Source: Streptomyces sp. NA04227 (lineage in GTDB: Bacteria; Actinomycetota; Actinomycetes; Streptomycetales; Streptomycetaceae). From it: DNA of 64,000 nucleotides. The position numbers and the translations under genes were made by a program. The notes under the pieces are model-generated. The model saw nothing but the letters and a program-made list of their open reading frames with translations. It was not told the origin of the DNA and searched no databases. The stretch is from assembly GCF_013364195.1 (NCBI RefSeq), contig NZ_CP054918.1:868001-932000 (forward strand), read 5' to 3'. Below, one piece after another: positions 1 to 64,000 of this stretch. Position 1 is the stretch's first letter. Every line of letters begins with the position of its first letter.

Positions 1-1
1 C

Positions 2-274
2 TACCACTCCGGCGCCTCGCTCTACTTCACGGTCGCCGCCGACGCGACGGACGACCCGCAGGGCCGCTGGGCGGTGGCCAAGCGCGCCGCGAGCGACGCG
101 ATCGCCGCGGCGGGCGGCTCGATCACCCACCACCACGCCGTCGGTATGGACCACCGGCCGTGGATGGAGGCGGAGATCGGCCCGCTGGGCGTGGAGGTCC
201 TCGCCGCCGTCAAGCGCACCCTGGACCCGTCCGGGATCCTCAACCCCGGCAAGCTGATCCCGGAAGACGTATGA
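2..274 (+). CDS. FAD-linked oxidase, C-terminal part (AGPS-like), partial
   Basis: The 5' end lies outside the window; about 90 C-terminal residues are visible. The reading frame runs YHSGASLYFTVAADA, then a GGSITHHHAVGMDH stretch, and ends LDPSGILNPGKLIPEDV. The HHHAVG segment and the LDPxGILNPGK ending are typical of the C-terminal domain of FAD-binding oxidases of the alkyldihydroxyacetonephosphate synthase / glycolate oxidase group. The exact substrate cannot be read from this fragment. The stop overlaps the ATG of the next gene (ATGA), so the two are probably translationally coupled; coupling to a lipid kinase fits a lipid role, but that is inference. Confidence 0.85.
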   Translation, partial: YHSGASLYFTVAADATDDPQGRWAVAKRAASDAIAAAGGSITHHHAVGMDHRPWMEAEIGPLGVEVLAAVKRTLDPSGILNPGKLIPEDV

Positions 275-1155
275 CGGGCCGGGTCGTACTCCTGGTCAAC
301 CCGGCGTCCGCGAAAGGGAGTTCGGCGGCGATCGCGGACCGGGCGGCGGAGCTGCTGCGGGCCGCGGGCCACCAGACGCACCTGATCTCGGGCACCGACG
401 CCCAGGACTCGCTGGCCCAGGCCCACAAGGAGGTCGCCGCGGGCGCGAAGGTGCTCGCGGCGGTCGGCGGGGACGGCACCGTGCATCTGGGCACCCAGGC
501 GGTGGCGGGCACCGGTGTGCCGCTCGCGGTGATCCCGGCGGGCACCGGCAACGACTTCGCCCGGATGCTGGGCATCCCGCGCGGCGACACGGCGGCCGCC
601 GCCCGGCTGATCACCGACGGCGTCCCGCGCACGCTCGACCTGGCCCGGTGCGGCGACACCTGGTACGCCACCGTGCTCACCTCCGGCTTCGACGCCGCCG
701 TGAGCCATCGCGTCAACACCCTGCGCTGGCCGCGCGGCCGGGCCCGCTATCAACTCGCCATCGGCATCGAGGCGTTCAGGCTGCGCCCGGTGCCCTTCCG
801 GATCCGGGTGGACGGCGAGACGGTCGAGGAGGAGGCGACCCTGGTCGCGGTCGGCAACACCGCGTACTACGGGAGCGGTCTGAAGATCTGTCCGGGCGCC
901 GTACCGGACGACGGTCTGCTCGACGTCACGCTGGTGCGCGCGGCCGGACGCCTCAAGTTGGCCCGGCTGCTCCCCCGCATGCGGCAGGGCACCCATGTGT
1001 CCGACCCGCTGGTGCGCACCTTCAGGGGCCGCGAGGTGGAGATCGGCGCCCCGGGCGCCTTCGCCTACGCGGACGGGGAGTTCATCGACGACCTGCCGCT
1101 CACGGTGACCTGCGTGCCGGGTGCCGTGAGCGTCCTGGTCCCCGCCGAGGGCTGA
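271..1155 (+). CDS. Diacylglycerol kinase family lipid kinase
   Basis: 294 aa. An N-terminal DAGK catalytic domain has the nucleotide-binding motif GGDGT (residues 66-70) and the GTGNDFAR motif (91-98). A C-terminal beta-rich domain ends in AYADGEFIDDLPLTVTC, as in bacterial DgkB/YegS/BmrU proteins that phosphorylate a lipid hydroxyl at the inner membrane face. The ATG at 271 overlaps the stop of the upstream oxidase by 4 bp, which is why this start is preferred over ones inside the upstream gene. A paralogue lies at 60565-61458. The lipid substrate is unknown. Confidence 0.9.
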   Translation: MTGRVVLLVNPASAKGSSAAIADRAAELLRAAGHQTHLISGTDAQDSLAQAHKEVAAGAKVLAAVGGDGTVHLGTQAVAGTGVPLAVIPAGTGNDFARMLGIPRGDTAAAARLITDGVPRTLDLARCGDTWYATVLTSGFDAAVSHRVNTLRWPRGRARYQLAIGIEAFRLRPVPFRIRVDGETVEEEATLVAVGNTAYYGSGLKICPGAVPDDGLLDVTLVRAAGRLKLARLLPRMRQGTHVSDPLVRTFRGREVEIGAPGAFAYADGEFIDDLPLTVTCVPGAVSVLVPAEG

Positions 1156-1222
1156 GTCCCCCGCCGCCCGGCCGAGTCCCCCTCTCGGCCTGGCGGCCGA
1201 GCCGTCCGCCGGGACCTCGCGG

Positions 1223-1254
1223 GCGCTCCCCGGGCCGTATGCCCCGGGGAGCGC
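1223..1254. terminator. Bidirectional intrinsic-type hairpin between dagK and argR
   Basis: A perfect 12-bp inverted repeat, GCGCTCCCCGGG (1223-1234) and CCCGGGGAGCGC (1243-1254), with an 8-nt loop. It lies between the convergent 3' ends of the lipid kinase and the arginine operon. No clear U-tract follows, which is normal for Streptomyces terminators. Confidence 0.7.
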
Positions 1255-1353
1255 TCGTACGCGGCGGCTCGACCGGCCCGCAAAACCGGCTTACGCCGCG
1301 AACGGCCCCGCCCGTGCAGGCACGTTCCGCCTCAGGCTGCCCGGGGTGATCGC

Positions 1354-1893
1354 TCAGTGGTGCCCGTTCTGGGCGAGCCGCAGCAGGTGTTCCGCCAGGG
1401 CCTTGCCGCCCGCCGGGTCCCGGCTGATGAGCATCAGGGTGTCGTCCCCGGCGATGGTGCCGAGGATGTCGTGCAGTTCCGCCTGGTCGATGGCGGAGGC
1501 GAGGAACTGGGCCGCGCCCGGGGGCGTGCGCAGCACGACGAGGTTCGCGGACGCCTCGGCCGAGATGAGCAGTTCGGCCGAGAGGCGCCGCATCCGCTCC
1601 TCCTTCGCCGACTCGCCGAGCGGGGCACGCGGGGTACGGAATCCGCCCTCGCTCGGCACCGCGTAGATGAGGTCGCCGTCGGTGTTGCGGATCTTCACCG
1701 CGTTCAGCTCGTCGAGGTCCCGGGAGAGCGTCGCCTGGGTGACGCTCAGCCCGTCGTCGGCGAGGAGTTTGGCCAACTGGCTCTGCGAGCGCACCGGTTG
1801 ACGGTTGAGGATGTCCACGATCCTGCGGTGGCGTGCGGTACGGGTCTGCGGTACCGCGGGCCCCGCCTGGTCGTTGTCCTGCGGCTGGCTCAT
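1354..1893 (-). CDS. argR: Arginine repressor ArgR
   Basis: 179 aa, slightly longer than the usual 150-170. The N-terminal winged helix-turn-helix (about residues 18-85) contains [21 protein letters not shown] and the [13 protein letters not shown] recognition segment. The C-terminal oligomerisation/arginine-binding domain (about 105-175) contains the family motif [12 protein letters not shown]. The protein is a hexameric repressor/activator that binds ARG boxes when arginine is bound. It is the last gene of the arg operon, 7 bp after argD, so it is expressed with the genes it controls; ARG-box-like sequence lies upstream of argC. Confidence 0.97.
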
Positions 1894-1900
1894 CGTCGCC

Positions 1901-3106
1901 TCAATCTCCGGATCGTCCTTCCCCGCTCGCCCGCAGGGCCCCGTCGAGGATGCCGACGAGCGCCCCGAGGAAGGCGTCGGCCTCGTCGTCGCGGAGGTTG
2001 AGCGGCGGCATCAGCCGTACGACATCGGGGGCGGGCGCGTTCACCAGGAAGCCGGCGTCCTGAGCCGCCTGCTGCACCTGCGGCGCCAGTGGCTCGGTGA
2101 GCACGATACCCAGGAGCAGGCCCGCGCCCCTGACGTGCGAGGCCAACGGATGCCCCAGCGACTCGATTCCGTCGCGCAGCCGCTCCCCGGCGCGCTTGAC
2201 GTTCTCCAGCAGTCCCTCGGATTCGATGGCGTCGACAACGGCGAGTCCGGCCGCGCAGGAGACCGGATTGCCACCGAAGGTCGAACCGTGCTGCCCGGGA
2301 TTCAGCAGCTCGGCGGTCGCACCGAAGGCGACCGTCGCGCCGAGCGGCAGCCCGCCGCCGAGTCCCTTGGCGAGCGTGACCACGTCCGGTTCGATGCCCT
2401 GCGCCTGACCGGCGAGCCAGTGCCCGGTACGGCCGATACCGGTCTGCACCTCGTCGAGCACGAGCAGCGTTCCGGTGGCACGGGTGATCTCGCGGGCCGC
2501 TGCCAGATAGCCGGGCGGCGGCACCACGACACCGTTCTCGCCCTGTATCGGCTCCACGACGAACAGCGCGGTCTCCTCGGTGACCGCCGCCCGCAGCGCG
2601 TCGACGTCCCCGTACGGGACATGGGTGACGCTGCCCGGCAGCGGGCCGAAGCCCTGCTGCTTGGCGGGCTGACCGGTCAGGGCGAGGGCGCCCATGGTCC
2701 GGCCGTGGAAGCCGCCCTCGGTGGAGACCATGTGCGGGCGGCCGGTGAGCCGGCCGATCTTGAACGCCGCCTCGACGGCCTCCGCGCCGGAGTTGGCGAA
2801 GTACACCCTGCCCTGGCGCCCGAAGGCGGCGAGCAGCTTCTCGGCGAGGGCGACCGGCGGCTCGGCGACGAACAGGTTGGAGACATGGCCGAGCGTGGCG
2901 ATCTGGTCGGAGACGGCGCGGACCACGCCGGGATGGGCGTGCCCGAGCGCGTTCACCGCGATACCGCCGACGAAGTCCAGGTACGCGCGTCCGTCGGCGT
3001 CCCAGACCCTGGCGCCCTCGCCGCGCACCAACGACAGCTTAGGAGTGCCGTAGTTGTTCATCAGCGCGCCCTGCCAGCGCGTGGTCAGTTCCTGGTTGCC
3101 GCTCAC
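1901..3106 (-). CDS. argD: Acetylornithine aminotransferase ArgD
   Basis: 401 aa, class III PLP-dependent aminotransferase that converts N-acetylglutamate semialdehyde to N-acetylornithine. Visible motifs are [10 protein letters not shown] (around 105-114), GGFHGRT (131-137), the PLP aspartate segment [13 protein letters not shown] (216-228) and the Schiff-base lysine in [10 protein letters not shown] (K247). It starts with GTG and its first 4 bp overlap the argB stop (GTGA), so the two are coupled. Length and motifs fit ArgD rather than ornithine-oxo-acid aminotransferase, and the operon position settles it. Confidence 0.97.
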
Positions 3107-4044
3107 GGCGTCTTGCCTCCGGTCGCCTCGGGCGGGTCCGGCACGACCATGGTGCCGATTCCCTCGTCGGTGAAGATCTCCAGCAGGATCGAGTGCTGTA
3201 CGCGCCCGTCGATCACCCGGGCCGTGGTCACCCCGCCGCGCACCGCGTGCAGACAGCCCTCCATCTTCGGCACCATGCCGCTGGCCAACTCGGGCAGCAG
3301 CGCCTCCAGTTCGGAAGCGGTCAGACGGCTTATCACCTCGTCGCTGTGCGGCCAGTCCTCGTACAGGCCCTCGACGTCGGTGAGCACCATCAGGGTCTCG
3401 GCGCGCAGGGCCGCGGCGAGCGCCGCGGCGGCGGTGTCCGCGTTGACGTTGTAGATGTGGCCGTCGTCCTCGGCACGGGCGATGGAGGAGACGACCGGGA
3501 TACGGCCGTCGTCGAGCAGTGCCTCGATGGCCCCGGTGTCGATCCGGGTGATCTCGCCGACCCGGCCGATGTCGACCAACTCGCCGTCGATCTGCGGCTG
3601 GTGCTTGACGGCGGTGATGGTGTGCGCGTCCTCGCCGGTGAGCCCGACCGCGTGCGGCCCGTGCTGGTTGAGCAGCCCGACCAGCTCGCGCTGCACCTGC
3701 CCGGCGAGCACCATCCGTACGACGTCCATCGCCTCGGGCGTGGTGACCCTCAGCCCGGCCTTGAACTCGCTGACCAGGCCCTGTTTGTCGAGCTGGGCAC
3801 TGATCTGCGGGCCGCCGCCGTGCACCACGACGGGACGCAGTCCGGCGTGCCGCAGGAACACCACGTCCTGGGCGAAGGCGGCCTTGAGCTCGTCGTTGAC
3901 CATGGCGTTGCCGCCGAACTTGATCACGACGGTCTTGCCGTGGTGCCGGGTCAGCCAGGGCAGCGCCTCGATCAGGATCTCGGCCTTGGGCAGTGCGGTG
4001 TGCTTGCGCGGGGATCCCCCCGGCCGGGTGCTGGGAGTGCTCAT
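3103..4044 (-). CDS. argB: Acetylglutamate kinase ArgB
   Basis: 313 aa. The amino acid kinase fold shows KFGGNAM (42-48), [10 protein letters not shown], the feedback-responsive segment VGLTGEDA, and the ATP-site region [12 protein letters not shown]. It phosphorylates N-acetylglutamate, the usual arginine-inhibited step. The ATG at 4044 overlaps the argJ stop by 4 bp and its own stop overlaps argD by 4 bp. The open frame continues upstream inside argJ, but the ATGA junction is the natural start. Confidence 0.97.
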
Positions 4045-5192
4045 GAGGAGTACGCGCTGTTCTCGTGGACGTAGTCGGCGGTCAGGTCGTTGGTCCAGAT
4101 GGTGGCGGCGGCCGAGCCCGCGGCGAGGTCGGCGGTGACGACGACCTCCCGGTAGCGCATGTCGACCAGCTCGCGGTCCTCGCCGACGCTGCCGTTCCGG
4201 CACACCCAGACGCCGTTGATGGCGACGTTCAGCCGGTCCGGTTCGAAGGTGGCGGAGGTGGTGCCGATGGCGGAGAGCACCCGCCCCCAGTTCGGGTCCT
4301 CGCCGTGGATCGCGCACTTCAGGAGGTTGTTACGGGCGATGGAACGGCCGACCTCGACCGCCTCGTCCTCGCCGGCCGCGTTGATCACGTCGACCCGGAT
4401 GTCCTTGCTCGCGCCCTCGGCGTCACCGATGAGCTGCCGTCCGAGGTCGTCACAGACGGCGCGTACGGCCTCGGCGAACTCCGCGTACGCGGGGGCGATC
4501 CCGCTGGCGCCGGAGGCGAGCAGCAGCACGGTGTCGTTGGTGGACATACAGCCGTCGGAGTCGACCCGGTCGAAGGTGGTGCGGGTCGCCGCGCGCAGCG
4601 CCCGGTCGAGCTCGGCCGACTCCACGTCCGCGTCGGTGGTGAGCACCACCAGCATGGTGGCCAGGCCGGGGGCGAGCATGCCCGCGCCCTTGGCCATGCC
4701 GCCGACGGTCCAGCCCGCCCCCTCGGCGACGGCCGTCTTGTGCACCGTGTCGGTGGTCTTGATGGCGATGGCCGCCTTCTCGCCGCCGTGCGCGGACAGT
4801 TCGGCGGCCGCCTTGTCCACGCCGGGCAGCAGCCGGTCCATCGGCAGCGTGACACCGATCAGGCCGGTGGAGGCGACGGCCACCTCGGCCGCGTCGACCT
4901 TCAGCGCCTCGGCCACCTTCTCCGCGGTGGCGTGCGTGTCCTGGAAGCCCTTGGGTCCCGTACAGGCGTTGGCGCCACCGGAGTTGAGGACCACCGCGGC
5001 GAGGGCGCCGCCCTTGAGCACCTGCTCGGACCAGAGCACCGGCGCGGCCTTCACACGGTTGCTGGTGAAGACGCCCGCGGCGGCCCGTCGTGGCCCGTTG
5101 TTGACGACGAGGGCGAGGTCGGGATTGCCGTTCTCCTTGATTCCGGCCGCGATACCCGCGGCCGTGAATCCCTGTGCTGCCGTGACGCTCAC
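4041..5192 (-). CDS. argJ: Bifunctional glutamate N-acetyltransferase / ornithine acetyltransferase ArgJ
   Basis: 383 aa. It transfers the acetyl group from N-acetylornithine to glutamate, giving the cyclic arginine pathway. The self-cleavage site is visible as [16 protein letters not shown]; cleavage before Thr179 would give alpha and beta chains. Other family segments are [13 protein letters not shown] and the C-terminal [14 protein letters not shown]. Presence of ArgJ agrees with the absence of argE in the operon. It starts with GTG (GTGAGCGTCACGG), 135 bp after argC. Confidence 0.97.
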
Positions 5193-5326
5193 TGCGTTCT
5201 CCTTGCTGAGCCCGCCGGATCGGGCCGCGACGGGCGGGCGGCCGGGTGCTGGTCTTGCGAGTGGGGGTGGGCCGTTCCTACGGGTTGAGGTGGGCCGTTC
5301 TCATCTGACGGGGGACGGTCACCGGC

Positions 5327-6553
<1,227 letters not shown>

Positions 6554-6645
6554 TCATGGGTTTTCTCGTTGCTTCACAGCGCGGCCGATGAGTTGGTGGC
6601 TCCCGGCCGGTCCAAGCTCGTGACACCCCAGGAAAGGACACCACC

Positions 6646-7251
6646 ATGTCGGAGCTTCTCGTCGACTTCATCACCTCCCTCGACGGCCACGCATCGGGAG
6701 AGGGATGGCCCGGGTTCTGGGGCCTCGAGGGCCCGGAGTACCTCGCATGGCTCGGCGAGCAGCCCGAGGCCACCTACCTGATGGGAGCGAACACCTACCG
6801 TCTGATGTCGGGCTTCGCCGCAGGCGAGGTCCCGAATGGCCAAGACGAGTTCAGGCCCGAAGAAGAGGCGTCCGTCGACGAGCTCACGCAAGCGTCCAAG
6901 GTGGTGTTCTCCTCCTCACTCGAGGAGCCACTGACGTGGGCCAACTCCACGCTCGTCCGCGACGACGCCGTCGAGGCGGTCCGCGCCATGAAGTCGAGCG
7001 GCTCGGGGCTCCTCAGCACGATCGGCAGCCTCAGCCTGTGCCGGTCCCTGCTACGAGCCGGACTCGTCGACCGCTTCCGGGTCGTGATGTTCCCGGTGAT
7101 CACCGGGGCCACGGGCGAGGAACGCATCTACGACGGCTATCCGGACGTTGCCCTCGAGATGATCGAGCACCGCACCTTCGACGGCCGCATCCAGCTGGTC
7201 GAGTACAAGCCCCGCGTGCTGGAGCACCCCCCGCTCGGCGCCCCTGCGTGA
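6646..7251 (+). CDS. RibD/dihydrofolate reductase-like domain protein
   Basis: 201 aa with the DHFR/RibD C-terminal fold: N-terminal LLVDFITSLDG, YLMGANTYRLM (about 45-55), STIGSLSLCRSLLRAGLVDRFRVVMFPVITG (about 125-155). In Streptomyces such stand-alone proteins are usually annotated as dihydrofolate reductase family proteins; the natural substrate is unknown. A GGAAAGGA ribosome site precedes the ATG. It is a single gene on the plus strand between the arg operon and the interrupted VOC gene. Confidence 0.85.
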   Translation: MSELLVDFITSLDGHASGEGWPGFWGLEGPEYLAWLGEQPEATYLMGANTYRLMSGFAAGEVPNGQDEFRPEEEASVDELTQASKVVFSSSLEEPLTWANSTLVRDDAVEAVRAMKSSGSGLLSTIGSLSLCRSLLRAGLVDRFRVVMFPVITGATGEERIYDGYPDVALEMIEHRTFDGRIQLVEYKPRVLEHPPLGAPA

Positions 7252-7423
7252 CGTCGCCCCGTCGGCGCCGGTCTGGACGGCCGCCAGGCCGACGCCGACG
7301 GGTGCGGAGCAAGACCTGACAGGGGGCCTGTCAACGTCAAGGCGCCCGGTCCACCTGGCCCCGAGCCGTCGCAGGTCAGCCCATGCACGCCCTCCCAGGC
7401 CGTCGCATCCTAAGATCACCGCC

Positions 7424-7777
7424 ATGGCACTGCGACCTGTTCAGGTGAACATCAAGGCTCTTGATCACTCGACGGTCGGCCGGTTCTGGGCGGAGGCGCT
7501 CGGCTGGAGCGCCTACAGCCCCGGCGTGACCACGTACGTCGGACCCCCTGGGGGCTTGGTCTGGCCGGACCCGGTCGCCGTCGGCATCAATGTCGTCCCC
7601 GTCCCGGAGGGCAAGACTGCGGCGAAGAACCGTATGCACCTCGATCTCGCCACCACCTCCGCGGCCCATCAGGCGGAGTTGGTCGCGCGCCTGCGCGCAC
7701 TCGGTGCGACGCCCGTCGACGTAGGTCAGGGCGCCGTGCCGTGGACGGTCCTCGCCGACCCGAACACTCCGGTCTAG
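7424..7777 (+). CDS. 5' part of a two-domain VOC-family protein, interrupted by the integrated element
   Basis: 117 aa. One VOC (glyoxalase/bleomycin-resistance) domain runs from VNIKALDHSTVGRFWAEALGW to GATPVDVGQGAVPWTVLADP. The last four residues, NTPV, and the stop come from the element end. Normal VOC domains continue DPEGNEFCVL, and exactly that continuation is found at 16391 after the element. The original gene was therefore 7424-7761 joined to 16396-16798, giving a protein with two VOC domains. The missing last strand normally carries a metal-ligand glutamate region, so this half is probably inactive. Confidence 0.85.
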   Translation: MALRPVQVNIKALDHSTVGRFWAEALGWSAYSPGVTTYVGPPGGLVWPDPVAVGINVVPVPEGKTAAKNRMHLDLATTSAAHQAELVARLRALGATPVDVGQGAVPWTVLADPNTPV

Positions 7778-7785
7778 CAGTTCTG
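7741..7785. other. attL, left attachment site of the serine-integrase element
   Basis: The shared core GACCC is at 7757-7761. Host VOC sequence is to the left. To the right, ten bases after the central GA, lies the arm CCGGTCTAGCAG (7769-7780), which is nearly the reverse complement of the arm at the other end (CTGCTAGTCCGG, 16369-16380). This is what the P' half of an attP recognised by a large serine integrase looks like. Confidence 0.85.
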
Positions 7786-7863
7786 ATCGTAGTGGGTGGT
7801 CAACGGCAGGAGAACGCCCCCGCCTCACGCCGTTGGAGGACGTTCGACGGGGGCGCGAGCCGA

Positions 7864-7899
7864 CTCGCTGAGCTGTGTTGCTCGCCGTCGCTCAGCGAG
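7864..7899 (-). terminator. Hairpin terminator of the left small-gene operon
   Basis: CTCGCTGAGC (7864-7873) and GCTCAGCGAG (7890-7899) form a perfect 10-bp stem just beyond the stop of the DUF7848-like gene. A second G/C hairpin (CGCCCCCG near 7814 with CGGGGGCG near 7846) lies closer to attL and may insulate the element from the host gene. Confidence 0.65.
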
Positions 7900-7906
7900 C
7901 CGGGGA

Positions 7907-8137
7907 CTACTCGGCGCGGATTACGCGCGCGTGGTCGGTGTATTCGCGACGGAACAGGTCGTGACCGGGGTTGCGCCCGGTGTGTCTCAGGGCCCAGTCC
8001 TGGGCGTCGTCGGGGTTGCCCTCTGGGCCGGAGGAAAGTCCGCATTCGTCGGCTGCACAGAACAGTTCGGCTGTGATGCCGTTCTCCGGGACGCGGTTGA
8101 TGGTGTGCGCTACGTAGCGCAGGACGGTGCGGCTCAT
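7907..8137 (-). CDS. DUF7848-like small protein
   Basis: 76 aa, start MSRTVLRYVAHTI; it has spaced cysteines (AELFCAADECGL) and a histidine-containing RHTGRNPGHDLFRREYTDHARVIRAE ending. This pattern matches a widespread Streptomyces small-protein family that I recall as DUF7848, of unknown function. Its ATG overlaps the stop of the preceding gene by 4 bp (ATGA). It is the last gene of a three-gene operon inside the element. Confidence 0.7.
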   Translation of the reverse strand: MSRTVLRYVAHTINRVPENGITAELFCAADECGLSSGPEGNPDDAQDWALRHTGRNPGHDLFRREYTDHARVIRAE

Positions 8138-8421
8138 CCGAAGCTCTCAGCGGGCAGCGTGGGTTGCTCGGTGGCGTCGGTCTGGGGCTCGTTAGCGGTG
8201 TCGGGCAGGAGTGCGCCCAGTACCTTGCTCGCCGAGCCGACTCTGAGCGTCCCCAGGTCGACGTACGGGCACCCGGTACGGCTCACGCGTCCTGCGATCC
8301 TGCCTGCCTCATAGTCCGGCACGCCCGCTTTCTCGAACGCCTCACGCAGCTGGCTCGCCAGCTCGTCGGCCGCCCGCCGCGCTGCCTTGTACTGACCCAT
8401 CGGGATGCCGTACTCAGCCAC
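8134..8421 (-). CDS. Hypothetical protein, middle gene of the left operon
   Basis: 95 aa from the GTG at 8421 (VAEYGIPMGQYKAARRAADEL), which overlaps the end of the upstream gene; the open frame goes further up but would overlap that gene in full. The N-terminal part looks helical (QYKAARRAADELASQLREAFEKAG), then comes a GTLRVGSASKVLGALL segment. No known domain recognised. Overlaps on both sides (8414-8421 and 8134-8137) show it is co-translated with its neighbours. Confidence 0.65.
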   Translation of the reverse strand: MAEYGIPMGQYKAARRAADELASQLREAFEKAGVPDYEAGRIAGRVSRTGCPYVDLGTLRVGSASKVLGALLPDTANEPQTDATEQPTLPAESFG

Positions 8422-8620
8422 GACGACGCCCCTCGTGAGGGTGCGCACGCAACTCGACGTTGAGGTCAGACACCTTGGACATGTCGCCCCGTTCCCGTGC
8501 AGCGGCACGTTCGCTGACCAGTGCGCGGCACACGTGGCAACCGGATACAGGTCCGGGGTCCACGAGGGGTGGCATCGGCAAGTCGATGGGTGGGCCTGGA
8601 TAGGTCATTGGGTTGGTCAT
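8414..8620 (-). CDS. Small CxxC protein of a Streptomyces family
   Basis: 68 aa from ATG at 8620 (MTNPMTYPGPPID). A CHVC motif sits around residues 28-31 and the conserved-looking tail SKVSDLNVELRAHPHEGRRR follows. I have seen this type of short Cys-containing protein next to DUF5919/XRE regulators in Streptomyces, but its function is unknown to me. It is the first gene of the minus-strand trio and diverges from the regulator at 8763, sharing a 142-bp promoter region. Confidence 0.65.
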   Translation of the reverse strand: MTNPMTYPGPPIDLPMPPLVDPGPVSGCHVCRALVSERAAARERGDMSKVSDLNVELRAHPHEGRRRG

Positions 8621-8669
8621 GAGTCGCCCCTTGTGCGTCCGTGGTCGGTTGATCGTTCCGCTGGTCACC

Positions 8670-8730
8670 GGGACGTAGGAACCTCGTACGTTTCCCATTT
8701 TGGGACGTCCCGAGTCGGGTAGAACGTCCC
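8670..8730. promoter_or_regulatory. GGGACGT repeats in the divergent promoter region
   Basis: GGGACGT occurs at 8670-8676, as the palindrome GGGACGTCCC at 8702-8711, and inverted as ACGTCCC at 8724-8730. They lie between the divergent small-gene operon (start 8620) and the DUF5919 regulator (start 8763), the usual place for an autoregulatory operator. Which protein binds is inference. Confidence 0.5.
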
Positions 8731-8762
8731 TGTCAGGGCGCGGCAGTTGAAGGGATGCGGCC

Positions 8763-9503
8763 ATGCAGAACGAGCGCTTACGCTCCGCCATGTCATCGGG
8801 AGGATGGACGCATGCCCGACTGGCCGAGGTCACTGGGGTCGATGCCAAGAGCGTGGAACGCTGGGTCAACCTGGGACGCACACCGAGGCGGGTAACGGCA
8901 CATAAGGCCGCCGAGGCTCTGCGCGAGGACGTGCACGCGCTGTGGCCGTCGCTACGCCAACCGCGTCCCACGCGGGCTGTGAGCCCCGAACTCATCGCCG
9001 TGTACGACCATCGCGCCGACCTGCCTGTGTCCGTGTACGTGGACCTGTTCGCCGGGGCTCGGGAGCAAATCGACGTACTCGTTTACGCGGGGGTCTTCCT
9101 CCACGAGGCGTATCCAGGGCTCAACGACCTTTTGCGGGAGCGTGCCGGGGAAGGCTGTACTGTCCGGATCGCCGTGGGAGACGCCGAGAGCGAGAACGTC
9201 AAACAAAGGGGCAAGGAAGAGAAGTTCGGGCACGGCATCGAGTCCCGATGTCGTCTCGCCCTCATGCACTTTCGCCCCTTGCTCGGGGTGCCCGGTGTCG
9301 AACTGCGAACTCACGCGACGACCCTCTACAACAGCCTCTACCGCGCTGATGATCAAGTGCTGGTGAACGCACACGTGTGGGGTGTGAACGCCTACGGGGC
9401 ACCGGTCTGGCATCTACGTCGCAACGGCAAGGGCGGCATGTTCGACACCTACGCGGACAGCTTCACTGCCGTGTGGGAGACCGCCAGAACCGTGGAAGGC
9501 TGA
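8763..9503 (+). CDS. Helix-turn-helix regulator with C-terminal DUF5919 (phospholipase D-like) domain
   Basis: 246 aa. The N-terminal HTH (about 1-60) contains RLAEVTGVDAKSVERWVNLGRTP. The C-terminal domain (about 75-240) reads LFAGAREQIDVLVYAGVFLHE, VRIAVGDAESENVKQRG, LYRADDQVLVNAHVWG, matching the DUF5919 regulators of Streptomyces whose domain resembles phospholipase D folds. The sixth codon is TTA (8778-8780), rare in Streptomyces and read by the bldA tRNA, so translation may depend on growth stage. The stop is 4 bp before the Nudix GTG. Confidence 0.85.
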   Translation: MQNERLRSAMSSGGWTHARLAEVTGVDAKSVERWVNLGRTPRRVTAHKAAEALREDVHALWPSLRQPRPTRAVSPELIAVYDHRADLPVSVYVDLFAGAREQIDVLVYAGVFLHEAYPGLNDLLRERAGEGCTVRIAVGDAESENVKQRGKEEKFGHGIESRCRLALMHFRPLLGVPGVELRTHATTLYNSLYRADDQVLVNAHVWGVNAYGAPVWHLRRNGKGGMFDTYADSFTAVWETARTVEG

Positions 9504-9507
9504 GCCG

Positions 9508-9978
9508 GTGGCACGAACCGAGTACTACGACGACCCCACCGCCCCAGAGCCCAACAGCCTGGTAGTAGCGGCTTCTGCTGTGGTGACGGATGACGCGGGC
9601 CGCATCCTGCTCCAGCGACGCCGGGATAACGACCTGTGGGCATTGCCTGGCGGCGGAATGGACATGGGCGACTCGTTGCCCGGTACGGCAGTCCGGGAGG
9701 TGAGGGAGGAGACGGGCCTGGACGTGGAAGTCACGGGGCTGGTCGGTACATACACCGACCCTCGGCACATCATCGCGTACAGCGACGGAGAAGTACGCCG
9801 ACAGTTCAACGTGTGCTTCACGGCGCGCATCGTGGGTGGGACATTGGCCATATCTGACGAGAGCACAGAACTTCGCTTTGTGCACCAGGGAGAGCTGGAC
9901 AAGCTCCCCATGCACCACACTCAACGGCTCAGGCTTCGTCACTATCTCGAAAACCGAGCAGCCCCCTACCTCGGGTAG
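9508..9978 (+). CDS. Nudix hydrolase
   Basis: 156 aa, GTG start 4 bp after the upstream stop, so probably translationally coupled. The Nudix box is clear: GGGMDMGDSLPG followed by TAVREVREETGLDV (G-x5-E-x7-REVREETG). A stand-alone Nudix gene after a DUF5919 regulator is a recurring Streptomyces arrangement; the nucleotide-like substrate is unknown. The gene ends directly before a strong terminator. Confidence 0.9.
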   Translation: MARTEYYDDPTAPEPNSLVVAASAVVTDDAGRILLQRRRDNDLWALPGGGMDMGDSLPGTAVREVREETGLDVEVTGLVGTYTDPRHIIAYSDGEVRRQFNVCFTARIVGGTLAISDESTELRFVHQGELDKLPMHHTQRLRLRHYLENRAAPYLG

Positions 9979-9991
9979 AGGGAGGGGGCTG
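9959..9991. terminator. Bidirectional terminator after the Nudix gene
   Basis: CAGCCCCCT (9959-9967) and AGGGGGCTG (9983-9991) form the stem. It overlaps the Nudix stop region and ends 4 bp before the stop of the minus-strand ORF at 9995, so it can serve both convergent genes. Confidence 0.75.
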
Positions 9992-9994
9992 CGA

Positions 9995-10216
9995 TCAGGT
10001 GCCATGATGGACCAGCTTGATGTCCCTTCGGGGTATGCCACCCCGGGCCTTCATAAACTCGAGGCCGTCGCCCTTGTTGCGCCGTATACGGTGGGTAGCC
10101 GATCCGGTGTGGGCCAGGAATCCCAGTTCGGCTCGGGACATCCGAGTGTCGGCCAGGTAGGCATCGCTTACGCGGCGGGGCAGGCGCACACTGGACTCAT
10201 GCATATACGCGAACAC
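9995..10216 (-). CDS. Small basic protein, unknown
   Basis: Up to 73 aa; start uncertain (10216, 10204 or MSRAELGF at 10141). Internal sequence is FLAHTGSATHRIRRNKG then GLEFMKARGGIPRRDIKLVHHG. No family recognised. Support comes from codon use (about three quarters of third positions are G or C, better than the opposite strand here) and from the convergent terminator placed between it and the Nudix gene. The longer starts overlap the HNH gene start on the other strand, so its 5' end may have been cut by arrival of that gene. Confidence 0.45.
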   Translation of the reverse strand: MFAYMHESSVRLPRRVSDAYLADTRMSRAELGFLAHTGSATHRIRRNKGDGLEFMKARGGIPRRDIKLVHHGT

Positions 10217-11143
10217 TGGTTTGATGAAGGAGCGCCGCTATTTCGGCAGGTCCTTGAAGAATCCGGTGGCGTACTGCCGCCCGGTGATTTCTACATGTGT
10301 CCGCTCTGCACGCTCGCCTTCTCACGCGAAGCGGTCGCCGAAACGACACCGCAGGAGGAACGGGCGCTGTCTGAGGAACACGTACCTCCAGGGAAAGCAG
10401 GAGGACAGGGCCTACTGCTCACATGTACCTCATGCAACAACACCCACGGGAGTAGATTTGACTCCCACGAAGTAATACGCAGAGCGATGCGGAATGCGGC
10501 CAAGGGTGAAAATCCGGGACGGGACCTTCGGGCTAGCCTTGAAGTGGATGGAATCGAGATGCCCTGCAAGGTTTGTTTCATTGACGGGAAGATGATAGCT
10601 CGGGGCCAGGGAACACATCCCGACAACGCGGAGGCTCACGCCGAAGCCCTAAAGAGGGCACAGGAAGCGAAAGACTTTTCGTCCGTCAAGTTCAGGTTCC
10701 GCCAACCACATGATCCCGGGCGCGCAGATGTGTCTTTGATCCGCTCTGCCTACCTCGCCGCATTCACCGCACTGGGGTGGTCGTACATACTCAAGAACAC
10801 TCTGACGACGCTATCGCCCATCCGGGATAAACTCGAGAAAGGGTCCGCCGCCTCCCATGCCCTCACTCTTCGATCACTCGTCGGACGCAGGCCCAGCCTC
10901 CCTGATGGCGGTCGGAAGATAACACTCGTTGAGCAGCCGCCGGATCTAGAATCCGTCCTCGTGACAATTGATCAGAATCTTGTATTTCTACCTGATCCTT
11001 GGGGTATCCATTCCTGCGTAGACCTATCACAAGCGATAGGGCGTCATCGGGACAGTCAGGGAGAGAATTCGGTGACATTGAATGGCAAGGATGTCCCCTG
11101 GCCGAGCCCTTATGAAAATCGCTTCAGACTAGACCGAATCTGA
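10199..11143 (+). CDS. HNH-nuclease-like protein
   Basis: 314 aa. An N-terminal zinc/HNH-like module shows CPLC (about residues 34-37), then EEHVPPGKAGG and TCTSCNNTHGSRFD, the layout of HNH proteins of the 'EHVPP' type where CxxC pairs support the metal site. The rest has no recognised domain. Base composition is visibly lower in GC than the neighbours (for example 10920-11140), suggesting separate acquisition. No strong ribosome site is seen before the ATG at 10199. It could be a defence or anti-phage cargo gene or a homing-type nuclease; that is inference. Confidence 0.65.
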   Translation: MHIREHWFDEGAPLFRQVLEESGGVLPPGDFYMCPLCTLAFSREAVAETTPQEERALSEEHVPPGKAGGQGLLLTCTSCNNTHGSRFDSHEVIRRAMRNAAKGENPGRDLRASLEVDGIEMPCKVCFIDGKMIARGQGTHPDNAEAHAEALKRAQEAKDFSSVKFRFRQPHDPGRADVSLIRSAYLAAFTALGWSYILKNTLTTLSPIRDKLEKGSAASHALTLRSLVGRRPSLPDGGRKITLVEQPPDLESVLVTIDQNLVFLPDPWGIHSCVDLSQAIGRHRDSQGENSVTLNGKDVPWPSPYENRFRLDRI

Positions 11144-11327
11144 CGATCCCGAATGAAGGGCATAGGGGCTGCCCCCGAACGCCATACTTGTCTTGAATGA
11201 GGGCACCCACGGAACAGAGCCCGCACCTTGCCGTCCGTGTCGGTCCCGCCCACGCGAGGAGCCGCACAGATCAGCATCCCTGACGACCTTGGAACCCGTA
11301 CAGATCTTGAGCTGCTATACGCCTGCG

Positions 11328-11343
11328 GTACGGCGTGACGCCG
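11328..11343. repeat. GTACGGCGTNACGCCG repeat, copy 1
   Basis: A 16-bp sequence with an inner dyad CGGCGT-G-ACGCCG. A second copy differing at the central base (T) is at 13041-13056, where it overlaps the stop of the 221-aa gene. This copy lies in the 228-bp gap between the convergent HNH and capsid genes. Confidence 0.5.
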
Positions 11344-11371
11344 GGAGGGGGCATACCCCCAGGTCACAGGG

Positions 11372-12211
11372 CTACGCGGTGAGTGTCACTCTAGTGATCG
11401 CTGCGGGGTGCGGGTGGCCGAAGCCAATCCGGCAGGTGCCGCGTACGGCTACCTGGTCGCTGGTAAAGAAAGGCTCCGCGCTCACGTCCACCTTGACGTC
11501 ACGGCGGAGCACGACGAACACGCGGTCCTTGGGCAGGCCCCATACGGTGCCCGGGGTCACGGCTGAGGACACGTGCAGCGGGACGCCTGCGATGACGCGG
11601 CGGGTCGGCGCCGTGGGATCCGAGCCGAGCAACGGCCGGTTGGAGCCTGTCTGTTCCTTGAGCGTGGCCAAGGCCAGGGCGTCCGTGGGGTGGGCGGTGA
11701 AGCTGGTCAGCGTGGCACCCACGGTCTCGGCCTGGGCGATGGCCTCCAGAAACGGGTCCAGGTTGGCCCACTTCTTGCCCGCCGTGACCGTGGTGACGCC
11801 CTGTACTGCCTCCAGGCCGCGCGGGGCGGGGTCGGGCAGGCGGCCGAAAAACGCGGCGTCGACCTGGCGGGCGATGGAGCGGGCCAGTCCGTCGCCGACG
11901 ATCTGCTGTGCCTGGGGGTTGGAGTCCTCGGCCAGCTCCGAGGAGACGACGGTCAGTCCGGCCACTTTGGCGGGGGTGACGATCTCCTCGCCAAGAGTGG
12001 CGTCCTCCACGGGGATCTCGTCGCCTTCACGGGTCCAGGCCGCTCCGGTGTCTTCCTGCACGATCGGCAGATGGGTGCGGGTCGCCTCGGTGGTGATCTG
12101 GGTGGCGACCTGGAAGGCCACCGATTCACCCTGCACAGGCTGGATCAGCAGGGCGGCGTACTGGTCGGGGGTGATGCCCTCCGCGCCCGGGGCTGTGGTG
12201 AACAAGCTCAA
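11372..12211 (-). CDS. Phage major capsid protein, HK97 family
   Basis: 279 aa from a TTG start (TTGAGCTTG) with an AAAGG site upstream. The N-terminal arm, then LPIVQEDTGAAWTREGDEIP, KVAGLTVVSSELAEDS (E-loop to P-domain region), the spine-helix segment LARSIARQVDAAFFG and the C-terminal VRGTCRIGFGHPHPAAI follow HK97-type capsid proteins of actinophages. No protease or long delta domain precedes it. The isolated capsid gene in an element without portal or terminase is unusual; an encapsulin-like use was considered, but the sequence pattern is that of phage capsids. Confidence 0.85.
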   Translation of the reverse strand: MSLFTTAPGAEGITPDQYAALLIQPVQGESVAFQVATQITTEATRTHLPIVQEDTGAAWTREGDEIPVEDATLGEEIVTPAKVAGLTVVSSELAEDSNPQAQQIVGDGLARSIARQVDAAFFGRLPDPAPRGLEAVQGVTTVTAGKKWANLDPFLEAIAQAETVGATLTSFTAHPTDALALATLKEQTGSNRPLLGSDPTAPTRRVIAGVPLHVSSAVTPGTVWGLPKDRVFVVLRRDVKVDVSAEPFFTSDQVAVRGTCRIGFGHPHPAAITRVTLTA

Positions 12212-12226
12212 GTCCGTTGCCTTTCT

Positions 12227-12724
12227 CTAGAGTTCGCCGGAGCTGCGGCCGTCGCTGAAGTAGGTCACGCCGCCGCGTCCGGTACGGCGCTGCTCACGGG
12301 CGCGCTGGAATGCTCCGGCCCAGGTGACGGATCGGGGCTTCCCGTTCGGGCTCAGGCCGCCACGGCCGAGTGGGATGTGTCCGGGTGCGGGGCCGGTGGT
12401 GCGCTCGTGGATGGCGTTGTTGAGGAGGTGGGCGCGTTCCTCCAGTTCCGCTGTGGGGAGGTCGCCGAAGCTGCGCAGGACGTCGGGGGTCATGTAGTGG
12501 TAGCGGCGGGCAAGGTCCTGGATCAGGTCCTCCCGCTCCTGGTCGGCTTTGTCCTGTTCCAGCTCCGCGATGCGCTTACGTAGTTCGGCAACGAGGTGTC
12601 CGGGGTCTGCCTGCGGGTCTGTACTGGCCTCTGGCGGGGTGTTGCTGTCATGTGGGGCAGGGGGCGCTTCGGGGATGTCCGGGGCGGTGTCGTGTCCCGG
12701 TGCGGGTTCAGTCGGTGAAGACAA
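12227..12724 (-). CDS. Coiled-coil protein upstream of the capsid gene (scaffold-like, hypothetical)
   Basis: About 165 aa from a TTG at 12724; a GTG at 12775 would give 182 aa but overlaps the upstream gene by 68 bp. The N-terminal 45 residues are Pro-rich and acidic, then a helical coiled coil LVAELRKRIAELEQDKADQ, then ARRYHYMTPDVLRSFGDLPTAEL and a basic tail. Its place 15 bp before the capsid gene and its coiled coil resemble phage scaffolding proteins. That role is inference; no direct family match recognised. Confidence 0.55.
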   Translation of the reverse strand: MSSPTEPAPGHDTAPDIPEAPPAPHDSNTPPEASTDPQADPGHLVAELRKRIAELEQDKADQEREDLIQDLARRYHYMTPDVLRSFGDLPTAELEERAHLLNNAIHERTTGPAPGHIPLGRGGLSPNGKPRSVTWAGAFQRAREQRRTGRGGVTYFSDGRSSGEL

Positions 12725-12968
12725 CGGCGTCCGCCAGGCTGCTGATCGGGGACAGGGCGTGGGCTGCCTCGTCACCGCTGAGGAGGTTGTCGCGCTGGCC
12801 GCAGATGACAGTGGTCTTCAGGCCCAGGGCGGCCTCGTGGCGCTTGTCGTGGTAATAGCGCAGCGTTGTGGTGTCGCCGATCTCGGCTGCCGACCACACC
12901 AGGTCGGACAGCGCGGCGATGTAGCAGCGGGTCAGGTTCAGGTGGGCACGGGTCTTGTGCGCGTCCAT
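12708..12968 (-). CDS. Hypothetical protein in the capsid operon
   Basis: 86 aa (MDAHKTRAHLNLTRCYIAALSDLVWSAAEIG start region; ends SSLADAVVFTD). GGGAG precedes the ATG. The first part looks alpha-helical, with no known motif. It is transcribed with the coiled-coil and capsid genes and overlaps the former slightly. Confidence 0.6.
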   Translation of the reverse strand: MDAHKTRAHLNLTRCYIAALSDLVWSAAEIGDTTTLRYYHDKRHEAALGLKTTVICGQRDNLLSGDEAAHALSPISSLADAVVFTD

Positions 12969-13040
12969 CAGGCTCCCTCGGGTCGGGGGTGGAGCGGTCC
13001 GCCAGCGGGCCCGGCGGTAACTCCCGCTCCACCCCTGTCA

Positions 13041-13056
13041 GTACGGCGTTACGCCG
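13041..13056. repeat. GTACGGCGTNACGCCG repeat, copy 2
   Basis: Same 16-bp motif as 11328-11343 with T as the central base; the dyad CGGCGT-T-ACGCCG covers the TAA stop of the gene ending at 13049. It may act as a small terminator or binding site. Confidence 0.5.
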
Positions 13057-13714
13057 CCTCGTCCCCGCTCGTCCGGCGTCGGTAGCGGCGGGCCCGTTCT
13101 GCGGCCAGTCGGCGTCTGCGCTCGGTCTTGCAGCCGTCGCACACGGTCGGCCACTTGCGTTTCTGCGAGGCGGGACGCCGGACGGTGAACCCCTGCCCGC
13201 ACTCGATGCAGTCCGCCGTGTACTCCTTGATCCCTCCCGCGAGGGTCACCGTGCCGCCAGCCGTCTCATACATGCGGGGGTTGGCGTCGTTGCGGATCTG
13301 TTCCTCCCGCTGCCGCAGCAAGGCGGCGTGCAGGCGGGGATCCATGCGGGTCACGGTCACTTCGGGGTAGGGCTGGGCGAAGTCCAGGCGCCGCCCCGCG
13401 CGCCGGATCTCCTCGCCGCTCTTGGCCTGGGCGGGGTTGGGGGCGGTGCCCCTGAGCGGGTGGAAGGCGCCGCCGTGCAGGTCGTCACCGCGTGCGGACA
13501 CGGCCCGGTGGTCGGCGCGTATCGTCTCGGCGCCGTCGTCGTCCACGCCGGTCCACGCGACATGCGCCATGGCGTCTTCCTGCGACACGGGGTCGTAGCG
13601 ATGTTCCTCCTTGCCGTCCGCGATCAGCGGGACGCCGTATTCCTGCTCTGCCTGGCGGGCCAGGGTCTCGTACAGCTTGGGTGGCACGATCGCCACGGGT
13701 TGTCTCCTGGGCAT
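13049..13714 (-). CDS. Hypothetical protein with C-terminal zinc ribbon
   Basis: 221 aa. The N-terminal part (VPPKLYETLARQAEQEYGVPLI) is of unknown type. The C-terminal part has CIECGQGFTVRRP and, after about 18 residues, CDGCKTERRRRLAAERARR, a four-cysteine zinc ribbon followed by a very basic helix. Such a tail suggests nucleic-acid binding. Located in the same minus-strand cluster as the capsid gene; a 334-bp stretch with two hairpins separates it from the next gene upstream. Confidence 0.6.
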   Translation of the reverse strand: MPRRQPVAIVPPKLYETLARQAEQEYGVPLIADGKEEHRYDPVSQEDAMAHVAWTGVDDDGAETIRADHRAVSARGDDLHGGAFHPLRGTAPNPAQAKSGEEIRRAGRRLDFAQPYPEVTVTRMDPRLHAALLRQREEQIRNDANPRMYETAGGTVTLAGGIKEYTADCIECGQGFTVRRPASQKRKWPTVCDGCKTERRRRLAAERARRYRRRTSGDEAA

Positions 13715-13850
13715 GCGAAAGGCCCGCCAGGGTGCAGCGGGCCTTGGGGTTCGATGTGGGGTTGCGGGAAGCGGCGGAGTGGACGCCAGGGACGCTTTCG
13801 GCGCCGAATACCGAGACCTCTTCCCACACGCGTATGGGGGAAGGTCTGAG

Positions 13851-13875
13851 AACTGGACACTTCAGGTGTCCAGTT
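13851..13875 (-). terminator. Hairpin between the two zinc-ribbon genes
   Basis: AACTGGACAC (13851-13860) and GTGTCCAGTT (13866-13875) form a perfect 10-bp stem with a 5-nt loop. A second imperfect hairpin (GACCTCTTCCC / GGGGGAAGGTC, about 13815-13846) sits just downstream in the minus-strand direction. Together they probably end the 148-aa gene transcript or regulate the gene below. Confidence 0.55.
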
Positions 13876-13948
13876 GTCCTTGGCGTTCCGCCCCGTTGCT
13901 GGGGTTACGGGCTGGGGGACTGGCCGAAGACGTCGGCCCGCTTGGCGC

Positions 13949-14395
13949 TCACGCCGATGACGCGGCGGGTTTCCTGCGCTGCCGATAGGCGCGTTGCTGG
14001 CAGGCACGTGAGCAGTAGCAGCGCGGCCTTCCGGTCGACGCCCCGCCCACCGGCTTGCCGCACACGCCGCAGGGTGCCGTGACGGAATCCTCCTTGACGT
14101 AGCCCACGGAGTCGTATGCCTCTTGGCACTCCGGCTCGGCTTCCTCGTAGGAGCAGTTCACGCGCCGTGGGTCACGCGTGAAGAAGACGTCACCGCAGCG
14201 AGCGCACACGCGGCGCAACTCCGGCCGGAACTCCTTCAGTTCCCGGTAGTCCGCCTTCCGGCACGCTTCCGAGCAGTAGCGGTACTGGCTGCGACGAGGG
14301 GCCCCGCATCGGTCGCACTCGGGAACGGATACGCCTCGTTCCCGAAGGGCATGCATGCCGTCTTTCTGATACGCGGTCATGGGTTTGATCGGCAC
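13949..14395 (-). CDS. Multi-zinc-ribbon protein
   Basis: 148 aa from GTG at 14395, with an AGGAG site 6 bp before it. Three cysteine clusters are visible: CDRCGAPRRSQYRYCSEAC (27-45), CARCGDVFFTRDPRRVNC (64-81) with a later C, and CGVCGKPV..CYCSRACQQRAY near the end. The repeated CxxC..YCSxxC pattern resembles FmdB/CGNR-like zinc modules found in phage proteins. Probably DNA- or RNA-binding; function unknown. Confidence 0.6.
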   Translation of the reverse strand: MPIKPMTAYQKDGMHALRERGVSVPECDRCGAPRRSQYRYCSEACRKADYRELKEFRPELRRVCARCGDVFFTRDPRRVNCSYEEAEPECQEAYDSVGYVKEDSVTAPCGVCGKPVGGASTGRPRCYCSRACQQRAYRQRRKPAASSA

Positions 14396-14429
14396 TGGAA
14401 CGCTCCTCGTGTCGGGCGTGACGATTCGG

Positions 14430-14508
14430 CGCTCCGTGTCCTTGAAGTGAGGTTCTCTCCATAGAGATCAAGAAAGAAAAAGGGGGTAGAGATTACGGAC
14501 ACGGAGCG
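14430..14508. repeat. 12-bp inverted repeat flanking an A-rich segment
   Basis: CGCTCCGTGTCC (14430-14441) and GGACACGGAGCG (14497-14508) are exact reverse complements. The 55 bp between them include a purine run AAGAAAGAAAAAGGGGG and a small TCTC/GAGA dyad, the most AT-rich spot of the element. It lies between the integrase terminator and the zinc-ribbon gene. It could be an operator, a replication or packaging-related site; nothing decides this. Confidence 0.55.
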
Positions 14509-14631
14509 GCGTTTCGTCACCACGGTCGGGTGGCCTGCCGACGCTCTGCGGGGAGCGTGATGACCTCTTCCACACAGGTTGTCTGGGACCTGTTACGAAA
14601 GGCGTGACACGCGCAGGCACGGAAAGGCGAA

Positions 14632-14660
14632 GGGCCCGCACCTCCACAGAGGACGGGCCC
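14632..14660 (-). terminator. Terminator of the serine recombinase gene
   Basis: GGGCCCG (14632-14638) and CGGGCCC (14654-14660), 19 bp beyond the recombinase stop. Confidence 0.65.
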
Positions 14661-14678
14661 AACAAGCGCCGAGCGGAT

Positions 14679-16337
14679 TTATGCGGCGTCGGCGTAACTG
14701 GCCGCCAACTCCTGGGCAGCCTCGTCGTGGAACGGCTCGGTGAGCGTGAAGTCCACCCGGGACTCGTCCAGCCTCCGCCAGCCGCCCCGCGTGCCTCGGC
14801 GGACCGTGAGGTGTGCTCCCGCCCGCAGGAGCATCGCCCGCCTGCCCGCTGTGTCCTTGGCCTGCCACACGTCGTTGTAGGTACGCCCGGTGTTGATCCG
14901 TTCACGGCGCGGCTCCCGCTTCGGCGTCGCTTCCAGCTCGGCAAGCCTCGCGTCCAGCGCGTCCGCCCGTCGCTGCCACGCCTCCCGGGCCGCCTGGGAC
15001 TTCTGTCGCCCCTCCTGCCTCTGGTGATCCTCGAACTCCACGAGCGTGGCCGCGATCTCCGGAGCGGGGTCGTACCCCGGTGTCTCGATCACGGTCGTCA
15101 CTTCCAGACCTCCGAGGGACGCCAGGAACTCGCGTTCCACGCACATGTCCGCCCAGTCCCCGCGCACATACGCCGGAGCGTTGCAGGCATCCCCTCGCAC
15201 GTGTGCGTTGCACTTGTACATGGGCTGTTGATTCGCCTTGCTGGCCTGCCTGTTCAGGTACATCCGGCCCTTGCACTCGGCGCAGTGGATCACGCCGAGA
15301 AGCAGAGAGTCCGTGTCCTGGCGTTCCCGCTTGTTGATGACCCGCGAGTCCAGTAGTGCACCCACGGCGTCGAACTCTTCACGCGTGAGGAGTGGATCCG
15401 CTGTGACCATCACGGGGCGCCCCTCGGCGTCCCGCACGGGCTTGTCCTGGTGCATCTTCCAACCCATCAGCACCGGGTTACGTAGGAGGCGAGAGATCAT
15501 GTTCGAGGTCCACTTGAACCGCTCCCGCTTCACGGCCTTCTGCCCCTTGGCCCCGCCCGTTTTCCCGCCCGTGTTCCGCCCCTTGCGCAGGGACCAGTAG
15601 TCGCGCGGGGACGGGATGCCCTCGGCGTTCAGCTCCGCCGCGATGGCGGTCACGGACTTGCCAGCGACGTCCCGGGCGGGATCACCCATCACGTCACGGA
15701 TGATCCGCTCCAGCACAGCCACCGGGGCCGGACCCGTCACTTCGTGCGGCTCGGTGTCCGGGACCAAGGTCCAGCCCCCGCCGTCCAGGGGCACAGGTAT
15801 GTACCCGTAGGGCGGGCGTGCGCCGCGCCACCGAAGCGGCATCGCACGCATGGCCGCCTGCGCGCCAAGGACACGTTCCTTGATGCTGGTGGCCTCCACC
15901 TGCGCGGCGAACGCGAGCATGAGCATCATCAGCTCAGCCGTGGGGTCCATCGGGTTGCGGAAGTCGAACACCAGCCGCCCGCCGCCGACACCTTCAGCGA
16001 ACACCAGCATCTTGCGATGCTCACGCGCCCACTTCGCCAACTCGTGCATGTCCGCCATCGACCGGATGGCACGGTCAAAGCGCCAGAACACCAGCGCGTC
16101 GTACTCGCCGGGACGGCGCAGCCACTCACCCAGCTCGGGTCGCTCGAACGGGGTCGTCTTCGACGCCGACACACCCAGGTCCACGGCCTCCCGCTCGCCC
16201 AGGTCGATACCCAGCGCCGAAGCCGCCGACGCGTTCGCCTCCCGCTGCCGCTCCGGGCTGGTCGTCTCGTCCGTCAACACCGACAGACGCAGCACCGAAA
16301 CGCCCCTGAGCTGCATATTCTCCGTCATGACCGTCAC
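14679..16337 (-). CDS. Large serine recombinase (phage-type integrase)
   Basis: 552 aa from GTG at 16337, chosen because GAGGGGG lies just upstream; ATG at 16328 is an alternative. The resolvase-type catalytic domain has VLRLSVLTDETTSPERQ with the catalytic serine at residue 19, and FWRFDRAIRS further on. A recombinase domain follows (YGYIPVP, AIAAELNAEGIPSPRDYWS, SRLLRNPVLMGW) and a zinc beta-ribbon, CAECKGRMY..YKCNAHVRGDAC. A C-terminal coiled-coil region holds QAAREAWQRRADALDARLAELE. It catalyses attP x attB integration; its gene starts 32 bp from the attR arm, as usual for such elements. Confidence 0.95.
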   Translation of the reverse strand: MTVMTENMQLRGVSVLRLSVLTDETTSPERQREANASAASALGIDLGEREAVDLGVSASKTTPFERPELGEWLRRPGEYDALVFWRFDRAIRSMADMHELAKWAREHRKMLVFAEGVGGGRLVFDFRNPMDPTAELMMLMLAFAAQVEATSIKERVLGAQAAMRAMPLRWRGARPPYGYIPVPLDGGGWTLVPDTEPHEVTGPAPVAVLERIIRDVMGDPARDVAGKSVTAIAAELNAEGIPSPRDYWSLRKGRNTGGKTGGAKGQKAVKRERFKWTSNMISRLLRNPVLMGWKMHQDKPVRDAEGRPVMVTADPLLTREEFDAVGALLDSRVINKRERQDTDSLLLGVIHCAECKGRMYLNRQASKANQQPMYKCNAHVRGDACNAPAYVRGDWADMCVEREFLASLGGLEVTTVIETPGYDPAPEIAATLVEFEDHQRQEGRQKSQAAREAWQRRADALDARLAELEATPKREPRRERINTGRTYNDVWQAKDTAGRRAMLLRAGAHLTVRRGTRGGWRRLDESRVDFTLTEPFHDEAAQELAASYADAA

Positions 16338-16364
16338 ACGGTCCCCCTCGTAGCAGTCGCCTAC

Positions 16365-16405
16365 AGACCTGCTAGTCCGGCGTGACGGGAGACCCCGAGG
16401 GCAAC
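16365..16405. other. attR, right attachment site
   Basis: The arm CTGCTAGTCCGG (16369-16380), ten bases (16381-16390), then the central GA and shared GACCC (16391-16395), followed by host VOC sequence CGAGGGC. With attL it rebuilds attB as CCTCG-N7-CGAGG around the same core, itself a small dyad. Confidence 0.85.
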
Positions 16406-16798
16406 GAGTTCTGCGTGCTGGAGCCTCGGGAGATCTACCGGGACACCGGGCCGATCGCCGCGATGGTGGTCGACTGCGCGGACCCGCGGGCCATGGCCCG
16501 GTTCTGGGGCGAGGCGACGGACTGGGCCCCGCACGAGGTGACCGACGACCAGGCGGTGTTGCGCTCGGCCAAGCGCATCGGTCCGTATCTCGAGTTCCTC
16601 CGCACCCCCGACGTGGCGACGGTCCCGGACCGGGTCCACCTCGACCTGCTGCCGGACCCCGGGGACGACAAGGCGGCGGAGGTGGCCCGATTGCGGACTC
16701 TCGGCGCCACCGACCTCGACCTCGGCCAGGGGGATGTCCCGTGGACTTGCCTGACGGATCCGGAGGGGCACGAGTTCTGTGTGCTCGCCCTGCCCTGA
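16382..16798 (+). CDS. 3' part of the interrupted two-domain VOC protein
   Basis: 138 aa if translated from the GTG at 16382, which belongs to the element. Residues from DPEGNEFCVL onward are host-derived: the end of the first VOC domain, then a full second VOC domain (IAAMVVDCADPRAMARFWGEAT to WTCLTDPEGHEFCVLALP). No ribosome site is evident before the GTG, so expression is doubtful. The domain itself is complete and could be functional if expressed. Confidence 0.8.
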   Translation: MTGDPEGNEFCVLEPREIYRDTGPIAAMVVDCADPRAMARFWGEATDWAPHEVTDDQAVLRSAKRIGPYLEFLRTPDVATVPDRVHLDLLPDPGDDKAAEVARLRTLGATDLDLGQGDVPWTCLTDPEGHEFCVLALP

Positions 16799-16878
16799 GG
16801 CAGAGGCCCACTTGCCCCGGCCCCACCCTCGCGTAAATGCGTCGACAGCGCCCCCGGCACCCGGCAAAGTGGCCGCCC

Positions 16879-17619
16879 GTGACGAGCAGTGAGCTGTGGA
16901 CCCGTGCGACCGCCGACCGCTACGACGCCGAGGAAACCGAGATGTCCTCGGCTGCCGTCCTCGGACCGACTCTCGACTTCCTCGCCGAACTCGCCGGAGA
17001 CGGCCGGGCACTGGAGTTCGCCATCGGGACCGGACGCGTGGGCGTCCCGCTCCGGGAACGCGGCGTGCCGGTAGCGGGCATCGAACTGTCCGCGCACATG
17101 GCAGCGGTGCTGCGGCGCAAGGTCGACGAGAGCACGCTCCCGGTCGCCATGGGAGACATGGCCACCACCGTCGTCCCCGGCGGGTTCACCCTGGTCTATC
17201 TCGTCTACAACACCATCACGAACCTGCTCACCCAGGACGAGCAGGTCGAGTGCTTCCGCAACGCCGCACGTCATCTGGAGCCCGGCGGCCACTTTGTCAT
17301 CGAGCTGGGCGTGCCGCCGCTGCGGTTCCTGCCACCCGGCCAGGTCGCGGTGCCGTTCGACGTCTCCGAGCGGCATCTCGGCTTCGACACCTTCGACCTG
17401 GTCGAGCAGATCCTCGTCTCGCACCACTTCACCCGCGACGGCGGCGACGGCCACTACCGTCGCGGCAACTCCCGGCACCGGTACGCCTGGCCGGCAGAGC
17501 TCGACCTGATGGCACGGATCGCCGGGCTCGAGCTGGAACGTCGCGTCGCGGACTGGGACGGGGAACCGTTCACCCAGGACTCGGCGAAGCACATCTCCGT
17601 GTGGCGCAAGCCATTCTGA
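16879..17619 (+). CDS. Class I SAM-dependent methyltransferase
   Basis: 246 aa from GTG at 16879. Motif I is LEFAIGTGRVGVPL, the acidic SAM-binding residue follows in VAGIELSAHM, and a post-I MGDM segment and LVYLVYNTITNLLT follow; later ARHLEPGGHFVIELGVP is typical of motif III. The substrate is not predictable. It is separated by about 80 bp from the VOC fragment and is transcribed alone. Confidence 0.88.
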   Translation: MTSSELWTRATADRYDAEETEMSSAAVLGPTLDFLAELAGDGRALEFAIGTGRVGVPLRERGVPVAGIELSAHMAAVLRRKVDESTLPVAMGDMATTVVPGGFTLVYLVYNTITNLLTQDEQVECFRNAARHLEPGGHFVIELGVPPLRFLPPGQVAVPFDVSERHLGFDTFDLVEQILVSHHFTRDGGDGHYRRGNSRHRYAWPAELDLMARIAGLELERRVADWDGEPFTQDSAKHISVWRKPF

Positions 17620-17767
17620 GATCGGCCAACAGGGTTCCAGGGAGGGCGAGTTGTGAGAGCGCCCACGGGACGCCCGTACCGCTCCCGCACGCGTCGCGAC
17701 TTTCGTCGCGCCGGTGGCGACCTTCGGCGGAGCCGGTGAACCGGCCGGTCTCCCTAGCCTCGGCGGT

Positions 17768-18817
17768 ATGGCGACCCGCAGCACCCGTAAGGGGCCCGTT
17801 CTCGCGCTCTTCCTCCTGGCACCGTTCGTGGGGGAGTTCCTGCTGGGCAATCTGACCCTCGCCGAGCTGCCGCTCGGTGTGCTGCTTGCACCGTTGTACG
17901 GCTGCGGGGCAGTGCTCGTACGGGAGTTGGGGCGGCGCAGCGGTGGCGGCTGGCCGACCATGGTGCTGCTGGCGGCGGCGTACGCGCTGATCGAGGAGGG
18001 GCCGGTCGACCAGTTGTTGTGGAACGACTCGTACGCGGGCACCGACCTGCTGCACGGCGACACCTTCGTGCCCGCGCTCGGGATGAGCGTCGAGCTGACG
18101 CAGGCGGTGCTCGCGCTGCACACGGTGTGGAGCATCTGCGTACCGATCGCCCTGGTCGAGACCTTGACCCGGACCGGGCGCACCGACCCCTGGCTGGGTC
18201 GCCGTGGGCTCGTGGTGGTGTCGGTCGTCTACGCGGCCGGGGCCGGGCTCATCTTCTGGGGCAACTACGCCGAGGAGCACTTCCTCGCCTCGCCCGCCCA
18301 GCTCACGGGCATCACCGTGGTGATCCTCGGTCTCGTCGCCGCCGCTCTGGCCGTCCGTGGCCGACGCCTGCCGAAGCTGCCCGGCCGTGCGCCCGCCCCG
18401 TGGCGGGTGGGGCTCGTGGCGCTGGCCGTGACCAGTGCGTACTGGGGACCGGCGAACCTGATCACCGGGGACTGGTACGAGCTGTGGGGTGCCGGGGTGT
18501 GGGTCCTGGCGGTCGCGGTCGGTGTGCGCCAGGTCAGCCGCTGGTCCCGGCGCGAGGGCTGGGGCGCCGCCCACCGGTTCACACTCGCCGCGGGCGCGCT
18601 GGGGACCTACGCCTGGGTGTCCTTCCCCGTACGGCCCGAGTCCGGTGGCTCGTACGCGGCCGACCTGGTGGGCAACGGCGTCTGCGCGGCGCTGGCGGTG
18701 CTGCTTCTCGTACTGGCGGCCCGGCGGCTGCGCGAGAACCCTTCGCCGGAGGTGGGAGCGGGAGCGCGGTTGAGGGTGGGGGCAGGTGGCTCCGACCGGC
18801 AAGTCCGGGGATTCTGA
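17768..18817 (+). CDS. Polytopic membrane protein, unknown
   Basis: 349 aa with about 8 hydrophobic segments (for example VLALFLLAPFVGEFLLGNL, TMVLLAAAYALIEEG, GLVVVSVVYAAGAGLIFWG, GITVVILGLVAAALAV, GVCAALAVLLLVLAARRL). The EEG and conserved-looking WNDSYAGTDL are in loops. No transporter signature recognised. The ATG at 17768 is chosen; earlier in-frame starts precede hydrophilic sequence. Confidence 0.75.
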   Translation: MATRSTRKGPVLALFLLAPFVGEFLLGNLTLAELPLGVLLAPLYGCGAVLVRELGRRSGGGWPTMVLLAAAYALIEEGPVDQLLWNDSYAGTDLLHGDTFVPALGMSVELTQAVLALHTVWSICVPIALVETLTRTGRTDPWLGRRGLVVVSVVYAAGAGLIFWGNYAEEHFLASPAQLTGITVVILGLVAAALAVRGRRLPKLPGRAPAPWRVGLVALAVTSAYWGPANLITGDWYELWGAGVWVLAVAVGVRQVSRWSRREGWGAAHRFTLAAGALGTYAWVSFPVRPESGGSYAADLVGNGVCAALAVLLLVLAARRLRENPSPEVGAGARLRVGAGGSDRQVRGF

Positions 18818-19045
18818 AGGACTTTCACGGGCGCTGCCACAGGGCCGACCCGCCCGCGATGCGCACCGACACGGGCAGTGCGAAGAAGTGCGCGCACCCC
18901 TCTTGCCCGCACCTCGGCAAGCTGGCACCGTAACTTTTTGTTTGCGTAAACATTTCAGGGGTGGTCGAGCACCCCGGACACCGTCATGTCCGCTCACCCT
19001 CAACACCCGTACCCCCCACAGCGATCCGGAAGAGGTCGATCCTTC

Positions 19046-19855
19046 ATGACACTCGGTCGTCGTCATTTCCTCACGGCAGCAGGTGCCACCCTCACCGGTG
19101 CCGCACTCACCCGCCCCGCCTTCGCCGACGTCTCCGCTGAGGCATGGGAGACCGTCATCGACACGGGCACTTTCGCCAACTACACGGCCCTCGAAAGCAC
19201 TTGGAACTACCTCTACCCCTGGGGCTCGGACCACAACGGCACAGCCCGGATGTACGCGAGCTCCAGTGACCACAACCACGTCTACCTGGAGTCCGGAGGC
19301 GTCCTGGTGCTCAAGGCCTCCCGTATCGACTGGGACGAGGGCAGCAGCACCAGCGACCCCCACCTGCCGATCCGCTACCACTCCGGAGCCATCCACGCGA
19401 AGACCGAGGTCGTGGTGAACGACCAGTACCCCGCCTGGGAGGTCAAGGGCGAGTTCCAGGCGCCGTCCGCCCACGGGACCTGGCCCGCCTTCTGGCTGAC
19501 GGGCTCCAACAGCTGGCCGCCCGAGAGCGACATCCTGGAGTACAAGGGAAGCACCACGAACTGGGCCAACACCTACGACGGCGGCTGGGAGAGCACGCAT
19601 GTCACCGTGTCGAACCCCGAGGCCTGGCACAGCTACCGCGCCTGGATCACCAAGAGCAGCGCCACCGATGTCAACATCGACTACTACATCGACGGCGAGT
19701 GGATCGGCCGGCACCAAGGGGCGAACTTCGTCGGTGCCCCCATGCGGATCATCATCAACCTGCAGATGGAGGGCTCGTCGGGGTCTTCCGGCCCCTCCGG
19801 CGACACGTACTACCTCGCCCGGAGCCTCTACGTCGGCCGCACGAACAACGGCTGA
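19046..19855 (+). CDS. Secreted glycoside hydrolase family 16-like protein (Tat signal)
   Basis: 269 aa. It starts MTLGRRHFLTAAGATL with a twin-arginine motif and an AxA-type cleavage region near PAFA. The jelly-roll domain contains WEVKGEFQAP, WPAFWLTG and the GH16 catalytic motif PPESDILEYKG (E-x-D-x-x-E), with nucleophile and acid/base glutamates in place. A C-terminal DYYIDGEWIGRH strand fits the same fold. It likely cleaves a beta-glucan or galactan polymer outside the cell; the precise substrate is open. Confidence 0.85.
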   Translation: MTLGRRHFLTAAGATLTGAALTRPAFADVSAEAWETVIDTGTFANYTALESTWNYLYPWGSDHNGTARMYASSSDHNHVYLESGGVLVLKASRIDWDEGSSTSDPHLPIRYHSGAIHAKTEVVVNDQYPAWEVKGEFQAPSAHGTWPAFWLTGSNSWPPESDILEYKGSTTNWANTYDGGWESTHVTVSNPEAWHSYRAWITKSSATDVNIDYYIDGEWIGRHQGANFVGAPMRIIINLQMEGSSGSSGPSGDTYYLARSLYVGRTNNG

Positions 19856-19867
19856 CGCCCGGCGCTA

Positions 19868-21154
19868 TCACGATCGCCGACACGACGACGTCCTCGAAGC
19901 GGCGGCGGCCGCGAGCACCTGGAATCCGGCGGCGGCCAGGAGCGCGGCGGTGAGGGAGTGGACGGTGGTCAGGCCGGCGAGTGCCGCCCCGGCGGCGTAG
20001 CCGGTGAGTTTGAGGCTGGCGCCGGTCGTGAAGATCTGGCCGCGCAGGGCCTCGGGGGCCTCCCGGTGGCGGATCGCGAACAGCGCGGTGAGCTGGGGGC
20101 CTTCGGCCGCTCCGGCGAGGACGACGGCGAGGAGCAGCAGGGCCGGTTCCGTTACGGCGGCGAGCAGGCAGGCGACCGCGAGTACGAGCGGCGCACAGAC
20201 CATGACGCGCTCCGGCCGTACGCCGCGCCCACGGCGCGCGAACAGCGCGTTGGAGCCGAGCGCCGCGAGAGCCATACCGCTCAGCAGCAGCGCGCCGTGA
20301 CTCTCCGCCCCCAGAACCGCCGCCCCCAGCAAGGGAGTACAGGCCACGAACGCCCCCTCCCCCGCACAGCTCAGCACCGAGGCCGCGGTCGCCCGGGCGA
20401 GCGGCGGCGAAACGGCGACGGCGCGGAACCCCGCTGCCAGATCCGCAGCCAGCTCCGTCGCGAGGCCCACCACGAGATCCCGCGTGGAACCGGCTGCGGG
20501 ACTCGCGGCAGTTCGGGCCCGCCCCGGCGGCGTGCGGCCCCCGGCCACCTCGCCGCGCCCATCCACCGTGCTCCCGCGCACGACTGCCGTCCTCTCCCGC
20601 GCGGGGAAACCCCAAGCCGTAGGTACCGCCGCACAGATGAGGGCCGCGGCGAGGAGTACGGCGTACGGGGCGCCCGCGGCCGCGGCGGCGCAGCCCGCGA
20701 GCGCCGGGCCCGCGAGGGCGGCCAGGTTGAAGGTCATGGCGTCGCCCGCGGTGGCCCGGGCGAGTGTGTCGGGCGGTACAAGGCGCGGGAGTTGAGCCGT
20801 CCAGCCGCCCGACAGCGCGGGGCCGAGCAGGCCCGCCGTCACGGCGATCAGCGCACACCACGGCAGCGGCACCCGGCCGAGTGCGGCGAGCAGAAGCAGC
20901 AGGCACAGGGCGTGGGCGGTGAGGACGAGAGCGAGCAGGCGGCCGGGGAGCCGTGCGCGGTCGAGCAGTACGCCGAGGACGGGGCCGCCGAGAGCGGAGG
21001 CGACGGTGAGTGCGGCCAGCATGCCCGAGGCGGTGGCGGCCGAGCCGGTGACGGCGAGGGCGGTGAGCAGCAGAGCCGGTCCGGCCATCTCGTCGCCCGT
21101 GCGCGCACCGGCGACCGCCGTGAGATAGGCCCTGGCGGGGTGGCGCAGAGTCAT
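19868..21154 (-). CDS. MFS transporter
   Basis: 428 aa from MTLRHPARAYLTAV at 21154. Twelve hydrophobic segments are apparent, with the DEMAGPALLLTALAV first helix, GGPVLGVLLDRARLPGR (typical MFS loop 2-3 motif) and the second half starting after an insert at about 190-230 rich in Arg/Gly. Probably a drug or metabolite exporter of the actinobacterial 12-TM type. It is convergent with the GH16-like gene with only 12 bp between. Confidence 0.88.
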   Translation of the reverse strand: MTLRHPARAYLTAVAGARTGDEMAGPALLLTALAVTGSAATASGMLAALTVASALGGPVLGVLLDRARLPGRLLALVLTAHALCLLLLLAALGRVPLPWCALIAVTAGLLGPALSGGWTAQLPRLVPPDTLARATAGDAMTFNLAALAGPALAGCAAAAAGAPYAVLLAAALICAAVPTAWGFPARERTAVVRGSTVDGRGEVAGGRTPPGRARTAASPAAGSTRDLVVGLATELAADLAAGFRAVAVSPPLARATAASVLSCAGEGAFVACTPLLGAAVLGAESHGALLLSGMALAALGSNALFARRGRGVRPERVMVCAPLVLAVACLLAAVTEPALLLLAVVLAGAAEGPQLTALFAIRHREAPEALRGQIFTTGASLKLTGYAAGAALAGLTTVHSLTAALLAAAGFQVLAAAAASRTSSCRRS

Positions 21155-21210
21155 GCCCGCGACGGTAGCGGGGTAACGCAAAACTTCACCAGGGGCGTTA
21201 CATTGGACGG

Positions 21211-21792
21211 ATGGCTTCCTCCGACGACGACTGGTCCACCCGGCATTCGGTACTGTCCAACGCCCGGCGCACCGCCGCCCTGGTCAACGCCCTGCTCGCG
21301 GACGGCGCGACGGCATCCGAGGTCGCCGACGTCCTGCGCGCCCACGGCGAGAGAGGCTCGCTGGATCTGAGCGTCGAGGACCTGGACGGCATGTGCGCCG
21401 TCGCACGGCGGCTGCGCGAGGTGTTCGCGGCCCCCGACACCGATACGACGGCTCAGCTGCTGAACAAGCTGTTCGCCCTCAACTCCCGTACGCTGCGCCT
21501 CAGTTCACACGGCGGCAGCACGCCCTGGCATCCACATCTGGACAGCAGCGACGACGCCCCCTGGGACGAGTGGTTCCTCGCCTCCTCCGCACTGGCCCTG
21601 ATGGTTCTGGTCTGGGACACCCAGCGCCCGGTGGGCGGGGTCTGCGCCGCCACCGGCTGCGACCGGGTCTTCCTCGCCCAGGGCAGCGGACTGGCCCGCC
21701 GCTACTGCTCACGCCGGTGCGCCACGCGGGAGCGTGTGGCGGCACACCGGCGGGCACAGGCCGCGGCCTGCCCGGGGGCGCTTGTGCGCTGA
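21211..21792 (+). CDS. CGNR zinc finger / ABATE domain protein
   Basis: 193 aa. The N-terminal ABATE-type part contains RTAALVNALLADGATASEVADVLRAHGE; the C-terminal zinc finger CAATGCDRVFLAQ..RRYCSRRCATRERVAAHRR is the CGNR pattern, here with CAT instead of CGN. Such proteins are putative stress-response regulators. It is divergent from the MFS gene with 56 bp between starts, suggesting it regulates the exporter (inference). Confidence 0.85.
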   Translation: MASSDDDWSTRHSVLSNARRTAALVNALLADGATASEVADVLRAHGERGSLDLSVEDLDGMCAVARRLREVFAAPDTDTTAQLLNKLFALNSRTLRLSSHGGSTPWHPHLDSSDDAPWDEWFLASSALALMVLVWDTQRPVGGVCAATGCDRVFLAQGSGLARRYCSRRCATRERVAAHRRAQAAACPGALVR

Positions 21793-22215
21793 GGGTTTCG
21801 CTCTCTCGCTGATGTGTCGCAGATTTCGCGTTCCATGCCGGTGGTTGGGGCGGTCTCACTGTTCGTTCCTTAGGCCTCGGGCGGAGTGTGGGGCCGGTGG
21901 GTGAGCCAGGTGGTCATCAGGTCGTCGGGGGCGGGGGCCAGGCGGCGAAGTTGCAGTCGGTGGGCTGCTTCGGCCAGGAAGCCGGTTCCGCTCCAGCGGA
22001 TGAGAAGGCCGCGCTCGCTGAGGAAGGGGACGACGCGTCGACCGCCCCAGCTGGACCCGAACCGGGCGACTTCTCGGACGCCAGCCTCGTGGAGGGGGCG
22101 TCGACGCCGACAAGGGGAACCGGCGCCCCCAGAAGACGTGTTGGGGTGCAGCGGGCAGCGCACACATCTGGCTCTACGACGTGTGCGGCGCCGGCTTCCG
22201 GGTAGCTGGCGTCGC
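21793..22215. other. Gap between CGNR gene and vanZ, with a possible coding relic
   Basis: 423 bp with no gene I can confirm. The minus-strand frame ending at 21870 reads REVARFGSSWGGRRVVPF then LSERGLLIRWSGTGFLAEAA and further protein-like sequence, but has no clear start and no family match. It may be the tail of a decayed gene. The other frames look like shadows. Confidence 0.35.
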
Positions 22216-22923
22216 ATGGAACCCGAACCACTTCTGCAGCGGCAGTCATGGGGCTGGAGTCTGGTACGCGCCTTTGTCATGGCAGTTGGTTTCGTCTGCA
22301 TGGTGGCGTTCGCCGTCGCGCTGGCGAAGGTCACACTCGTCCCGTCACCGGCGTCAGCGTCGTTGACCGAGACCAACCTGCATCCCGGCAGCTCGATTCG
22401 GCTGTACTTCGACCAGCCTGACTGGCGAGACACGATCAAGCAGGTCGGAGGAAACGTCGTTCTGGGAGTGCCGTTCGGATTCCTGCTGCCGGTGCTCTTC
22501 CCACGCACACGGGGCTTGGTCCGAGTGGTGCTCATGACGGCGTTCGTGATGCTCACCGTAGAAATCGCTCAAGGACTGCTGGTCGTCGGCCGGGCATTCG
22601 ACATCGACGATGTGATCCTCAATGCGGCGGGCGCCTTCTTCGGGTATCTCGTCCTTGGCCGCAGGCTCGGCCGAGCGTTGCATCCGCGCCGCGTCCACTG
22701 GTGGCGCCCGCGCACCGAACCAGCCGGCGAACCAGCTCGGGTCGCTGCCGCCAAGAAGAGCAGGGAACGCTGGATGTGGGTCTGGCGCAAAAGCGAGGCT
22801 CGCCCCACGTCGGCCACCAAACCCAAGACCAAGACCAAGACCAAGACCACGGTCGGGAAACGAACTGCGCCGAAGTCCCTCCGCAAGTGGATCCCCGCGT
22901 TGCTGCGGGCCAAGCGCCCCTGA
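22216..22923 (+). CDS. VanZ family membrane protein
   Basis: 235 aa from ATG at 22216. The first TM is MAVGFVCMVAFAVALAKV; the family core WRDTIKQVGGNVVLGVPFGFLLPVLFPR, ..LMTAFVMLTVEIAQGLLVVGRAFDIDDVILNAAGAFFGYLV shows the N-x3-G-x-PFG and E-x-x-Q..R-x-x-D-x-x-D-x-x-x-N motifs of VanZ-like proteins. The C-terminal 90 residues are basic and contain a (KT)n run encoded by repeated ACCAAG units (about 22820-22855). Function of stand-alone VanZ proteins is unclear. Confidence 0.88.
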   Translation: MEPEPLLQRQSWGWSLVRAFVMAVGFVCMVAFAVALAKVTLVPSPASASLTETNLHPGSSIRLYFDQPDWRDTIKQVGGNVVLGVPFGFLLPVLFPRTRGLVRVVLMTAFVMLTVEIAQGLLVVGRAFDIDDVILNAAGAFFGYLVLGRRLGRALHPRRVHWWRPRTEPAGEPARVAAAKKSRERWMWVWRKSEARPTSATKPKTKTKTKTTVGKRTAPKSLRKWIPALLRAKRP

Positions 22924-23379
22924 TTCTCTACGCCGCCCGCCGCGACAGGAGCATCCTGCCTGAGGCTCTGGTGAAGCTTCCCCTTGAGCACGGACACCTG
23001 GAGGCTGGGAGGTGTGAGCCCGGAAGCAGCGCCAGGAACGTTCTCGGGAGGCGGACGGGTTGCGCTCTTGCCCGGTTCAGTGCGGTGTTCGTGAGTGGGG
23101 GATGTCGGTGGGTCGGAGGTCGGGGCGGGCCGCTGGATCATGCGTTCCGATTGGCTGCCGGTGAATACCCTGGAGCGTTCGAGGACTTGCACCCGGACGT
23201 GATCAAGCGGGGGCTCATGAGCAGCGAACGGAACCAACTCCCAGAGGTGCCCAGCGGCTCGGACGACAGTCAGCGAGTCGTGGACACCACTGTTGACGCC
23301 ACGCGCTCCCGCCGGCAGACCATCCGGGGAACCAACCCGCCGCCATGACTTGAGCCAATGGTCCTGACGTCGCGACCCC
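22924..23379. other. Intergenic region with no supported gene
   Basis: 456 bp. Open frames exist on both strands but lack ribosome sites and recognisable motifs. Composition is slightly lower in GC than the neighbours. It may contain degraded sequence; I see nothing specific. Confidence 0.5.
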
Positions 23380-23778
23380 TCAGCCGCAGGCACCTGCGGC
23401 ATCCCCCGCGGCGTCCTGGGGCAACAGAGCGGCGAGGGTGTCGCGGAGGCGGGTGAGGCGTTCGATCTCCGTGTCCAGGACGGCGATCCGGCCCGCCACC
23501 ACATGGGTGGTCTCCGGCCGGGGGCCCGCGCCGCATCTGCGGGGCGCGGGCGCCTCGGCCAGTTCGCCGAGCCGGTCGGCACAGGCCCGGACGTCCTCCA
23601 CCGTGAGCCCGAGGGCGAGGAGTTCGCGGATCACTCGCACCCGGGCCACCTCGTGCGGCCCGTACTCACGCTGGCCGGACGGCGAACGCGGCGGCGCGGG
23701 CAACAGACCGCGCTGCTCGTAGAAGCGCAGGGCCCTCGGTGTGGTCCCCGCGGCCGCCGCCGCATCGCCGATTCGCAT
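23380..23778 (-). CDS. MerR family transcriptional regulator
   Basis: 132 aa. The N-terminal MerR HTH: MRIGDAAAAAGTTPRALRFYEQRGLLP, then SGQREYGPHEVARVRVIRELLALGLTVEDVRA. The C-terminal helix carries cysteine 80s region PRRCG and a final GACG, which might sense metal or redox but this is weak. It follows the oxidoreductase gene by 78 bp on the same strand and may regulate it. Confidence 0.92.
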   Translation of the reverse strand: MRIGDAAAAAGTTPRALRFYEQRGLLPAPPRSPSGQREYGPHEVARVRVIRELLALGLTVEDVRACADRLGELAEAPAPRRCGAGPRPETTHVVAGRIAVLDTEIERLTRLRDTLAALLPQDAAGDAAGACG

Positions 23779-23856
23779 GGCTCGTCTCCCCTGCCTTCAC
23801 GCGGGCGCGTCCGGCCCGTCTGCCCGCCCGCGCCACCGACGGCCGCGCGCCGCACC

Positions 23857-24918
23857 TCACCTCTGCGAGGCGCCCAACTCCCGTGCCCCGTCAGCATCCA
23901 CATCCACGATGACCGTCCCGAAGTGTCCGCCGCCGAGCATGTCCTCCAACGCGCGCGGCGCCCGTTCGATGCCCGGGATCCGGTGGTGCGGGAAAGTGAT
24001 CTCGTCGGCGCGGAGCCAGTCGGCGAACCGGGTCAGCCACTCCTCGCCGAGGCCGGGGTGGTCCGCGCCGTTGAGGCCCTGGATCGAGATCCCCCGGGTG
24101 ATGACACGGAAGGAGTCGATCTCGGTCGGTGCGCTGCCGCCGTGGCGCTCCGGGGCGAGTTGCCCGGCCAGTGCGCCCACCAGGGCGAACCGGGCACCGG
24201 GCCGGGCCGCGCGCACCGCCGCGGTCAACTGCTCGCCGCCGACGGTGTCCAGGAGTACGTCGATGCCCTCGGGCGCCGCCTCCCGCAGCCACCGGTCGAC
24301 CGGCTGCCGTCCGCGTACGTACACCGCCTCGTAGCCGAGCGCGGTCAGGCGTTCCGCCTTGGCCGCCGAGCCGGTGCTGCCGAGGACGCGTCCGGCCCCG
24401 AGCAGGCGCGCGAGCTGTCCGGCCAGGGTGCCGACCCCGCCCGCCGCGCCGGTGACGAACACGGTGTCGCCCTCGCGCAGCCGGGCGAGCCGGACCAGAC
24501 CCGCGTACGCGGAGGCGCCGGAGGACAGCCGGGCCACCGGATCGGGCAGCCGGTCGGTGGCCGGGGTGACCTGGGCGACGGGCAGACTCGCGTACTCGCG
24601 CCAGCCGAGCAGGTGTTCCACCCGGTCGCCCGGACGCAGTCCGCTGCCTTCGGGGGCGTCGACCACCTCGCCGAGTGTGGGCCCGAAGAGGGTGTCGCCC
24701 GGTCGCACCGTGGGGAGCGGGAGTCCGTCGGTCTCGCCACCGAGCAGGGTCCGCAGGCCCGCGAAGACCTGGAAGTGCCGGTTGCGGACGAGGACTTCAC
24801 CGGCGGCGGGCCGGGGCAGCGGGCGGGCGACCACCTCCAGGTCCGAGGCCAGGGGCAGGCCTGTGGGCGTACGGACCAGACGGACCTCACGGCTGGTGGA
24901 CGGCAGTGCGGCGGACAC
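23857..24918 (-). CDS. Zinc-independent NAD(P)H-dependent oxidoreductase (MDR, CurA/PTGR-like)
   Basis: 353 aa, GTG start. Medium-chain dehydrogenase/reductase without zinc ligands: RLVRTPTGLPLASDLEVV at the N-terminus, nucleotide motif VFVTGAAGGVGTLAGQLARLLGAGRVLGSTGS (about 165-196), and DVLLDTVGG. The MDR subfamily with PxGxP start is known for enone/NADPH reductases such as prostaglandin reductase-like and curcumin reductase. The physiological substrate is unknown. Confidence 0.9.
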   Translation of the reverse strand: MSAALPSTSREVRLVRTPTGLPLASDLEVVARPLPRPAAGEVLVRNRHFQVFAGLRTLLGGETDGLPLPTVRPGDTLFGPTLGEVVDAPEGSGLRPGDRVEHLLGWREYASLPVAQVTPATDRLPDPVARLSSGASAYAGLVRLARLREGDTVFVTGAAGGVGTLAGQLARLLGAGRVLGSTGSAAKAERLTALGYEAVYVRGRQPVDRWLREAAPEGIDVLLDTVGGEQLTAAVRAARPGARFALVGALAGQLAPERHGGSAPTEIDSFRVITRGISIQGLNGADHPGLGEEWLTRFADWLRADEITFPHHRIPGIERAPRALEDMLGGGHFGTVIVDVDADGARELGASQR

Positions 24919-25096
24919 GGTTCCTCCTGGGATCCCGTTGGCGACAGGGCGGCGAAGCTAACCCCTGACCCGCACGTCAGGGTCAAGCGCCGCCACGTCG
25001 ACCGGGCCCGCGGGCGCCGTCGCGCCACCCGCCCCTCCCTCGCGTCGCGTCGCCGTCATCCTCGCCCTGGCGTCACCGTCGCGCTCTCCCTCGCCC

Positions 25097-25693
25097 TCAG
25101 ACAGCGACCGCCCCGCCCGTGCCCCCGTGCTCCAGGAACAGACTCCACCGTCCCTGGTGCCCGGTGAGGGTCACCGTCGACAGCGGCCGTACGTCGATGT
25201 TCCAGTACGTGGAGGGCGGTGCGCCCAGTGCGTAGACGAGTGCGGCGCGTACCGCCGAGGCCTCGGCGACGGCGAGTACGCGTCCCTCGCCCGCGGTGGG
25301 GCGGGTGTCGAGCCAGTGGCCGATGCGGCTGATGAAGCCGAACATCGACTCACCGCCGTGCGGCGCCGAGCGCGGGTCGGCGAGCCAGCGGTCGACCTCG
25401 GGGGCCTCGTACGCGGCGATCTCGGCCAGGGTGTGCCCACGCCAGCGGCCCATGTCGCAGTCGCTGAGGCCGGGTTGGGGCAAGGCCGCGTAGCCGAGGG
25501 CCTCGGAGGTGTCGCGGCAGCGCGGGGAGGGGGCGTGGTAGCGCAGTTCGGCCACGCCGAGCGGGATGAGGGCGGTGGCGGCGAGCCGGACCTGGTGCCA
25601 GCCGGAGGAGTCCAGGGGCCGGTCGTCACCGAAGCGCTCGCTGAGCAGCGAGGTGCTGCGCGCGGCGGCGAGGAGGGTGACCCGAACAGGCAT
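25097..25693 (-). CDS. Histidine phosphatase-fold protein with degenerate catalytic motif
   Basis: 198 aa from MPVRVTLLAAARSTS. The fold is recognisable from the RPLDSSGWHQVRLAATAL, SPRCRDTSEALG (second catalytic-site Arg region), GRWRGHTLAEI and GGESMFGFISRIGHWLD segments. The N-terminal RHG motif that carries the phosphohistidine is replaced by ARST, so classical phosphatase activity is doubtful. Comparable degenerate members occur in Streptomyces, some near cobalt/cobalamin genes; none are seen here. Confidence 0.82.
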   Translation of the reverse strand: MPVRVTLLAAARSTSLLSERFGDDRPLDSSGWHQVRLAATALIPLGVAELRYHAPSPRCRDTSEALGYAALPQPGLSDCDMGRWRGHTLAEIAAYEAPEVDRWLADPRSAPHGGESMFGFISRIGHWLDTRPTAGEGRVLAVAEASAVRAALVYALGAPPSTYWNIDVRPLSTVTLTGHQGRWSLFLEHGGTGGAVAV

Positions 25694-25771
25694 GCCGCGA
25701 TCGTGAAGGCGGTGTGCCCGTCGGGTCAAGAGCGCGCCCGGGGCGAGCAGCGGGCGGCCCGAGCCGTTGGA

Positions 25772-27211
25772 TCAGCGGGACAGGTCCGCCCACGCCGCCC
25801 GCAGCCGCTCCACCCCTTCGACGATCTCCGTCTCCCCGGCGACGGCCGCGTAGCTCAACCGCACGTGCGGGGCCGGGGGCTCGGCGCTGAAGTACGGGCG
25901 GCCGGGGGCGAGGGCCACGCCGCGCCGCAGGGCCGCGGCGGCGAGGGCCAGGTCGTCGGTGCCGTCCGGCAGGCGCAGCCACAGGTGGTAGCCGCCCAGG
26001 GGTACGTGGGTCACGGTGAGTTCGGGCAGCAGGCGCGCGAGCGTGGCGGCCTGGGTCTGTCGGCGTTTCCTCAACTCGCTTGCCACGGACTGCAGATGGC
26101 GCGGCCAGGCCGGTGAGCCGACGAGTTCGAGCGTGGCCTCCTGGAGCGGGCGCGGGACGAAGAAGTTGTCCACGACCTGGATGGCGCGCAGGCGGTCGAG
26201 TACCGGGCCCCGGGCGGCCAGGCAGCCGATGCGCAGGCTGGGCGAGGCGACCTTGGTGAGCGAGCTGACGTGGATGACCACGCCCTCGGTGTCCTCGGCG
26301 GCGAGCGGTCCGGGCAGTGGCCCGCAGTCGTCGTGGGCGAGGCGGCGGATGTAGTCGTCCTCGACGACGAAGGCACCGGCCTCACGGGCGAGGGCGAGTA
26401 CCCGGCGGCGGCGTTCGGTGGCGAGCACCGCGCCGGTCGGGTTCTGGAACAGCGGCTGGCAGACGAAGACGCGGGCGCCGGTGGCGCGGAACGCCTCGGC
26501 GAGGAGCTCGGGCCGCACCCCGTCGGTGTCCACCGGGACGGGTACCGGGCGCAGGCCCGAGGCGCGGGCGATGGCGAGCATGCCGGGGTAGGTGGGCGAT
26601 TCGACCAGGACCGGGGAGCCGGGCGCGGCCAGCGCGCGCAGCGCCGTGGTCAGGGCGTTCTGTCCGCCGGCGCAGACCAGGACCTCGGCCGCGGTGACAT
26701 GTCCGCCGATGCCGCGCGCGAACCACTCGCGCAGTTCGCCGACTCCCTCGACGGGCGGCCGCCCCCAGGCGCCGGGCCGCCGTCCGGCACGGGCGAGCGC
26801 GTTCGCCATGGCGCGTTCGGGCTGGAGCGAGGGATGCAGATAGCCGCCGTTGAACTCCACGACACCGGCCGGCGGCGCGGCCAGGGTCGCCAGTACCCCG
26901 GAGGCGTCGACCGTCCGCGGGACGGCGTCCGCGGTGGCGTCGGCGCTCAGCGCGAGTTCCTGCCAGGAGGTGTCCCCGGCCGGTGCGGGGGCACTGCCGG
27001 GACCGGCCGCGCGGAATGCTCCCGCCCCGGGCCGGGTGACCACCAGACCTTCGGCGGCCAGTTGACCGAGCGCTCTGGAGACGGTCACCGGGCTGACGTG
27101 GTGCCGCTCGACCAGGGCACGGCTCGACGGCAACTTCTCACCGGGAGAGTAGCGGTCGAGCTCGACCCGCAGCCTTCCTGCCAGTTCACTCACACTGCTA
27201 CGCTCACTCAT
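25772..27211 (-). CDS. MocR-type regulator: GntR HTH fused to aminotransferase domain
   Basis: 479 aa. The N-terminal GntR winged helix (about 1-70) has SPGEKLPSSRALVERHHVSPVTVSRAL. The PLP aminotransferase fold (about 110-475) has CAGGQNALTTALRAL, SPTYPGMLAIA, QPLFQNPTGAVL, EDDYIRRL and the PLP lysine in HVSSLTKVASPSLRIG. Such proteins regulate genes for PLP-related or amine transport, often a divergent EamA exporter, which is what lies next door. The ATG at 27211 overlaps the ATG of the divergent gene; GTG at 27193 is an alternative. Confidence 0.88.
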   Translation of the reverse strand: MSERSSVSELAGRLRVELDRYSPGEKLPSSRALVERHHVSPVTVSRALGQLAAEGLVVTRPGAGAFRAAGPGSAPAPAGDTSWQELALSADATADAVPRTVDASGVLATLAAPPAGVVEFNGGYLHPSLQPERAMANALARAGRRPGAWGRPPVEGVGELREWFARGIGGHVTAAEVLVCAGGQNALTTALRALAAPGSPVLVESPTYPGMLAIARASGLRPVPVPVDTDGVRPELLAEAFRATGARVFVCQPLFQNPTGAVLATERRRRVLALAREAGAFVVEDDYIRRLAHDDCGPLPGPLAAEDTEGVVIHVSSLTKVASPSLRIGCLAARGPVLDRLRAIQVVDNFFVPRPLQEATLELVGSPAWPRHLQSVASELRKRRQTQAATLARLLPELTVTHVPLGGYHLWLRLPDGTDDLALAAAALRRGVALAPGRPYFSAEPPAPHVRLSYAAVAGETEIVEGVERLRAAWADLSR

Positions 27212-28346
27212 GAGAAGCGAGAATAGCGCTACTGCCCGCCGGTCGATAGCGGTCGACGGGCCCGGTGCCCGGCGCACCGAGCCCCGCACGGCAGCACCCG
27301 GTGGGCCCTCCGCCCCGTCCGAGGCTCCTCGCACGACACGGCCCACCGCCTCGCCGACCGACGCGGAGGCGCTGCACGGTCGGGGGCGCACCGACGTTCT
27401 CCCTGAGCCCGCACCCCGGCGCGAGCCCACCGCCCCTGCGGCGCCCCGCCCGCGGATCGCTTCGGCGTCCCGTCCCCGTACCGCTTCGGCGCCCCTCCTC
27501 GGAACCTTCCTCGCCGCCCTCGGAGTCGTCGCCTTCTCGCTCACCTTTCCCGCCACGGCCTGGGGTCTCGAAGGCTTCGGGCCCTGGTCGCTGGTCACGG
27601 TGCGCAGCGTGCTCGCGGCGGTGCTCGCGGGCGGCTGCCTGCTCGCCCTGCGGGCGCCGGTGCCCGCGCGGCAGTACTGGCCCGGGCTCCTGGTGGTCGC
27701 CGCGGGAGTCGTGCTCGGCTTCCCCCTGCTGACCACGCTGGCGCTGCAGACCTCGACCACCTCGCACGCGGCCGTGGTCGTCGGGCTGCTGCCGCTGACC
27801 ACCGCGCTGTACTCGGCGCTGCGTACCGGGGCACGGCCCTCGCGCACGTTCTGGGCGGCGGCGCTCGCCGGTGCCGCCGCCGTCATCGCCTTCACCGTGA
27901 GCCAGAGCGGCGGCGGCCTCGGCCGGGCGGACCTGTATCTGTTCGCGGCCCTGCTGGTGTGCGCCGCCGGGTACACGGAGGGCGGACGTCTCGCCCGGGT
28001 GATGCCGGGCTGGCACGTCATCGGCTGGGCGCTGCTGCTGTGCCTGCCGCTCACCCTCCCGGGCGCCGCGCTCGCGCTCTCCGCCGAGCCGGTGCACATC
28101 GGCGTGCACAGCGTCGCCGGGCTCCTGTGGGTGGCCGCCGGTTCACAGTTCCTCGGCATGGTCGTCTGGTACCGCGGGATGGCCCTGATCGGCATCCCCA
28201 AGGCCAGTCAGCTCCAGCTCGCGCAGCCGCTGATCACCCTGCTGTGGGCGGTCTTCCTGCTCGGCGAGACGCTGCCGTGGGCCGCGCCCGTCACGGCGGT
28301 CGCCGTGCTGTTCTGCATCGCGGCGACGCAGCGCGCCCGCGGCTGA
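27210..28346 (+). CDS. EamA/DMT family transporter
   Basis: 378 aa. About 90 N-terminal residues are Pro/Arg/Ala-rich and probably disordered, then ten TM segments begin at LLGTFLAALGVVAFSLTFPATA. DMT-type repeats include ALQTSTTSHAAVVVGLLPLTTALYSAL and GMALIGIPKASQLQLAQPLITLLWAVFLLGETLP. It is divergent from a MocR-type regulator and probably its target. No other in-frame ATG/GTG is obvious before the first TM, so the long N-terminus is kept. No ribosome site precedes the ATG, so the mRNA may be leaderless. Confidence 0.85.
   Translation: MRSENSATARRSIAVDGPGARRTEPRTAAPGGPSAPSEAPRTTRPTASPTDAEALHGRGRTDVLPEPAPRREPTAPAAPRPRIASASRPRTASAPLLGTFLAALGVVAFSLTFPATAWGLEGFGPWSLVTVRSVLAAVLAGGCLLALRAPVPARQYWPGLLVVAAGVVLGFPLLTTLALQTSTTSHAAVVVGLLPLTTALYSALRTGARPSRTFWAAALAGAAAVIAFTVSQSGGGLGRADLYLFAALLVCAAGYTEGGRLARVMPGWHVIGWALLLCLPLTLPGAALALSAEPVHIGVHSVAGLLWVAAGSQFLGMVVWYRGMALIGIPKASQLQLAQPLITLLWAVFLLGETLPWAAPVTAVAVLFCIAATQRARG
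27224..27231. promoter_or_regulatory. TAGCGCTA palindrome at the regulator-exporter junction
   Basis: A perfect 8-bp palindrome in the AT-richer tract GAGAATAGCGCTACT beside the overlapping starts of the MocR regulator and EamA gene. It could be part of the GntR/MocR operator; single short site, so tentative. Confidence 0.35.
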
Positions 28347-28492
28347 CCACGCGCGCCCGCCACCCTCGGCCGGGCGCCGCAAAGGCCCGCTCCGCGAAGG
28401 TTCGCCCACGGGCCCGCGGTCGTAAACTGGCTGCGCGGACAGGGTCGAACCGGCGAGCGGTTCCCCCTGGCGTACGAAGGAGGTCACTCCTG

Positions 28493-28699
28493 ATGCACGC
28501 ATCCAAGGGCGACCGGCTGGTCATGCACGGCCGGGTCGTGGGACAGCAGGACCGAGTCGTCGAGATCGTCGAAGTGCTGGGAGCGGGCGGGGATCCGCCG
28601 TACCGCATCGCCTTCGAGGACGGGCACGAGGCCATCCTGTCGCCCGGCCCGGACAGCGTCGTACGGCACGAGAGGACGGATCCCCGCCGCAGCCGCTGA
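28493..28699 (+). CDS. DUF1918 domain protein
   Basis: 68 aa with the DUF1918 pattern: MHASKGDRLVMHGRVVGQQDR, VEIVEVLGAGGDPPYRIAFEDGHEAILSPGPDSVV. A strong AAGGAGG site precedes the ATG by about 8 bp. This small SH3-like domain is widespread in actinobacteria and of unknown function. Downstream is a terminator shared with the convergent hydrolase gene. Confidence 0.93.
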   Translation: MHASKGDRLVMHGRVVGQQDRVVEIVEVLGAGGDPPYRIAFEDGHEAILSPGPDSVVRHERTDPRRSR

Positions 28700-28745
28700 G
28701 GGACGCCGTACGGACCGGCGGCCGGTCGCGGACGGACCGGACCGG

Positions 28746-28776
28746 ACCGGGGAGCGCGGCTGCCCGGCTCCCCGGT
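28746..28776. terminator. Bidirectional terminator between DUF1918 and GHL10 genes
   Basis: ACCGGGGAGC (28746-28755) and GCTCCCCGGT (28767-28776), a perfect 10-bp stem between convergent genes. Confidence 0.7.
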
Positions 28777-28797
28777 ACTTCAACCGGTACTTCAACC
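28774..28797. repeat. 12-bp tandem duplication
   Basis: GGTACTTCAACC occurs twice in direct succession (28774-28785, 28786-28797), next to the terminator. Likely replication slippage; no function seen. Confidence 0.8.
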
Positions 28798-28820
28798 GGT
28801 CCGCGCGCGGCCTTCTACGC

Positions 28821-30050
28821 TCAGCGCGGCGGGCGCACGCGCTCGCGGTAGCGGTCCTCGACGATCCGCCGCAGGGCGCCGCTGCGGTCGCGCACCACGT
28901 CCCGCCCGGCGAACCAGACATGGCCGCGCACCTCGGGACTGCGGCTCGCGAGGTCGAGGTGACGGCCGAGTTCGGCGGGATCCTGCCAGGCGTCCGGCTG
29001 GGCCGGGTCGCCCGCCTTGTACAGGGCCTCGCCGGTGTAGAGCCGCACGCGGGTGCCCCGCACGGTGCTCGCCCACCACGGGAGCAGGCGCCCGTAGTCC
29101 GCTCCCGGGTTGCCGATGTGCCAGTACAGCTGCGGGCAGACGTAGTCCACGAGGTTGGCGCGGACCCAGCCGCGGGTGTCCGCGTACAGGTCGTCGTAGG
29201 ACTGCAGGCCCCGGCTCCGCGAGCCGCGCCGGTCGGTCTCCGCGTTGCGCCAGATCCCGAACGGGCTGATGCCGAACTGGCAGCCGGGCCGGGCCTTGTC
29301 GATGCCCGCGCGCATCTCCCGCACCAGGCGGGTGACGTTGTCGCGCCGCCAGTCCGCGCGGGAGGCGAAGCCGGAGCCGTGCGCCCGGAAGGCGGCGTCG
29401 TCGTCGAAGCGCTGCCCCGCCACCGGGTACGGGTAGAAGTAGTCGTCCCAGTGCACGGCGTCCAGTGGATAGCGGCGCACCGCGTCCAGCATGGCCTCCC
29501 GTACGAAGGAACGGACCTCCGGCAGGCCGGGGTTGTAGTAGAGGCCGCCGCCGTAACGGACCGTCCAGCCGGGGTGCTTGCGGGCCGGGTGGCTGCGGCT
29601 GAGGCGGCCGGGGTCGGTGTGCTGGGCGATGCGGTACGGGTTGAACCAGGCGTGCAGTTCCAGGCCCCGGGCGTGCGCCTCGCGGACGGCGGTGTCCAGC
29701 GGGTCCCAGCCGGGGGCCTTGCCCTGGGTGCCGGTGAGCACCTGTGACCACGGCTCGTGCGGGGACGGCCACAGGGCGTCGGCACAGGGCCGCACCTGGA
29801 GGATCACCGCGTTGAGGCGGCGCCGTACCGCGGTGTCGAGCAGGGCGAGGAGTTCGTCACGCTGGGCGGCGGCGCCGAGGCCGGGGCGCGAGGGCCAGTC
29901 CCGGTTGGCCACGGTCGCCACCCACATTCCCCGCAACTCCCCCTTGCCCGCGGCCGCGGGGCGCGCCTCGCCCGCGGTCGCCAGGGAGGCGACCGTGAGC
30001 GCGGCCGCCGTGGTGAACCCCCGTCGTGTGATGCCTGTAGTTCCTGTCAT
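28821..30050 (-). CDS. Secreted glycosyl hydrolase-like 10 (GHL10 / DUF187) protein, Tat signal
   Basis: 409 aa. N-terminus MTGTTGITRRGFTTAAALTV with twin arginines and a cleavage region near ARPAAAG. The domain begins ELRGMWVATVANRDWPSRPGL and has ILQVRPCADALWPS, ELHAWFNPYRIA, HWDDYFYPYP and PFGIWRNAE, all typical of GHL10 TIM-barrel proteins (YngK/DigH group), some of which cut denuded peptidoglycan glycan strands. So a cell-wall glycosidase is plausible but not shown here. Confidence 0.9.
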   Translation of the reverse strand: MTGTTGITRRGFTTAAALTVASLATAGEARPAAAGKGELRGMWVATVANRDWPSRPGLGAAAQRDELLALLDTAVRRRLNAVILQVRPCADALWPSPHEPWSQVLTGTQGKAPGWDPLDTAVREAHARGLELHAWFNPYRIAQHTDPGRLSRSHPARKHPGWTVRYGGGLYYNPGLPEVRSFVREAMLDAVRRYPLDAVHWDDYFYPYPVAGQRFDDDAAFRAHGSGFASRADWRRDNVTRLVREMRAGIDKARPGCQFGISPFGIWRNAETDRRGSRSRGLQSYDDLYADTRGWVRANLVDYVCPQLYWHIGNPGADYGRLLPWWASTVRGTRVRLYTGEALYKAGDPAQPDAWQDPAELGRHLDLASRSPEVRGHVWFAGRDVVRDRSGALRRIVEDRYRERVRPPR

Positions 30051-30212
30051 GCGGCGGACCTCACATCAGATTCCTACCCTTTTCGGGCATTTCACCGCTC
30101 AGCATGCCCGACCCGAGACCTGGCTCCGCGGAAGATCCGGAGTAACGTGCATGGGCGAGGCGGACACCGAAACCCGGACGGCCGCCGGCCCAGGAACAGC
30201 GAAAGGTGCCAT

Positions 30213-31073
30213 GTGACCGACATCGAACGCGTCGGAGTGGTGGGCTGCGGCCAGATGGGGGCGGGCATCGCCGAGGTCTGTGCCCGCGCCGGCCTGGACG
30301 TCAAGGTCGCCGAGACCACCGGCGAGGCCCTGGAGATAGGCCGTACCCGGCTCTACAACTCGCTCTCCCGCGCCGCCCAGCGAGGCAAGATCGACCAGCA
30401 GGAGTTCGAGGCCACGCAGGAACGGCTGAGCTTCACCACCGACCTCGGCGAGTTCGCCGACCGGGACCTGGTCGTGGAAGCCGTGGTGGAGAACGAGCAG
30501 GTGAAGGCGGAGATCTTCCAGGTGCTCGACCAGGTGGTGACCCGGCAGGACGCGATCCTGGCCTCCAACACCTCCTCCATCCCGTTGGTCAGGCTGGCCG
30601 TCTCCACCTCGCGGCCGGACCATGTGATCGGCATTCACTTCTTCAACCCGGCACCGGTGCAGAAGCTCGTGGAGCTGATCCCGGCCCTGACGACCTCCGA
30701 GGGCACCATCGCCCGCGCGCAGTCCGTCGTGGAGAAGGTGCTCGGCAAGCACGCCATCCACGCCCAGGACCGCTCGGGCTTCGTCGTCAACGCGCTGCTC
30801 ATCCCGTACCTGCTGTCGGCGATCCGGATGTTCGAGTCCGGCATCGCCAGCCGCGAGGACATCGACAACGGCATGGAGCTCGGCTGCGCCCACCCGATGG
30901 GCCCGCTCAAGCTCAGCGACCTGATCGGCCTGGACACCGTGGCCTCGGTCGCGGACTCGATGTACGCGGAATACAAGGAGCCGCTGTACGCCGCTCCCCC
31001 GCTGCTGCAGCGGATGGTCGACGCGGGGCGGCTCGGCCGCAAGTCCGGCTCGGGTTTCTACGTCTACGCCTGA
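30213..31073 (+). CDS. 3-hydroxybutyryl-CoA dehydrogenase
   Basis: 286 aa from GTG at 30213 with AAAGGTG upstream. The N-terminal NAD-binding motif is VGVVGCGQMGAGIAEVCARAG; later LVVEAVVENEQVK, SNTSSIP, GIHFFNPAPVQKLVEL (catalytic His region) and the C-terminal helical domain PYLLSAIRMFESGIASREDIDNGMELG. It oxidises (3S)-hydroxybutyryl-CoA in fatty acid/butyrate metabolism; in Streptomyces this may feed or drain acetoacetyl-CoA and butyryl-CoA pools. Confidence 0.94.
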   Translation: MTDIERVGVVGCGQMGAGIAEVCARAGLDVKVAETTGEALEIGRTRLYNSLSRAAQRGKIDQQEFEATQERLSFTTDLGEFADRDLVVEAVVENEQVKAEIFQVLDQVVTRQDAILASNTSSIPLVRLAVSTSRPDHVIGIHFFNPAPVQKLVELIPALTTSEGTIARAQSVVEKVLGKHAIHAQDRSGFVVNALLIPYLLSAIRMFESGIASREDIDNGMELGCAHPMGPLKLSDLIGLDTVASVADSMYAEYKEPLYAAPPLLQRMVDAGRLGRKSGSGFYVYA

Positions 31074-31106
31074 TCCCTGCGCGTAGCGTCACCCACGGTG
31101 AACGAA

Positions 31107-31141
31107 CCGGGGCCCGTGCCGCGATCCGGCACCGGCCCCGG
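31107..31141 (+). terminator. Terminator of the hydroxybutyryl-CoA dehydrogenase gene
   Basis: CCGGGGCCCGTGCCG (31107-31121) pairs with CGGCACCGGCCCCGG (31127-31141), 15 bp with one mismatch, 33 bp after the stop. Confidence 0.75.
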
Positions 31142-31273
31142 CCTGTTTCACACGGTGTGTGCGGAGCGAGACCGCATATGCCCCGCCCACACTCTCCCGC
31201 CTCGCCCACCAGGGGAGTTGACTCGTCTTCGCACGCGGAAGCGAGACGTGTCGAACGAACTGGAGGCAAGTAC

Positions 31274-31531
31274 GTGACCCCCGAACACGAGCGTCCCCTC
31301 GGGCAGGACGAACTCGCAGAGTTACGACGCAGCCTGGACGTGGGGCTCGCCCAGGTGGAGGGCCGGCTCGCCCTGCTCGCCCAGCGCGCCGAACAGGCCG
31401 CCAAGGAGCAGGACGAGCTGGCCGCGCGCGTCACCGTTGTCGAACACTCCCGCTGGCCACTGCCCGCGGTGACGGCGCTGACGGCGGCGGGCGCCCTGGT
31501 CCTGGCCGTATGGCAGGCGTTCGGACGTTGA
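31274..31531 (+). CDS. Small membrane protein with coiled coil
   Basis: 85 aa from GTG at 31274 (VTPEHERPLGQDEL). A helical heptad-like region (LAELRRSLDVGLAQVEGRLALLAQRAEQ..) is followed by a single C-terminal TM segment PLPAVTALTAAGALVLAVW. A GGAGGCAAG site precedes the start. Unknown function; tail-anchored topology likely. Confidence 0.7.
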   Translation: MTPEHERPLGQDELAELRRSLDVGLAQVEGRLALLAQRAEQAAKEQDELAARVTVVEHSRWPLPAVTALTAAGALVLAVWQAFGR

Positions 31532-31574
31532 ACGCACCCGACGGGCCGGGCGGCCGGGACGCCCCCAAGTCCCG

Positions 31575-32105
31575 CTAGCCCAGCCTGAGATGGTGCAGCA
31601 GCAGGAGCGCCGCCGCCATGTTGGCGGCCGGGACCTCGCCGCGGGCGATCAGGTCGGGGACGAGTTTCAGCGGGACCCACTCACGCCGTGAGGACTCGAA
31701 GGCGTCCTCCGGCTCGCCCGTGCACCAGGCCTCGTCGGTCCAGTACACGTGGTGCACGGCGTCGGTGATGCCGTTGGACGGTTCGACGCTCATCAGGTGC
31801 CGCAGCGGTCCGGGGCGCCAGCCGGTCTCCTCGTGGAGCTCCCTGGCCGCCGCGGCCGCCACGTCCTCGCCGTCCTCGACCACGCCCGCGGCCAGTTCCC
31901 AGCCCCAGCTGTCGGTGATGAAGCGGTGCCGCCACAGGAGCAGTACCTCGTTGGCCGCGTTGACGACGGTCGCCACGGCGACCGGCCGCATGCGTATGAG
32001 GAAGTGGTCCAGGTGCCGCCCGTCGGGGAGTTCGACGTCCGCGAGGTTGACCTGGAACCAGGGGTTGCCGTACACGGTCTGTTCGCTCTGCTTGGCCCAT
32101 TGCAC
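31575..32105 (-). CDS. Nudix hydrolase (ADP-ribose pyrophosphatase-like)
   Basis: 176 aa from GTG at 32105, chosen for the GGAGGTGG site 6 bp upstream. The Nudix box is GVVEDGEDVAAAAARELHEETGW (split as G-x5-E, then ARELHEETGW). The layout YGNPWFQVNLADVELPDGRHLDHFLI before the box resembles ADP-ribose/NUDT5-type members. Exact substrate unknown. It is followed on the same strand direction by the plus-strand coiled-coil gene (convergent). Confidence 0.9.
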   Translation of the reverse strand: MQWAKQSEQTVYGNPWFQVNLADVELPDGRHLDHFLIRMRPVAVATVVNAANEVLLLWRHRFITDSWGWELAAGVVEDGEDVAAAAARELHEETGWRPGPLRHLMSVEPSNGITDAVHHVYWTDEAWCTGEPEDAFESSRREWVPLKLVPDLIARGEVPAANMAAALLLLHHLRLG

Positions 32106-32154
32106 GATGTGCCACCTCCGGGAAGTAGGTGGCTCCATGGCAGCAGGCCGGGGC

Positions 32155-33495
32155 TCACAAGGGGACGCGCATGGCCCCATCGATCACCTCTGCCGCCCGA
32201 CCGGTCCCCGAATAGCCGCTGTCCAGCAGGGAGTCACGGACGCTGCGCAGCCGGTCCCGCAACCGGTGCGACTCCATGCCGCGCGCCTGCTCGGCCATCC
32301 TGGTCGCGGTGTCGGCGGCCAAGTCCGCCTCGCCGAGGGAGAGTTCGACCTGGCTGAGCATGGCGAGGCGGTGCACCCGGCCCCGGTCGTGCGCCTCGGC
32401 GGCCACCGCCGCGAGCGCGTTCTCCCGCGCGGGCCCCAGCTCTCCGAGTCCGAGCAGCGCCTCCGCCACCTGTACGTTCACCAGGCCCGGCTGCACGTAC
32501 TCCGTCTCGTCGGGCTCCTGGCCGCGGTGGATGCGCCCGGCCGCGGCCTCGGCACGGCGGATGCAGGCGTAGGCCCCGGCGGTGTCGCCGAGCCGGGCGT
32601 ACGCCTTGGCCTGCATCGCGTACAGGTCGCAGGCCAGGGCCGGGGTGATGTCGCGGCCCGCCGCCCGCAGCGCCGCCTCCGCGAAGGCCACCGACTGCCG
32701 GAACTCCCCCATGAACAGCGACTGGTTGACGAGCAGGGCGATCACATACGCGCCCAGTCCCCGGTCACCGCTGGCCTTCGCCAGGCGCAGCGCCTGGTTG
32801 AAGTAGCGCTGGGCCAGGCCGTGCGCGTCGGAGTCGTAGGCGCAGATTCCCGCTATCGCCACCAGGGCGGAGGTGGCCCGGTGCAGACGGCGGCCGGTGG
32901 CGTCGTTGTAGCTGCCGCGCAGCAGCACCCCGGCCTCGGCGTTCAGGAAACCGACGATCCGCGCACGCGTCGCGATGCCGCCCGCCTTGCGGTACATGTG
33001 CTCGTAGTGCGTACGGGCGGCCCGCAGCATGTCCAGGTCCGCGCTGCGCACCCGCCGGGCACCGCCGCGCGAGACGTCGATGTCCTCCGGGGGGTTCTCC
33101 CACTCCCACACCGGCATCACCGCGGGCGTGCCGGTCACCGCGGGGGCGCCGAGCAGGTGCGGGCGCTGCTGTTCGTCGCTGCGCCACAGGGCGGTTGCCC
33201 GTTCCACGAATCCGGAGAGCGAGGCGGCGTGGGCGGAGGTGGGCTCGCCGGGTACGCCGAGGCCGATGTCGTCCAGGGTGACCGGGCGGCGCAGGCGGGC
33301 GGCGAGCACCTCGCAGATCAGGTCGGGGACCTGGCCGCGTGGGCGCTGTCCCTTGAGCCAGCGGGCCACGGCCGTGTGTTCGTAGCGCAGGCTCAGGCCA
33401 CGGGCGCGTCCGGCCTGGTTCACGTGCGCGGCCAGTCCCGAGTGGGAGATACCGGCCTCGTCGAGTATCGCGTCGAGCAGGGTGTTGGGCTGCAT
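32155..33495 (-). CDS. Transcriptional regulator with N-terminal HTH and TPR-like repeats
   Basis: 446 aa. The N-terminal part (MQPNTLLDAILDEAGISHSGLAAHVNQAG..YEHTAVARWLKG) is a helix-turn-helix of the kind found in Streptomyces NsdA/SCO-type regulators; the rest (about 190-430) is made of TPR-like helices such as YFNQALRLAKASGDRGLGAYVIALL and LAMLSQVELSLGEADLAADTATRM. Related proteins affect development and antibiotic production. Position next to pheST is conserved in Streptomyces as far as I recall. Confidence 0.8.
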   Translation of the reverse strand: MQPNTLLDAILDEAGISHSGLAAHVNQAGRARGLSLRYEHTAVARWLKGQRPRGQVPDLICEVLAARLRRPVTLDDIGLGVPGEPTSAHAASLSGFVERATALWRSDEQQRPHLLGAPAVTGTPAVMPVWEWENPPEDIDVSRGGARRVRSADLDMLRAARTHYEHMYRKAGGIATRARIVGFLNAEAGVLLRGSYNDATGRRLHRATSALVAIAGICAYDSDAHGLAQRYFNQALRLAKASGDRGLGAYVIALLVNQSLFMGEFRQSVAFAEAALRAAGRDITPALACDLYAMQAKAYARLGDTAGAYACIRRAEAAAGRIHRGQEPDETEYVQPGLVNVQVAEALLGLGELGPARENALAAVAAEAHDRGRVHRLAMLSQVELSLGEADLAADTATRMAEQARGMESHRLRDRLRSVRDSLLDSGYSGTGRAAEVIDGAMRVPL

Positions 33496-34001
33496 GGTGC
33501 CCTCCGGTGGCTCAGAGCGGAAAGCGTAGACGAGTGGGCCGCAAGTTGCCCCGGGCACGGACGAGTTGTGCCGGATCCCCCGTGCCGAGCGACCGGATCC
33601 GGCCCTTCACACGGGGTGTGAACACAGTGCCCGCTTCCGATGCGAGCGTGCCCTGTCGCCTACGGTTTCACGCCGCTTGACTGAAAACACCCCGTCATGA
33701 CGTGCTTGCTCGCCCCGTGGTGAGGACGTCGTGAACGCCGGTCGGGCCGTCGTCTCTCCCGCATCCGCACGACGGCCGCCCCGCGCCGCCCGCCCACCGC
33801 CCGCCCGGAACACCCGGCAGGGCGGGCGGCGCCTCTCCCTTCCGGGCACGCAACGCGGCGCTTCCCGCCCCGGACACGCTCTCCGGACAGGCCCACCGGA
33901 CCCCCAGGCCGGACATGCGCAAGGGGCGTGCCCGGTGGACACGCCCCTTGTCACGGCCCGCGGTTCGGGCCCTGTTCGTTCCTCGCTGCCCTCGCCCGTG
34001 C
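33496..34001. other. 506-bp intergenic region between pheT and the TPR regulator
   Basis: It contains the pheT terminator (33920-33950) and, nearer the regulator start, the CACACGGGGTGTG dyad (about 33608-33620). Plus-strand open frames here are Pro/Arg-rich shadows with no ribosome site. No RNA gene seen. Confidence 0.55.
33920..33950 (-). terminator. Terminator of the pheST operon
   Basis: CAAGGGGCGTG (33920-33930) and CACGCCCCTTG (33940-33950), an 11-bp perfect stem with a 9-nt loop, 52 bp beyond the pheT stop. Confidence 0.8.
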
Positions 34002-36530
34002 TCAGGCGCCGCGCAGCACCGCCCCGGTGCGCTCGCTCGCCAAAGCGATGGCCGCCTCGCGTGCGGTGGAGGCCTCCTCCACGGTGAGCGTGCGGTCGGC
34101 CGCGCGGAAGCGCAGCGCGTACGCCAGGGACTTCTTGCCCTCACCGATCTGGTCGCCGGTGTAGACGTCGAACAGCCGCAGCGACTCCAGGAGTTCGCCC
34201 GCGCCCTCGCGCAGTACGCGTTCCACGTCCGCGGCGGGCACCGAGGAGTCCACCACGAGGGCGACGTCCTGGGTGGCCACCGGGAAGGAGGAGATCCGCG
34301 GACCGGGCACCACGGGATCGCCCGCGGCCTCCAGACGGTCCAGGTCGAGCTCCATCGCGCAGGCACGCGCGGGCAGGCCGAGGGCCTTCACCACGCGCGG
34401 GTGCAGCTCGCCCGCGTAGCCGATGATCTCCTCGGTGCCGTCGACGACGACCGCGAGTTCGGCGCAGCGACCCGGGTGCCAGGGCCCGTAACCGCCCTGC
34501 CGGACGAGGAGTTCGGCACCGGCCTCACGGGCGACGACGCGCGCGGACTCCACGGCGTCGGCCCAGTCGGCCGGGCGGCCCTTGCCCCACCAGCCGGACT
34601 GCTCACGGGCGCCCGCGAGGACCACGGCCAGGTGCCGGGGCTGCTCGGGCAGGGTGGCTTCGAGCGAGGCGATCTCCGCCTCGGTCGGGCGCCGGTCGAC
34701 GGGCAGCCGCACCGGCTGGGCCTGGTTCTCGCGGGGCCTGAAGACCAGACCCGACTCGAACAGCGCCACGTCGTGGTTGCCGCGCCCTTCGTTGCGCCGC
34801 AGCGCGCCGAGCAGTCCGGGCAGCAGCGTGGTGCGCAGCGCGGGCTCCTCGTCGGAGAGCGGATTGACCAGCCGGACCATACGGCGGGCCGGGTCGTCGG
34901 CGGCCAGGCCGAGCTGGTCCAGCGCGCCCTCGCCGAGGAACGGGTAGCTGAGCGTCTCGACGTATCCGGCGCCCGCGAGCGCCCGGCCGACCCTGCGGTG
35001 CAGCCGCTGGCGCGAGGTCAGGCCGCGGCCCGCGGGGGGCTTGGGCAGCGTGGAGGGCAGGTTCTCGTAGCCCTCCAGGCGGATGACCTCTTCGGCCAGG
35101 TCGTTGGGGTCGGTGAGGTCGGGACGCCACGACGGCACCGTGACGGTCAGCTCGTCCTGCCCGCTGACGTCGCAGCCGATCTCCTGGAGACGACGGACCA
35201 CGGTCTCCCAGCCGTACGCCACGCCCGCGACCTTGTCCGGGTGGTCGGCCGGGATGGTGACGGTGCGCGGTGCGACCAACGCGGTGACCTCGGTGACGCC
35301 CGCCTCGGCGGTGCCGCCCGCGAGCAGGACCAGGAGGTCCACGGTGCGCTGTGCGGCGGCGGCCGCGGCCTGCGGGTCGACGCCGCGCTCGAAGCGGCGG
35401 GAGGCCTCGGAGCCGAGCTTGTGGCGCCGGGCGGTACGGGCGATGGACAGCGCGTCGAAGTGCGCCGCCTCGATGACCACCTCGGTGGTGCCGTGCACCC
35501 GGCCCGTCTCCGGGTCCGCGGTGGCGTCGGCGATCTCGGTGTTGGCACCGCCCATCACGCCGGCGAGACCGATCGGGCCGCGGTCGTCGGTGATCACCAG
35601 ATCCCCGGCGTCCAGCACCCGGTCCACCCCGTCCAGGGTGGTGAACTTCTCGCCCTGGCGCGCACGGCGTACGCCGATGGTGCCCTCGATCCGCGCGCGG
35701 TCGTAGGCGTGCAGCGGCTGACCGAGCTCCAGCATCACGTAGTTGGTGATGTCGACGGCGAGCGAGACGCTGCGCATGCCCGCCTTCTGCAGCCTGCGCT
35801 GCAGCCAGATCGGGGAGCGGGCCTCGGGGTCGAGGCCGGTGACGGTACGCGCCGTGAAGCGGTCGCAGCCCTGCGGGTCGTCGATCTGCACCGCGTAGCC
35901 GTAGGAGTTCGGCGCGGGGACGTCGAGCAGCGCCGGGTCGCGCAGCGGCAGCCCGAAGGCGGTGGCGGTCTCGCGGGCGACGCCGCGCAGCGAGAGGCAG
36001 TAGCCGCGGTCGGGCGTGACGGCGATGTCCAGGACCTCGTCGAGGAGTTCGAGGAGTTCGATCGCGTCGGTGCCGGGCTCGTACTCGGGCGGCAGCACGA
36101 TGATGCCGCCCGAACTGTCGTCGCCCATGCCGAGTTCGTCGCCGGAGCAGATCATGCCGCGCGAGACCTTGCCGTAGGTCTTGCGCTCGGCGATCGCGAA
36201 ACCGCCGGGCAGGACGGCGCCGGGGAGCACGACCACTACCTTGTCGCCGACGGCGAAGTTGCGGGCGCCGCAGACGATTTCCTGCGGCTCGCCGGTCTTG
36301 TTGGAGTCGCCGACGTCGACGGTGCAGAAGCGGATCGGCTTCTTGAACTCCGTCAGCTCCTCGATGGTCAGCACCTTGCCGACCACCAGGGGGCCCTTGA
36401 GCCCGGCACCGAGCTGCTCGACGGTCTCCACCTCGAGCCCGGCCGAAATGAGCTTGGCCTGTACGTCACGGCCGGACACCGTGGCCGGCAGGTCGACGTA
36501 CTCCCGCAGCCAAGAAAGCGGGACCCGCAT
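34002..36530 (-). CDS. pheT: Phenylalanyl-tRNA synthetase beta subunit
   Basis: 842 aa. N-terminal tRNA-binding domain of the EMAP/YgjH type ([27 protein letters not shown]), a B3/B4 editing domain ([20 protein letters not shown]), B5 domain ([17 protein letters not shown]) and a C-terminal ferredoxin-fold anticodon-binding (FDX-ACB) domain ([29 protein letters not shown]). With PheS it forms the alpha2beta2 enzyme charging tRNA-Phe. Its ATG shares one base with the pheS stop. Confidence 0.98.
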
Positions 36531-37669
36531 CAGATCTCCATCCCGAACGGCCGGGTGAACCGGACGTCGCCCTCGAACATGTCACGCATGTCTTCGACGT
36601 TGTGGCGGAACATCAGCATCCGCTCGATGCCGAAGCCGAACGCGAAGCCGCTGTACTTCTCCGGGTCCACACCGCAGGCGATCAGCACGCGCGGATTGAC
36701 CATGCCGCAGCCGCCGAGCTCGATCCAGCCCTCGCTGGAACAGGTACGGCAGGGCCGGTCCGGATTGCCGACCGAGGCGCCCCGGCACACGTAGCAGAGC
36801 ATGTCCATCTCGGCGGACGGCTCGGTGAAGGGGAAGTAGTTGGGCCGCAGCCGGGTCTTCATGTCCGGGCCGAAGAGCGACTGGACCATGTGGTCCAGGG
36901 TGCCCTTCAGGTCGGCCATGGTCAGACCCTCGTCGACGGCGAGCAGCTCGATCTGGTGGAAGACCGGGGAGTGCGTGGCGTCGAGTTCGTCGGTGCGGTA
37001 GACGCGGCCCGGGCAGACCACGTAGACCGGCACCTCGTGCTCGAGCAGGGCACGGATCTGCACCGGCGAGGTGTGGGTACGCAGCACGACACCGGACTCG
37101 TCGCCCTCGGTGGGCTTTCCGTCCGGGCGGGTGCCCTGCACGAAGAAGGTGTCCTGCATCTGCCGGGCCGGGTGGTCGGGCAGGAAGTTGAGCGCGTCGA
37201 AGTTGAACCACTCGGCCTCGGCCTCGGGCCCCTCCGCGACCTCGTAGCCCATGGCCACGAAGACGTCCGCGACCCGCTCCATGAACGTGGTCAGCGGATG
37301 CCGCGCACCCGCCGGTTCGCGGTCGTGCGGCAGGGTGACGTCCACGGCCTCCTCGACGAGTACGCGGGCGTCGCGCTCCTCCTCGAGTTCGGCCTGCCTG
37401 GCGGCGAGCGCCTTGGAGACGGCGCCGCGGGCCTGGCCCACGCGCTTGCCCGCCTCGGCCTTGGCCTGCGGCGGCAGTGCGCCGATCTCGCGGTTGGCGA
37501 GGGCCAGCGGCGAGGTGCCGCCCGTGTGGGCGACCTTCTTCTCGTGGAGCTGGTCGAGGTCACCGGCGGCGGCGAAGGCGGCGAGCGCCTCGTCCCGCAT
37601 GCGCTCGATGTTCTCCGGTTTCAGTGCCTCGACCTCGACAGGGTCGTACGACTTGTTCGGTGCCGACAT
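36530..37669 (-). CDS. pheS: Phenylalanyl-tRNA synthetase alpha subunit
   Basis: 379 aa, class II catalytic subunit. N-terminal coiled coil (about 10-100), then class II motifs: [32 protein letters not shown] (motif 2 side: [12 protein letters not shown] and [20 protein letters not shown]) and [13 protein letters not shown] (motif 3). It contains a [19 protein letters not shown] cysteine segment seen in actinobacterial PheS. Start MSAPNKSYD at 37669. Confidence 0.98.
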
Positions 37670-37814
37670 CTCTTCCCGTGCTTCCGGTTGGCTGGCGGTG
37701 GGTCCCCGTGCCCGAGTCGGTCGAGGAACGCCAAAACGTCGCGCTGGGCAGACGCAAAGGTGCCAAAGGCCGAGTCTATCGGGGACGAGGTGCGGGGTTC
37801 GCGCCCGTGGGTCC

Positions 37815-39032
37815 TCAGCTGAGATAAGCCGGGGCCGCCACGGGCAGGGTAAATCGGAACCGGGCGCCGCCGCCCGGTGCCCTGCCGACGGTGATGGTGC
37901 CGCCGTGGGCCTCGACGATTCCCTTGACGATGTAGAGGCCGAGGCCGGTCCCGCCGCGCTTGCTGCCCCGCCAGAACCGGGTGAAGACGCGGTTCATCGA
38001 CTCCTCGGGGATACCGGGGCCCTCGTCGCTCACGGTGACCGCCGTCCCTTCCGTCTCGCCCGCGGCCGCTGCGGCCCCGCGTCCGGGCTGTGCGTTCGGC
38101 GGATTCGGCGGATTCGGGGTCTGCGCCGTCTTCGCCGAGCTCTTCAGCCGCGCGGGTGCCACGTCGATGGTGACGGTTCCCTCGCCGTGCCGCACCGCGT
38201 TTTCCAGCAGGTTGCTCAGCACCTGGTCGATCTTGTCGGGATCGGCCCACAGGGCGGGCAACGGCTGTTCCACTCGTACGAGGAAGCGGTGCGCGGGCTG
38301 TCCGGCGGCGACGTGCGCCTGGATGTGCCGCCCGACGGCCGCGCCGATGTCGACGGGCTGGCGGCGCACCTCCAGACGTCCGGAGTCGATGCGGGAGATG
38401 TCCAGGAGTTCGGCGATCAGCCGGGTGACGCGGTTGGCGTCCGCGTCGACCGTCTCCAGCATCAGCCGCTTCTGGTCGTCGGTGAAGCGTTCCCACTTGG
38501 CGAGCAGGGTGGCCGTGAAACCCTTCACCGAGGTCAGCGGCGAGCGCAGTTCGTGCGCGACGGTGGCGATGAGTTCGGCGTGGCTGCGTTCGGTACGGCG
38601 CCGCGCCTCGGTGTCCCGCAGCGCCACCACCAGACGGCATACGGGGCCGGTGGGCCGGGTGCGCACGTAGCGCGCGGAGACCAGGACCTCACGCCCGCCG
38701 GGCAGCAGCAGATTGCGCTCGGGCTGCGCGACGCGCGTGGCGAGGCCGCCGTACGGATCGGTCAGCCGCCACCAGCGCCGCCCCTCCAGGTCCTCCAGCG
38801 GCAGCACGGACTCCAGCGGCAGGCCCAGCGCCCGCTCGGCCGGGATCTTGGTGATACGGGCGGCGGCGGCGTTGAAGCAGACGACGGTGCCCGCCTCGTC
38901 GGCGATGACCAGACCGTCGGGGAGCTCGTCGGGATCCAGGCCGCCGGGAAGGCCCGGGCTCTCGGGGAGCGTGCCGGGGGCCGGACCATCGACGCCGGGG
39001 CGCGCGGGCAGGCCGTCGGCGGCGACACTCAT
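37815..39032 (-). CDS. ohkA: Orphan sensor histidine kinase (OhkA-like)
   Basis: 405 aa. N-terminal PAS-like domain (about 38-140: DGLVIADEAGTVVCFNAAAARI), HisKA dimerisation domain with phosphoaccepting H160 in ATVAHELRSPLTS, and a HATPase domain with the N box LSNLLENAVRHG, G1 DEGPGIP and G2 GGTGLGLYIVKGI. No TM segment, so cytosolic. No response regulator gene is adjacent. Its place between pheST and the SpoU/rplT genes is that of S. coelicolor OhkA (SCO1596), an orphan kinase reported to affect development and antibiotic synthesis. Assignment by position and domain order. Confidence 0.82.
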   Translation of the reverse strand: MSVAADGLPARPGVDGPAPGTLPESPGLPGGLDPDELPDGLVIADEAGTVVCFNAAAARITKIPAERALGLPLESVLPLEDLEGRRWWRLTDPYGGLATRVAQPERNLLLPGGREVLVSARYVRTRPTGPVCRLVVALRDTEARRRTERSHAELIATVAHELRSPLTSVKGFTATLLAKWERFTDDQKRLMLETVDADANRVTRLIAELLDISRIDSGRLEVRRQPVDIGAAVGRHIQAHVAAGQPAHRFLVRVEQPLPALWADPDKIDQVLSNLLENAVRHGEGTVTIDVAPARLKSSAKTAQTPNPPNPPNAQPGRGAAAAAGETEGTAVTVSDEGPGIPEESMNRVFTRFWRGSKRGGTGLGLYIVKGIVEAHGGTITVGRAPGGGARFRFTLPVAAPAYLS

Positions 39033-39160
39033 CCCCGTTCCCCGCCCTTCCGCCTCGTGGTGCTGCTGTTCGGTTCCGACCGGCCCCGGTGATCGGTGTT
39101 GGTGATACCCGTCGGTTCCTGATGGTCCTCGGGCGGGTCACCTTACCCAATCCCGGTTGC

Positions 39161-39982
39161 TCAGCGGCATCCGCCGGGTGCGCGCTGTGCACGGGCCGAG
39201 GCGTACAGACAGACGGCCGCCGCGGTGGCCAGATTCAGACTCTCGGCCCGGCCGTGGATGGGCACCCGGACGACGGCGTCGGCCAGTGCCCGGGTCTCCT
39301 CGGGCAGCCCCCAGGCCTCGTTGCCGAAGACCCAGGCGGTGGGCCCGCCCATGGAACCGCGGTCCAGTTCGCTGTCCAGGTCGTCCTGCCCTGCGCCGTC
39401 GGCGGCCAGTACGCGTACGCCGCTTTCCCGCAGCTCCTCGACGGCCTGCCGGACCGGTACGCCCACCGCGACCGGCAGATGGAACAGCGAACCGACCGAG
39501 GCGCGCACGCACTTGGGGTTGTACAGGTCCACGGAGGCGTCGGTAAGGATCACGGCCTCGGCGCCCGCGGCGTCGGCGCAGCGCAGCACGGTGCCCGCGT
39601 TGCCGGGGTCCCGTACATGCGCGAGAACGGCGACGAGTTTCGGCCGCGCGCGCAGGATCTCGGCGAAGTCCGTGTCGAGGAAACGGCACAGGCCGACGAT
39701 GCCCTGCGGGGTGACCGTGTCGGACATCTCGGCGACGACCTCGTCACTGGCCGTCAGGACGGGGACCCTCGCGTCCCGGCAGGCCGCGAGGATGTCGGCG
39801 TGCCGCTCGGCGGCGTCGGCCGTGACGTACACCTCGATGAGATGGGCGAGCGCCTCCCGTACCGCCTGCGGCCCCTCGGCCAGGAAGCGGCGCTCCTTGC
39901 CGCGGAAGCTGCGCTTGGCCAGGCGGCGGGCCGCCACCACGCGCGGGGAGCGCAGGGACGTCAGCTCGGGGACTGCTGCCAT
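39161..39982 (-). CDS. SpoU/TrmH family RNA 2'-O-methyltransferase
   Basis: 273 aa from ATG at 39982. N-terminal substrate-binding part (ARRLAKRSFRGKERRFLAEGPQAV), SPOUT motif 1 VRDPGNAGTVLRCADAAG, motif 2 WVFGNEAWGLP and motif 3 PIHGRAESLNLATAAAVCLYA. It forms a trefoil-knot fold that methylates ribose in rRNA or tRNA; the exact target is not given by the sequence. The gene follows rplT on the same strand. Confidence 0.92.
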   Translation of the reverse strand: MAAVPELTSLRSPRVVAARRLAKRSFRGKERRFLAEGPQAVREALAHLIEVYVTADAAERHADILAACRDARVPVLTASDEVVAEMSDTVTPQGIVGLCRFLDTDFAEILRARPKLVAVLAHVRDPGNAGTVLRCADAAGAEAVILTDASVDLYNPKCVRASVGSLFHLPVAVGVPVRQAVEELRESGVRVLAADGAGQDDLDSELDRGSMGGPTAWVFGNEAWGLPEETRALADAVVRVPIHGRAESLNLATAAAVCLYASARAQRAPGGCR

Positions 39983-40099
39983 CAAGGGTCCGGTCTGCCT
40001 TCGTGTCGGGAGCGGTGACGGTTTCGGGAGGGGTGTCGTCGCGGAATCGGTGCCGGGAGCGGTGTGCGTTCCGGCCGCCGCGCGGGGCCCGTTACACGG

Positions 40100-40130
40100 C
40101 GGACCCGCAGGCCCAGGGCCTGCGGGTCCG
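40100..40130 (-). terminator. Terminator after rplT
   Basis: CGGACCCGCAGGCC (40100-40113) and GGCCTGCGGGTCCG (40117-40130), a perfect 14-bp stem with a 3-nt loop, 28 bp beyond the rplT stop. Confidence 0.85.
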
Positions 40131-40157
40131 GCTGAAGTATCGGCGTACGCCCGTGCG

Positions 40158-40541
40158 TCAGGCGGCCTTCGGCGCGTTGACGTCGCTCGGCAGCGCCTTC
40201 TGCGCGACCTCGACGAGCGCCGCGAAGGCGTTCTCGTCGTTGACGGCGAGGTCCGCGAGGATCTTGCGGTCGACCTCGATGTTGGCGGCCTTCAGACCCT
40301 GGATGAAGCGGTTGTACGTCATGCCGTTGGCGCGGGCAGCGGCGTTGATGCGCTGGATCCACAGCTGACGGAAGTCGCCCTTGCGCTTCTTGCGGTCGTT
40401 GTAGTTGTAGACGAGGGAGTGGGTGACCTGCTCCTTCGCCTTGCGGTACAGGCGCGAACGCTGACCGCGGTAGCCGCTGGCCTGCTCGAGGATTGCCCGG
40501 CGCTTCTTGTGGGCGTTCACTGCCCGCTTGACGCGTGCCAC
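40158..40541 (-). CDS. rplT: Ribosomal protein bL20
   Basis: 127 aa, GTG start ([38 protein letters not shown] is the basic N-terminal arm). The C-terminal globular domain has [25 protein letters not shown]. bL20 is an early 50S assembly protein. Third gene of the infC-rpmI-rplT unit. The C-terminal ends [17 protein letters not shown]. Confidence 0.98.
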
Positions 40542-40640
40542 TTGTTGACTCCTTGTAGCGGGGCCGCGGTTGTCCTCACGCGGCCCGGTTTCGAATAGGT
40601 CCCGGTCCAGTCGTCGGGCCCCGCGATCGGGGCCCCGACG

Positions 40641-40835
40641 TCACTTGCCGAGAAGCTTCTTGATCTTCGCGGCGTCGCCCGGGGCCATCTCGGCGTTGCC
40701 ACTGAGGCGACGCGTCAGACGGGACGACTTGTGCTCGAGCAGGTGGCGCTTGCCGGCGCGCTCACGAAGCACCTTGCCGGAGCCGGTGACCTTGAAGCGC
40801 TTCTTGGAACCGCTGTGCGTCTTGTTCTTCGGCAT
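40641..40835 (-). CDS. rpmI: Ribosomal protein bL35
   Basis: 64 aa, start [20 protein letters not shown] and the family segment [19 protein letters not shown]. Located between infC and rplT as in most bacteria. Confidence 0.98.
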
Positions 40836-40950
40836 AGCGCCGTTATCTCCTCGTCAGTGGCGCCCCCTGCCGGTCACTGTCGACTGTGTCGACCGACCGG
40901 CGCACGGGAGCGTCAGTTGTATCGGTGTCATCCGGAGCGGTGGCTCCGGA

Positions 40951-41571
40951 TCAGGCCTCGGCGGGCTCCTCGGCGGACTGGTCCGCCGCTCGGGTCTGAC
41001 CCTGACGCTCCGCCTTGCGGGCCGCCTGGGCTTCCCGGGCCTCGGCCATGGCCTCGGTCTTCTTCTTGTGCGGACCGAGGACCATGATCATGTTGCGGCC
41101 GTCCTGCTTCGGGTTCGACTCCACGAATCCGAGGTCCTGGACATCCTCCGCGAGCCGCTGCAGCAGCCGGTAGCCGAGCTCCGGACGGGACTGCTCGCGA
41201 CCACGGAACATGATCGTGATCTTGACCTTGTCCCCCTGCTTGAGGAACCGGACGACGTGACCCTTTTTGGTGTCGTAGTCGTGCGGGTCGATCTTCGGCC
41301 GGAGCTTCATCTCCTTGATGACCGTGTGCGCCTGGTTCTTGCGCGCCTCACGGGCCTTCATGGCCGACTCGTACTTGAACTTCCCGTAGTCCATGAGCTT
41401 GCAGACCGGCGGGCGGGCGTTCGCCGCGACCTCGACCAGGTCCAGGTCGTACTCCTGCGCAAGCTCCAGGGCCTTGGCAAGCGGGACAATCCCGACCTGC
41501 TCGCCGCTGGGACCGACAAGTCGCACCTCGGGAACGCGAATCCGGTCGTTGATGCGGGGCTCGGCGCTGAT
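40951..41571 (-). CDS. infC: Translation initiation factor IF-3, with ATC start codon
   Basis: 206 aa. The N-domain has [26 protein letters not shown] and the C-domain [35 protein letters not shown]-terminal tail of about 25 residues is Ala/Glu/Lys-rich. There is no ATG/GTG/TTG at the expected place: AGGAGG-ATCC-ATC-AGCGCCGAG puts an ATC exactly at the family start (41571). Non-AUG infC starts allow IF-3 to repress its own translation, since it discriminates against such codons; E. coli uses AUU. So the ATC is probably real and functional. Confidence 0.93.
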
Positions 41572-41945
41572 GGATCCTCCTCGGTAGCACCGCGCGGCGG
41601 TCTGGCGGACAGCCGCGCAACGTCTCTTCTTCTGTCGACCTGGCCGGTGCCGGAACGCGAAAATGCCCCGGAGGGTCACGGGCGGGGCTCCTGCACTACC
41701 GGAACACCGCCGCGCTGAACGCGGGGCATCGAACGGAATCCGTCTCGGGGGACGGCGTCCGTCTGACCGGTGACCCGTCGCCCGAAGGGCGACCGGGTGG
41801 GAGTTCGGAGCCTCCACTTGCGGGCCGGGCACACAGGCGTCCGGCCGGTCGTCACACCAGATTAGCAGTTCCCGGCAGGTGGGGCGAACCGCTGCGCGGG
41901 GCCCTGTGGACCGGGCACCCGTGGGCGGGGCCTATCGTGTCCGTC
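41572..41945. promoter_or_regulatory. infC leader and divergent promoter region, with a possible attenuator hairpin
   Basis: 374 bp. On the minus strand, about 95 bases before infC, GCCCCG (41683-41688) and CGGGGC (41665-41670) can pair, followed by ATTTT, like a weak intrinsic attenuator. The start of the DUF1844 gene lies at the far end on the plus strand. No leader peptide is convincing. Confidence 0.4.
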
Positions 41946-42332
41946 ATGAGCGACCCCAGCCAGGACAGCCCGGCCGCCGGAGACAGTGCGCCCGGCGCCG
42001 ATTTCGACACCATGACCCGTGACATCGCGGATGTTCCCGCGGTCGAGGTGATCACGACGGTGGCAGTGCACCTGATGAGTGCCGCCGCGGTCAACCTCGG
42101 TCTCGCCGAGGGCGGCGAGACCCACAAGGACCTGGACGAGGCGCGCAAGCTGATCCACGCCCTGGCGGGCCTGCTGGACGCCGGCACCACGGAGATCAGC
42201 TCCTTCCACGCCGCGCCCCTGCGCGACGGCCTGAAGTCGCTGCAGCTCGCGTTCCGCGAAGCGTCCACGGTGCCGGACGAGCCCGGCCAGGGTCCCGGCG
42301 AGAAGTACACCGGGGCGGTCTTCGGCCGCTGA
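41946..42332 (+). CDS. DUF1844 domain protein
   Basis: 128 aa from MSDPSQDSPAAGDSA. The DUF1844 core reads VITTVAVHLMSAAAVNLGLAE, DEARKLIHALAGLLDAG and RDGLKSLQLAFREAS. The domain is widespread in actinobacteria next to infC; its function is not established. The ATG at 41946 is preferred over an in-frame codon three residues upstream. Confidence 0.92.
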   Translation: MSDPSQDSPAAGDSAPGADFDTMTRDIADVPAVEVITTVAVHLMSAAAVNLGLAEGGETHKDLDEARKLIHALAGLLDAGTTEISSFHAAPLRDGLKSLQLAFREASTVPDEPGQGPGEKYTGAVFGR

Positions 42333-42362
42333 GCCGGGCGGACTTCCGAACGCCCAACCGAT

Positions 42363-42401
42363 GGGCCCGTCTTCGACCTGATCAGGGTCGCAGGCGGGCC
42401 C
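42363..42401. terminator. Bidirectional terminator between DUF1844 and sseB genes
   Basis: GGGCCCG (42363-42369) with CGGGCCC (42395-42401), and an inner CGACC/GGTCG stem (42374-42378, 42386-42390). Confidence 0.75.
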
Positions 42402-42411
42402 ACCGGTCATC

Positions 42412-42465
42412 TCACGCCCGTACGTAGAGCGGCTTGTCTCAGGCCCGTACGTAGAGCGGCTTGCC
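42412..42465. repeat. 27-bp tandem duplication of the sseB 3' end
   Basis: Two 27-bp units, 42412-42438 and 42439-42465, differ at two positions. In the minus-strand frame each encodes KPLYVRA plus a TGA stop, so the second half of the repeat lies just beyond the real stop of sseB. It looks like a recent slippage duplication that includes the stop codon. Confidence 0.85.
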
Positions 42466-43170
42466 GCCCGGAGTGGCGTCGGCGGGCAGCAGGGCGAGGT
42501 CGAGGCCGCGTACCAGCCGGGCGCGCAGGGTCTCGTCGGCGGCGAGCCGTTCGGCGATGCGCCGGGCGGCCGGTGCCGGGTCGGTGCCCGGGTCCAGGAC
42601 CAGGGCGAGGGTCCCGTCGCCGGAGCCGGGGCCCAAGTGGGCGCGCTCGACGCAGGGTTCGGCCGCGACCGCCTCCCGTACCGCCGTGATGACGGCCGGG
42701 TCGGCCAGCGGATCGGCGCTGGTGCGGCCCTCGGCGAGGGCCAGCAGCGCCGGGCCGGTGAGCGGATAGACGACGGGGCCCGCGACGTCGAGGAGCAGGG
42801 TGTCCGCCTTCTCGTGGGCGGCGGCCTGCAGTGCCTGGTGCAGCGGGACGGCCACCGGTCGCGCCGCCGGGTCCCAGCGCGCCAGCGACTCGGTGGAGGT
42901 GAAGGCGGGCAGCGCCTTGCGCGTGCCCGCCTTCAGCGTGGGCACCGCCATATCGCTGGTCTTCTCGTGACGCATGCCGTTCTCATCCGTCTCCACCTCA
43001 CCCAGCACCGCGACGACCGGTACGAGCAGACGCGCGTCCTTCAGGGCCGCGAGCACCTGGGGTTCGGCGGCCGTGTCCGCCGCCCAGGCCGCGAGTGCGG
43101 CGGTGAGCCGGGGGTCGGCCGAGCCGTCGTCGTCTTGGAAGGCCGAGTCGGGGATGTTCTTGTTCGCCAC
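42439..43170 (-). CDS. SseB family protein
   Basis: 243 aa from GTG at 43170. Two SseB-like halves: DSAFQDDDGSADPRLTAALAAW and LKDARLLVPVVAVLGEVETDENG.. EKTSDMAVPTLKAGTRKALPAFTSTESL, followed by a C-terminal part with GLDLALLPADATPGGKPLYV. SseB (enhanced serine sensitivity) proteins are thought to bind other proteins, with function unclear. It is upstream of the mycosin-like protease in reverse order (downstream in transcription). Confidence 0.85.
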   Translation of the reverse strand: MANKNIPDSAFQDDDGSADPRLTAALAAWAADTAAEPQVLAALKDARLLVPVVAVLGEVETDENGMRHEKTSDMAVPTLKAGTRKALPAFTSTESLARWDPAARPVAVPLHQALQAAAHEKADTLLLDVAGPVVYPLTGPALLALAEGRTSADPLADPAVITAVREAVAAEPCVERAHLGPGSGDGTLALVLDPGTDPAPAARRIAERLAADETLRARLVRGLDLALLPADATPGGKPLYVRA

Positions 43171-43203
43171 GGTCGTCGACCCTATCCGGCGCCGGAGGGC
43201 GGT

Positions 43204-44385
43204 TCAGCGCGCGCCCGGGCGGCGGCCGCGCAGCAGGAACACCGCCGCGGCCACCAGGGCCAGGCCGAGGGCCGCGGCGGACGGTCCGGCCCAGCGGGCG
43301 ATGGGGTGTTCGTCGCCCGAGCCGTCGGGCCCGGGGCCGAAGTGCGAGGCGCCGTAGCTCTTGGCGCTCGCACCGCGCTGTTCGCCCTTGCCGCCTTCGC
43401 GCAGCGCGGCCACCGGGTCCAGGAAGCCGAAGCCGCGGGAGTCGTCGTGGCCGCCCGAGGAGGTGGGCTTCGCGGTGCGTTCGAGCAGGCGCTTGATCTC
43501 GGCGGGGCTCAGCGAGGGGTGTGCGGAGCGGACCAGGGCGACGGCCGCCGAGACGAAGGCGGACGCGGCGCTGGTGCCCCAGCCCTGGTAGTAGCGGCGG
43601 TCCGGGTCGGCCATCACGATCTCCACGCCGGGTGCGCTCACCGTGGCGTACCAGCGCCGGGTGGAGAACGGGGCGCGGGAGCCGTAGCGGTCCACGGCCG
43701 TCGCGACGATCACCCCCGGATAGGCCGCGGGGTACGAGACGTGGTCGCCCTTCTCCCCGCCGTTGCCCGCCGAGGCGACCAGGACGGCGCCCTTCTTCAG
43801 GGCGTACTGCACCGCCGCGTCCTCGGCGGCGTCCGGATGGGCCGAGGCGGAGTCGTCGCCCAGCGAGAGGTTGATGACGTCGGCGCCGTTGTCGGCCGCC
43901 CAGCGGATGCCCTGGGCCAGGGCGCTGCCCCGCCTCTCGCGGGCCTTGCGGCGGGCGGGGTCGCCCTGCTCCAGGATCACCCGTACCGGAAGGATCTTGG
44001 CCTCGGGAGCGAGCCCGAGCACTCCGTCCTCGTTGCCCGCGCCGTGCCCGTGGCCCGCGATGATGCCCGCCATGGCGGTGCCGTGCCGGGCCCAGGTCCG
44101 GTCGCCGCGCTTCGCGCCGAAGCCGACCACGTCCTTGCCGGGCAGCACATTGCCCGCGAGGTCGGGATGCTCGGCGTCGACTCCGGTGTCCAGTACGGCG
44201 ACGGTCACGCCCTCGCCCTTGGTGGTGCGCCAGGCCTCCTCGGCCTTGAGCGCTTCCAGGCCCCATTCCTTGGCCCGTACGGAGTCGGCGTGGGCGGCGA
44301 CGGGAGCGACGAGCGCGAGCGCCGCCGCGAGGGCCACGGTGGCGACGGCACGGCGCCGGACCGAGGCCCGCTTGCTGCTCCTCAT
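43204..44385 (-). CDS. Mycosin-like subtilase (S8), membrane-anchored
   Basis: 393 aa. Signal peptide KRASVRRRAVATVALAAALALVAPVAAHA (cleavage near AHA-DS). Subtilisin catalytic triad: D in VAVLDTGVDAEHPD, H in RHGTAMAGIIAG, S in GWGTSAASAFVSAAV. A C-terminal TM (SAAALGLALVAAAVFLLRG) anchors it, as in type VII secretion-associated mycosins. No ESX (EccC, WXG100) genes lie nearby, so it probably acts in a non-T7 setting or serves a distant ESX. ATG at 44385 chosen by GGGAGTG site. Confidence 0.9.
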   Translation of the reverse strand: MRSSKRASVRRRAVATVALAAALALVAPVAAHADSVRAKEWGLEALKAEEAWRTTKGEGVTVAVLDTGVDAEHPDLAGNVLPGKDVVGFGAKRGDRTWARHGTAMAGIIAGHGHGAGNEDGVLGLAPEAKILPVRVILEQGDPARRKARERRGSALAQGIRWAADNGADVINLSLGDDSASAHPDAAEDAAVQYALKKGAVLVASAGNGGEKGDHVSYPAAYPGVIVATAVDRYGSRAPFSTRRWYATVSAPGVEIVMADPDRRYYQGWGTSAASAFVSAAVALVRSAHPSLSPAEIKRLLERTAKPTSSGGHDDSRGFGFLDPVAALREGGKGEQRGASAKSYGASHFGPGPDGSGDEHPIARWAGPSAAALGLALVAAAVFLLRGRRPGAR

Positions 44386-44437
44386 CGGCACTCCCGCTCC
44401 CTCACGTCGTCCGCCACCTCGTCCGCTCCCGCATCGG

Positions 44438-46393
44438 TCAGTCGCCGTCCGCGTCGTCACCGGACCCGGCCTTCTCGCGCAGGCTCCGCTCGACGCGGTC
44501 GGCGAGGCCCTTGGCGTCGTGTCCGAGTCCGGCCTGCGCGATGGTGGTCTTGGCGTCGGGGTCGACGGCCGCACCCGCGGCCTGCGGTTCGAACACCTTG
44601 CGGCCGTCGGCGAAGCCGGTCACCGCGTAGACCACCACGGGCGCGTCGGTCAGCACCGACACATGCCACGAGGCCCGCTGCGCGCTGCCGAAGTCGGCGG
44701 CCACGGTGCCCTCGACGGGATACGTGCGCGGCATCAGGTCCGCCCGGCGGTCGAGCCGCTCGTCCTCGAACCTGTCGTGCAGCGCCTGCATGGCCTCCTG
44801 CTCGCCCTTGGTGAAGAGCAGGCCGACGGTGGTGATCTGGCTGCGCGTGGCATCGGTGTACGTGGCCCGCAGCAGCCGCGAACAGCCCACCGGAGCCAGT
44901 GCCTTGCTCAGCAGCGGGTCGAAGGCGTCCTCGCAGCCCGAGTCGGGGGCGACGGCGATCCGGGTCCAGGTGCGGTCCGCCCCGCCGGGGCCCGCGCCGT
45001 CGCCGCGCACCCGGGGCGGGAACAGTGCGTCGACGGGGACGTTGTGCCAGAGCCCCGCCGCGTCCTTAAACCGCTCGGCCGCGGTGACCGCACCGTCCTC
45101 CCCCGCCAGCAGACTCCCGGCGGCGCCACCGCCGAGCAGCCCCACACCGAGCATGAGACAGGCGACGCCCGCCATCAGCCGCGGCGCCCGGCGCCGGGCG
45201 ACCGGCCTGAGCCGGGTGGTCGCGTCGTCGACGTCATACGTGTCCGGCGCCGCGAACGTCACGAACGGCCGCCCGGCACCGGGTCCCGGCGTCAGGTCGA
45301 CGGCTCCCCTGGCCCGCCGCTCGGCCTTGCTCCGCGCGGAGTCGGCGGGGGCGGCAGGGGCGGCCGGAGGCATACCGAGCCCGCCCAACGTCGAAGCCGG
45401 GGGCGGCGGTTGGGCGGGGAGGGGCGGAGAGACGGGTCGGGCGGACAGGGGGGTCGGGGGCACGGGAGGGGGCGGGGTGGGCGGAACCGGCGGGAGGGGG
45501 GCGCCGGTTGGGGGTGCGGGACGGGGGGTCGCGGTGGTTCCGGGTCCTGGGGGTGTCGCCGTTCCTCCGGGCGTCCGTACTCCTCCGGGCGTGCGGGCCT
45601 CTTCCGATTTCGCGGACAGGGAAGGTTCGGCGGCCGCGCTCGCACTCGGTGAAGTCCCCGGGTGCCGCGAAGTCCCCGTACTCAGTGCCGCCCCAGTCCC
45701 CGTCCCCGCACCCGGTGAAGTCCTCGGGTCCTCGGGCCTGTTGGGCCTGCCCTCTGCGACGGCGCCGTCGAAGCCGTTGGCGTCCGACCCACTCCTGGGG
45801 CCAGGCATCTCCGTAGTACCGGTCGCGCGCGAGGCGTCATTCACGCGCACGCCCGACTCGCCGCCCTCCGTTTCCTGACCCCGACCGTTCGGCGACGGAC
45901 GGTCCCCCTGCGAGGCGGCAGCGGCAGCCGAGGGGGCCGGCGGAGCGGACGGAAAGCGGGCCGAGGACCTCGGCGGAGGCGGGGCGTCGGGGAAGCGGGA
46001 GGAGGCGAGCGGCGGTGGAGGCGTCGGGATGGCGCCGATACGGGGCGGGGCGAGGCGCGGGAAGCGCGCGGCCGTACCCGAGTCCTCGGTGGCCGTACCG
46101 GGGTCCGGGGTGGTCGCGGCGGCGTCCTCGGACGCCGGGGCGGTGGGCGAACTCTCGGAAACGCTCGGCTTCTTCGGTACGTCCGCCCCTCCGGTGGCCA
46201 CCCGGGTCCCACTCCCCTCGGTCACGACGCGCGCGTCGGGTTCCCGTCCGGCGCCGGGTCGGGGCGCCTCGGGTTCCGGCTCCGCGCGACGGGCGTCCGC
46301 GCTCCGGTCACCGTTCTCGCGCGGGTCCTCGTGGGCGGTGGGGGGCGTGCTCGGCGGCGGGGGTGCGGGGGCGTATCGCGCCTCGGTGTTCAT
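44438..46393 (-). CDS. Large membrane-anchored protein with disordered Pro-rich N-terminus
   Basis: 651 aa. The first ~400 residues are low complexity (Pro, Ala, Ser, Thr and Glu runs, such as ATPTPPPPLASSRFP) and cytosolic. One TM segment LMAGVACLMLGVGLLGGGAAGSLLA follows, then an extracellular domain of about 200 residues (WTRIAVAPDSGCEDAFDPLL..GCSRLLRATYTD with two Cys likely disulfide bonded). No family recognised. It is just upstream of the mycosin gene in transcription order. Confidence 0.75.
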   Translation of the reverse strand: MNTEARYAPAPPPPSTPPTAHEDPRENGDRSADARRAEPEPEAPRPGAGREPDARVVTEGSGTRVATGGADVPKKPSVSESSPTAPASEDAAATTPDPGTATEDSGTAARFPRLAPPRIGAIPTPPPPLASSRFPDAPPPPRSSARFPSAPPAPSAAAAASQGDRPSPNGRGQETEGGESGVRVNDASRATGTTEMPGPRSGSDANGFDGAVAEGRPNRPEDPRTSPGAGTGTGAALSTGTSRHPGTSPSASAAAEPSLSAKSEEARTPGGVRTPGGTATPPGPGTTATPRPAPPTGAPLPPVPPTPPPPVPPTPLSARPVSPPLPAQPPPPASTLGGLGMPPAAPAAPADSARSKAERRARGAVDLTPGPGAGRPFVTFAAPDTYDVDDATTRLRPVARRRAPRLMAGVACLMLGVGLLGGGAAGSLLAGEDGAVTAAERFKDAAGLWHNVPVDALFPPRVRGDGAGPGGADRTWTRIAVAPDSGCEDAFDPLLSKALAPVGCSRLLRATYTDATRSQITTVGLLFTKGEQEAMQALHDRFEDERLDRRADLMPRTYPVEGTVAADFGSAQRASWHVSVLTDAPVVVYAVTGFADGRKVFEPQAAGAAVDPDAKTTIAQAGLGHDAKGLADRVERSLREKAGSGDDADGD

Positions 46394-46714
46394 GCGCCGC
46401 TCCCCCACTTCACCTGCCACCGCCCCACGGCCGGGTTCCTCGTTCACTGTCGCCCGGCTCGGGACGGGCACAGCACGCCCGGCAGTTCCCTCACCCCATC
46501 GTGCGGGGCCGGTCACCGAACGCGTGCGCGTCACTCTACGGGCTGAACCGGGGGCCACGGCACTCACTCCCCGGCTCCGGCCGGATCTGCCCGGATCATC
46601 CCCCGAGCCTGCGTGAATCCTGCCCCGGGGATGCCTGGATCCGGCCCCTGCCCTGCGGCGATCGGGCCGCCGAGAGCGCTCTGGGCGAGGCCGGGCGCAC
46701 GCCGGAGCGCTGTC
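46394..46714. other. Intergenic region with no supported gene
   Basis: 321 bp between the Pro-rich membrane protein and the DUF2510 protein. Probably holds the promoter of the downstream pair; no clear motif or hairpin seen. Confidence 0.5.
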
Positions 46715-47818
46715 CTACTCCTTGGGCTCCACCGTGTTGCCGACCCCGCCGTCGCCGGTCTCGTCGTCGACCGAGCGGATGCCCTGGACGATCTTGTCGA
46801 TGTCGCCTACCGGCGGAGCGTCCTTGCCCCCGTCCACCTTGATACGGACGACGACCATCGACTCCGAGCCCACGCTGGAGGGGAAGGCGAGGGACTGTAC
46901 GTAACCGCCGGGGCCCGCGCCGGTCTTCACCTGCCAGCGGACGTAGTAGCCGGAGCGACCGGCCACCGCGATCTGCCCCGCCTTGACCTGCTTGTGCGAG
47001 GTGATGCCGTCGTACGGCTTGGAACCGAGGACGTCGTCGTCGTACGCGTCCTCGGCCGCGGTCTTGATGTCGGCTTCCGCGACCTTCTTCGCCGAGCGCT
47101 CGTTGGGGTCGGGCGCGGTACGCGAACTGGCCATGGCGTAGTGGCACATGCCCGAGCCGCTGGGGCAGTCGTACGGATCGCCGCTGGTGAGCAGGACCCG
47201 CGGGTCGACGACGTACTGCGCGCGCTCCCGGCCCTCGATGATCGGCATCGTGATCCCGTTGAGCTGGTCCGTCACCCGGTTCGGGTCCTCGGGCGGCGCG
47301 CTGGACCCGGTTTCGGTCGGCGAGGGGGACGGCGTCGGCGTGACGGGCACGCTGACGGTGGGAGTGGGGCTGGGCGCCGCCTCCGGCTCACCGTCGTCGC
47401 CGCTGAGCGCGAAGGCGCCGATGCCGATCGCGGCGACGAGGACCACACCCGCCACGGTCAGCGCGATGACCTTGCCGCGGTTGCCGCCCGGGTCCGGTAC
47501 GCCACTGTGGGACAGCGCCCCGAACCCGGTGTGCGTCGTCTCGAAACCGCTGTGCGCGGGTCCGTTCTGCGCGGGCCCGAATCCGCCCTGTACGGTGCCG
47601 AATCCGCTGTGCGCCGGACCGTTCTGGGTGGGGGCGTTGTAGCCGGGTCCGTTCTGCGCGGGGCCGTTCTGGGCGGGCCCGAATCCGCCGTGCGCGGTGG
47701 TGTCCGCGGGCTGTCCGGCCGGTTGCCGGTGCTCGGTCCATACGGAGCCGTCCCACCAGCGTTGCGAGCCCGGCGCGTCGGGGTCCGGATACCAACCGGG
47801 CGGGGTCGACATGCTCAT
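46715..47818 (-). CDS. DUF2510 domain membrane protein
   Basis: 367 aa. The N-terminal DUF2510 motif PPGWYPDPDAPGSQRWWDGSVWTEH is exact. Then about eight imperfect NGPAQNGP/HSGF repeats (about residues 45-105), one TM segment VIALTVAGVVLVAAIGIGAFAL, a Ser/Pro/Thr linker and an extracellular domain with DPYDCPSGSGMC. Function unknown; architecture matches the neighbouring membrane protein, both looking like envelope or secretion-related. Confidence 0.85.
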   Translation of the reverse strand: MSMSTPPGWYPDPDAPGSQRWWDGSVWTEHRQPAGQPADTTAHGGFGPAQNGPAQNGPGYNAPTQNGPAHSGFGTVQGGFGPAQNGPAHSGFETTHTGFGALSHSGVPDPGGNRGKVIALTVAGVVLVAAIGIGAFALSGDDGEPEAAPSPTPTVSVPVTPTPSPSPTETGSSAPPEDPNRVTDQLNGITMPIIEGRERAQYVVDPRVLLTSGDPYDCPSGSGMCHYAMASSRTAPDPNERSAKKVAEADIKTAAEDAYDDDVLGSKPYDGITSHKQVKAGQIAVAGRSGYYVRWQVKTGAGPGGYVQSLAFPSSVGSESMVVVRIKVDGGKDAPPVGDIDKIVQGIRSVDDETGDGGVGNTVEPKE

Positions 47819-47983
47819 GGCGGCACTGTAGAGCGCTCCGTCAACGGCCGTACACGGTCCCCCCGTGTGAGGGACCGGTCACGCCACGTTTTGCGCCGTC
47901 TTGCGGCTTCCCGCCACGGCATGCACCGGTCCGCGCCCCGCACACATCGCGCGCCCGGCCGCGCGCCGCGCGCACCGGCAGGC

Positions 47984-48550
47984 TCAGCTCCGCCCGCGCT
48001 CGTCGACCGCGTCGACGTGTCCGGCCACGGCGACCACCAGTACCCGGGTGTCGGGCACCGTGGCCCGCCACCGGTGCCGCACGCCTCCGGTGAGGTACAG
48101 GGTGTCCCCGCGGGCGAGGCGGTACGCGCGGCCCTCGGCCTCGACCTCCACGGCGCCGTCGGCCACGTACAGGAGCTCGTCGTTGCGGTGCTGGAACTCG
48201 CGGCGGGCGTCGTGGTCGCCGGTGAACTCCAGGGCGTGCAGTTGGTGGCGGCCACGGACCAGGGCGCGCACCCGGGACTCCGCGCCGGTGTCGGCCTCGG
48301 GTTCGGCGCGTACCAGGTCGACCTCGCGGGCCGGGTCGGCGGCGTCGAGGAGTTCCACGGCGGTGGTGCCCAGCGCGTCGGCGACCTTCTGGAGCGAGCG
48401 CGGGCTGGGTCGCGCCCTGTCGTTCTCGACCTGGCTGAGGAAGGGCACCGAAAGGCCACTGCGCTCGGCCACGGCCGCGAGAGTGAGGTTCAGCGACCGG
48501 CGACGCCTGCGGACGGCCGCGCCCACCCGGCGGTTTTCCTTGTCGTCCAT
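47984..48550 (-). CDS. XRE family regulator with cupin domain
   Basis: 188 aa from ATG at 48550 (GTG 9 bp earlier possible; GGGAGGGG better fits the ATG). HTH: RRRRRSLNLTLAAVAERSGLSVPFLSQVENDRARPSPRSL; C-terminal cupin_2 barrel: LEFTGDHDARREFQHRNDELLYVADGAVEVEAEGR and LTGGVRHRWRATVPDTRVLVV. Regulators of this group sense small molecules such as polyamines or amino acids. Upstream lies a 16-bp dyad that could be its operator. Confidence 0.9.
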   Translation of the reverse strand: MDDKENRRVGAAVRRRRRSLNLTLAAVAERSGLSVPFLSQVENDRARPSPRSLQKVADALGTTAVELLDAADPAREVDLVRAEPEADTGAESRVRALVRGRHQLHALEFTGDHDARREFQHRNDELLYVADGAVEVEAEGRAYRLARGDTLYLTGGVRHRWRATVPDTRVLVVAVAGHVDAVDERGRS

Positions 48551-48899
48551 CGCGCCCACTCCCCTCCCGTGTCTCGCGCCGCGGCGGGCCCGGTCGGCCG
48601 ACCGCGGTCAGGTGTGTCTCTTTGCACCTTACGCATCTTCCGCAAGCGGAAGGCAGGGTTCGCCCCACGGCTTGCACACCGTCTCGTGAATCGGGCGCCC
48701 ACGCGACTGTTTTCCCCGAATTCCGCCCAACAGGTGGCCACTGCCGCGAGGCTGGCCCTTTTCCGCTCCTCCCGGGCAGCGGCGTCCGCCTCCCCCGGGT
48801 ACCGGTTTCCGCCCCTCCCGGGCGCCGGAACGGCCGGGCGGAACCGGTCGCCTTCCGTGCCGCCCCGGGCTTCTCGGTGCCGTGCGGCATGATGCCTGC
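48551..48899. promoter_or_regulatory. Divergent promoter region with CTTCCGC-AA-GCGGAAG dyad
   Basis: 349 bp between the divergent XRE-cupin and exonuclease genes. The dyad CTTCCGC (48637-48643) AA GCGGAAG (48646-48652) sits about 90 bp before the regulator start and is the clearest inverted repeat here, a candidate autoregulatory operator. No gene seen. Confidence 0.45.
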
Positions 48900-49838
48900 G
48901 TGACTCAGCGACGGCTCATGCTCCTCGACACCGCCTCCCTCTACTTCCGCGCCTATTTCGGGGTGCCGGAGTCGGTGAAGGCACCCGACGGCACCCCGGT
49001 CAACGCGGTACGCGGCCTGCTCGAGTTCATCGACAGACTGGTCCGCGACCACCGGCCCGACGCGCTCGTGGCCTGCATGGACGCGGACTGGCGGCCCGAG
49101 TGGCGGGTCGAGCTGATCCCCTCGTACAAGGCGCACCGGGTCGCCGAGGAACGCGCGGCGGGACCCGACGAGGAAGAGGTGCCCGACACCCTGTCCCCGC
49201 AGGTCCCGGTGATCGAGGAGGTCCTCGACGCCCTCGGCATCGCCCGGGTCGGCGTCGCGGGGTACGAGGCGGACGACGTCATCGGCACCTTCGCCACCCG
49301 CGCGAGCGGTCCGGTGGACATCGTGACCGGCGACCGCGACCTGTACCAGCTCGTCGACGACGCCCGCGGGGTGCGGGTGCTCTACCCGCTCAAGGGCGTG
49401 GGTTCGCTCCAGATCACCGACGAGTCGCTGTTGCGCGAGAAGTACGGCGTCGACGGCTCGGGGTACGCGGATCTGGCCCTGCTGCGCGGCGACCCGAGCG
49501 ACGGGCTGCCCGGCGTAGTCGGCGTCGGCGAGAAGACGGCGGCCAAGCTGCTCGACCAGTTCGGCGACCTCGCCGGGATCCTCGCGGCGATCGACGACCG
49601 CGGTGCCAAGCTCACGCCCACCCAGCGCAAGCGGCTCGACGAGGCGCGGCCCTATCTCGCGGTGGCCCCCAAGGTCGTGCGGGTGGCCACCGACCTCGAC
49701 CTGCCCGAGGTCGACACCGCCCTGCCGCGCACGCCGCGCGACCCCGACGCCGTACTGGACCTGGCGGCCCGCTGGAACCTCGGCGGCTCGCTGCAGCGGC
49801 TGATCACCACACTTCAGGCCATGGGCACGATGGCCTGA
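48900..49838 (+). CDS. 5'-3' exonuclease (DNA polymerase I-type FEN domain)
   Basis: 312 aa from GTG at 48900. FEN-1 like nuclease: MLLDTASLYFRAYFGVP, VACMDADWRPEWR, VAGYEADDVIGTFA, VDIVTGDRDLYQLVDDARGVRVLYP (catalytic acidic residues) and the H3TH motif GLPGVVGVGEKTAAKLL. Stand-alone 5' nucleases of this kind process flaps or gaps in DNA repair and Okazaki maturation. Transcribed alone. Confidence 0.9.
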   Translation: MTQRRLMLLDTASLYFRAYFGVPESVKAPDGTPVNAVRGLLEFIDRLVRDHRPDALVACMDADWRPEWRVELIPSYKAHRVAEERAAGPDEEEVPDTLSPQVPVIEEVLDALGIARVGVAGYEADDVIGTFATRASGPVDIVTGDRDLYQLVDDARGVRVLYPLKGVGSLQITDESLLREKYGVDGSGYADLALLRGDPSDGLPGVVGVGEKTAAKLLDQFGDLAGILAAIDDRGAKLTPTQRKRLDEARPYLAVAPKVVRVATDLDLPEVDTALPRTPRDPDAVLDLAARWNLGGSLQRLITTLQAMGTMA

Positions 49839-49909
49839 TCCCGGCACCCTCCGCTCACGGTTCGCATCCGGCCGTCACACAACCGAAGACACCCTGGACG
49901 GAAGTGTTA

Positions 49910-49927
49910 ACTTAGGGAAGCCTAAGT
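49910..49927 (+). promoter_or_regulatory. Iron box upstream of the siderophore-interacting protein
   Basis: A perfect dyad ACTTAGG-GAAG-CCTAAGT, matching the TTAGG..CCTAA pattern of DmdR/IdeR operators, 50 bp before the SIP start. In Streptomyces DmdR1 represses such genes when iron is plentiful. Confidence 0.8.
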
Positions 49928-49977
49928 AACTCGTCCCGGTGGCACGCCGGGGCGCGACCGCGAGCAGGGGGATCACG

Positions 49978-50892
49978 ATGGCCAAGCGTTCCGCACCCCA
50001 GGCCCACCTCGCCCGGGTGGTGCGTACCGAGCAACTCACTCCGCACATGCGACGGGTGGTCCTCGGCGGTGAGGGTCTCGCGCGGTTCGAGGCCGGGGAG
50101 TTCACCGACCACTACGTCAAACTCCTCTTCCCGCCCGCCGGGGTGGAGTACCCCGAGCCCTTCGACATCCAGCGCATCCGGGCCGAACTGCCGCGCGAGA
50201 CGTGGCCGGTGACCCGTACGTACACCGTGCGCGCCTGGGACCCGGAGCGCCGTGAGCTGACGCTCGACTTCGTGGTGCACGGCGACGAGGGGCTCGCCGG
50301 ACCCTGGGCCACCCGGGTCCGGCCGGGCGACAGCATCCGGCTGCTCGGCCCCGGCGGCGCCTACGCGCCCGACCCGGCGGCCGACTGGCATCTGCTGGCC
50401 GGTGACGAGAGCGCGATCCCGGCGATCGCCACCGCACTGGAGGCCCTGCCCGCGGGTGCGACCGCCCGCGTCTTCCTGGAGGTCGAGGGCCCCGAGGAGG
50501 AGCAGAAGATCGCCACCGACGCGGAGATCGTCTGGCTGCACCGCGGCACCGCACAGGTCGGCTCCGCCCTGGTCGAGGCCGTACGCGCACTGGACTTCCC
50601 GCCCGGCCGCGTGCACGCCTTCGTGCACGGCGAGGCCGGGTTCGTACGCGAGCTGCGGCGGCTGCTGCGCATGGAGCACCGGATCCCGCGCGAACAGCTC
50701 TCGGTCTCCGGCTACTGGCGCCTGGGACACAACGAGGACGGCTGGCAGGCCTCCAAGCGCGACTGGAACGCACAGGTGGAGGCCGAGCAGGAGGGGCGGC
50801 GCGAGGACGCGGCGAGCCCGGCGGACGGGGCGGCGGGGGCGACTGACGGCGCGACCACGGCGACGGCGGGGGCGGGAAACCGGGCGGCCTGA
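49978..50892 (+). CDS. Siderophore-interacting protein (SIP family ferric reductase)
   Basis: 304 aa from ATG at 49978. N-terminal FAD-binding domain with PHMRRVVLGGEGLARF and the RTYTVR flavin motif; C-terminal SIP domain with GPGGAYAP, LLAGDESAIPAIATALEAL and WLHRGTAQVGSALVEAVRAL. SIPs release iron from siderophores by NAD(P)H-dependent reduction. The iron box supports iron control. The final 30 residues are an Ala/Asp tail. Confidence 0.95.
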   Translation: MAKRSAPQAHLARVVRTEQLTPHMRRVVLGGEGLARFEAGEFTDHYVKLLFPPAGVEYPEPFDIQRIRAELPRETWPVTRTYTVRAWDPERRELTLDFVVHGDEGLAGPWATRVRPGDSIRLLGPGGAYAPDPAADWHLLAGDESAIPAIATALEALPAGATARVFLEVEGPEEEQKIATDAEIVWLHRGTAQVGSALVEAVRALDFPPGRVHAFVHGEAGFVRELRRLLRMEHRIPREQLSVSGYWRLGHNEDGWQASKRDWNAQVEAEQEGRREDAASPADGAAGATDGATTATAGAGNRAA

Positions 50893-50991
50893 GGCCCGGC
50901 TCGCCCGGTCCGCCCGTCCGGGGTGTCCGGTCCCGCCCGGCCGGAAGCCAGGCCCGGCCGGAAGTCAGGCCCCGCCCGAACCAAACCCCGC

Positions 50992-51573
50992 TCAGTCCCC
51001 GGCGACCCGCGCGTGCAGGTGCATGTCGTGCCAGCCGTCCGGGTGCAGGATCGAGCGGCGTTTGGTGCCCTCCAGGAGGAAGCCGGTGCGGGCGGCGACG
51101 CGGCAGGACGCCTCGTTGGCCGTGGAGTGGAGCAGTTCCAGGCGGTGCAGGCCGAACTCGCCGAAGGACCAGTCGGCGAGGGCGGCGAGCGCCCGGGGCG
51201 CCACCCGCTGTCCGCGCGCCTCGGGCACGGTCCAGTACCCGATCTCCGCCTGGCCGTCGGCGAGTTGGATGACCCGCAGGGCGATCCGGCCGACCAGTTC
51301 GCCCTCGGCGCCGCGGCTCACCGCCCAGGAGGCCGCACTCTCCTCGTCCCAGTCGCCGCGCCACCTCTCGATCAGCCCGGCCGCCTCGGCCACCGAGTCA
51401 CAGGTGCGGGCGTGCCAGAGGTGCAGCCCCGGATCCTGGAAGACCCGGTGCACCGCCGGAGCGTCGTCGTCGGACCAGGGGCGCAGCACCAGGCCGCCCT
51501 CGACGGGAATCGTGGGCTGCGGGCGACCGCGCAGGCTTCCGGGCGGCAGTACGTCGGAGATCAACATAGGCAT
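50992..51573 (-). CDS. GNAT N-acetyltransferase (RimJ/RimL type)
   Basis: 193 aa from ATG at 51573; ATG at 51567 is close by. GNAT fold: LVLRPWSDDDAPAVHRVFQDPG, GELVGRIALRVIQLADGQAEIGYWTVPEARGQRVAPRALAALADWSF (acetyl-CoA binding region R/Q-G-x-G/A-like VAPRAL) and HSTANEASCRVAARTGFLLEGTKR. Target unknown; the RimJ/RimL group acetylates ribosomal proteins or small amines. Confidence 0.9.
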   Translation of the reverse strand: MPMLISDVLPPGSLRGRPQPTIPVEGGLVLRPWSDDDAPAVHRVFQDPGLHLWHARTCDSVAEAAGLIERWRGDWDEESAASWAVSRGAEGELVGRIALRVIQLADGQAEIGYWTVPEARGQRVAPRALAALADWSFGEFGLHRLELLHSTANEASCRVAARTGFLLEGTKRRSILHPDGWHDMHLHARVAGD

Positions 51574-51716
51574 ACCGGCATCGTGCCAAGCCGCTCGCCG
51601 CAGGGGCACCGAATTACCGTGCCCGTGCTGCCGTTTGCGCCTTTCCTCTCGGCATGGCAACCCTCCCCTTGCCACGCCAGACCCTCCTCGGCCCCGCCCT
51701 ACGTACCCTTGACCAG

Positions 51717-52676
51717 GTGAGACGTAGAGCGCGCACCCCCGACTCCCCGCTCCCCCAGCGCGAGGGGGTCGACCCGGTCCGGCTGCGGCTGCCCGGCGAG
51801 GGGCACTGGGCGACCGTACGGGCGCATCTGGCCGAGCGTCTCGCGCCGGGCGCGGCGGTGGTGGACGCGATGCTGGAGCGGGGCGAGTTCGTCCGCGCGG
51901 ACGGCAGTGCGGTGACCGCCCAAACCCCTTATGAGCCCGGCCTGTTGGTGTGGTTCCACCGGGAACTGGCGCCGGAGGAGCCGGTGCCCTTCGACCTCTC
52001 GGTGGTGTACCGCGACGCGCACATCCTCGTCGTCGACAAACCGCACTTCCTGGCCACCACACCGCGCGGCACGCATGTCACCGACACCGCCCTGGCCAGG
52101 CTGCGGCGCGAACTCGGCCTGCCGGGCCTCGGAGCCGCGCACCGGCTCGACCGGCTCACCGCGGGACTGGTGCTCTTCACGGTGCGCCCCGAGGAACGCG
52201 GCCGCTACCAGGGCCTGTTCCGGGACCGCCGTATCCACAAGGAGTACGAGGGACTGGCGCCGTACCGGCCGGAGCGGGCGCTGCCGCGTACCGTGCGCAG
52301 CCGGATCGAGAAGGACCGGGCCGAACTCGTGGCCCGCGAGGTGCCCGGGGAGCCCAACGCGGTGACCGAGGTGGAACTCCTCGGCCACCGCGCGGGCCTC
52401 GGCCGCTACCGGCTCGTACCGCACACCGGGCGCACCCACCAACTCCGGGTGCACATGAACGCGCTCGGCCTGCCCCTGCTGCACGACCCGCTCTATCCGG
52501 ACGTCCTCCCCGAGGGCACCGAGGACTTCGCCCGGCCGCTCCAACTGCTCGCGCGCAGCCTGGAGTTCACCGACCCGGTGACCGGCGAACGGCACCGCTT
52601 CGAGAGCGGCCGCGAGTTGTCCGCATGGCCGGGCCGGGACGTCCGGCCGACCGACGACCGAGCCACTGACGCCTGA
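51717..52676 (+). CDS. RluA-family pseudouridine synthase
   Basis: 319 aa from GTG at 51717. Catalytic domain with the motif GAAHRLDRLTAGLVLF (HRLD aspartate), SVVYRDAHILVVDKPHFL, and C-terminal VPHTGRTHQLRVHMNALGLPLLHDPLYP. It isomerises uridine in rRNA or tRNA; Streptomyces has several members. It overlaps no neighbour, 144 bp after the divergent GNAT gene. Confidence 0.92.
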   Translation: MRRRARTPDSPLPQREGVDPVRLRLPGEGHWATVRAHLAERLAPGAAVVDAMLERGEFVRADGSAVTAQTPYEPGLLVWFHRELAPEEPVPFDLSVVYRDAHILVVDKPHFLATTPRGTHVTDTALARLRRELGLPGLGAAHRLDRLTAGLVLFTVRPEERGRYQGLFRDRRIHKEYEGLAPYRPERALPRTVRSRIEKDRAELVAREVPGEPNAVTEVELLGHRAGLGRYRLVPHTGRTHQLRVHMNALGLPLLHDPLYPDVLPEGTEDFARPLQLLARSLEFTDPVTGERHRFESGRELSAWPGRDVRPTDDRATDA

Positions 52677-52726
52677 CCGTTCATGGCCGACCGTCGCCCC
52701 TCCGACCGCCGAACGGCCGCCCGGAG

Positions 52727-54208
52727 TCAGCGACGCCACCACCGCAGGAACCGCTGCCAGACGCCCGCGCGCGGCTCGCTCTGCGCGTGCCGTCCGCGCG
52801 CCGCCGACGCGGGAGCGGGCTCCGGCACCGCATCGGGCACCCGTTCGGGGACGGGCCCAGGCCCCGCCGCCGCGCTGGAGACCTGCCAGTCCCGCCGCGG
52901 GGCCGGTACCCGACCGGGCCGTACGGAGGGTTCCTGCGGGGGCCGGGGCGCGAACCGTACCGGGAGTTCCACCAGATGCCGGGACAGAATGGACGAGCGC
53001 CACCTCAACTGGTCCTGGTCCACGGCGAGTTCGACGTCCGGCAGACGCATGAACAGGGCGTCGACCCCGGTGTCGGCGATGGCACGGCCGATGTCCTGGC
53101 CGGGGCACTCGTGCGCTCCCCCGCTGAAGGCGAGATGGGCGCGGTTGCCCTGCATCGGGGCGGCGGGGTCGGGCCGTACCGCCGGGTCGACGTTGCCCGG
53201 GGCGATACCGAGGATGAGCCCGTCGCCCGCCCGGATGTGCCGGTCGCCGAGTTCGGTGTCCTGGGTGGCGAAGTAGCCGACCATGGCGCTGAACGGCGGC
53301 TCGTCCCACAGCGACTGCTCGACCGCCTCGGGCACCGTCATCTGCCCGCCGCTCAACTGGGCGCGGAACCTCGGGTCGGTGAGCACCATGCGCAGCACGT
53401 TGGCGATCAGGTTCGCGGTGGCCTCGTAGGCGGCGATGAGCACCAGCCTCAGGTGCTGGGCCACCTCGTCGTCGGAGAGGCGTGACTCATGGGTGATCAG
53501 GGCGCTGGCGAAGTCCTCCTCGGGGCGTTCGCGGCGGCGGGTGACCAGGCGCATGAGCGCGGCCATCACGTACTCGTTGCTCGCGATGGCGGTCTCGGTG
53601 CCCTGGATCATGTCCCGCGCGGCCTGCACCATCCGCTCGTCGTACTCCTCGGGCATGCCGAGGACCTGGCACATGACCATCATCGGCAGGTGCTCGGCGA
53701 ACCGGCCGACCAGATCGGCCTGCCCGTCCTCGCAGAACCGGTTGACCAGGCGCTGGCTGAAGCGGTTGATGTGCCGCCGCACGCCGCGGTGGTCGATGGT
53801 CGCCATGGCGGCGGTGACCGCGCCGCGCAGCCGGCGGTGCTCGGCGCCCTCCACGAAGCTGCACATCGGCTGCCAGGTGAAGACCGGCGCGAGCGGATGG
53901 TCGGGCCCGGCGGAGCCGTCCTGCACCGCGCGCCAGTGCCGTGAATCGCGGGTGAAGTGCGAGGAGTTGCGCACCATCTGGAGGTTCTCGCCGTGGCCGA
54001 GCACGACCCAGACGGGTACGTCGTTGTGCAGCAGGGCGGGGGCGACGGGGCCGTGCTCGGCGCGCAGCTTCTCGTAGACGGCGGCGAGGTCCTCGGCCTC
54101 GGGGCCGTAGAGGCGGCGGGTGCCCGCGGGGCCGTGCGCGGGGCAGCCCGGCGGCGGCGCGAGGGCGGTGTCGTCCGGGCCGGGTCGGTAGGGCGAAGGG
54201 GTCGTCAC
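52727..54208 (-). CDS. rarE: Conservon cytochrome P450 (RarE-like) lacking the ExxR motif
   Basis: 493 aa from GTG at 54208. Heme-binding AFSGGAHECPGQD with Cys368; I-helix AAYEATANLIANVLR. The K-helix reads VEQSLWDEPPF, so the invariant ExxR is QxxW, as described for the conservon CYP157 family. A 70-residue basic C-terminal tail follows. The last gene of a conservon, after the GTPase. rarE of S. griseus is the namesake of this position; the substrate is unknown. Confidence 0.88.
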   Translation of the reverse strand: MTTPSPYRPGPDDTALAPPPGCPAHGPAGTRRLYGPEAEDLAAVYEKLRAEHGPVAPALLHNDVPVWVVLGHGENLQMVRNSSHFTRDSRHWRAVQDGSAGPDHPLAPVFTWQPMCSFVEGAEHRRLRGAVTAAMATIDHRGVRRHINRFSQRLVNRFCEDGQADLVGRFAEHLPMMVMCQVLGMPEEYDERMVQAARDMIQGTETAIASNEYVMAALMRLVTRRRERPEEDFASALITHESRLSDDEVAQHLRLVLIAAYEATANLIANVLRMVLTDPRFRAQLSGGQMTVPEAVEQSLWDEPPFSAMVGYFATQDTELGDRHIRAGDGLILGIAPGNVDPAVRPDPAAPMQGNRAHLAFSGGAHECPGQDIGRAIADTGVDALFMRLPDVELAVDQDQLRWRSSILSRHLVELPVRFAPRPPQEPSVRPGRVPAPRRDWQVSSAAAGPGPVPERVPDAVPEPAPASAARGRHAQSEPRAGVWQRFLRWWRR

Positions 54209-54282
54209 GGTGTCGCTCCGGGGTTCCGGTTCCGTTGGGAGGGTGGGCGGTTGGGGCGGCGCTGCGCCGTCGGTCCCGGCGG

Positions 54283-54897
54283 TCAGGCCGGGGCGCCGCT
54301 CAGCGCGTACAGGTGGCGCATCAGGGTCAGCAGCACGTCGCGGCTGGAGGCGCGGCGGCGGACGTCGCAGTCGACGAGGGGGACCTCGGCGGGCAGGTCG
54401 AGCGCGGCGCGCAGTTCGGGGTGCGGGTAACGGGGCGCGTCCGGAAAGGAGTTGACGGCGACCACGAAGGGCACGCCGCACTCCTCCAGGCGGCCCATGA
54501 CGTCGAAGCTGACCTCCAGGCGCCGGGTGTCGACCAGGACGACGGCACCGAGCGCGCCCTCGAACAGGCCGTTCCACAGGAACCAGAAGCGCTCCTGGCC
54601 CGGGGTGCCGAAGAGATACAGGACGAGCTCGTCGGTGAGGGTGATCCGGCCGAAGTCCATGGCGACGGTGGTCGCGGTCTTCGTCGCCGAGCCGAAGTCG
54701 TCGTCGATCCCGATCCCGGCCTGCGTCATCGTCTCCTCGGTGGTCAGCGGTCTGATCTCGCTGACCGAGCCGACCATGGTGGTCTTGCCCACCCCGAAGC
54801 CGCCGACGATCACGATCTTCACGGCCGCGGTGGCGCTCGCGGGGAGCCCGTCCTCGTGCCGTGGTCCGGTGAGGGTGTCAGAGCTGTTGAAGTCCAT
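54283..54897 (-). CDS. rarD: Conservon GTP-binding protein (RarD-like, MglA-type)
   Basis: 204 aa. P-loop VGGFGVGKTTMVGSVSE, a switch-region TPGQERFW (DxxG-type DTPG variant LFGTPGQERF) and the NSFP/NKxD-like AVNSFPDAP. MglA/Ras-like conservon GTPases bind to the roadblock and DUF742 partners at the membrane and control morphological development. Start overlaps the rarC end by about 20 bp. Confidence 0.9.
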   Translation of the reverse strand: MDFNSSDTLTGPRHEDGLPASATAAVKIVIVGGFGVGKTTMVGSVSEIRPLTTEETMTQAGIGIDDDFGSATKTATTVAMDFGRITLTDELVLYLFGTPGQERFWFLWNGLFEGALGAVVLVDTRRLEVSFDVMGRLEECGVPFVVAVNSFPDAPRYPHPELRAALDLPAEVPLVDCDVRRRASSRDVLLTLMRHLYALSGAPA

Positions 54898-55252
54898 GCA
54901 TCACCGATTCGAGAAGGGTTCGGTCCGGCAGCGCGGAACGCACCAACGGCGCCCGCGCCTCGACGAGTTCGGCCGCGAGCAGCTCGGTCAGGAGCACCGT
55001 CACCACGCTGAAGGGCAGATTCAGATACGCGGAGAGTTCGGCCACCGACAGCGGCGTCGGGCACATCCGCAGCAGTGCGGCCTGTTCGGGCGGCGTGGTG
55101 GGCGGCGCCTCCCCGCGCGCGACGATCAGGGTGACCAGGTCGAGGGCGGCCCGCCCGCCGCCTTCGACCGAGCCGGTCAGTACGTAGAAGCGCTCCGGGC
55201 TGGCCTCGGAGTCGGACAGCGGGGCGCGCCGTTCACGCCGCCCAGGCGTCAT
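54878..55252 (-). CDS. rarC: Conservon DUF742 protein (RarC-like)
   Basis: 124 aa. DUF742 pattern: YVLTGSVEGGGRAALDLVTLIVARGEAPP, ..ALLRMCPTPLSVAELSAYLNLPFSVVTVLLTELLAAELVE, a winged-helix-like domain. Its ATG overlaps the rarB stop (ATGA). Partner of the GTPase in the conservon complex. Confidence 0.93.
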   Translation of the reverse strand: MTPGRRERRAPLSDSEASPERFYVLTGSVEGGGRAALDLVTLIVARGEAPPTTPPEQAALLRMCPTPLSVAELSAYLNLPFSVVTVLLTELLAAELVEARAPLVRSALPDRTLLESVMHGLQQL

Positions 55253-55656
55253 ACGGGCTGCCCGTCACGCCGCGGCGGAGAGGTGAGGTGGGCGCCGATC
55301 CGTACCACCAGATCGCGCATCCGGCTGCCGATCAGCCCGGCGTCGACGGTCTCCTCGGCGAGCACGGCGAGAAACGCGCCCGCCCCGGCCGCCATCAGAT
55401 AGAAGAACCCGCCGCTGACCTCGATGATCACCATCCGCATCCGGCCGTCGCTCTCGGGGATCTCGTGTGCGACGGCCACCGCGAGGCTCTGCAGTCCGGC
55501 GCAGGCGGCGGCGATCCGGTCGGCCGCGTCGGGGTCGCCGCCGTACTGGGCGATGCGCAGTCCGTCCGCGGAGAGCACCACGATCTGCCGGGTCTGCGGC
55601 ACCCCGTCGGCGAGTTCCTTGAGCATCCAGTCGAAGTTGGCCCGCTGCTGGATCAC
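55249..55656 (-). CDS. rarB: Conservon Roadblock/LC7 protein (RarB-like)
   Basis: 135 aa from GTG at 55656 (VIQQRANFDWMLKELADGVPQ). Roadblock/LC7 features: QIVVLSADGLRIAQ, ADRIAAACAGLQSLA and FFYLMAAGAGAFLAVLAEETVDAGLIGSRM. MglB-like partner or GAP for the RarD GTPase. Start overlaps the rarA stop by 4 bp (GTGA). Confidence 0.93.
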   Translation of the reverse strand: MIQQRANFDWMLKELADGVPQTRQIVVLSADGLRIAQYGGDPDAADRIAAACAGLQSLAVAVAHEIPESDGRMRMVIIEVSGGFFYLMAAGAGAFLAVLAEETVDAGLIGSRMRDLVVRIGAHLTSPPRRDGQPV

Positions 55657-57260
55657 TGGTCGTTCCCCTCCTGGTCGCCCGGCGCGTACGGGTGTGCCGC
55701 GCCTGTCCCGCCCGCCGCCGGGTCGGCTCCTGCCCCGGGCTCCGGCCGGGAGGGCCCCCACGCCCCGGACATGAACGCCTCGATCCACAGGCCGGGTTCG
55801 GGTTCGGTGGCCGCGTCCGGGGCGGTGCGCGGCGGCGGTGCGGTCGCGGTCGTGGTGTGTGCGGCGAAGCCCCCCGCCGCCGAGGCCCTGACCCGGCTGC
55901 GGCGCTGCGGCAGGCCGTTCGGCCGCCACTCGGTGACCACCGGGGCGTCCGGGTCGTCGTGGCCGCCGAGGGTCGCGGGCGTCAGGGGCGGCGAGGCCAC
56001 CGGGCCGGTGGTCGGGCGGCGCTTCTTGGCCGGGCGTTCCGGTTCGGCGACCAGACGTCCGTGCTCGTTCAGTCGCGGCACCGCCGAGGCGCCGATACCG
56101 TGCGCCAGGCCGGGGGCGGGCGCGGTGGTGAGCATCTCGCGGGGTACGACGAGTACGGCCCGGACCCCGCCGTACGCGGACTGCCGCAGCGAGACCTGCA
56201 TGTCGTACATCTGGGCCAGCCGTCCGACGACGGCGAGGCCGAGCCGGGGGGTCTCGCCGAGGTCGTCGAGGTCGATGCCCGCCTGTGCCTGGGCCAGCAT
56301 CCGCTCGGCCCTGGCCCTGGCCTCCTCGCTGAGGCTGACGCCGCCGTCCTCGATCTCGATGGCGATGCCGGTCTGCACCTCCACGGCGGTGACGTGCACC
56401 CGTGTCTGCGGGGGCGAGTAGCGGGTGGCGTTGTCGAGGAGTTCGGCGCAGGCGTGGATCAGCGGTTCCACGCTGGTGCCGAGGATCGAGACGTCCGCGA
56501 TCGAGTGCAGATCGACCCGCCGGTAGTCCAGGATGCGCGACATCGCGCCGCGCAGCACGCTGAACAGCGGTACGGGGCCCGGCCATTGGCGTCCCGGCCG
56601 GGCACCGCCGAGCACCGTGACGGAGTCGGCGAGGCGGCCGATCAGGGCCGTGCCGTGGTCGATGCGCAGCAGGTCGTCGAAGACCTCGGGGTTGCGCCCG
56701 TGGTCCTCCTCCATCTCGCGCAGTTCGGCGGCCTGGCGGTGCACGATCGCCTGTACGCGGCGGGCGACGTTGACGAAGGCGAGCTGCGAGGACTCGCGCA
56801 GGGCGCTCTCGGTGTCCACGATCTCCAGGACGTCGCGGAGCAACGCGCGGTGTGCCATGGGCAGTTCACGGAAGACCGGGTCGGCGTCCACCACACAACG
56901 GACCACTTCGGCGGGCGACTCGCCCTGGCGCAGCCGCAGCAGCGCCTCCGGCAGCAGTTCGCCGCCGAGGCGCGCGGTCTCCTCCTCGTGGGCGTCCACC
57001 CGCCGCTGGAGGAAGCCGATCTGCTGTGCGTGCCGGGCGCGCACCTCGCTTACCGCGTACCGGGCCCGTACGAGCCGTGCGGCCACCAGGAGCACCAGCA
57101 GGACGCACACCGCTCCGCAGGCGGCGACCGCACTTCCGGCCTCCTCGGGCGCCAGGACCACGGCCGCGCCCGCGACGGCGGTCATGAGTATGGCGGGCAG
57201 CAACAGGACGCGCAGATAACGGATTTCACGGCCGGCGGGAGGCGTTTCAACACGCACCAT
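55653..57260 (-). CDS. rarA: Conservon sensor histidine kinase-like protein (RarA-like)
   Basis: 535 aa from MVRVETPPAGREIR. Two N-terminal TM segments (LLLPAILMTAVAGAAVVLA and VAACGAVCVLLVLLVAARLV), a helical region, and a C-terminal HATPase fold with ELLDNATRYSPPQTRVHV and RLGLAVVGRLAQMYDMQVSLRQS. No clear HisKA phospho-histidine is seen, as usual for conservon kinases. First gene of the rarA-E operon; a Pro/Arg-rich C-terminal tail of about 120 residues is cytosolic. Confidence 0.93.
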   Translation of the reverse strand: MVRVETPPAGREIRYLRVLLLPAILMTAVAGAAVVLAPEEAGSAVAACGAVCVLLVLLVAARLVRARYAVSEVRARHAQQIGFLQRRVDAHEEETARLGGELLPEALLRLRQGESPAEVVRCVVDADPVFRELPMAHRALLRDVLEIVDTESALRESSQLAFVNVARRVQAIVHRQAAELREMEEDHGRNPEVFDDLLRIDHGTALIGRLADSVTVLGGARPGRQWPGPVPLFSVLRGAMSRILDYRRVDLHSIADVSILGTSVEPLIHACAELLDNATRYSPPQTRVHVTAVEVQTGIAIEIEDGGVSLSEEARARAERMLAQAQAGIDLDDLGETPRLGLAVVGRLAQMYDMQVSLRQSAYGGVRAVLVVPREMLTTAPAPGLAHGIGASAVPRLNEHGRLVAEPERPAKKRRPTTGPVASPPLTPATLGGHDDPDAPVVTEWRPNGLPQRRSRVRASAAGGFAAHTTTATAPPPRTAPDAATEPEPGLWIEAFMSGAWGPSRPEPGAGADPAAGGTGAAHPYAPGDQEGNDQ

Positions 57261-57658
57261 GTCTGCCCTCGAAGATGTCGGCTGGGGGACGTCTGGCTCG
57301 CACCACCGTGAGGCGACGGCATTCGGGGCACACAAAAAGGCAAAGGGAACAAAGGCCCGAATCCGTCTCAACTCGGCGCGCTGCGGGCGAGCTTAGTCCC
57401 GCCGGAACATCACCACGTCATATTCCGCAACCGCCTGAATTCGGCCCCGGCAGGGCTCTACACTCGACTCCATTTGCACGCAGCGCAGTTGTCCGTCTTC
57501 GGGGAGTGACCGGGTCCGGTACCTGAGCTGCGCGAAGCCGCCCGCAGCCGGACGCGGGCGCGGGTACCCGACGTCAGCCGCGTGATGCCGTACAGACGAA
57601 CGGTGCGCCGCCCCTCGTACGGGACGGCGCACCGAAACGGCGTGCTTGCGGGCGGGTG
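57261..57658. other. Gap between the conservon and helY
   Basis: 398 bp. It contains the helY terminator (57601-57634) and presumably the rarA promoter. No gene or RNA seen. Confidence 0.55.
57601..57634 (-). terminator. Terminator of helY
   Basis: CGGTGCGCCG (57601-57610) and CGGCGCACCG (57625-57634), a perfect 10-bp stem, 25 bp beyond the helY stop. Confidence 0.75.
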
Positions 57659-60460
57659 TTACCCGACGGACGAGTAGGCCACCACCCCGCGCAGGACGGC
57701 GTCGACGGCACGGCGCGCGTTCTTGGCGACCGTCGAGTCCCCCGACGGCGCCGCGGCCGAGATCTGGCCGAGCACGTCGATGACCTGCTTGCACCAGCGC
57801 ACGAAGTCGCCCGCGGGCATCTCCGCCTCGCGCAGCACCTCGTCCAGGCCCTTGCCGGAGGCCCACATGAACACGGCCCAGGCGAAGCCGAGATCGGGCT
57901 CGCGCTGGCCGACACCCTCGGTCTGGTTGATCCGGAAGTCCTCCTCGACCGCGTCGAGCCGTCCCCAGATACGGACCATCTCGCCGAGGGCGGCCTTCGC
58001 GTTCCCGGAGGGCACCTTGGGCGCGACCCCGTCGTCCCCGATCCGCGACTCGTAGACCAACGCCGAGACGCAGGCGGCGAGTTCGGCCGGGCCAAGACCT
58101 TCCCAGACCCGTTCCCGCAGGCATTCACTGGCCAGCAGATCGAGTTCGCCGTACAGCCGGGCCAGCCTGCGGCCGTGCTCGGTGACCTCGTCACCGCGCA
58201 GATAGTCGAGCTCGGTGAGCAGCGCGACGATCCGGTCGAAGGTACGGGCGATGGTGTTGGTGCGGCCCTCGATGCGCCGCTCCAGCTGGTGGGTGTCGCG
58301 CCGCAGCCGGTGGTAGCGCTCGGCCCAGCGGGCGTGGTCCTCGCGGTCGCTGCACCCGTGGCAGGGGTGCGCCCTGATCTCGGTACGCAGCCGGGCGATC
58401 TCGCGGTCGTCGGCGGCGGCGGAGCGCTGCTTGCGGTGGCGCTCCGGCGCTATGTGCCCGGCCTTGGTGCGCAGCGCGGAGGCCAGGTCCCGGCGCGACT
58501 GCGGGCTGCGCGCGTTGAAGGACTTGGGGATCCGCATCCGCTCCAGGGCCTCGACCGGCACCGGAAAGTCCATCGCGGCAAGGCGCTTGACCTGGCGTTC
58601 GGCGGTGAGCACCAGGGGGCGCGGGCCGTCGTGGTGGTCGAAGCCGCGGTGCCCGTTGGACCGGCCCGCGGGCAGTCCGGGGTCGAGCACCAGGGCGAGA
58701 CCGGCGAACTTGCCGGTGGGCACGTGGATGACGTCGCCGGGCTTGAGCCGCTCCAGGGCCGCGGCCGCCTCGGCACGCCGCTGCACCGCGCCCTGCTTGG
58801 CCAGTTCGTTCTCGCGGTCCTTGAGGTCCCGGCGCAGGCGCGAGTACTCCTCGAAATCGCCGAGGTGACAGGTCATCGAGGCCTTGTAGCCGTCAAGTCC
58901 CTCTTCGTTGCGCTGCACTTGGCGGGAGATGCCGACCACCGCGCGGTCGGCCTGGAACTGCGCGAAGGAGGTCTCGAGCAGTTCCCTGGACCGGTGCCGC
59001 CCGAATTGCTGCACCAGGTTCACGGCCATGTTGTACGAGGGCCGGAAGCTGGAACGCAGCGGATACGTACGGGTACCGGCCAGACCGGCGAGGTGCTCGG
59101 GGCTCATGGCGCGCTGCCAGAGCACCACCGCGTGGCCCTCGATGTCGATACCCCGGCGCCCGGCCCGCCCGGTCAGCTGGGTGTACTCGCCGGGCGTGAT
59201 GTCGGCGTGCTGCTCGCCGTTCCACTTGACGAGCTTCTCCAGGACGACCGAACGCGCGGGCATGTTGATGCCCAGGGCGAGCGTCTCGGTGGCGAACACG
59301 GCCTTCACCAGACCGCGTACGAAGAGTTCCTCCACGACCTCCTTGAAGGTCGGCAGCATGCCCGCGTGGTGCGCGGCGATACCGCGCTCCAGGCCTTCCA
59401 GCCACTCGTAGTAGCCAAGAACGTGCAGGTCCTCGCGCGGGATCGACTCGGTGCGCTTCTCGACGATCTCGCGGACGGCGCCGCGGGACTCCTCGTCGTT
59501 GAGCCTGAGCCCCGCGTACAGGCACTGCTGCACCGCCGACTCGCAGCCCGCGCGGCTGAAGATGAAGGTGATCGCGGGCAACAGGCCCTCGGCGTCGAGG
59601 CGTTCGATGACCTCGGGGCGGCCCGGGGTCCAGATCCGAGAGCGCTGGCGGCGCTCGCGTTCCCGGTCGGCCTCGCGCCCGCGGCGGCGGTCGCGGCCGC
59701 CGGTCGGACGGCTCGCCTCCATCCTCGCCATCCGCGTCAGATCGGGGTTGACCGCCTTCTTGTGGCCCTCGCCCTCCTCGAAGAGGTCGTACATCCGGCG
59801 CCCGGCGAGCACATGCTGGAACAGCGGCACGGGACGGTGCTCGGAGACGATCACATCGGTGTCGCCGCGCACCGTGTCCAGCCAGTCACCGAACTCTTCG
59901 GCGTTGGAGACGGTCGCCGACAGTGACACCAGGGTCACCGACTCCGGGAGGTGGATGATCACTTCCTCCCAGACGGCGCCGCGGAAGCGGTCGGAGAGGT
60001 AGTGCACCTCGTCCATGACCACATAGCCGAGGCCGAGCAGGGCCTGCGAGCCCGCGTACAGCATGTTGCGCAGCACCTCGGTGGTCATCACGACCACCGG
60101 CGCGTCCGAGTTGACGCTGTTGTCGCCGGTCAGCAGACCGACCTTGTCGGCGCCGTAACGGGCCGCGAGATCGGCGTACTTCTGGTTGGACAGTGCCTTG
60201 ATGGGCGTGGTGTAGAAACACTTCTTGCCCTGGCCGAGAGCCAGGTGCACGGCGAATTCGCCGACGATCGTCTTGCCGGAGCCGGTGGGCGCGGCGACCA
60301 GCACCCCCTTGCCCTCCTCGAGAGCCTGACAGGCCTCGATCTGGAACGGATCGAGACCGAAGTCGTACATCTCGCGGAAGGAGGCGAGTGCGGTCGCCTG
60401 TTCCGCGGCGCGCCTGCGGGCCGCCGCATACCGCTCGGCCGGTGAGAGGTCCTCTGTCAT
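57659..60460 (-). CDS. helY: DEAD/DEAH-box RNA helicase HelY (Ski2/Mtr4-like)
   Basis: 933 aa from MTEDLSPAER at 60460. Walker A APTGSGKT (57-64), DEVHYLSD box, SAT motif SLSATVSNAEEFG, IEASRPTGG, helicase C domain with YRGR..QLTGRAGRRGID (motif VI) and VMSP. The C-terminal DSHCT domain is at about 770-930. Ski2-like enzymes unwind structured RNA. Open frame upstream to 61474 in the same phase runs through the next gene, so the ATG at 60460 is the natural start. Neighbourhood with tatA/tatC/pafC is conserved in actinobacteria. Confidence 0.95.
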   Translation of the reverse strand: MTEDLSPAERYAAARRRAAEQATALASFREMYDFGLDPFQIEACQALEEGKGVLVAAPTGSGKTIVGEFAVHLALGQGKKCFYTTPIKALSNQKYADLAARYGADKVGLLTGDNSVNSDAPVVVMTTEVLRNMLYAGSQALLGLGYVVMDEVHYLSDRFRGAVWEEVIIHLPESVTLVSLSATVSNAEEFGDWLDTVRGDTDVIVSEHRPVPLFQHVLAGRRMYDLFEEGEGHKKAVNPDLTRMARMEASRPTGGRDRRRGREADRERERRQRSRIWTPGRPEVIERLDAEGLLPAITFIFSRAGCESAVQQCLYAGLRLNDEESRGAVREIVEKRTESIPREDLHVLGYYEWLEGLERGIAAHHAGMLPTFKEVVEELFVRGLVKAVFATETLALGINMPARSVVLEKLVKWNGEQHADITPGEYTQLTGRAGRRGIDIEGHAVVLWQRAMSPEHLAGLAGTRTYPLRSSFRPSYNMAVNLVQQFGRHRSRELLETSFAQFQADRAVVGISRQVQRNEEGLDGYKASMTCHLGDFEEYSRLRRDLKDRENELAKQGAVQRRAEAAAALERLKPGDVIHVPTGKFAGLALVLDPGLPAGRSNGHRGFDHHDGPRPLVLTAERQVKRLAAMDFPVPVEALERMRIPKSFNARSPQSRRDLASALRTKAGHIAPERHRKQRSAAADDREIARLRTEIRAHPCHGCSDREDHARWAERYHRLRRDTHQLERRIEGRTNTIARTFDRIVALLTELDYLRGDEVTEHGRRLARLYGELDLLASECLRERVWEGLGPAELAACVSALVYESRIGDDGVAPKVPSGNAKAALGEMVRIWGRLDAVEEDFRINQTEGVGQREPDLGFAWAVFMWASGKGLDEVLREAEMPAGDFVRWCKQVIDVLGQISAAAPSGDSTVAKNARRAVDAVLRGVVAYSSVG

Positions 60461-60564
60461 CGTGCTTTCGAGACTACCGGGCGCCTCTGACAGCGCACGA
60501 TCTTTGTTCGGATCCCCGGACCGGGTCCGCGCACGGCCCGGGGGACCCCAACTCCGGGGAAGTG

Positions 60565-61458
60565 TCAGCTCACTCCGAGTACACGCAGCGCGCCCGCACG
60601 GCATTCGACGGCGAGCGGCAGCGCGGCGAGCGGTTCGCCGTCCGCGTAGGCGGTGACCCCGGGGGCGGCCAGTTCGATACGCGCGGCCCGGTGCACGGTG
60701 ACCGCCGGGTGCTCCAGGTGCGTCCCCTTGTAGACCCGCGGAAAGACCTTGAGCAGATCCCGCCGGGTGGCCCGGCCGACCACGGTCACCGAGAACATCC
60801 CCTCGCGCGGGTCCGCCCCGGCGCAGATCCGCATCCCGCCGCCGTACGAGGGCCCGTTGCCGACCGCGACCAGGGTGGCCTCGATGTCCTGCGGCTCGCC
60901 CCCGTCGAGGGTGAGCCGGTACGGGATCGGTCTGAAGGCCGCCAGTTCGGCGACCGTGGCGACGTCGTACTTGAACCGGCCGAGCGGCAGCCGGATGCGG
61001 TTGCCGCGGTCGTTGACCCGGGAGTCGAAGCCGGAGGCGAGCACCGTGCCGAACCAGGTGCCGGCGGCACGGCCGAGTGCGATCTCGCCGGCCCGGTTCT
61101 GAGCGAGCGCCGTGGCCGCGAGCCGGGCCGCCGCGGCGGGGTCGCGCACCGGCAGGCCCAGGCTCCGGGCGAAGTCGTTGCCGGTGCCCACGGCGATCAC
61201 GCCGAGCGGCACCCCGGTCCCGGCGACCGCCTGCAGCGCCATGTGCACGAGCCCGTCCCCGCCGACGGCGAACAGCGCGTCGGTGCCTTCGGCCACCGCC
61301 TGCCGCACACATCGCCGGGCGTCCTCGGCGTCGGTCCCGCGCACACCGCGCACGGTGAAGCCCGCCCGGCGCAGCTCCTCGGCGACGGGTTCCGCGGCAC
61401 GCCTGCCGCGTCCGCCGCCGGCGGCCGGATTCACGAAGAGGGTGATCTCGCTCGTCAC
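60565..61458 (-). CDS. Diacylglycerol kinase family lipid kinase, second copy
   Basis: 297 aa from GTG at 61458. Catalytic domain: TSEITLFVNPAAGGGRG, GGDGLVHMALQAVAGTG with GGDG at 66-69 followed by Leu where the other copy has Thr, GTGNDFAR (91-98) and the C-terminal AYADGEPLAALPLAVE segment. Similar in length and motif spacing to the gene at 271-1155 but diverged elsewhere, so old paralogues. Lies between tatC and helY. Confidence 0.9.
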   Translation of the reverse strand: MTSEITLFVNPAAGGGRGRRAAEPVAEELRRAGFTVRGVRGTDAEDARRCVRQAVAEGTDALFAVGGDGLVHMALQAVAGTGVPLGVIAVGTGNDFARSLGLPVRDPAAAARLAATALAQNRAGEIALGRAAGTWFGTVLASGFDSRVNDRGNRIRLPLGRFKYDVATVAELAAFRPIPYRLTLDGGEPQDIEATLVAVGNGPSYGGGMRICAGADPREGMFSVTVVGRATRRDLLKVFPRVYKGTHLEHPAVTVHRAARIELAAPGVTAYADGEPLAALPLAVECRAGALRVLGVS

Positions 61459-61580
61459 GCGCGGGACTGTACAAGTTTCCGTGTGGGACGTCGCCCCTTC
61501 GGCAGAAGTTCGTCCGTGCCGCTCGCCGCTTCCCGGCCGAAACGACACCGGCAGGGCACCCGTGCGGCGGCCGCCGACGC

Positions 61581-61614
61581 CGAGCGGGGCCGGACGTGTG
61601 TCCGGCCCCGCTCG
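61581..61614 (-). terminator. Terminator of the tat operon
   Basis: CGAGCGGGGCCGGAC (61581-61595), loop GTGT, GTCCGGCCCCGCTCG (61600-61614): a perfect 15-bp stem, 67 bp beyond tatC. Confidence 0.88.
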
Positions 61615-61680
61615 GTTCGACGCTCGCGGGCCGCTGCCCGCCGCTCGTACTCAGCTCATGTCACGTTGTGTCATGCCGTG

Positions 61681-62628
61681 TCATGTCACGTCGTCGTAGC
61701 CGTTGACCCGGTCCCGGTCCCGTTCGGTGCCCGTACTGGCCTGCTCGGGAAGGGAACCGCTGGCCGTGACCCGCTCCACGTCGCCGACGCTCTCCGGGGT
61801 GAGGTCGAGCTCGGACGCCTCGTCGTCGTCGAGGTCGGCGTCGGGGTTGTTGCGACGGCGGCGCCGGTCGTTGAGCATCGCGAAGCCGACGGCCATGAAG
61901 TAGAGCACCACGATCGGCGCGGAGAGCGCGATCATGCCCACGGGGTCCGTGGTCGGGGTGGCCAGCGCCCCGAAGATGAAGACGCCCATGATCACGCCGC
62001 GCCACCAGCCGAGCATCCGGCGCCCCGTGGCCATGCCGGTCATGTTGAGCATGATCAGCAGCAGTGGCAGCTCGAAGGCCCCGCCGAAGATGAGCACCAT
62101 CCGGACGCTGAAGTCCAGGATCTTGTCCATCGGCAGGATGTTCGCCGAGCCGTCCGGGGTGATGCCGAGCAGCACACGCATGCTCACCGGCATCACCGTG
62201 TAGGCGAGCCAGGCACCGCCGAGGAACAGCGGTACAGCCGCCGCGACGAACGCGTAGGTGTACTTGCGCTCGTGCCGGTGCAGTCCGGGCGCCACGAAGG
62301 CCCAGAGCTGGTAGAGCCAGACGGGGCTGGAGAGGACGATGCCCGCCATGAGGCTCACCTTGACGGTCGTCGTGAACGGCGACAGCAGGTCCGTGTACGC
62401 GACGACCGCACAGGCACCGCCGGTGTTCTCGCCCAGCCCCTCCTCGCAGCGGGGGACCGGATCGGCGAGGAACCGCATCAGGTCCTCGCTGTAGAACGCC
62501 GCGACACCGGAGACGACGGCGATGGCGAGAGCCGCCTTGGCGAGCCGGTTGCGAAGCTCACGAAGGTGTTCCGCGAGGGACATCCGCCCCTCGGGATCCT
62601 TCTCCTTCTTGCGGGCAGACTTGAGCAA
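61681..62628 (-). CDS. tatC: Twin-arginine translocase subunit TatC
   Basis: 315 aa from TTG at 62628; the ATG at 62583 (MSLAEHLRELRNRL) is the first conserved segment. Six TM segments, with the TatC signatures AEHLRELRNRLAKAALAIAVVS, YTDLLSPFTTTVKVSLMAGIVLSSPVWLYQLWAFVAPGLHRHERKY and GTLFIFGALATPTTDPVGM. C-terminal tail of about 65 acidic/basic residues. It recognises Tat signals such as those on the GH16-like and GHL10 proteins in this window. Confidence 0.97.
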   Translation of the reverse strand: MLKSARKKEKDPEGRMSLAEHLRELRNRLAKAALAIAVVSGVAAFYSEDLMRFLADPVPRCEEGLGENTGGACAVVAYTDLLSPFTTTVKVSLMAGIVLSSPVWLYQLWAFVAPGLHRHERKYTYAFVAAAVPLFLGGAWLAYTVMPVSMRVLLGITPDGSANILPMDKILDFSVRMVLIFGGAFELPLLLIMLNMTGMATGRRMLGWWRGVIMGVFIFGALATPTTDPVGMIALSAPIVVLYFMAVGFAMLNDRRRRRNNPDADLDDDEASELDLTPESVGDVERVTASGSLPEQASTGTERDRDRVNGYDDVT

Positions 62629-62675
62629 CCCACGTCCTCATCTCGTGCAGTGGGCCGGGTCTCACCGGCCCCGCG

Positions 62676-62957
62676 TCAGCGCTTCGTGGTGTCCGTGGGC
62701 TCCGTGACCGGGCGCGAGCTGCTCACGTCGCCCGGGGCGGCCTGGATGGTGCGCTGCTGCTGCTCGGAGTTGGGCGGGTCGGCGGGCGCGGACTCCTGGT
62801 TGCCGCCCTCGCTCTTCATCGCCTTGGCCTCGCTCTTGAGGATGCGGGCCGACTTGCCCAGCGAACGGGCCATGTCGGGCAGCTTCTTCGCACCGAAGAG
62901 CAGAACGATCACCACAAGAATGAGGATGATCTCGGTAGGGCCGAGCTGTCGGAACAT
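62676..62957 (-). CDS. tatA: Twin-arginine translocase TatA/TatE family subunit
   Basis: 93 aa. N-terminal TM TEIILILVVIVLLFGAKKLPDMARSLGKSARILK with the FG motif before an amphipathic helix, then an acidic/polar tail. Usually TatA forms the pore in this system. Located directly upstream of tatC in transcription. Confidence 0.97.
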   Translation of the reverse strand: MFRQLGPTEIILILVVIVLLFGAKKLPDMARSLGKSARILKSEAKAMKSEGGNQESAPADPPNSEQQQRTIQAAPGDVSSSRPVTEPTDTTKR

Positions 62958-63215
62958 TGTCTACCTTCTCACCGAGGCGGCATGGGCGGGGATGCTGCCC
63001 GATCAGCCGGACGTGCCCGGCCACCGTGCTGTCGGAGATCGTAACGCTCAGGGGTGAACGGGCGGCAATCCCTGCGCGTACTCCCGGTCACGACCCGTGC
63101 CTCAGTCCCGGGCCGTTCGGAGAAGCGTACCCAAGGACGGCCACAAGCCAACAGACAAGGTCACACGTATCGCATCACCATTGTTTAAAGGACGCGATGA
63201 GCGCGTGGCCGCACG

Positions 63216-63422
63216 TCAGAGCAGGTCGCCGTGGGCCCGGGCGGTGGTGGTGGCCGCCCGTTCCAGTTCCTCCGACGCCTGCCCGATCCGCTCCGTGGCC
63301 CGCGTCACCTGACGGCCGAGCCGTTCCGCCTCGACGAAGACCCTGACCGCGAGCACACCGAGGACGGCGATCCCGGCGAAGCCGAGTCCGACCGCGAGCA
63401 TGGCCCAGCCCATCGTGAACAT
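63216..63422 (-). CDS. Small membrane protein with coiled coil
   Basis: 68 aa from ATG at 63422 (MFTMGWAMLAVG). One TM segment WAMLAVGLGFAGIAVLGVLAVRVF followed by a helical VEAERLGRQVTRATERIGQASEELERAATTTAR. No family recognised; sits between the zinc-ribbon gene and tatA. Confidence 0.7.
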   Translation of the reverse strand: MFTMGWAMLAVGLGFAGIAVLGVLAVRVFVEAERLGRQVTRATERIGQASEELERAATTTARAHGDLL

Positions 63423-63432
63423 GGTCAAGCCC

Positions 63433-63771
63433 CTACGAGGTGGTGGGATGCAGGCGCAGGGTGCTCACTCCGCCGCCGCTGAGGAGCTCGACGATGCGCT
63501 CCCCCGCGGGCTTGCGGACGGCGGCCCCGCACTCGGGACAGGTGAAGGAGTAGAAGGTGGTGCGCCGGGACGCGCCGATCGCCAGCCTCAGGGCGCCGGG
63601 GGTGAGTTCGAAGCTCGCCCGGCAGTCCGGGCAGGCCGCGCGATAGCGCACCGGCATACGCACACTCTGAGTCCCCTGGGTTCCCTGAGTCCCTTGCTGC
63701 TCCGGCGAGTTCACGGATACCTCGGCCTCCTGCCGGGTCTCGTACGGGAAAGGCGTTCCGGTCGGGCTCAC
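63433..63771 (-). CDS. Zinc-ribbon protein
   Basis: 112 aa from GTG at 63771, overlapping the upstream stop by 4 bp (GTGA). After a Gln/Gly-rich linker (GTQGTQGTQS), one zinc ribbon: ACPDCRASFELTPGALRLAIGASRRTTFYSFTCPECGAAV. The two CPxC pairs fit a rubredoxin-like or ribbon fold. Function unknown; gene order suggests a link to the WYL regulator. Confidence 0.75.
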   Translation of the reverse strand: MSPTGTPFPYETRQEAEVSVNSPEQQGTQGTQGTQSVRMPVRYRAACPDCRASFELTPGALRLAIGASRRTTFYSFTCPECGAAVRKPAGERIVELLSGGGVSTLRLHPTTS

Positions 63772-64000
63772 CGCGCCCCCTCGATCGCGTCCGGGCCGTC
63801 GTAGGCGGCCAGTGCGGCGCGGGCCGCCTCGCGCGCGCTGTCTGCGAGGTCCCGCGGTGCCACGATCCTGCCCTCCCGGCCGAGGCGCAGGGCGAGCCTG
63901 CGCAGCGAGGCCGGGTCCGGCGTGCGCAGGCTGATGCGCAGTCCGCCGTCCGGTAGTTCCTCGGCCCGGTCGTGCGGATAGTACTCGGCGACCCAGCGAC
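63768..64000 (-). CDS. pafC: WYL domain regulator (PafC-like), C-terminal part, partial
   Basis: About 77 aa at the C-terminus are visible, running off the right edge: RWVAEYYPHDRAEELPDGGLRISLRTPDPASLRRLALRLGREGRIVAPRDLADSAREAARAALAAY. This matches the C-terminal extension of WYL proteins (PafC: 'YYP.. WVLRYG' type). Actinobacteria encode pafB-pafC-tatA-tatC-helY together, and PafBC controls the mitomycin/DNA-damage response. Confidence 0.75.
   Translation of the reverse strand, partial: RWVAEYYPHDRAEELPDGGLRISLRTPDPASLRRLALRLGREGRIVAPRDLADSAREAARAALAAYDGPDAIEGAR

Follow-up and report, generated by a model that had tools for sequence, protein, structure and literature searches.

To our knowledge, serine integrases have mostly been described as entering one gene. 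Several sites per genome are available to phiRv1 of Mycobacterium tuberculosis, whose attB is a repeated element, and to tyrosine integrases, for which tRNA genes represent several equivalent sites per host genome. The described Streptomyces systems (phiC31, phiBT1, TG1, R4, SV1, phiJoe, phiOZJ, phiWTR, and Samy) share with the locus analysed here a large serine integrase, a short core, an attP inverted repeat around a dinucleotide, and entry into a coding gene (available text of PMC12924846 and PMC5311408). For Samy, the prediction was of one attB copy in 85.2% of strains, and the target of phiJoe is one radical-SAM gene (available text of the same papers). An LSR was defined as multi-targeting when members of a 90% identity cluster were found in over three diverse clusters of target genes (PMC10083194, available text). 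As for satellites, candidate actinobacterial PICIs were defined by integration machinery plus a major capsid gene, with phiRv1 mentioned as PICI-like (PMC10654092, available text), and capsid-forming PICIs by terminase subunits, a portal, and head-tail connectors of their own (PMC10690885, available text).

In the window, that is, the whole stretch of 64,000 nucleotides from Streptomyces sp. NA04227 that was analysed, a unit of 8,634 bp with GACCC at each end interrupts a two-domain Glyoxalase_6 (VOC) gene. The features of the locus are the following:

7424-7756, + strand: VOC (Glyoxalase_6) target gene with two domains, 5' portion (joined frame, Glyoxalase_6 match)
7757-7790, + strand: attL, element half, with core GACCC (7757-7761), crossover GA (7757-7758), and right arm of attP
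7907-8137, - strand: DUF7848 protein, 76 aa (PF25232 3.4e-19; phrog_10944)
8134-8508, - strand: 124-aa protein, no family found in profile searches
8763-9503, + strand: HTH protein, 246 aa, with repressor-like N-terminus, DUF5919-like (phrog_2328 4.4e-07; PF19319 0.00039 and PF13560 0.002, both below cut-off)
9508-9978, + strand: Nudix hydrolase, 156 aa (PF00293 1.4e-19; phrog_1198 5e-18)
10007-11143, + strand: 378-aa protein with an HNH_5-like stretch (PF14279 0.0003, below cut-off)
11372-12211, - strand: HK97-type major capsid protein, 279 aa (PF05065 4.8e-28; phrog_10 7.4e-37; TIGR01554 1.7e-28)
12227-12775, - strand: 182-aa protein adjoining the capsid gene, no family found in profile searches
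12708-12968, - strand: small ORF, 86 aa, no family found in profile searches
13049-13714, - strand: 221-aa protein with zinc-ribbon-like C-terminus (TIGR02605 0.0017, below cut-off)
13949-14395, - strand: 148-aa Cys-rich protein, weakly HNH-endonuclease-like (phrog_1271 4.8e-08)
14679-16328, - strand: large serine integrase, 549 aa (PF00239 3.9e-17; PF07508 1.7e-14; PF13408 2.3e-08)
16361-16395, + strand: attR, element half, with left arm of attP, core GACCC (16391-16395), and crossover GA (16391-16392)
16391-16798, + strand: remaining 3' portion of the VOC gene, DPEGNEFC onwards, with the end of domain 1 and the whole of domain 2 (Glyoxalase_6 match)

The sequence-only reading of this DNA had proposed a serine-integrase element inside a two-domain VOC gene, and the integrase domains, the GACCC copies at both ends, and the joined frame were all found. 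The VOC ORF starting at 7424 ends with ..VLADPNTPV*, its last residues (DPNTPV*, stop at 7775-7777) being a tail coded by the element, and the right flank takes up the VOC reading again with DPEGNEFCVL. Once the element was removed in silico, the two parts gave one in-frame gene of 741 nt, coding for 246 aa plus stop (slightly shorter than the approximately 248 codons that had been anticipated) and for two Glyoxalase_6 domains, with both halves matching the Pfam profile (2.9e-18 and 3.8e-28). The split gene has probably lost its function.

The same reading had proposed searching relatives for an intact gene. Among the 29 loci retrieved from other genomes, 14 (L011-L019, L021-L024, and L026) harbor it unbroken, with blastn aligning no fewer than 728 of the 741 nt, junction included, at 76-88% identity and with small gaps; thus, the joined frame is not due to chance. 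The other 15 were mostly retrieved through the upstream DHFR-like gene. Two of the unbroken copies (L012 and L018) adjoin a divergent argC, whose product shares 85% identity with that of the window argC (5327-6406); in the window, the DHFR-like gene separates argC from the VOC gene. Neither the DHFR-like nor the downstream methyltransferase-like gene adjoins the VOC gene in the fetched loci, whose flanks span about 1.5 kb only, and synteny around the target is therefore partial.

The rebuilt attP is an inverted repeat centred on GA, with 20 of 28 positions paired; none of 2,000 shuffles reached this value (best, 16), and attL, attR, and attB pair at 7-9 of 28 positions around GA (attB, 9/28). 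The longer inverted repeat around a dinucleotide common with attB, which marks the attP of large serine integrases, is thus found around GA. Three viral contigs (L156, L157, and L158) carry uninterrupted attP palindromes around GA with 19-21 pairs. In L063, L070, L098-type loci, and L102, attB and attP diverge directly after GA or one base further; in L063, L070, and L102, only GA is common to the two, which fixes the crossover at this dinucleotide. The integrase has the Resolvase, Recombinase, and zinc-ribbon domains of a large serine integrase, each scoring above the curated cut-off, and DUF4368 is not among the Pfam matches listed for it. The integrase may be active and the element may be able to excise. 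In the circular form, the DUF7848 gene would adjoin the integrase gene. This place would fit an excision factor; the idea was set aside, as no functional support was found.

The window integrase has one match in its own genome, that is, a single insertion. Among its relatives and including the window, we resolved 14 insertions, in units of 8,226-11,355 bp, in which the GA of the crossover forms the first two bases of the Asp codon in the VOC motif D(P/I)EGNEF, the target VOC genes being mostly 32-60% identical. Nine of these cases were placed using the motif as a search pattern; the other five came from attR strings in an unbiased print, where the junctions were visible without any motif search. 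The pattern search missed L068, which was resolved later. A motif-free search for att pairs in 19 loci returned mostly noise; for the seven VOC-type loci, the VOC pair came out on top in L098, L100, and L104, took second rank in L068, and was not picked up in L099, L101, and L102. No credible attL was found in L099, which has a motif-bearing attR, and no attL was resolved for L093 (the other end of which lies off the contig) and the L037-type junctions. The target frame of L064 looks broken upstream.

The motif was found at 1-9 sites per genome in all of the 37 genomes searched, and a reversed control pattern gave no site in the same search. The genomes of L063, L064, and L093 have 4, 8, and 5 exact motif sites, respectively, with a single one taken in each. 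All 20 unoccupied sites that were read lie in VOC genes, in the same frame. No base outside the motif significantly separates occupied from empty sites (C at -1 in 12/14 vs. 14/20, P 0.42). Unlike the single copy predicted for Samy and the one gene used by phiJoe (available text of PMC12924846 and PMC5311408), the motif is present here in several paralogues per genome. Related integrases seem to aim at a gene family, not at one gene. The claim that this gene is the attB therefore stands as to its location, and gives way as to a one-gene target: as near-identical and related integrases use the DPEGNEF block of many VOC genes, attB is better called a gene-family motif. Its relatives, which share about 54-68% identity with it, suggest that the window integrase itself may use several sites.

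For some sister integrases, the target is a ComEC-like (core AA) or a PhoD-like (core GA) gene. In the motif-free search, after which att pairs were sought from defined attR positions, the top-ranking pair of L074 and L103, two loci representing the same place, was ComEC-like. L103 provides the sole clean ComEC-like frame, the joins of L107, L108, and L109 being out of frame at the junction; the like junction suggests a ComEC target in L034/L108, L035/L107, L036, and L040/L109. The N-terminal parts match ComEC_Rec2 in L103 (1.6e-11, below cut-off) and PhoD in L072 (1.9e-05, just below cut-off). Conserved-looking motifs are present at both targets (..SCGADNTYGHP.. in the ComEC-like and ..FDDHDVIDDWN.. 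in the PhoD-like gene), and by eye the target of L044 appears GNAT-like. The AAGGGG-type junctions (L076, L077, L078, L080, L083, and L090) and L084 yielded no convincing second end. We lean slightly towards a scenario in which a satellite integrase lineage took protein-family signature motifs as att sites, the VOC DPEGNEFC motif being older and later shifts leading to the DNA-similar ComEC-like and PhoD-like motifs; the conservation of these proteins among hosts and paralogues would then provide several equivalent sites per host genome.

The cargo, judged by its gene content, resembles that of an actinobacterial phage satellite, an aspect absent from the sequence-only reading. Integration machinery and a major capsid gene, the two components of candidate actinobacterial PICIs, are both present; no terminase, portal, tail, or head-tail connector gene was recognised in the window element in profile searches (E 0.01), where the sole portal-labelled match is that of the Nudix part of the Nudix protein with phrog_15528. 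The match of the capsid protein to its profile is confined to the C-terminal 270 positions (TIGR01554 positions 115-384), and the adjoining 182-aa protein could, by a guess from its position, be a scaffold. An integrase and a major capsid gene within about 10 kb are also found in candidate Mycobacterium PICIs (PMC10654092, available text) and in the Mycolicibacterium phages WillG and Anya. The window capsid is 33-35% identical to that of 12 of the 10.9-kb Mycolicibacterium phages (WillG, Anya, and others), but WillG is annotated with a terminase, a head-tail adaptor, and a stopper, none of which was recognised here. The Streptomyces satellites Mulch and Flayer likewise have their own capsid gene, but also large and small terminase and portal, and the one integrase reported is of the tyrosine type (PMC10690885, available text). 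The Streptomyces phages Euratis, Lilbooboo, Vash, and Samora have an integrase 54-55% identical to that of the window, but are phages of about 41 kb. The element is like phiRv1 in its size (about 10 kb in phiRv1), serine integrase, capsid gene, and several sites per genome, but the site of phiRv1 is a repeat sequence and not a codon motif of paralogous enzymes. Among plasmids, nothing closely matching the element was found, and the integrase had four distant matches. A helper phage may mobilise the element.

We consider it very probable that the whole locus is explained by a satellite-like element with an integrase lineage that reads VOC motif-coding DNA, not one gene. An integrated 8.6-kb phage-satellite-like element would have brought the large serine integrase; its attP would have recombined with an attB in the codons of the C-terminal D-P-E-G-N-E-F-C motif of a Glyoxalase_6/VOC domain, with crossover at the GA opening the Asp codon. 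Since the lineage would read the motif-coding DNA, VOC paralogues having the motif would be alternative sites, and in the present case the site taken would have been the motif in domain 1 of a two-domain VOC gene. If each integrase had instead its own VOC gene and the family had drifted between paralogues over time, one would understand why the window integrase and that of L071, at 61% identity, share a two-domain VOC gene as target (86% identity between the targets) and why each of the five genomes that were checked has only one motif site occupied. This is quite unlikely, however, in the light of the integrases of L063 and L064, which are 99.8% identical (about one difference over 532 aa) and lie in different VOC genes, the target proteins being 50% identical over 82 aa, and of that of L093 (95.7% identical), which occupies a third VOC gene. 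Moreover, empty orthologue-like genes are present: in the L093 genome for the target of L064 (74% over 82 aa), and in the L064 genome for that of L067 (76% over 130 aa).

The sister integrases at ComEC-like and PhoD-like targets and at further junctions might in turn point to a broad, weakly specific, transposase-like integration meeting VOC genes by chance, which is extremely improbable given that at least 17 of the 44 integrases of the supported set (16 labelled rows plus L045) lie at the VOC motif codon and that the average genome of the 37 searched has only a few motif sites in 5-13 Mb. We regard as rather unlikely, even with no terminase, portal, or tail gene recognised, that the element is a decayed prophage remnant incapable of independent existence, with the interrupted VOC gene as a fossil: both the integrase and the att arms are intact, a similar size (8.2-11.4 kb) is seen in 14 related units, and free contigs of 9.0 and 9.5 kb carry integrase, intact attP, capsid, and small terminase, which speaks for the mobility of the class, not of the window copy.

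The target of this known kind of integrase is very probably a codon block common to VOC paralogues. Multi-targeting LSRs likewise include related enzymes that enter several target gene clusters; the integrases of L063, L064, and L093 (>95% identical) are found in three VOC genes, against the more than three gene clusters of that definition. The multi-targeting LSRs described have AT-rich or otherwise relaxed motifs, many with DUF4368 (PMC10083194, available text), as opposed to the GC-rich codon block of one protein family found here. The terms "glyoxalase" and "VOC" do not occur in the main text of PMC10083194 and PMC12924846; in agreement with the suggestion that a VOC gene is not a classic Streptomyces target, none is among the att-int systems named in the available text of the latter. 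No description of this target class, that is, a serine-integrase attB in a glyoxalase/VOC gene or in a paralogue motif, was found in the searches made of an open-licence library. If true, enzymes reading a codon block that paralogues have in common, and that occurs in all 37 genomes searched, would explain the broad host range of small satellites, retargeting between conserved motifs would become testable, and vectors with several predictable landing sites might be obtained. An interrupted VOC motif, in turn, may serve as a marker for capsid-carrying satellites in actinobacteria.

According to the sequence-only reading, an 8.6-kb element with GACCC at both ends interrupts a VOC gene. GACCC was indeed found at 7757-7761 and 16391-16395, marking out a unit of 8,634 bp, and joining the flanks restored a single frame of 246 aa, each half of which matched Glyoxalase_6 (the window's genome is one contig of 7,894,562 bases). 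The intact gene expected in relatives was recovered as well, since 14 of the 29 loci fetched from other genomes gave a junction-spanning alignment (76-88% identity). In two of these 14 loci (L012 and L018) the intact VOC gene is divergent to an adjoining argC that shares 85% identity with the copy in the window; in the window, a DHFR-like gene stands between argC and the VOC gene. The short flanks of the fetched loci revealed no conserved further neighbours, and no tRNA gene was found within the window.

The further claim that this VOC gene is the attB holds only in part: attB does lie inside it, but related integrases hit the same motif in many different VOC genes. When the sequence just beyond the integrase start of the relatives was printed, with no motif in the search, GGAGACCC(C/G)GAGGGCAACGAGTT recurred just outside that start. 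For 14 insertions attL was also obtained (the window, L063, L064, L066-L071, L073, L098, L100, L101 and L102), nine being placed by the motif pattern and five by attR strings read off the prints. In 14 out of 14, the crossover falls on the GA with which the Asp codon in D(P/I)EGNEF begins, and the reading frame continues across the junction; upstream, the L064 target frame is seemingly broken or misread. The crossover position is fixed because attL and attR share only GA in L063, L070 and L102. Compared in pairs, the joined targets are as little as 32% identical. One target gene (86% identical) is common to the window and L071, and the pairs L063/L102, L064/L073, L068/L070 and L068/L101 stand at 59-68%; empty relatives of other targets also occur (e.g., L115, 85% identical to the two-domain L098 target). 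Each of 37 genomes out of 37 harbors one to nine motif sites (six in the window's genome, counting the occupied one) and the reversed pattern gave zero; all 20 unoccupied sites read, five of them from the window's genome, fall in VOC genes in the same frame. In the literature searched, we did not find a codon block of a paralogous gene family serving as attB.

Nearly identical integrases occupy different members of the family. Those of L063 (Streptomyces sp. TRM68416) and L064 (S. tanashiensis) are 99.8% identical over 532 aa, and their units, each 8,702 bp long, lie in separate VOC genes; the L093 integrase, 95.7% identical, occupies a third. Exact motif sites number four, eight and five in the L063, L064 and L093 genomes, and four and three in those of L067 and L071, with one occupied apiece (one of the L071 sites, L141, was unreadable). 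The L093 genome has an empty gene resembling the L064 target (74%), and the L064 genome one resembling the L067 target (76%).

Around GA, the rebuilt attP pairs at 20 of 28 positions versus seven in attL, nine in attR and nine in attB. Five IMG/VR contigs carry related integrases (L154-L158), and they lend the predicted att sites independent support: uninterrupted palindromes around GA have 20/28 (L156), 21/28 (L157) and 19/28 (L158) pairs, and L155 has one centred on TT (13/28); L154, starting too close to the contig end, was left out of this comparison. A 127-bp terminal repeat makes L156 (IMGVR_UViG_3300046529_000813; 9,014 bp) a probable circle of some 8.9 kb; the contig bears an integrase, an intact attP and endonuclease VII-like genes. 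Among the ORFs scanned (four of the 14 picked in L156 and six of 13 in L158), both contigs encode a capsid protein and the small subunit of a terminase. These contigs look like the same element class outside the chromosome.

As for the split gene, attL gives the VOC 5' part a short element-coded tail (DPNTPV* in the window), with a stop within 10 codons in 13 of the 14 insertions and at least 20 open codons in L070. The lost strand carries the motif Glu, which is commonly a metal ligand in the VOC superfamily; for this reason, the split gene likely loses function. Immediately ahead of the VOC 3' part, an in-frame GTG comes from the left attP arm (window 16382-16390, GTG ACG GGA GAC), and several relatives have a GTG at the equivalent place, so the orphaned second domain could in principle be translated.

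The integrase, of the large serine type, lies at the element's right end and reads inward. The remaining genes encode an HK97-type capsid, HTH and Nudix proteins, weakly HNH-like proteins, a DUF7848 protein and unknowns; none was recognised as a terminase or tail protein, and a portal label came up just once, for the Nudix portion of the Nudix protein. The best phage matches to the capsid come from 12 Mycolicibacterium phages, each about 10.9-11.1 kb long (33-35% identity), and those to the integrase from four 41-kb Streptomyces phages (54-55%). The 33 named loci with related integrases comprise 31 Streptomyces, one Kitasatospora and one Peterkaempfera, which makes a Streptomyces-like host probable. 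At E <= 1e-30, integrase relatives, mostly distant, occur in 83 of the 392 genomes from the genus, and the window's genome has a single match. The HTH and Nudix pair (8763-9978) shares 78-86% identity with pairs at L072 (16792-18004) and L079 (9788-11002), elements whose integrases reach just 58% identity to that of the window; this points to a swap of the cargo module. Among PADLOC candidates, PDC-S07 is matched by the Nudix protein (1.9e-10). Several related elements likewise encode a DUF7848-type protein at the end away from the integrase, which it would adjoin in the circle; it is a possible excision factor.

DUF7848-type proteins in the window and related elements
Window, 7907-8137: DUF7848-type protein
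L063/L064, 18154-18378: DUF7848-type protein
L070, 16658-16879: DUF7848-type protein
L072, 18340-18567: DUF7848-type protein
L157, 9050-9268: DUF7848-type protein

From the window and 16 related units, 222 ORFs were picked, of which 110 were scanned (one from the window), integrases and short ORFs being set aside at that step. Among the 25 commonest families listed, Pfam gave Phage_capsid 5, Terminase_4 (small subunit) 2, SPP1_portal 1, HTH_31 10 and HNH 4, and PHROGs a small terminase family in nine ORFs; a large terminase could sit in individual units beyond these families. In its mode of working the element resembles a phage satellite equipped with a serine integrase. It carries the integrase and capsid gene that define candidate PICIs, a phage satellite class, of Mycobacterium in PMC10654092, but does not qualify as a capsid-forming PICI as quoted in PMC10690885.

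Sister integrases use a ComEC-like gene (L103, core AA) and a PhoD-like gene (L072, core GA), both insertions lying within codons of a conserved-looking motif; the L044 target is perhaps GNAT-like, judged by eye. In PMC10083194, single-target and multi-target enzymes are reported and competence genes are enriched among targets, with which the ComEC-like site fits; radical-SAM genes are given as phiJoe and Samy targets (PMC5311408, PMC12924846). The right half-sites of the PhoD-like gene (12/17, P 0.0003) and of one ComEC-like gene (11/17, P 0.001) resemble the VOC consensus beyond shuffles; the likeness is weaker for a second ComEC-like gene (8/17, P 0.045) and L044 (9/17, P 0.07). In a midpoint-rooted tree of 49 integrases (27 rows without a target label, and a 14-row subgroup with no assigned targets), one supported set (100/99) takes in 44. 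Sixteen rows are labelled VOC, L045 (junction DPAGHPFC) being left unlabelled, and VOC users fall to either side of the earliest splits within the set. If unlabelled rows are set aside, one side of a branch consists of the five ComEC-like users (99/98), and the sole PhoD-like user is the partner of a VOC user; support is moderate (92/87) for the branch that places the window. The simplest reading of this tree is that VOC use would be old and the other targets later.
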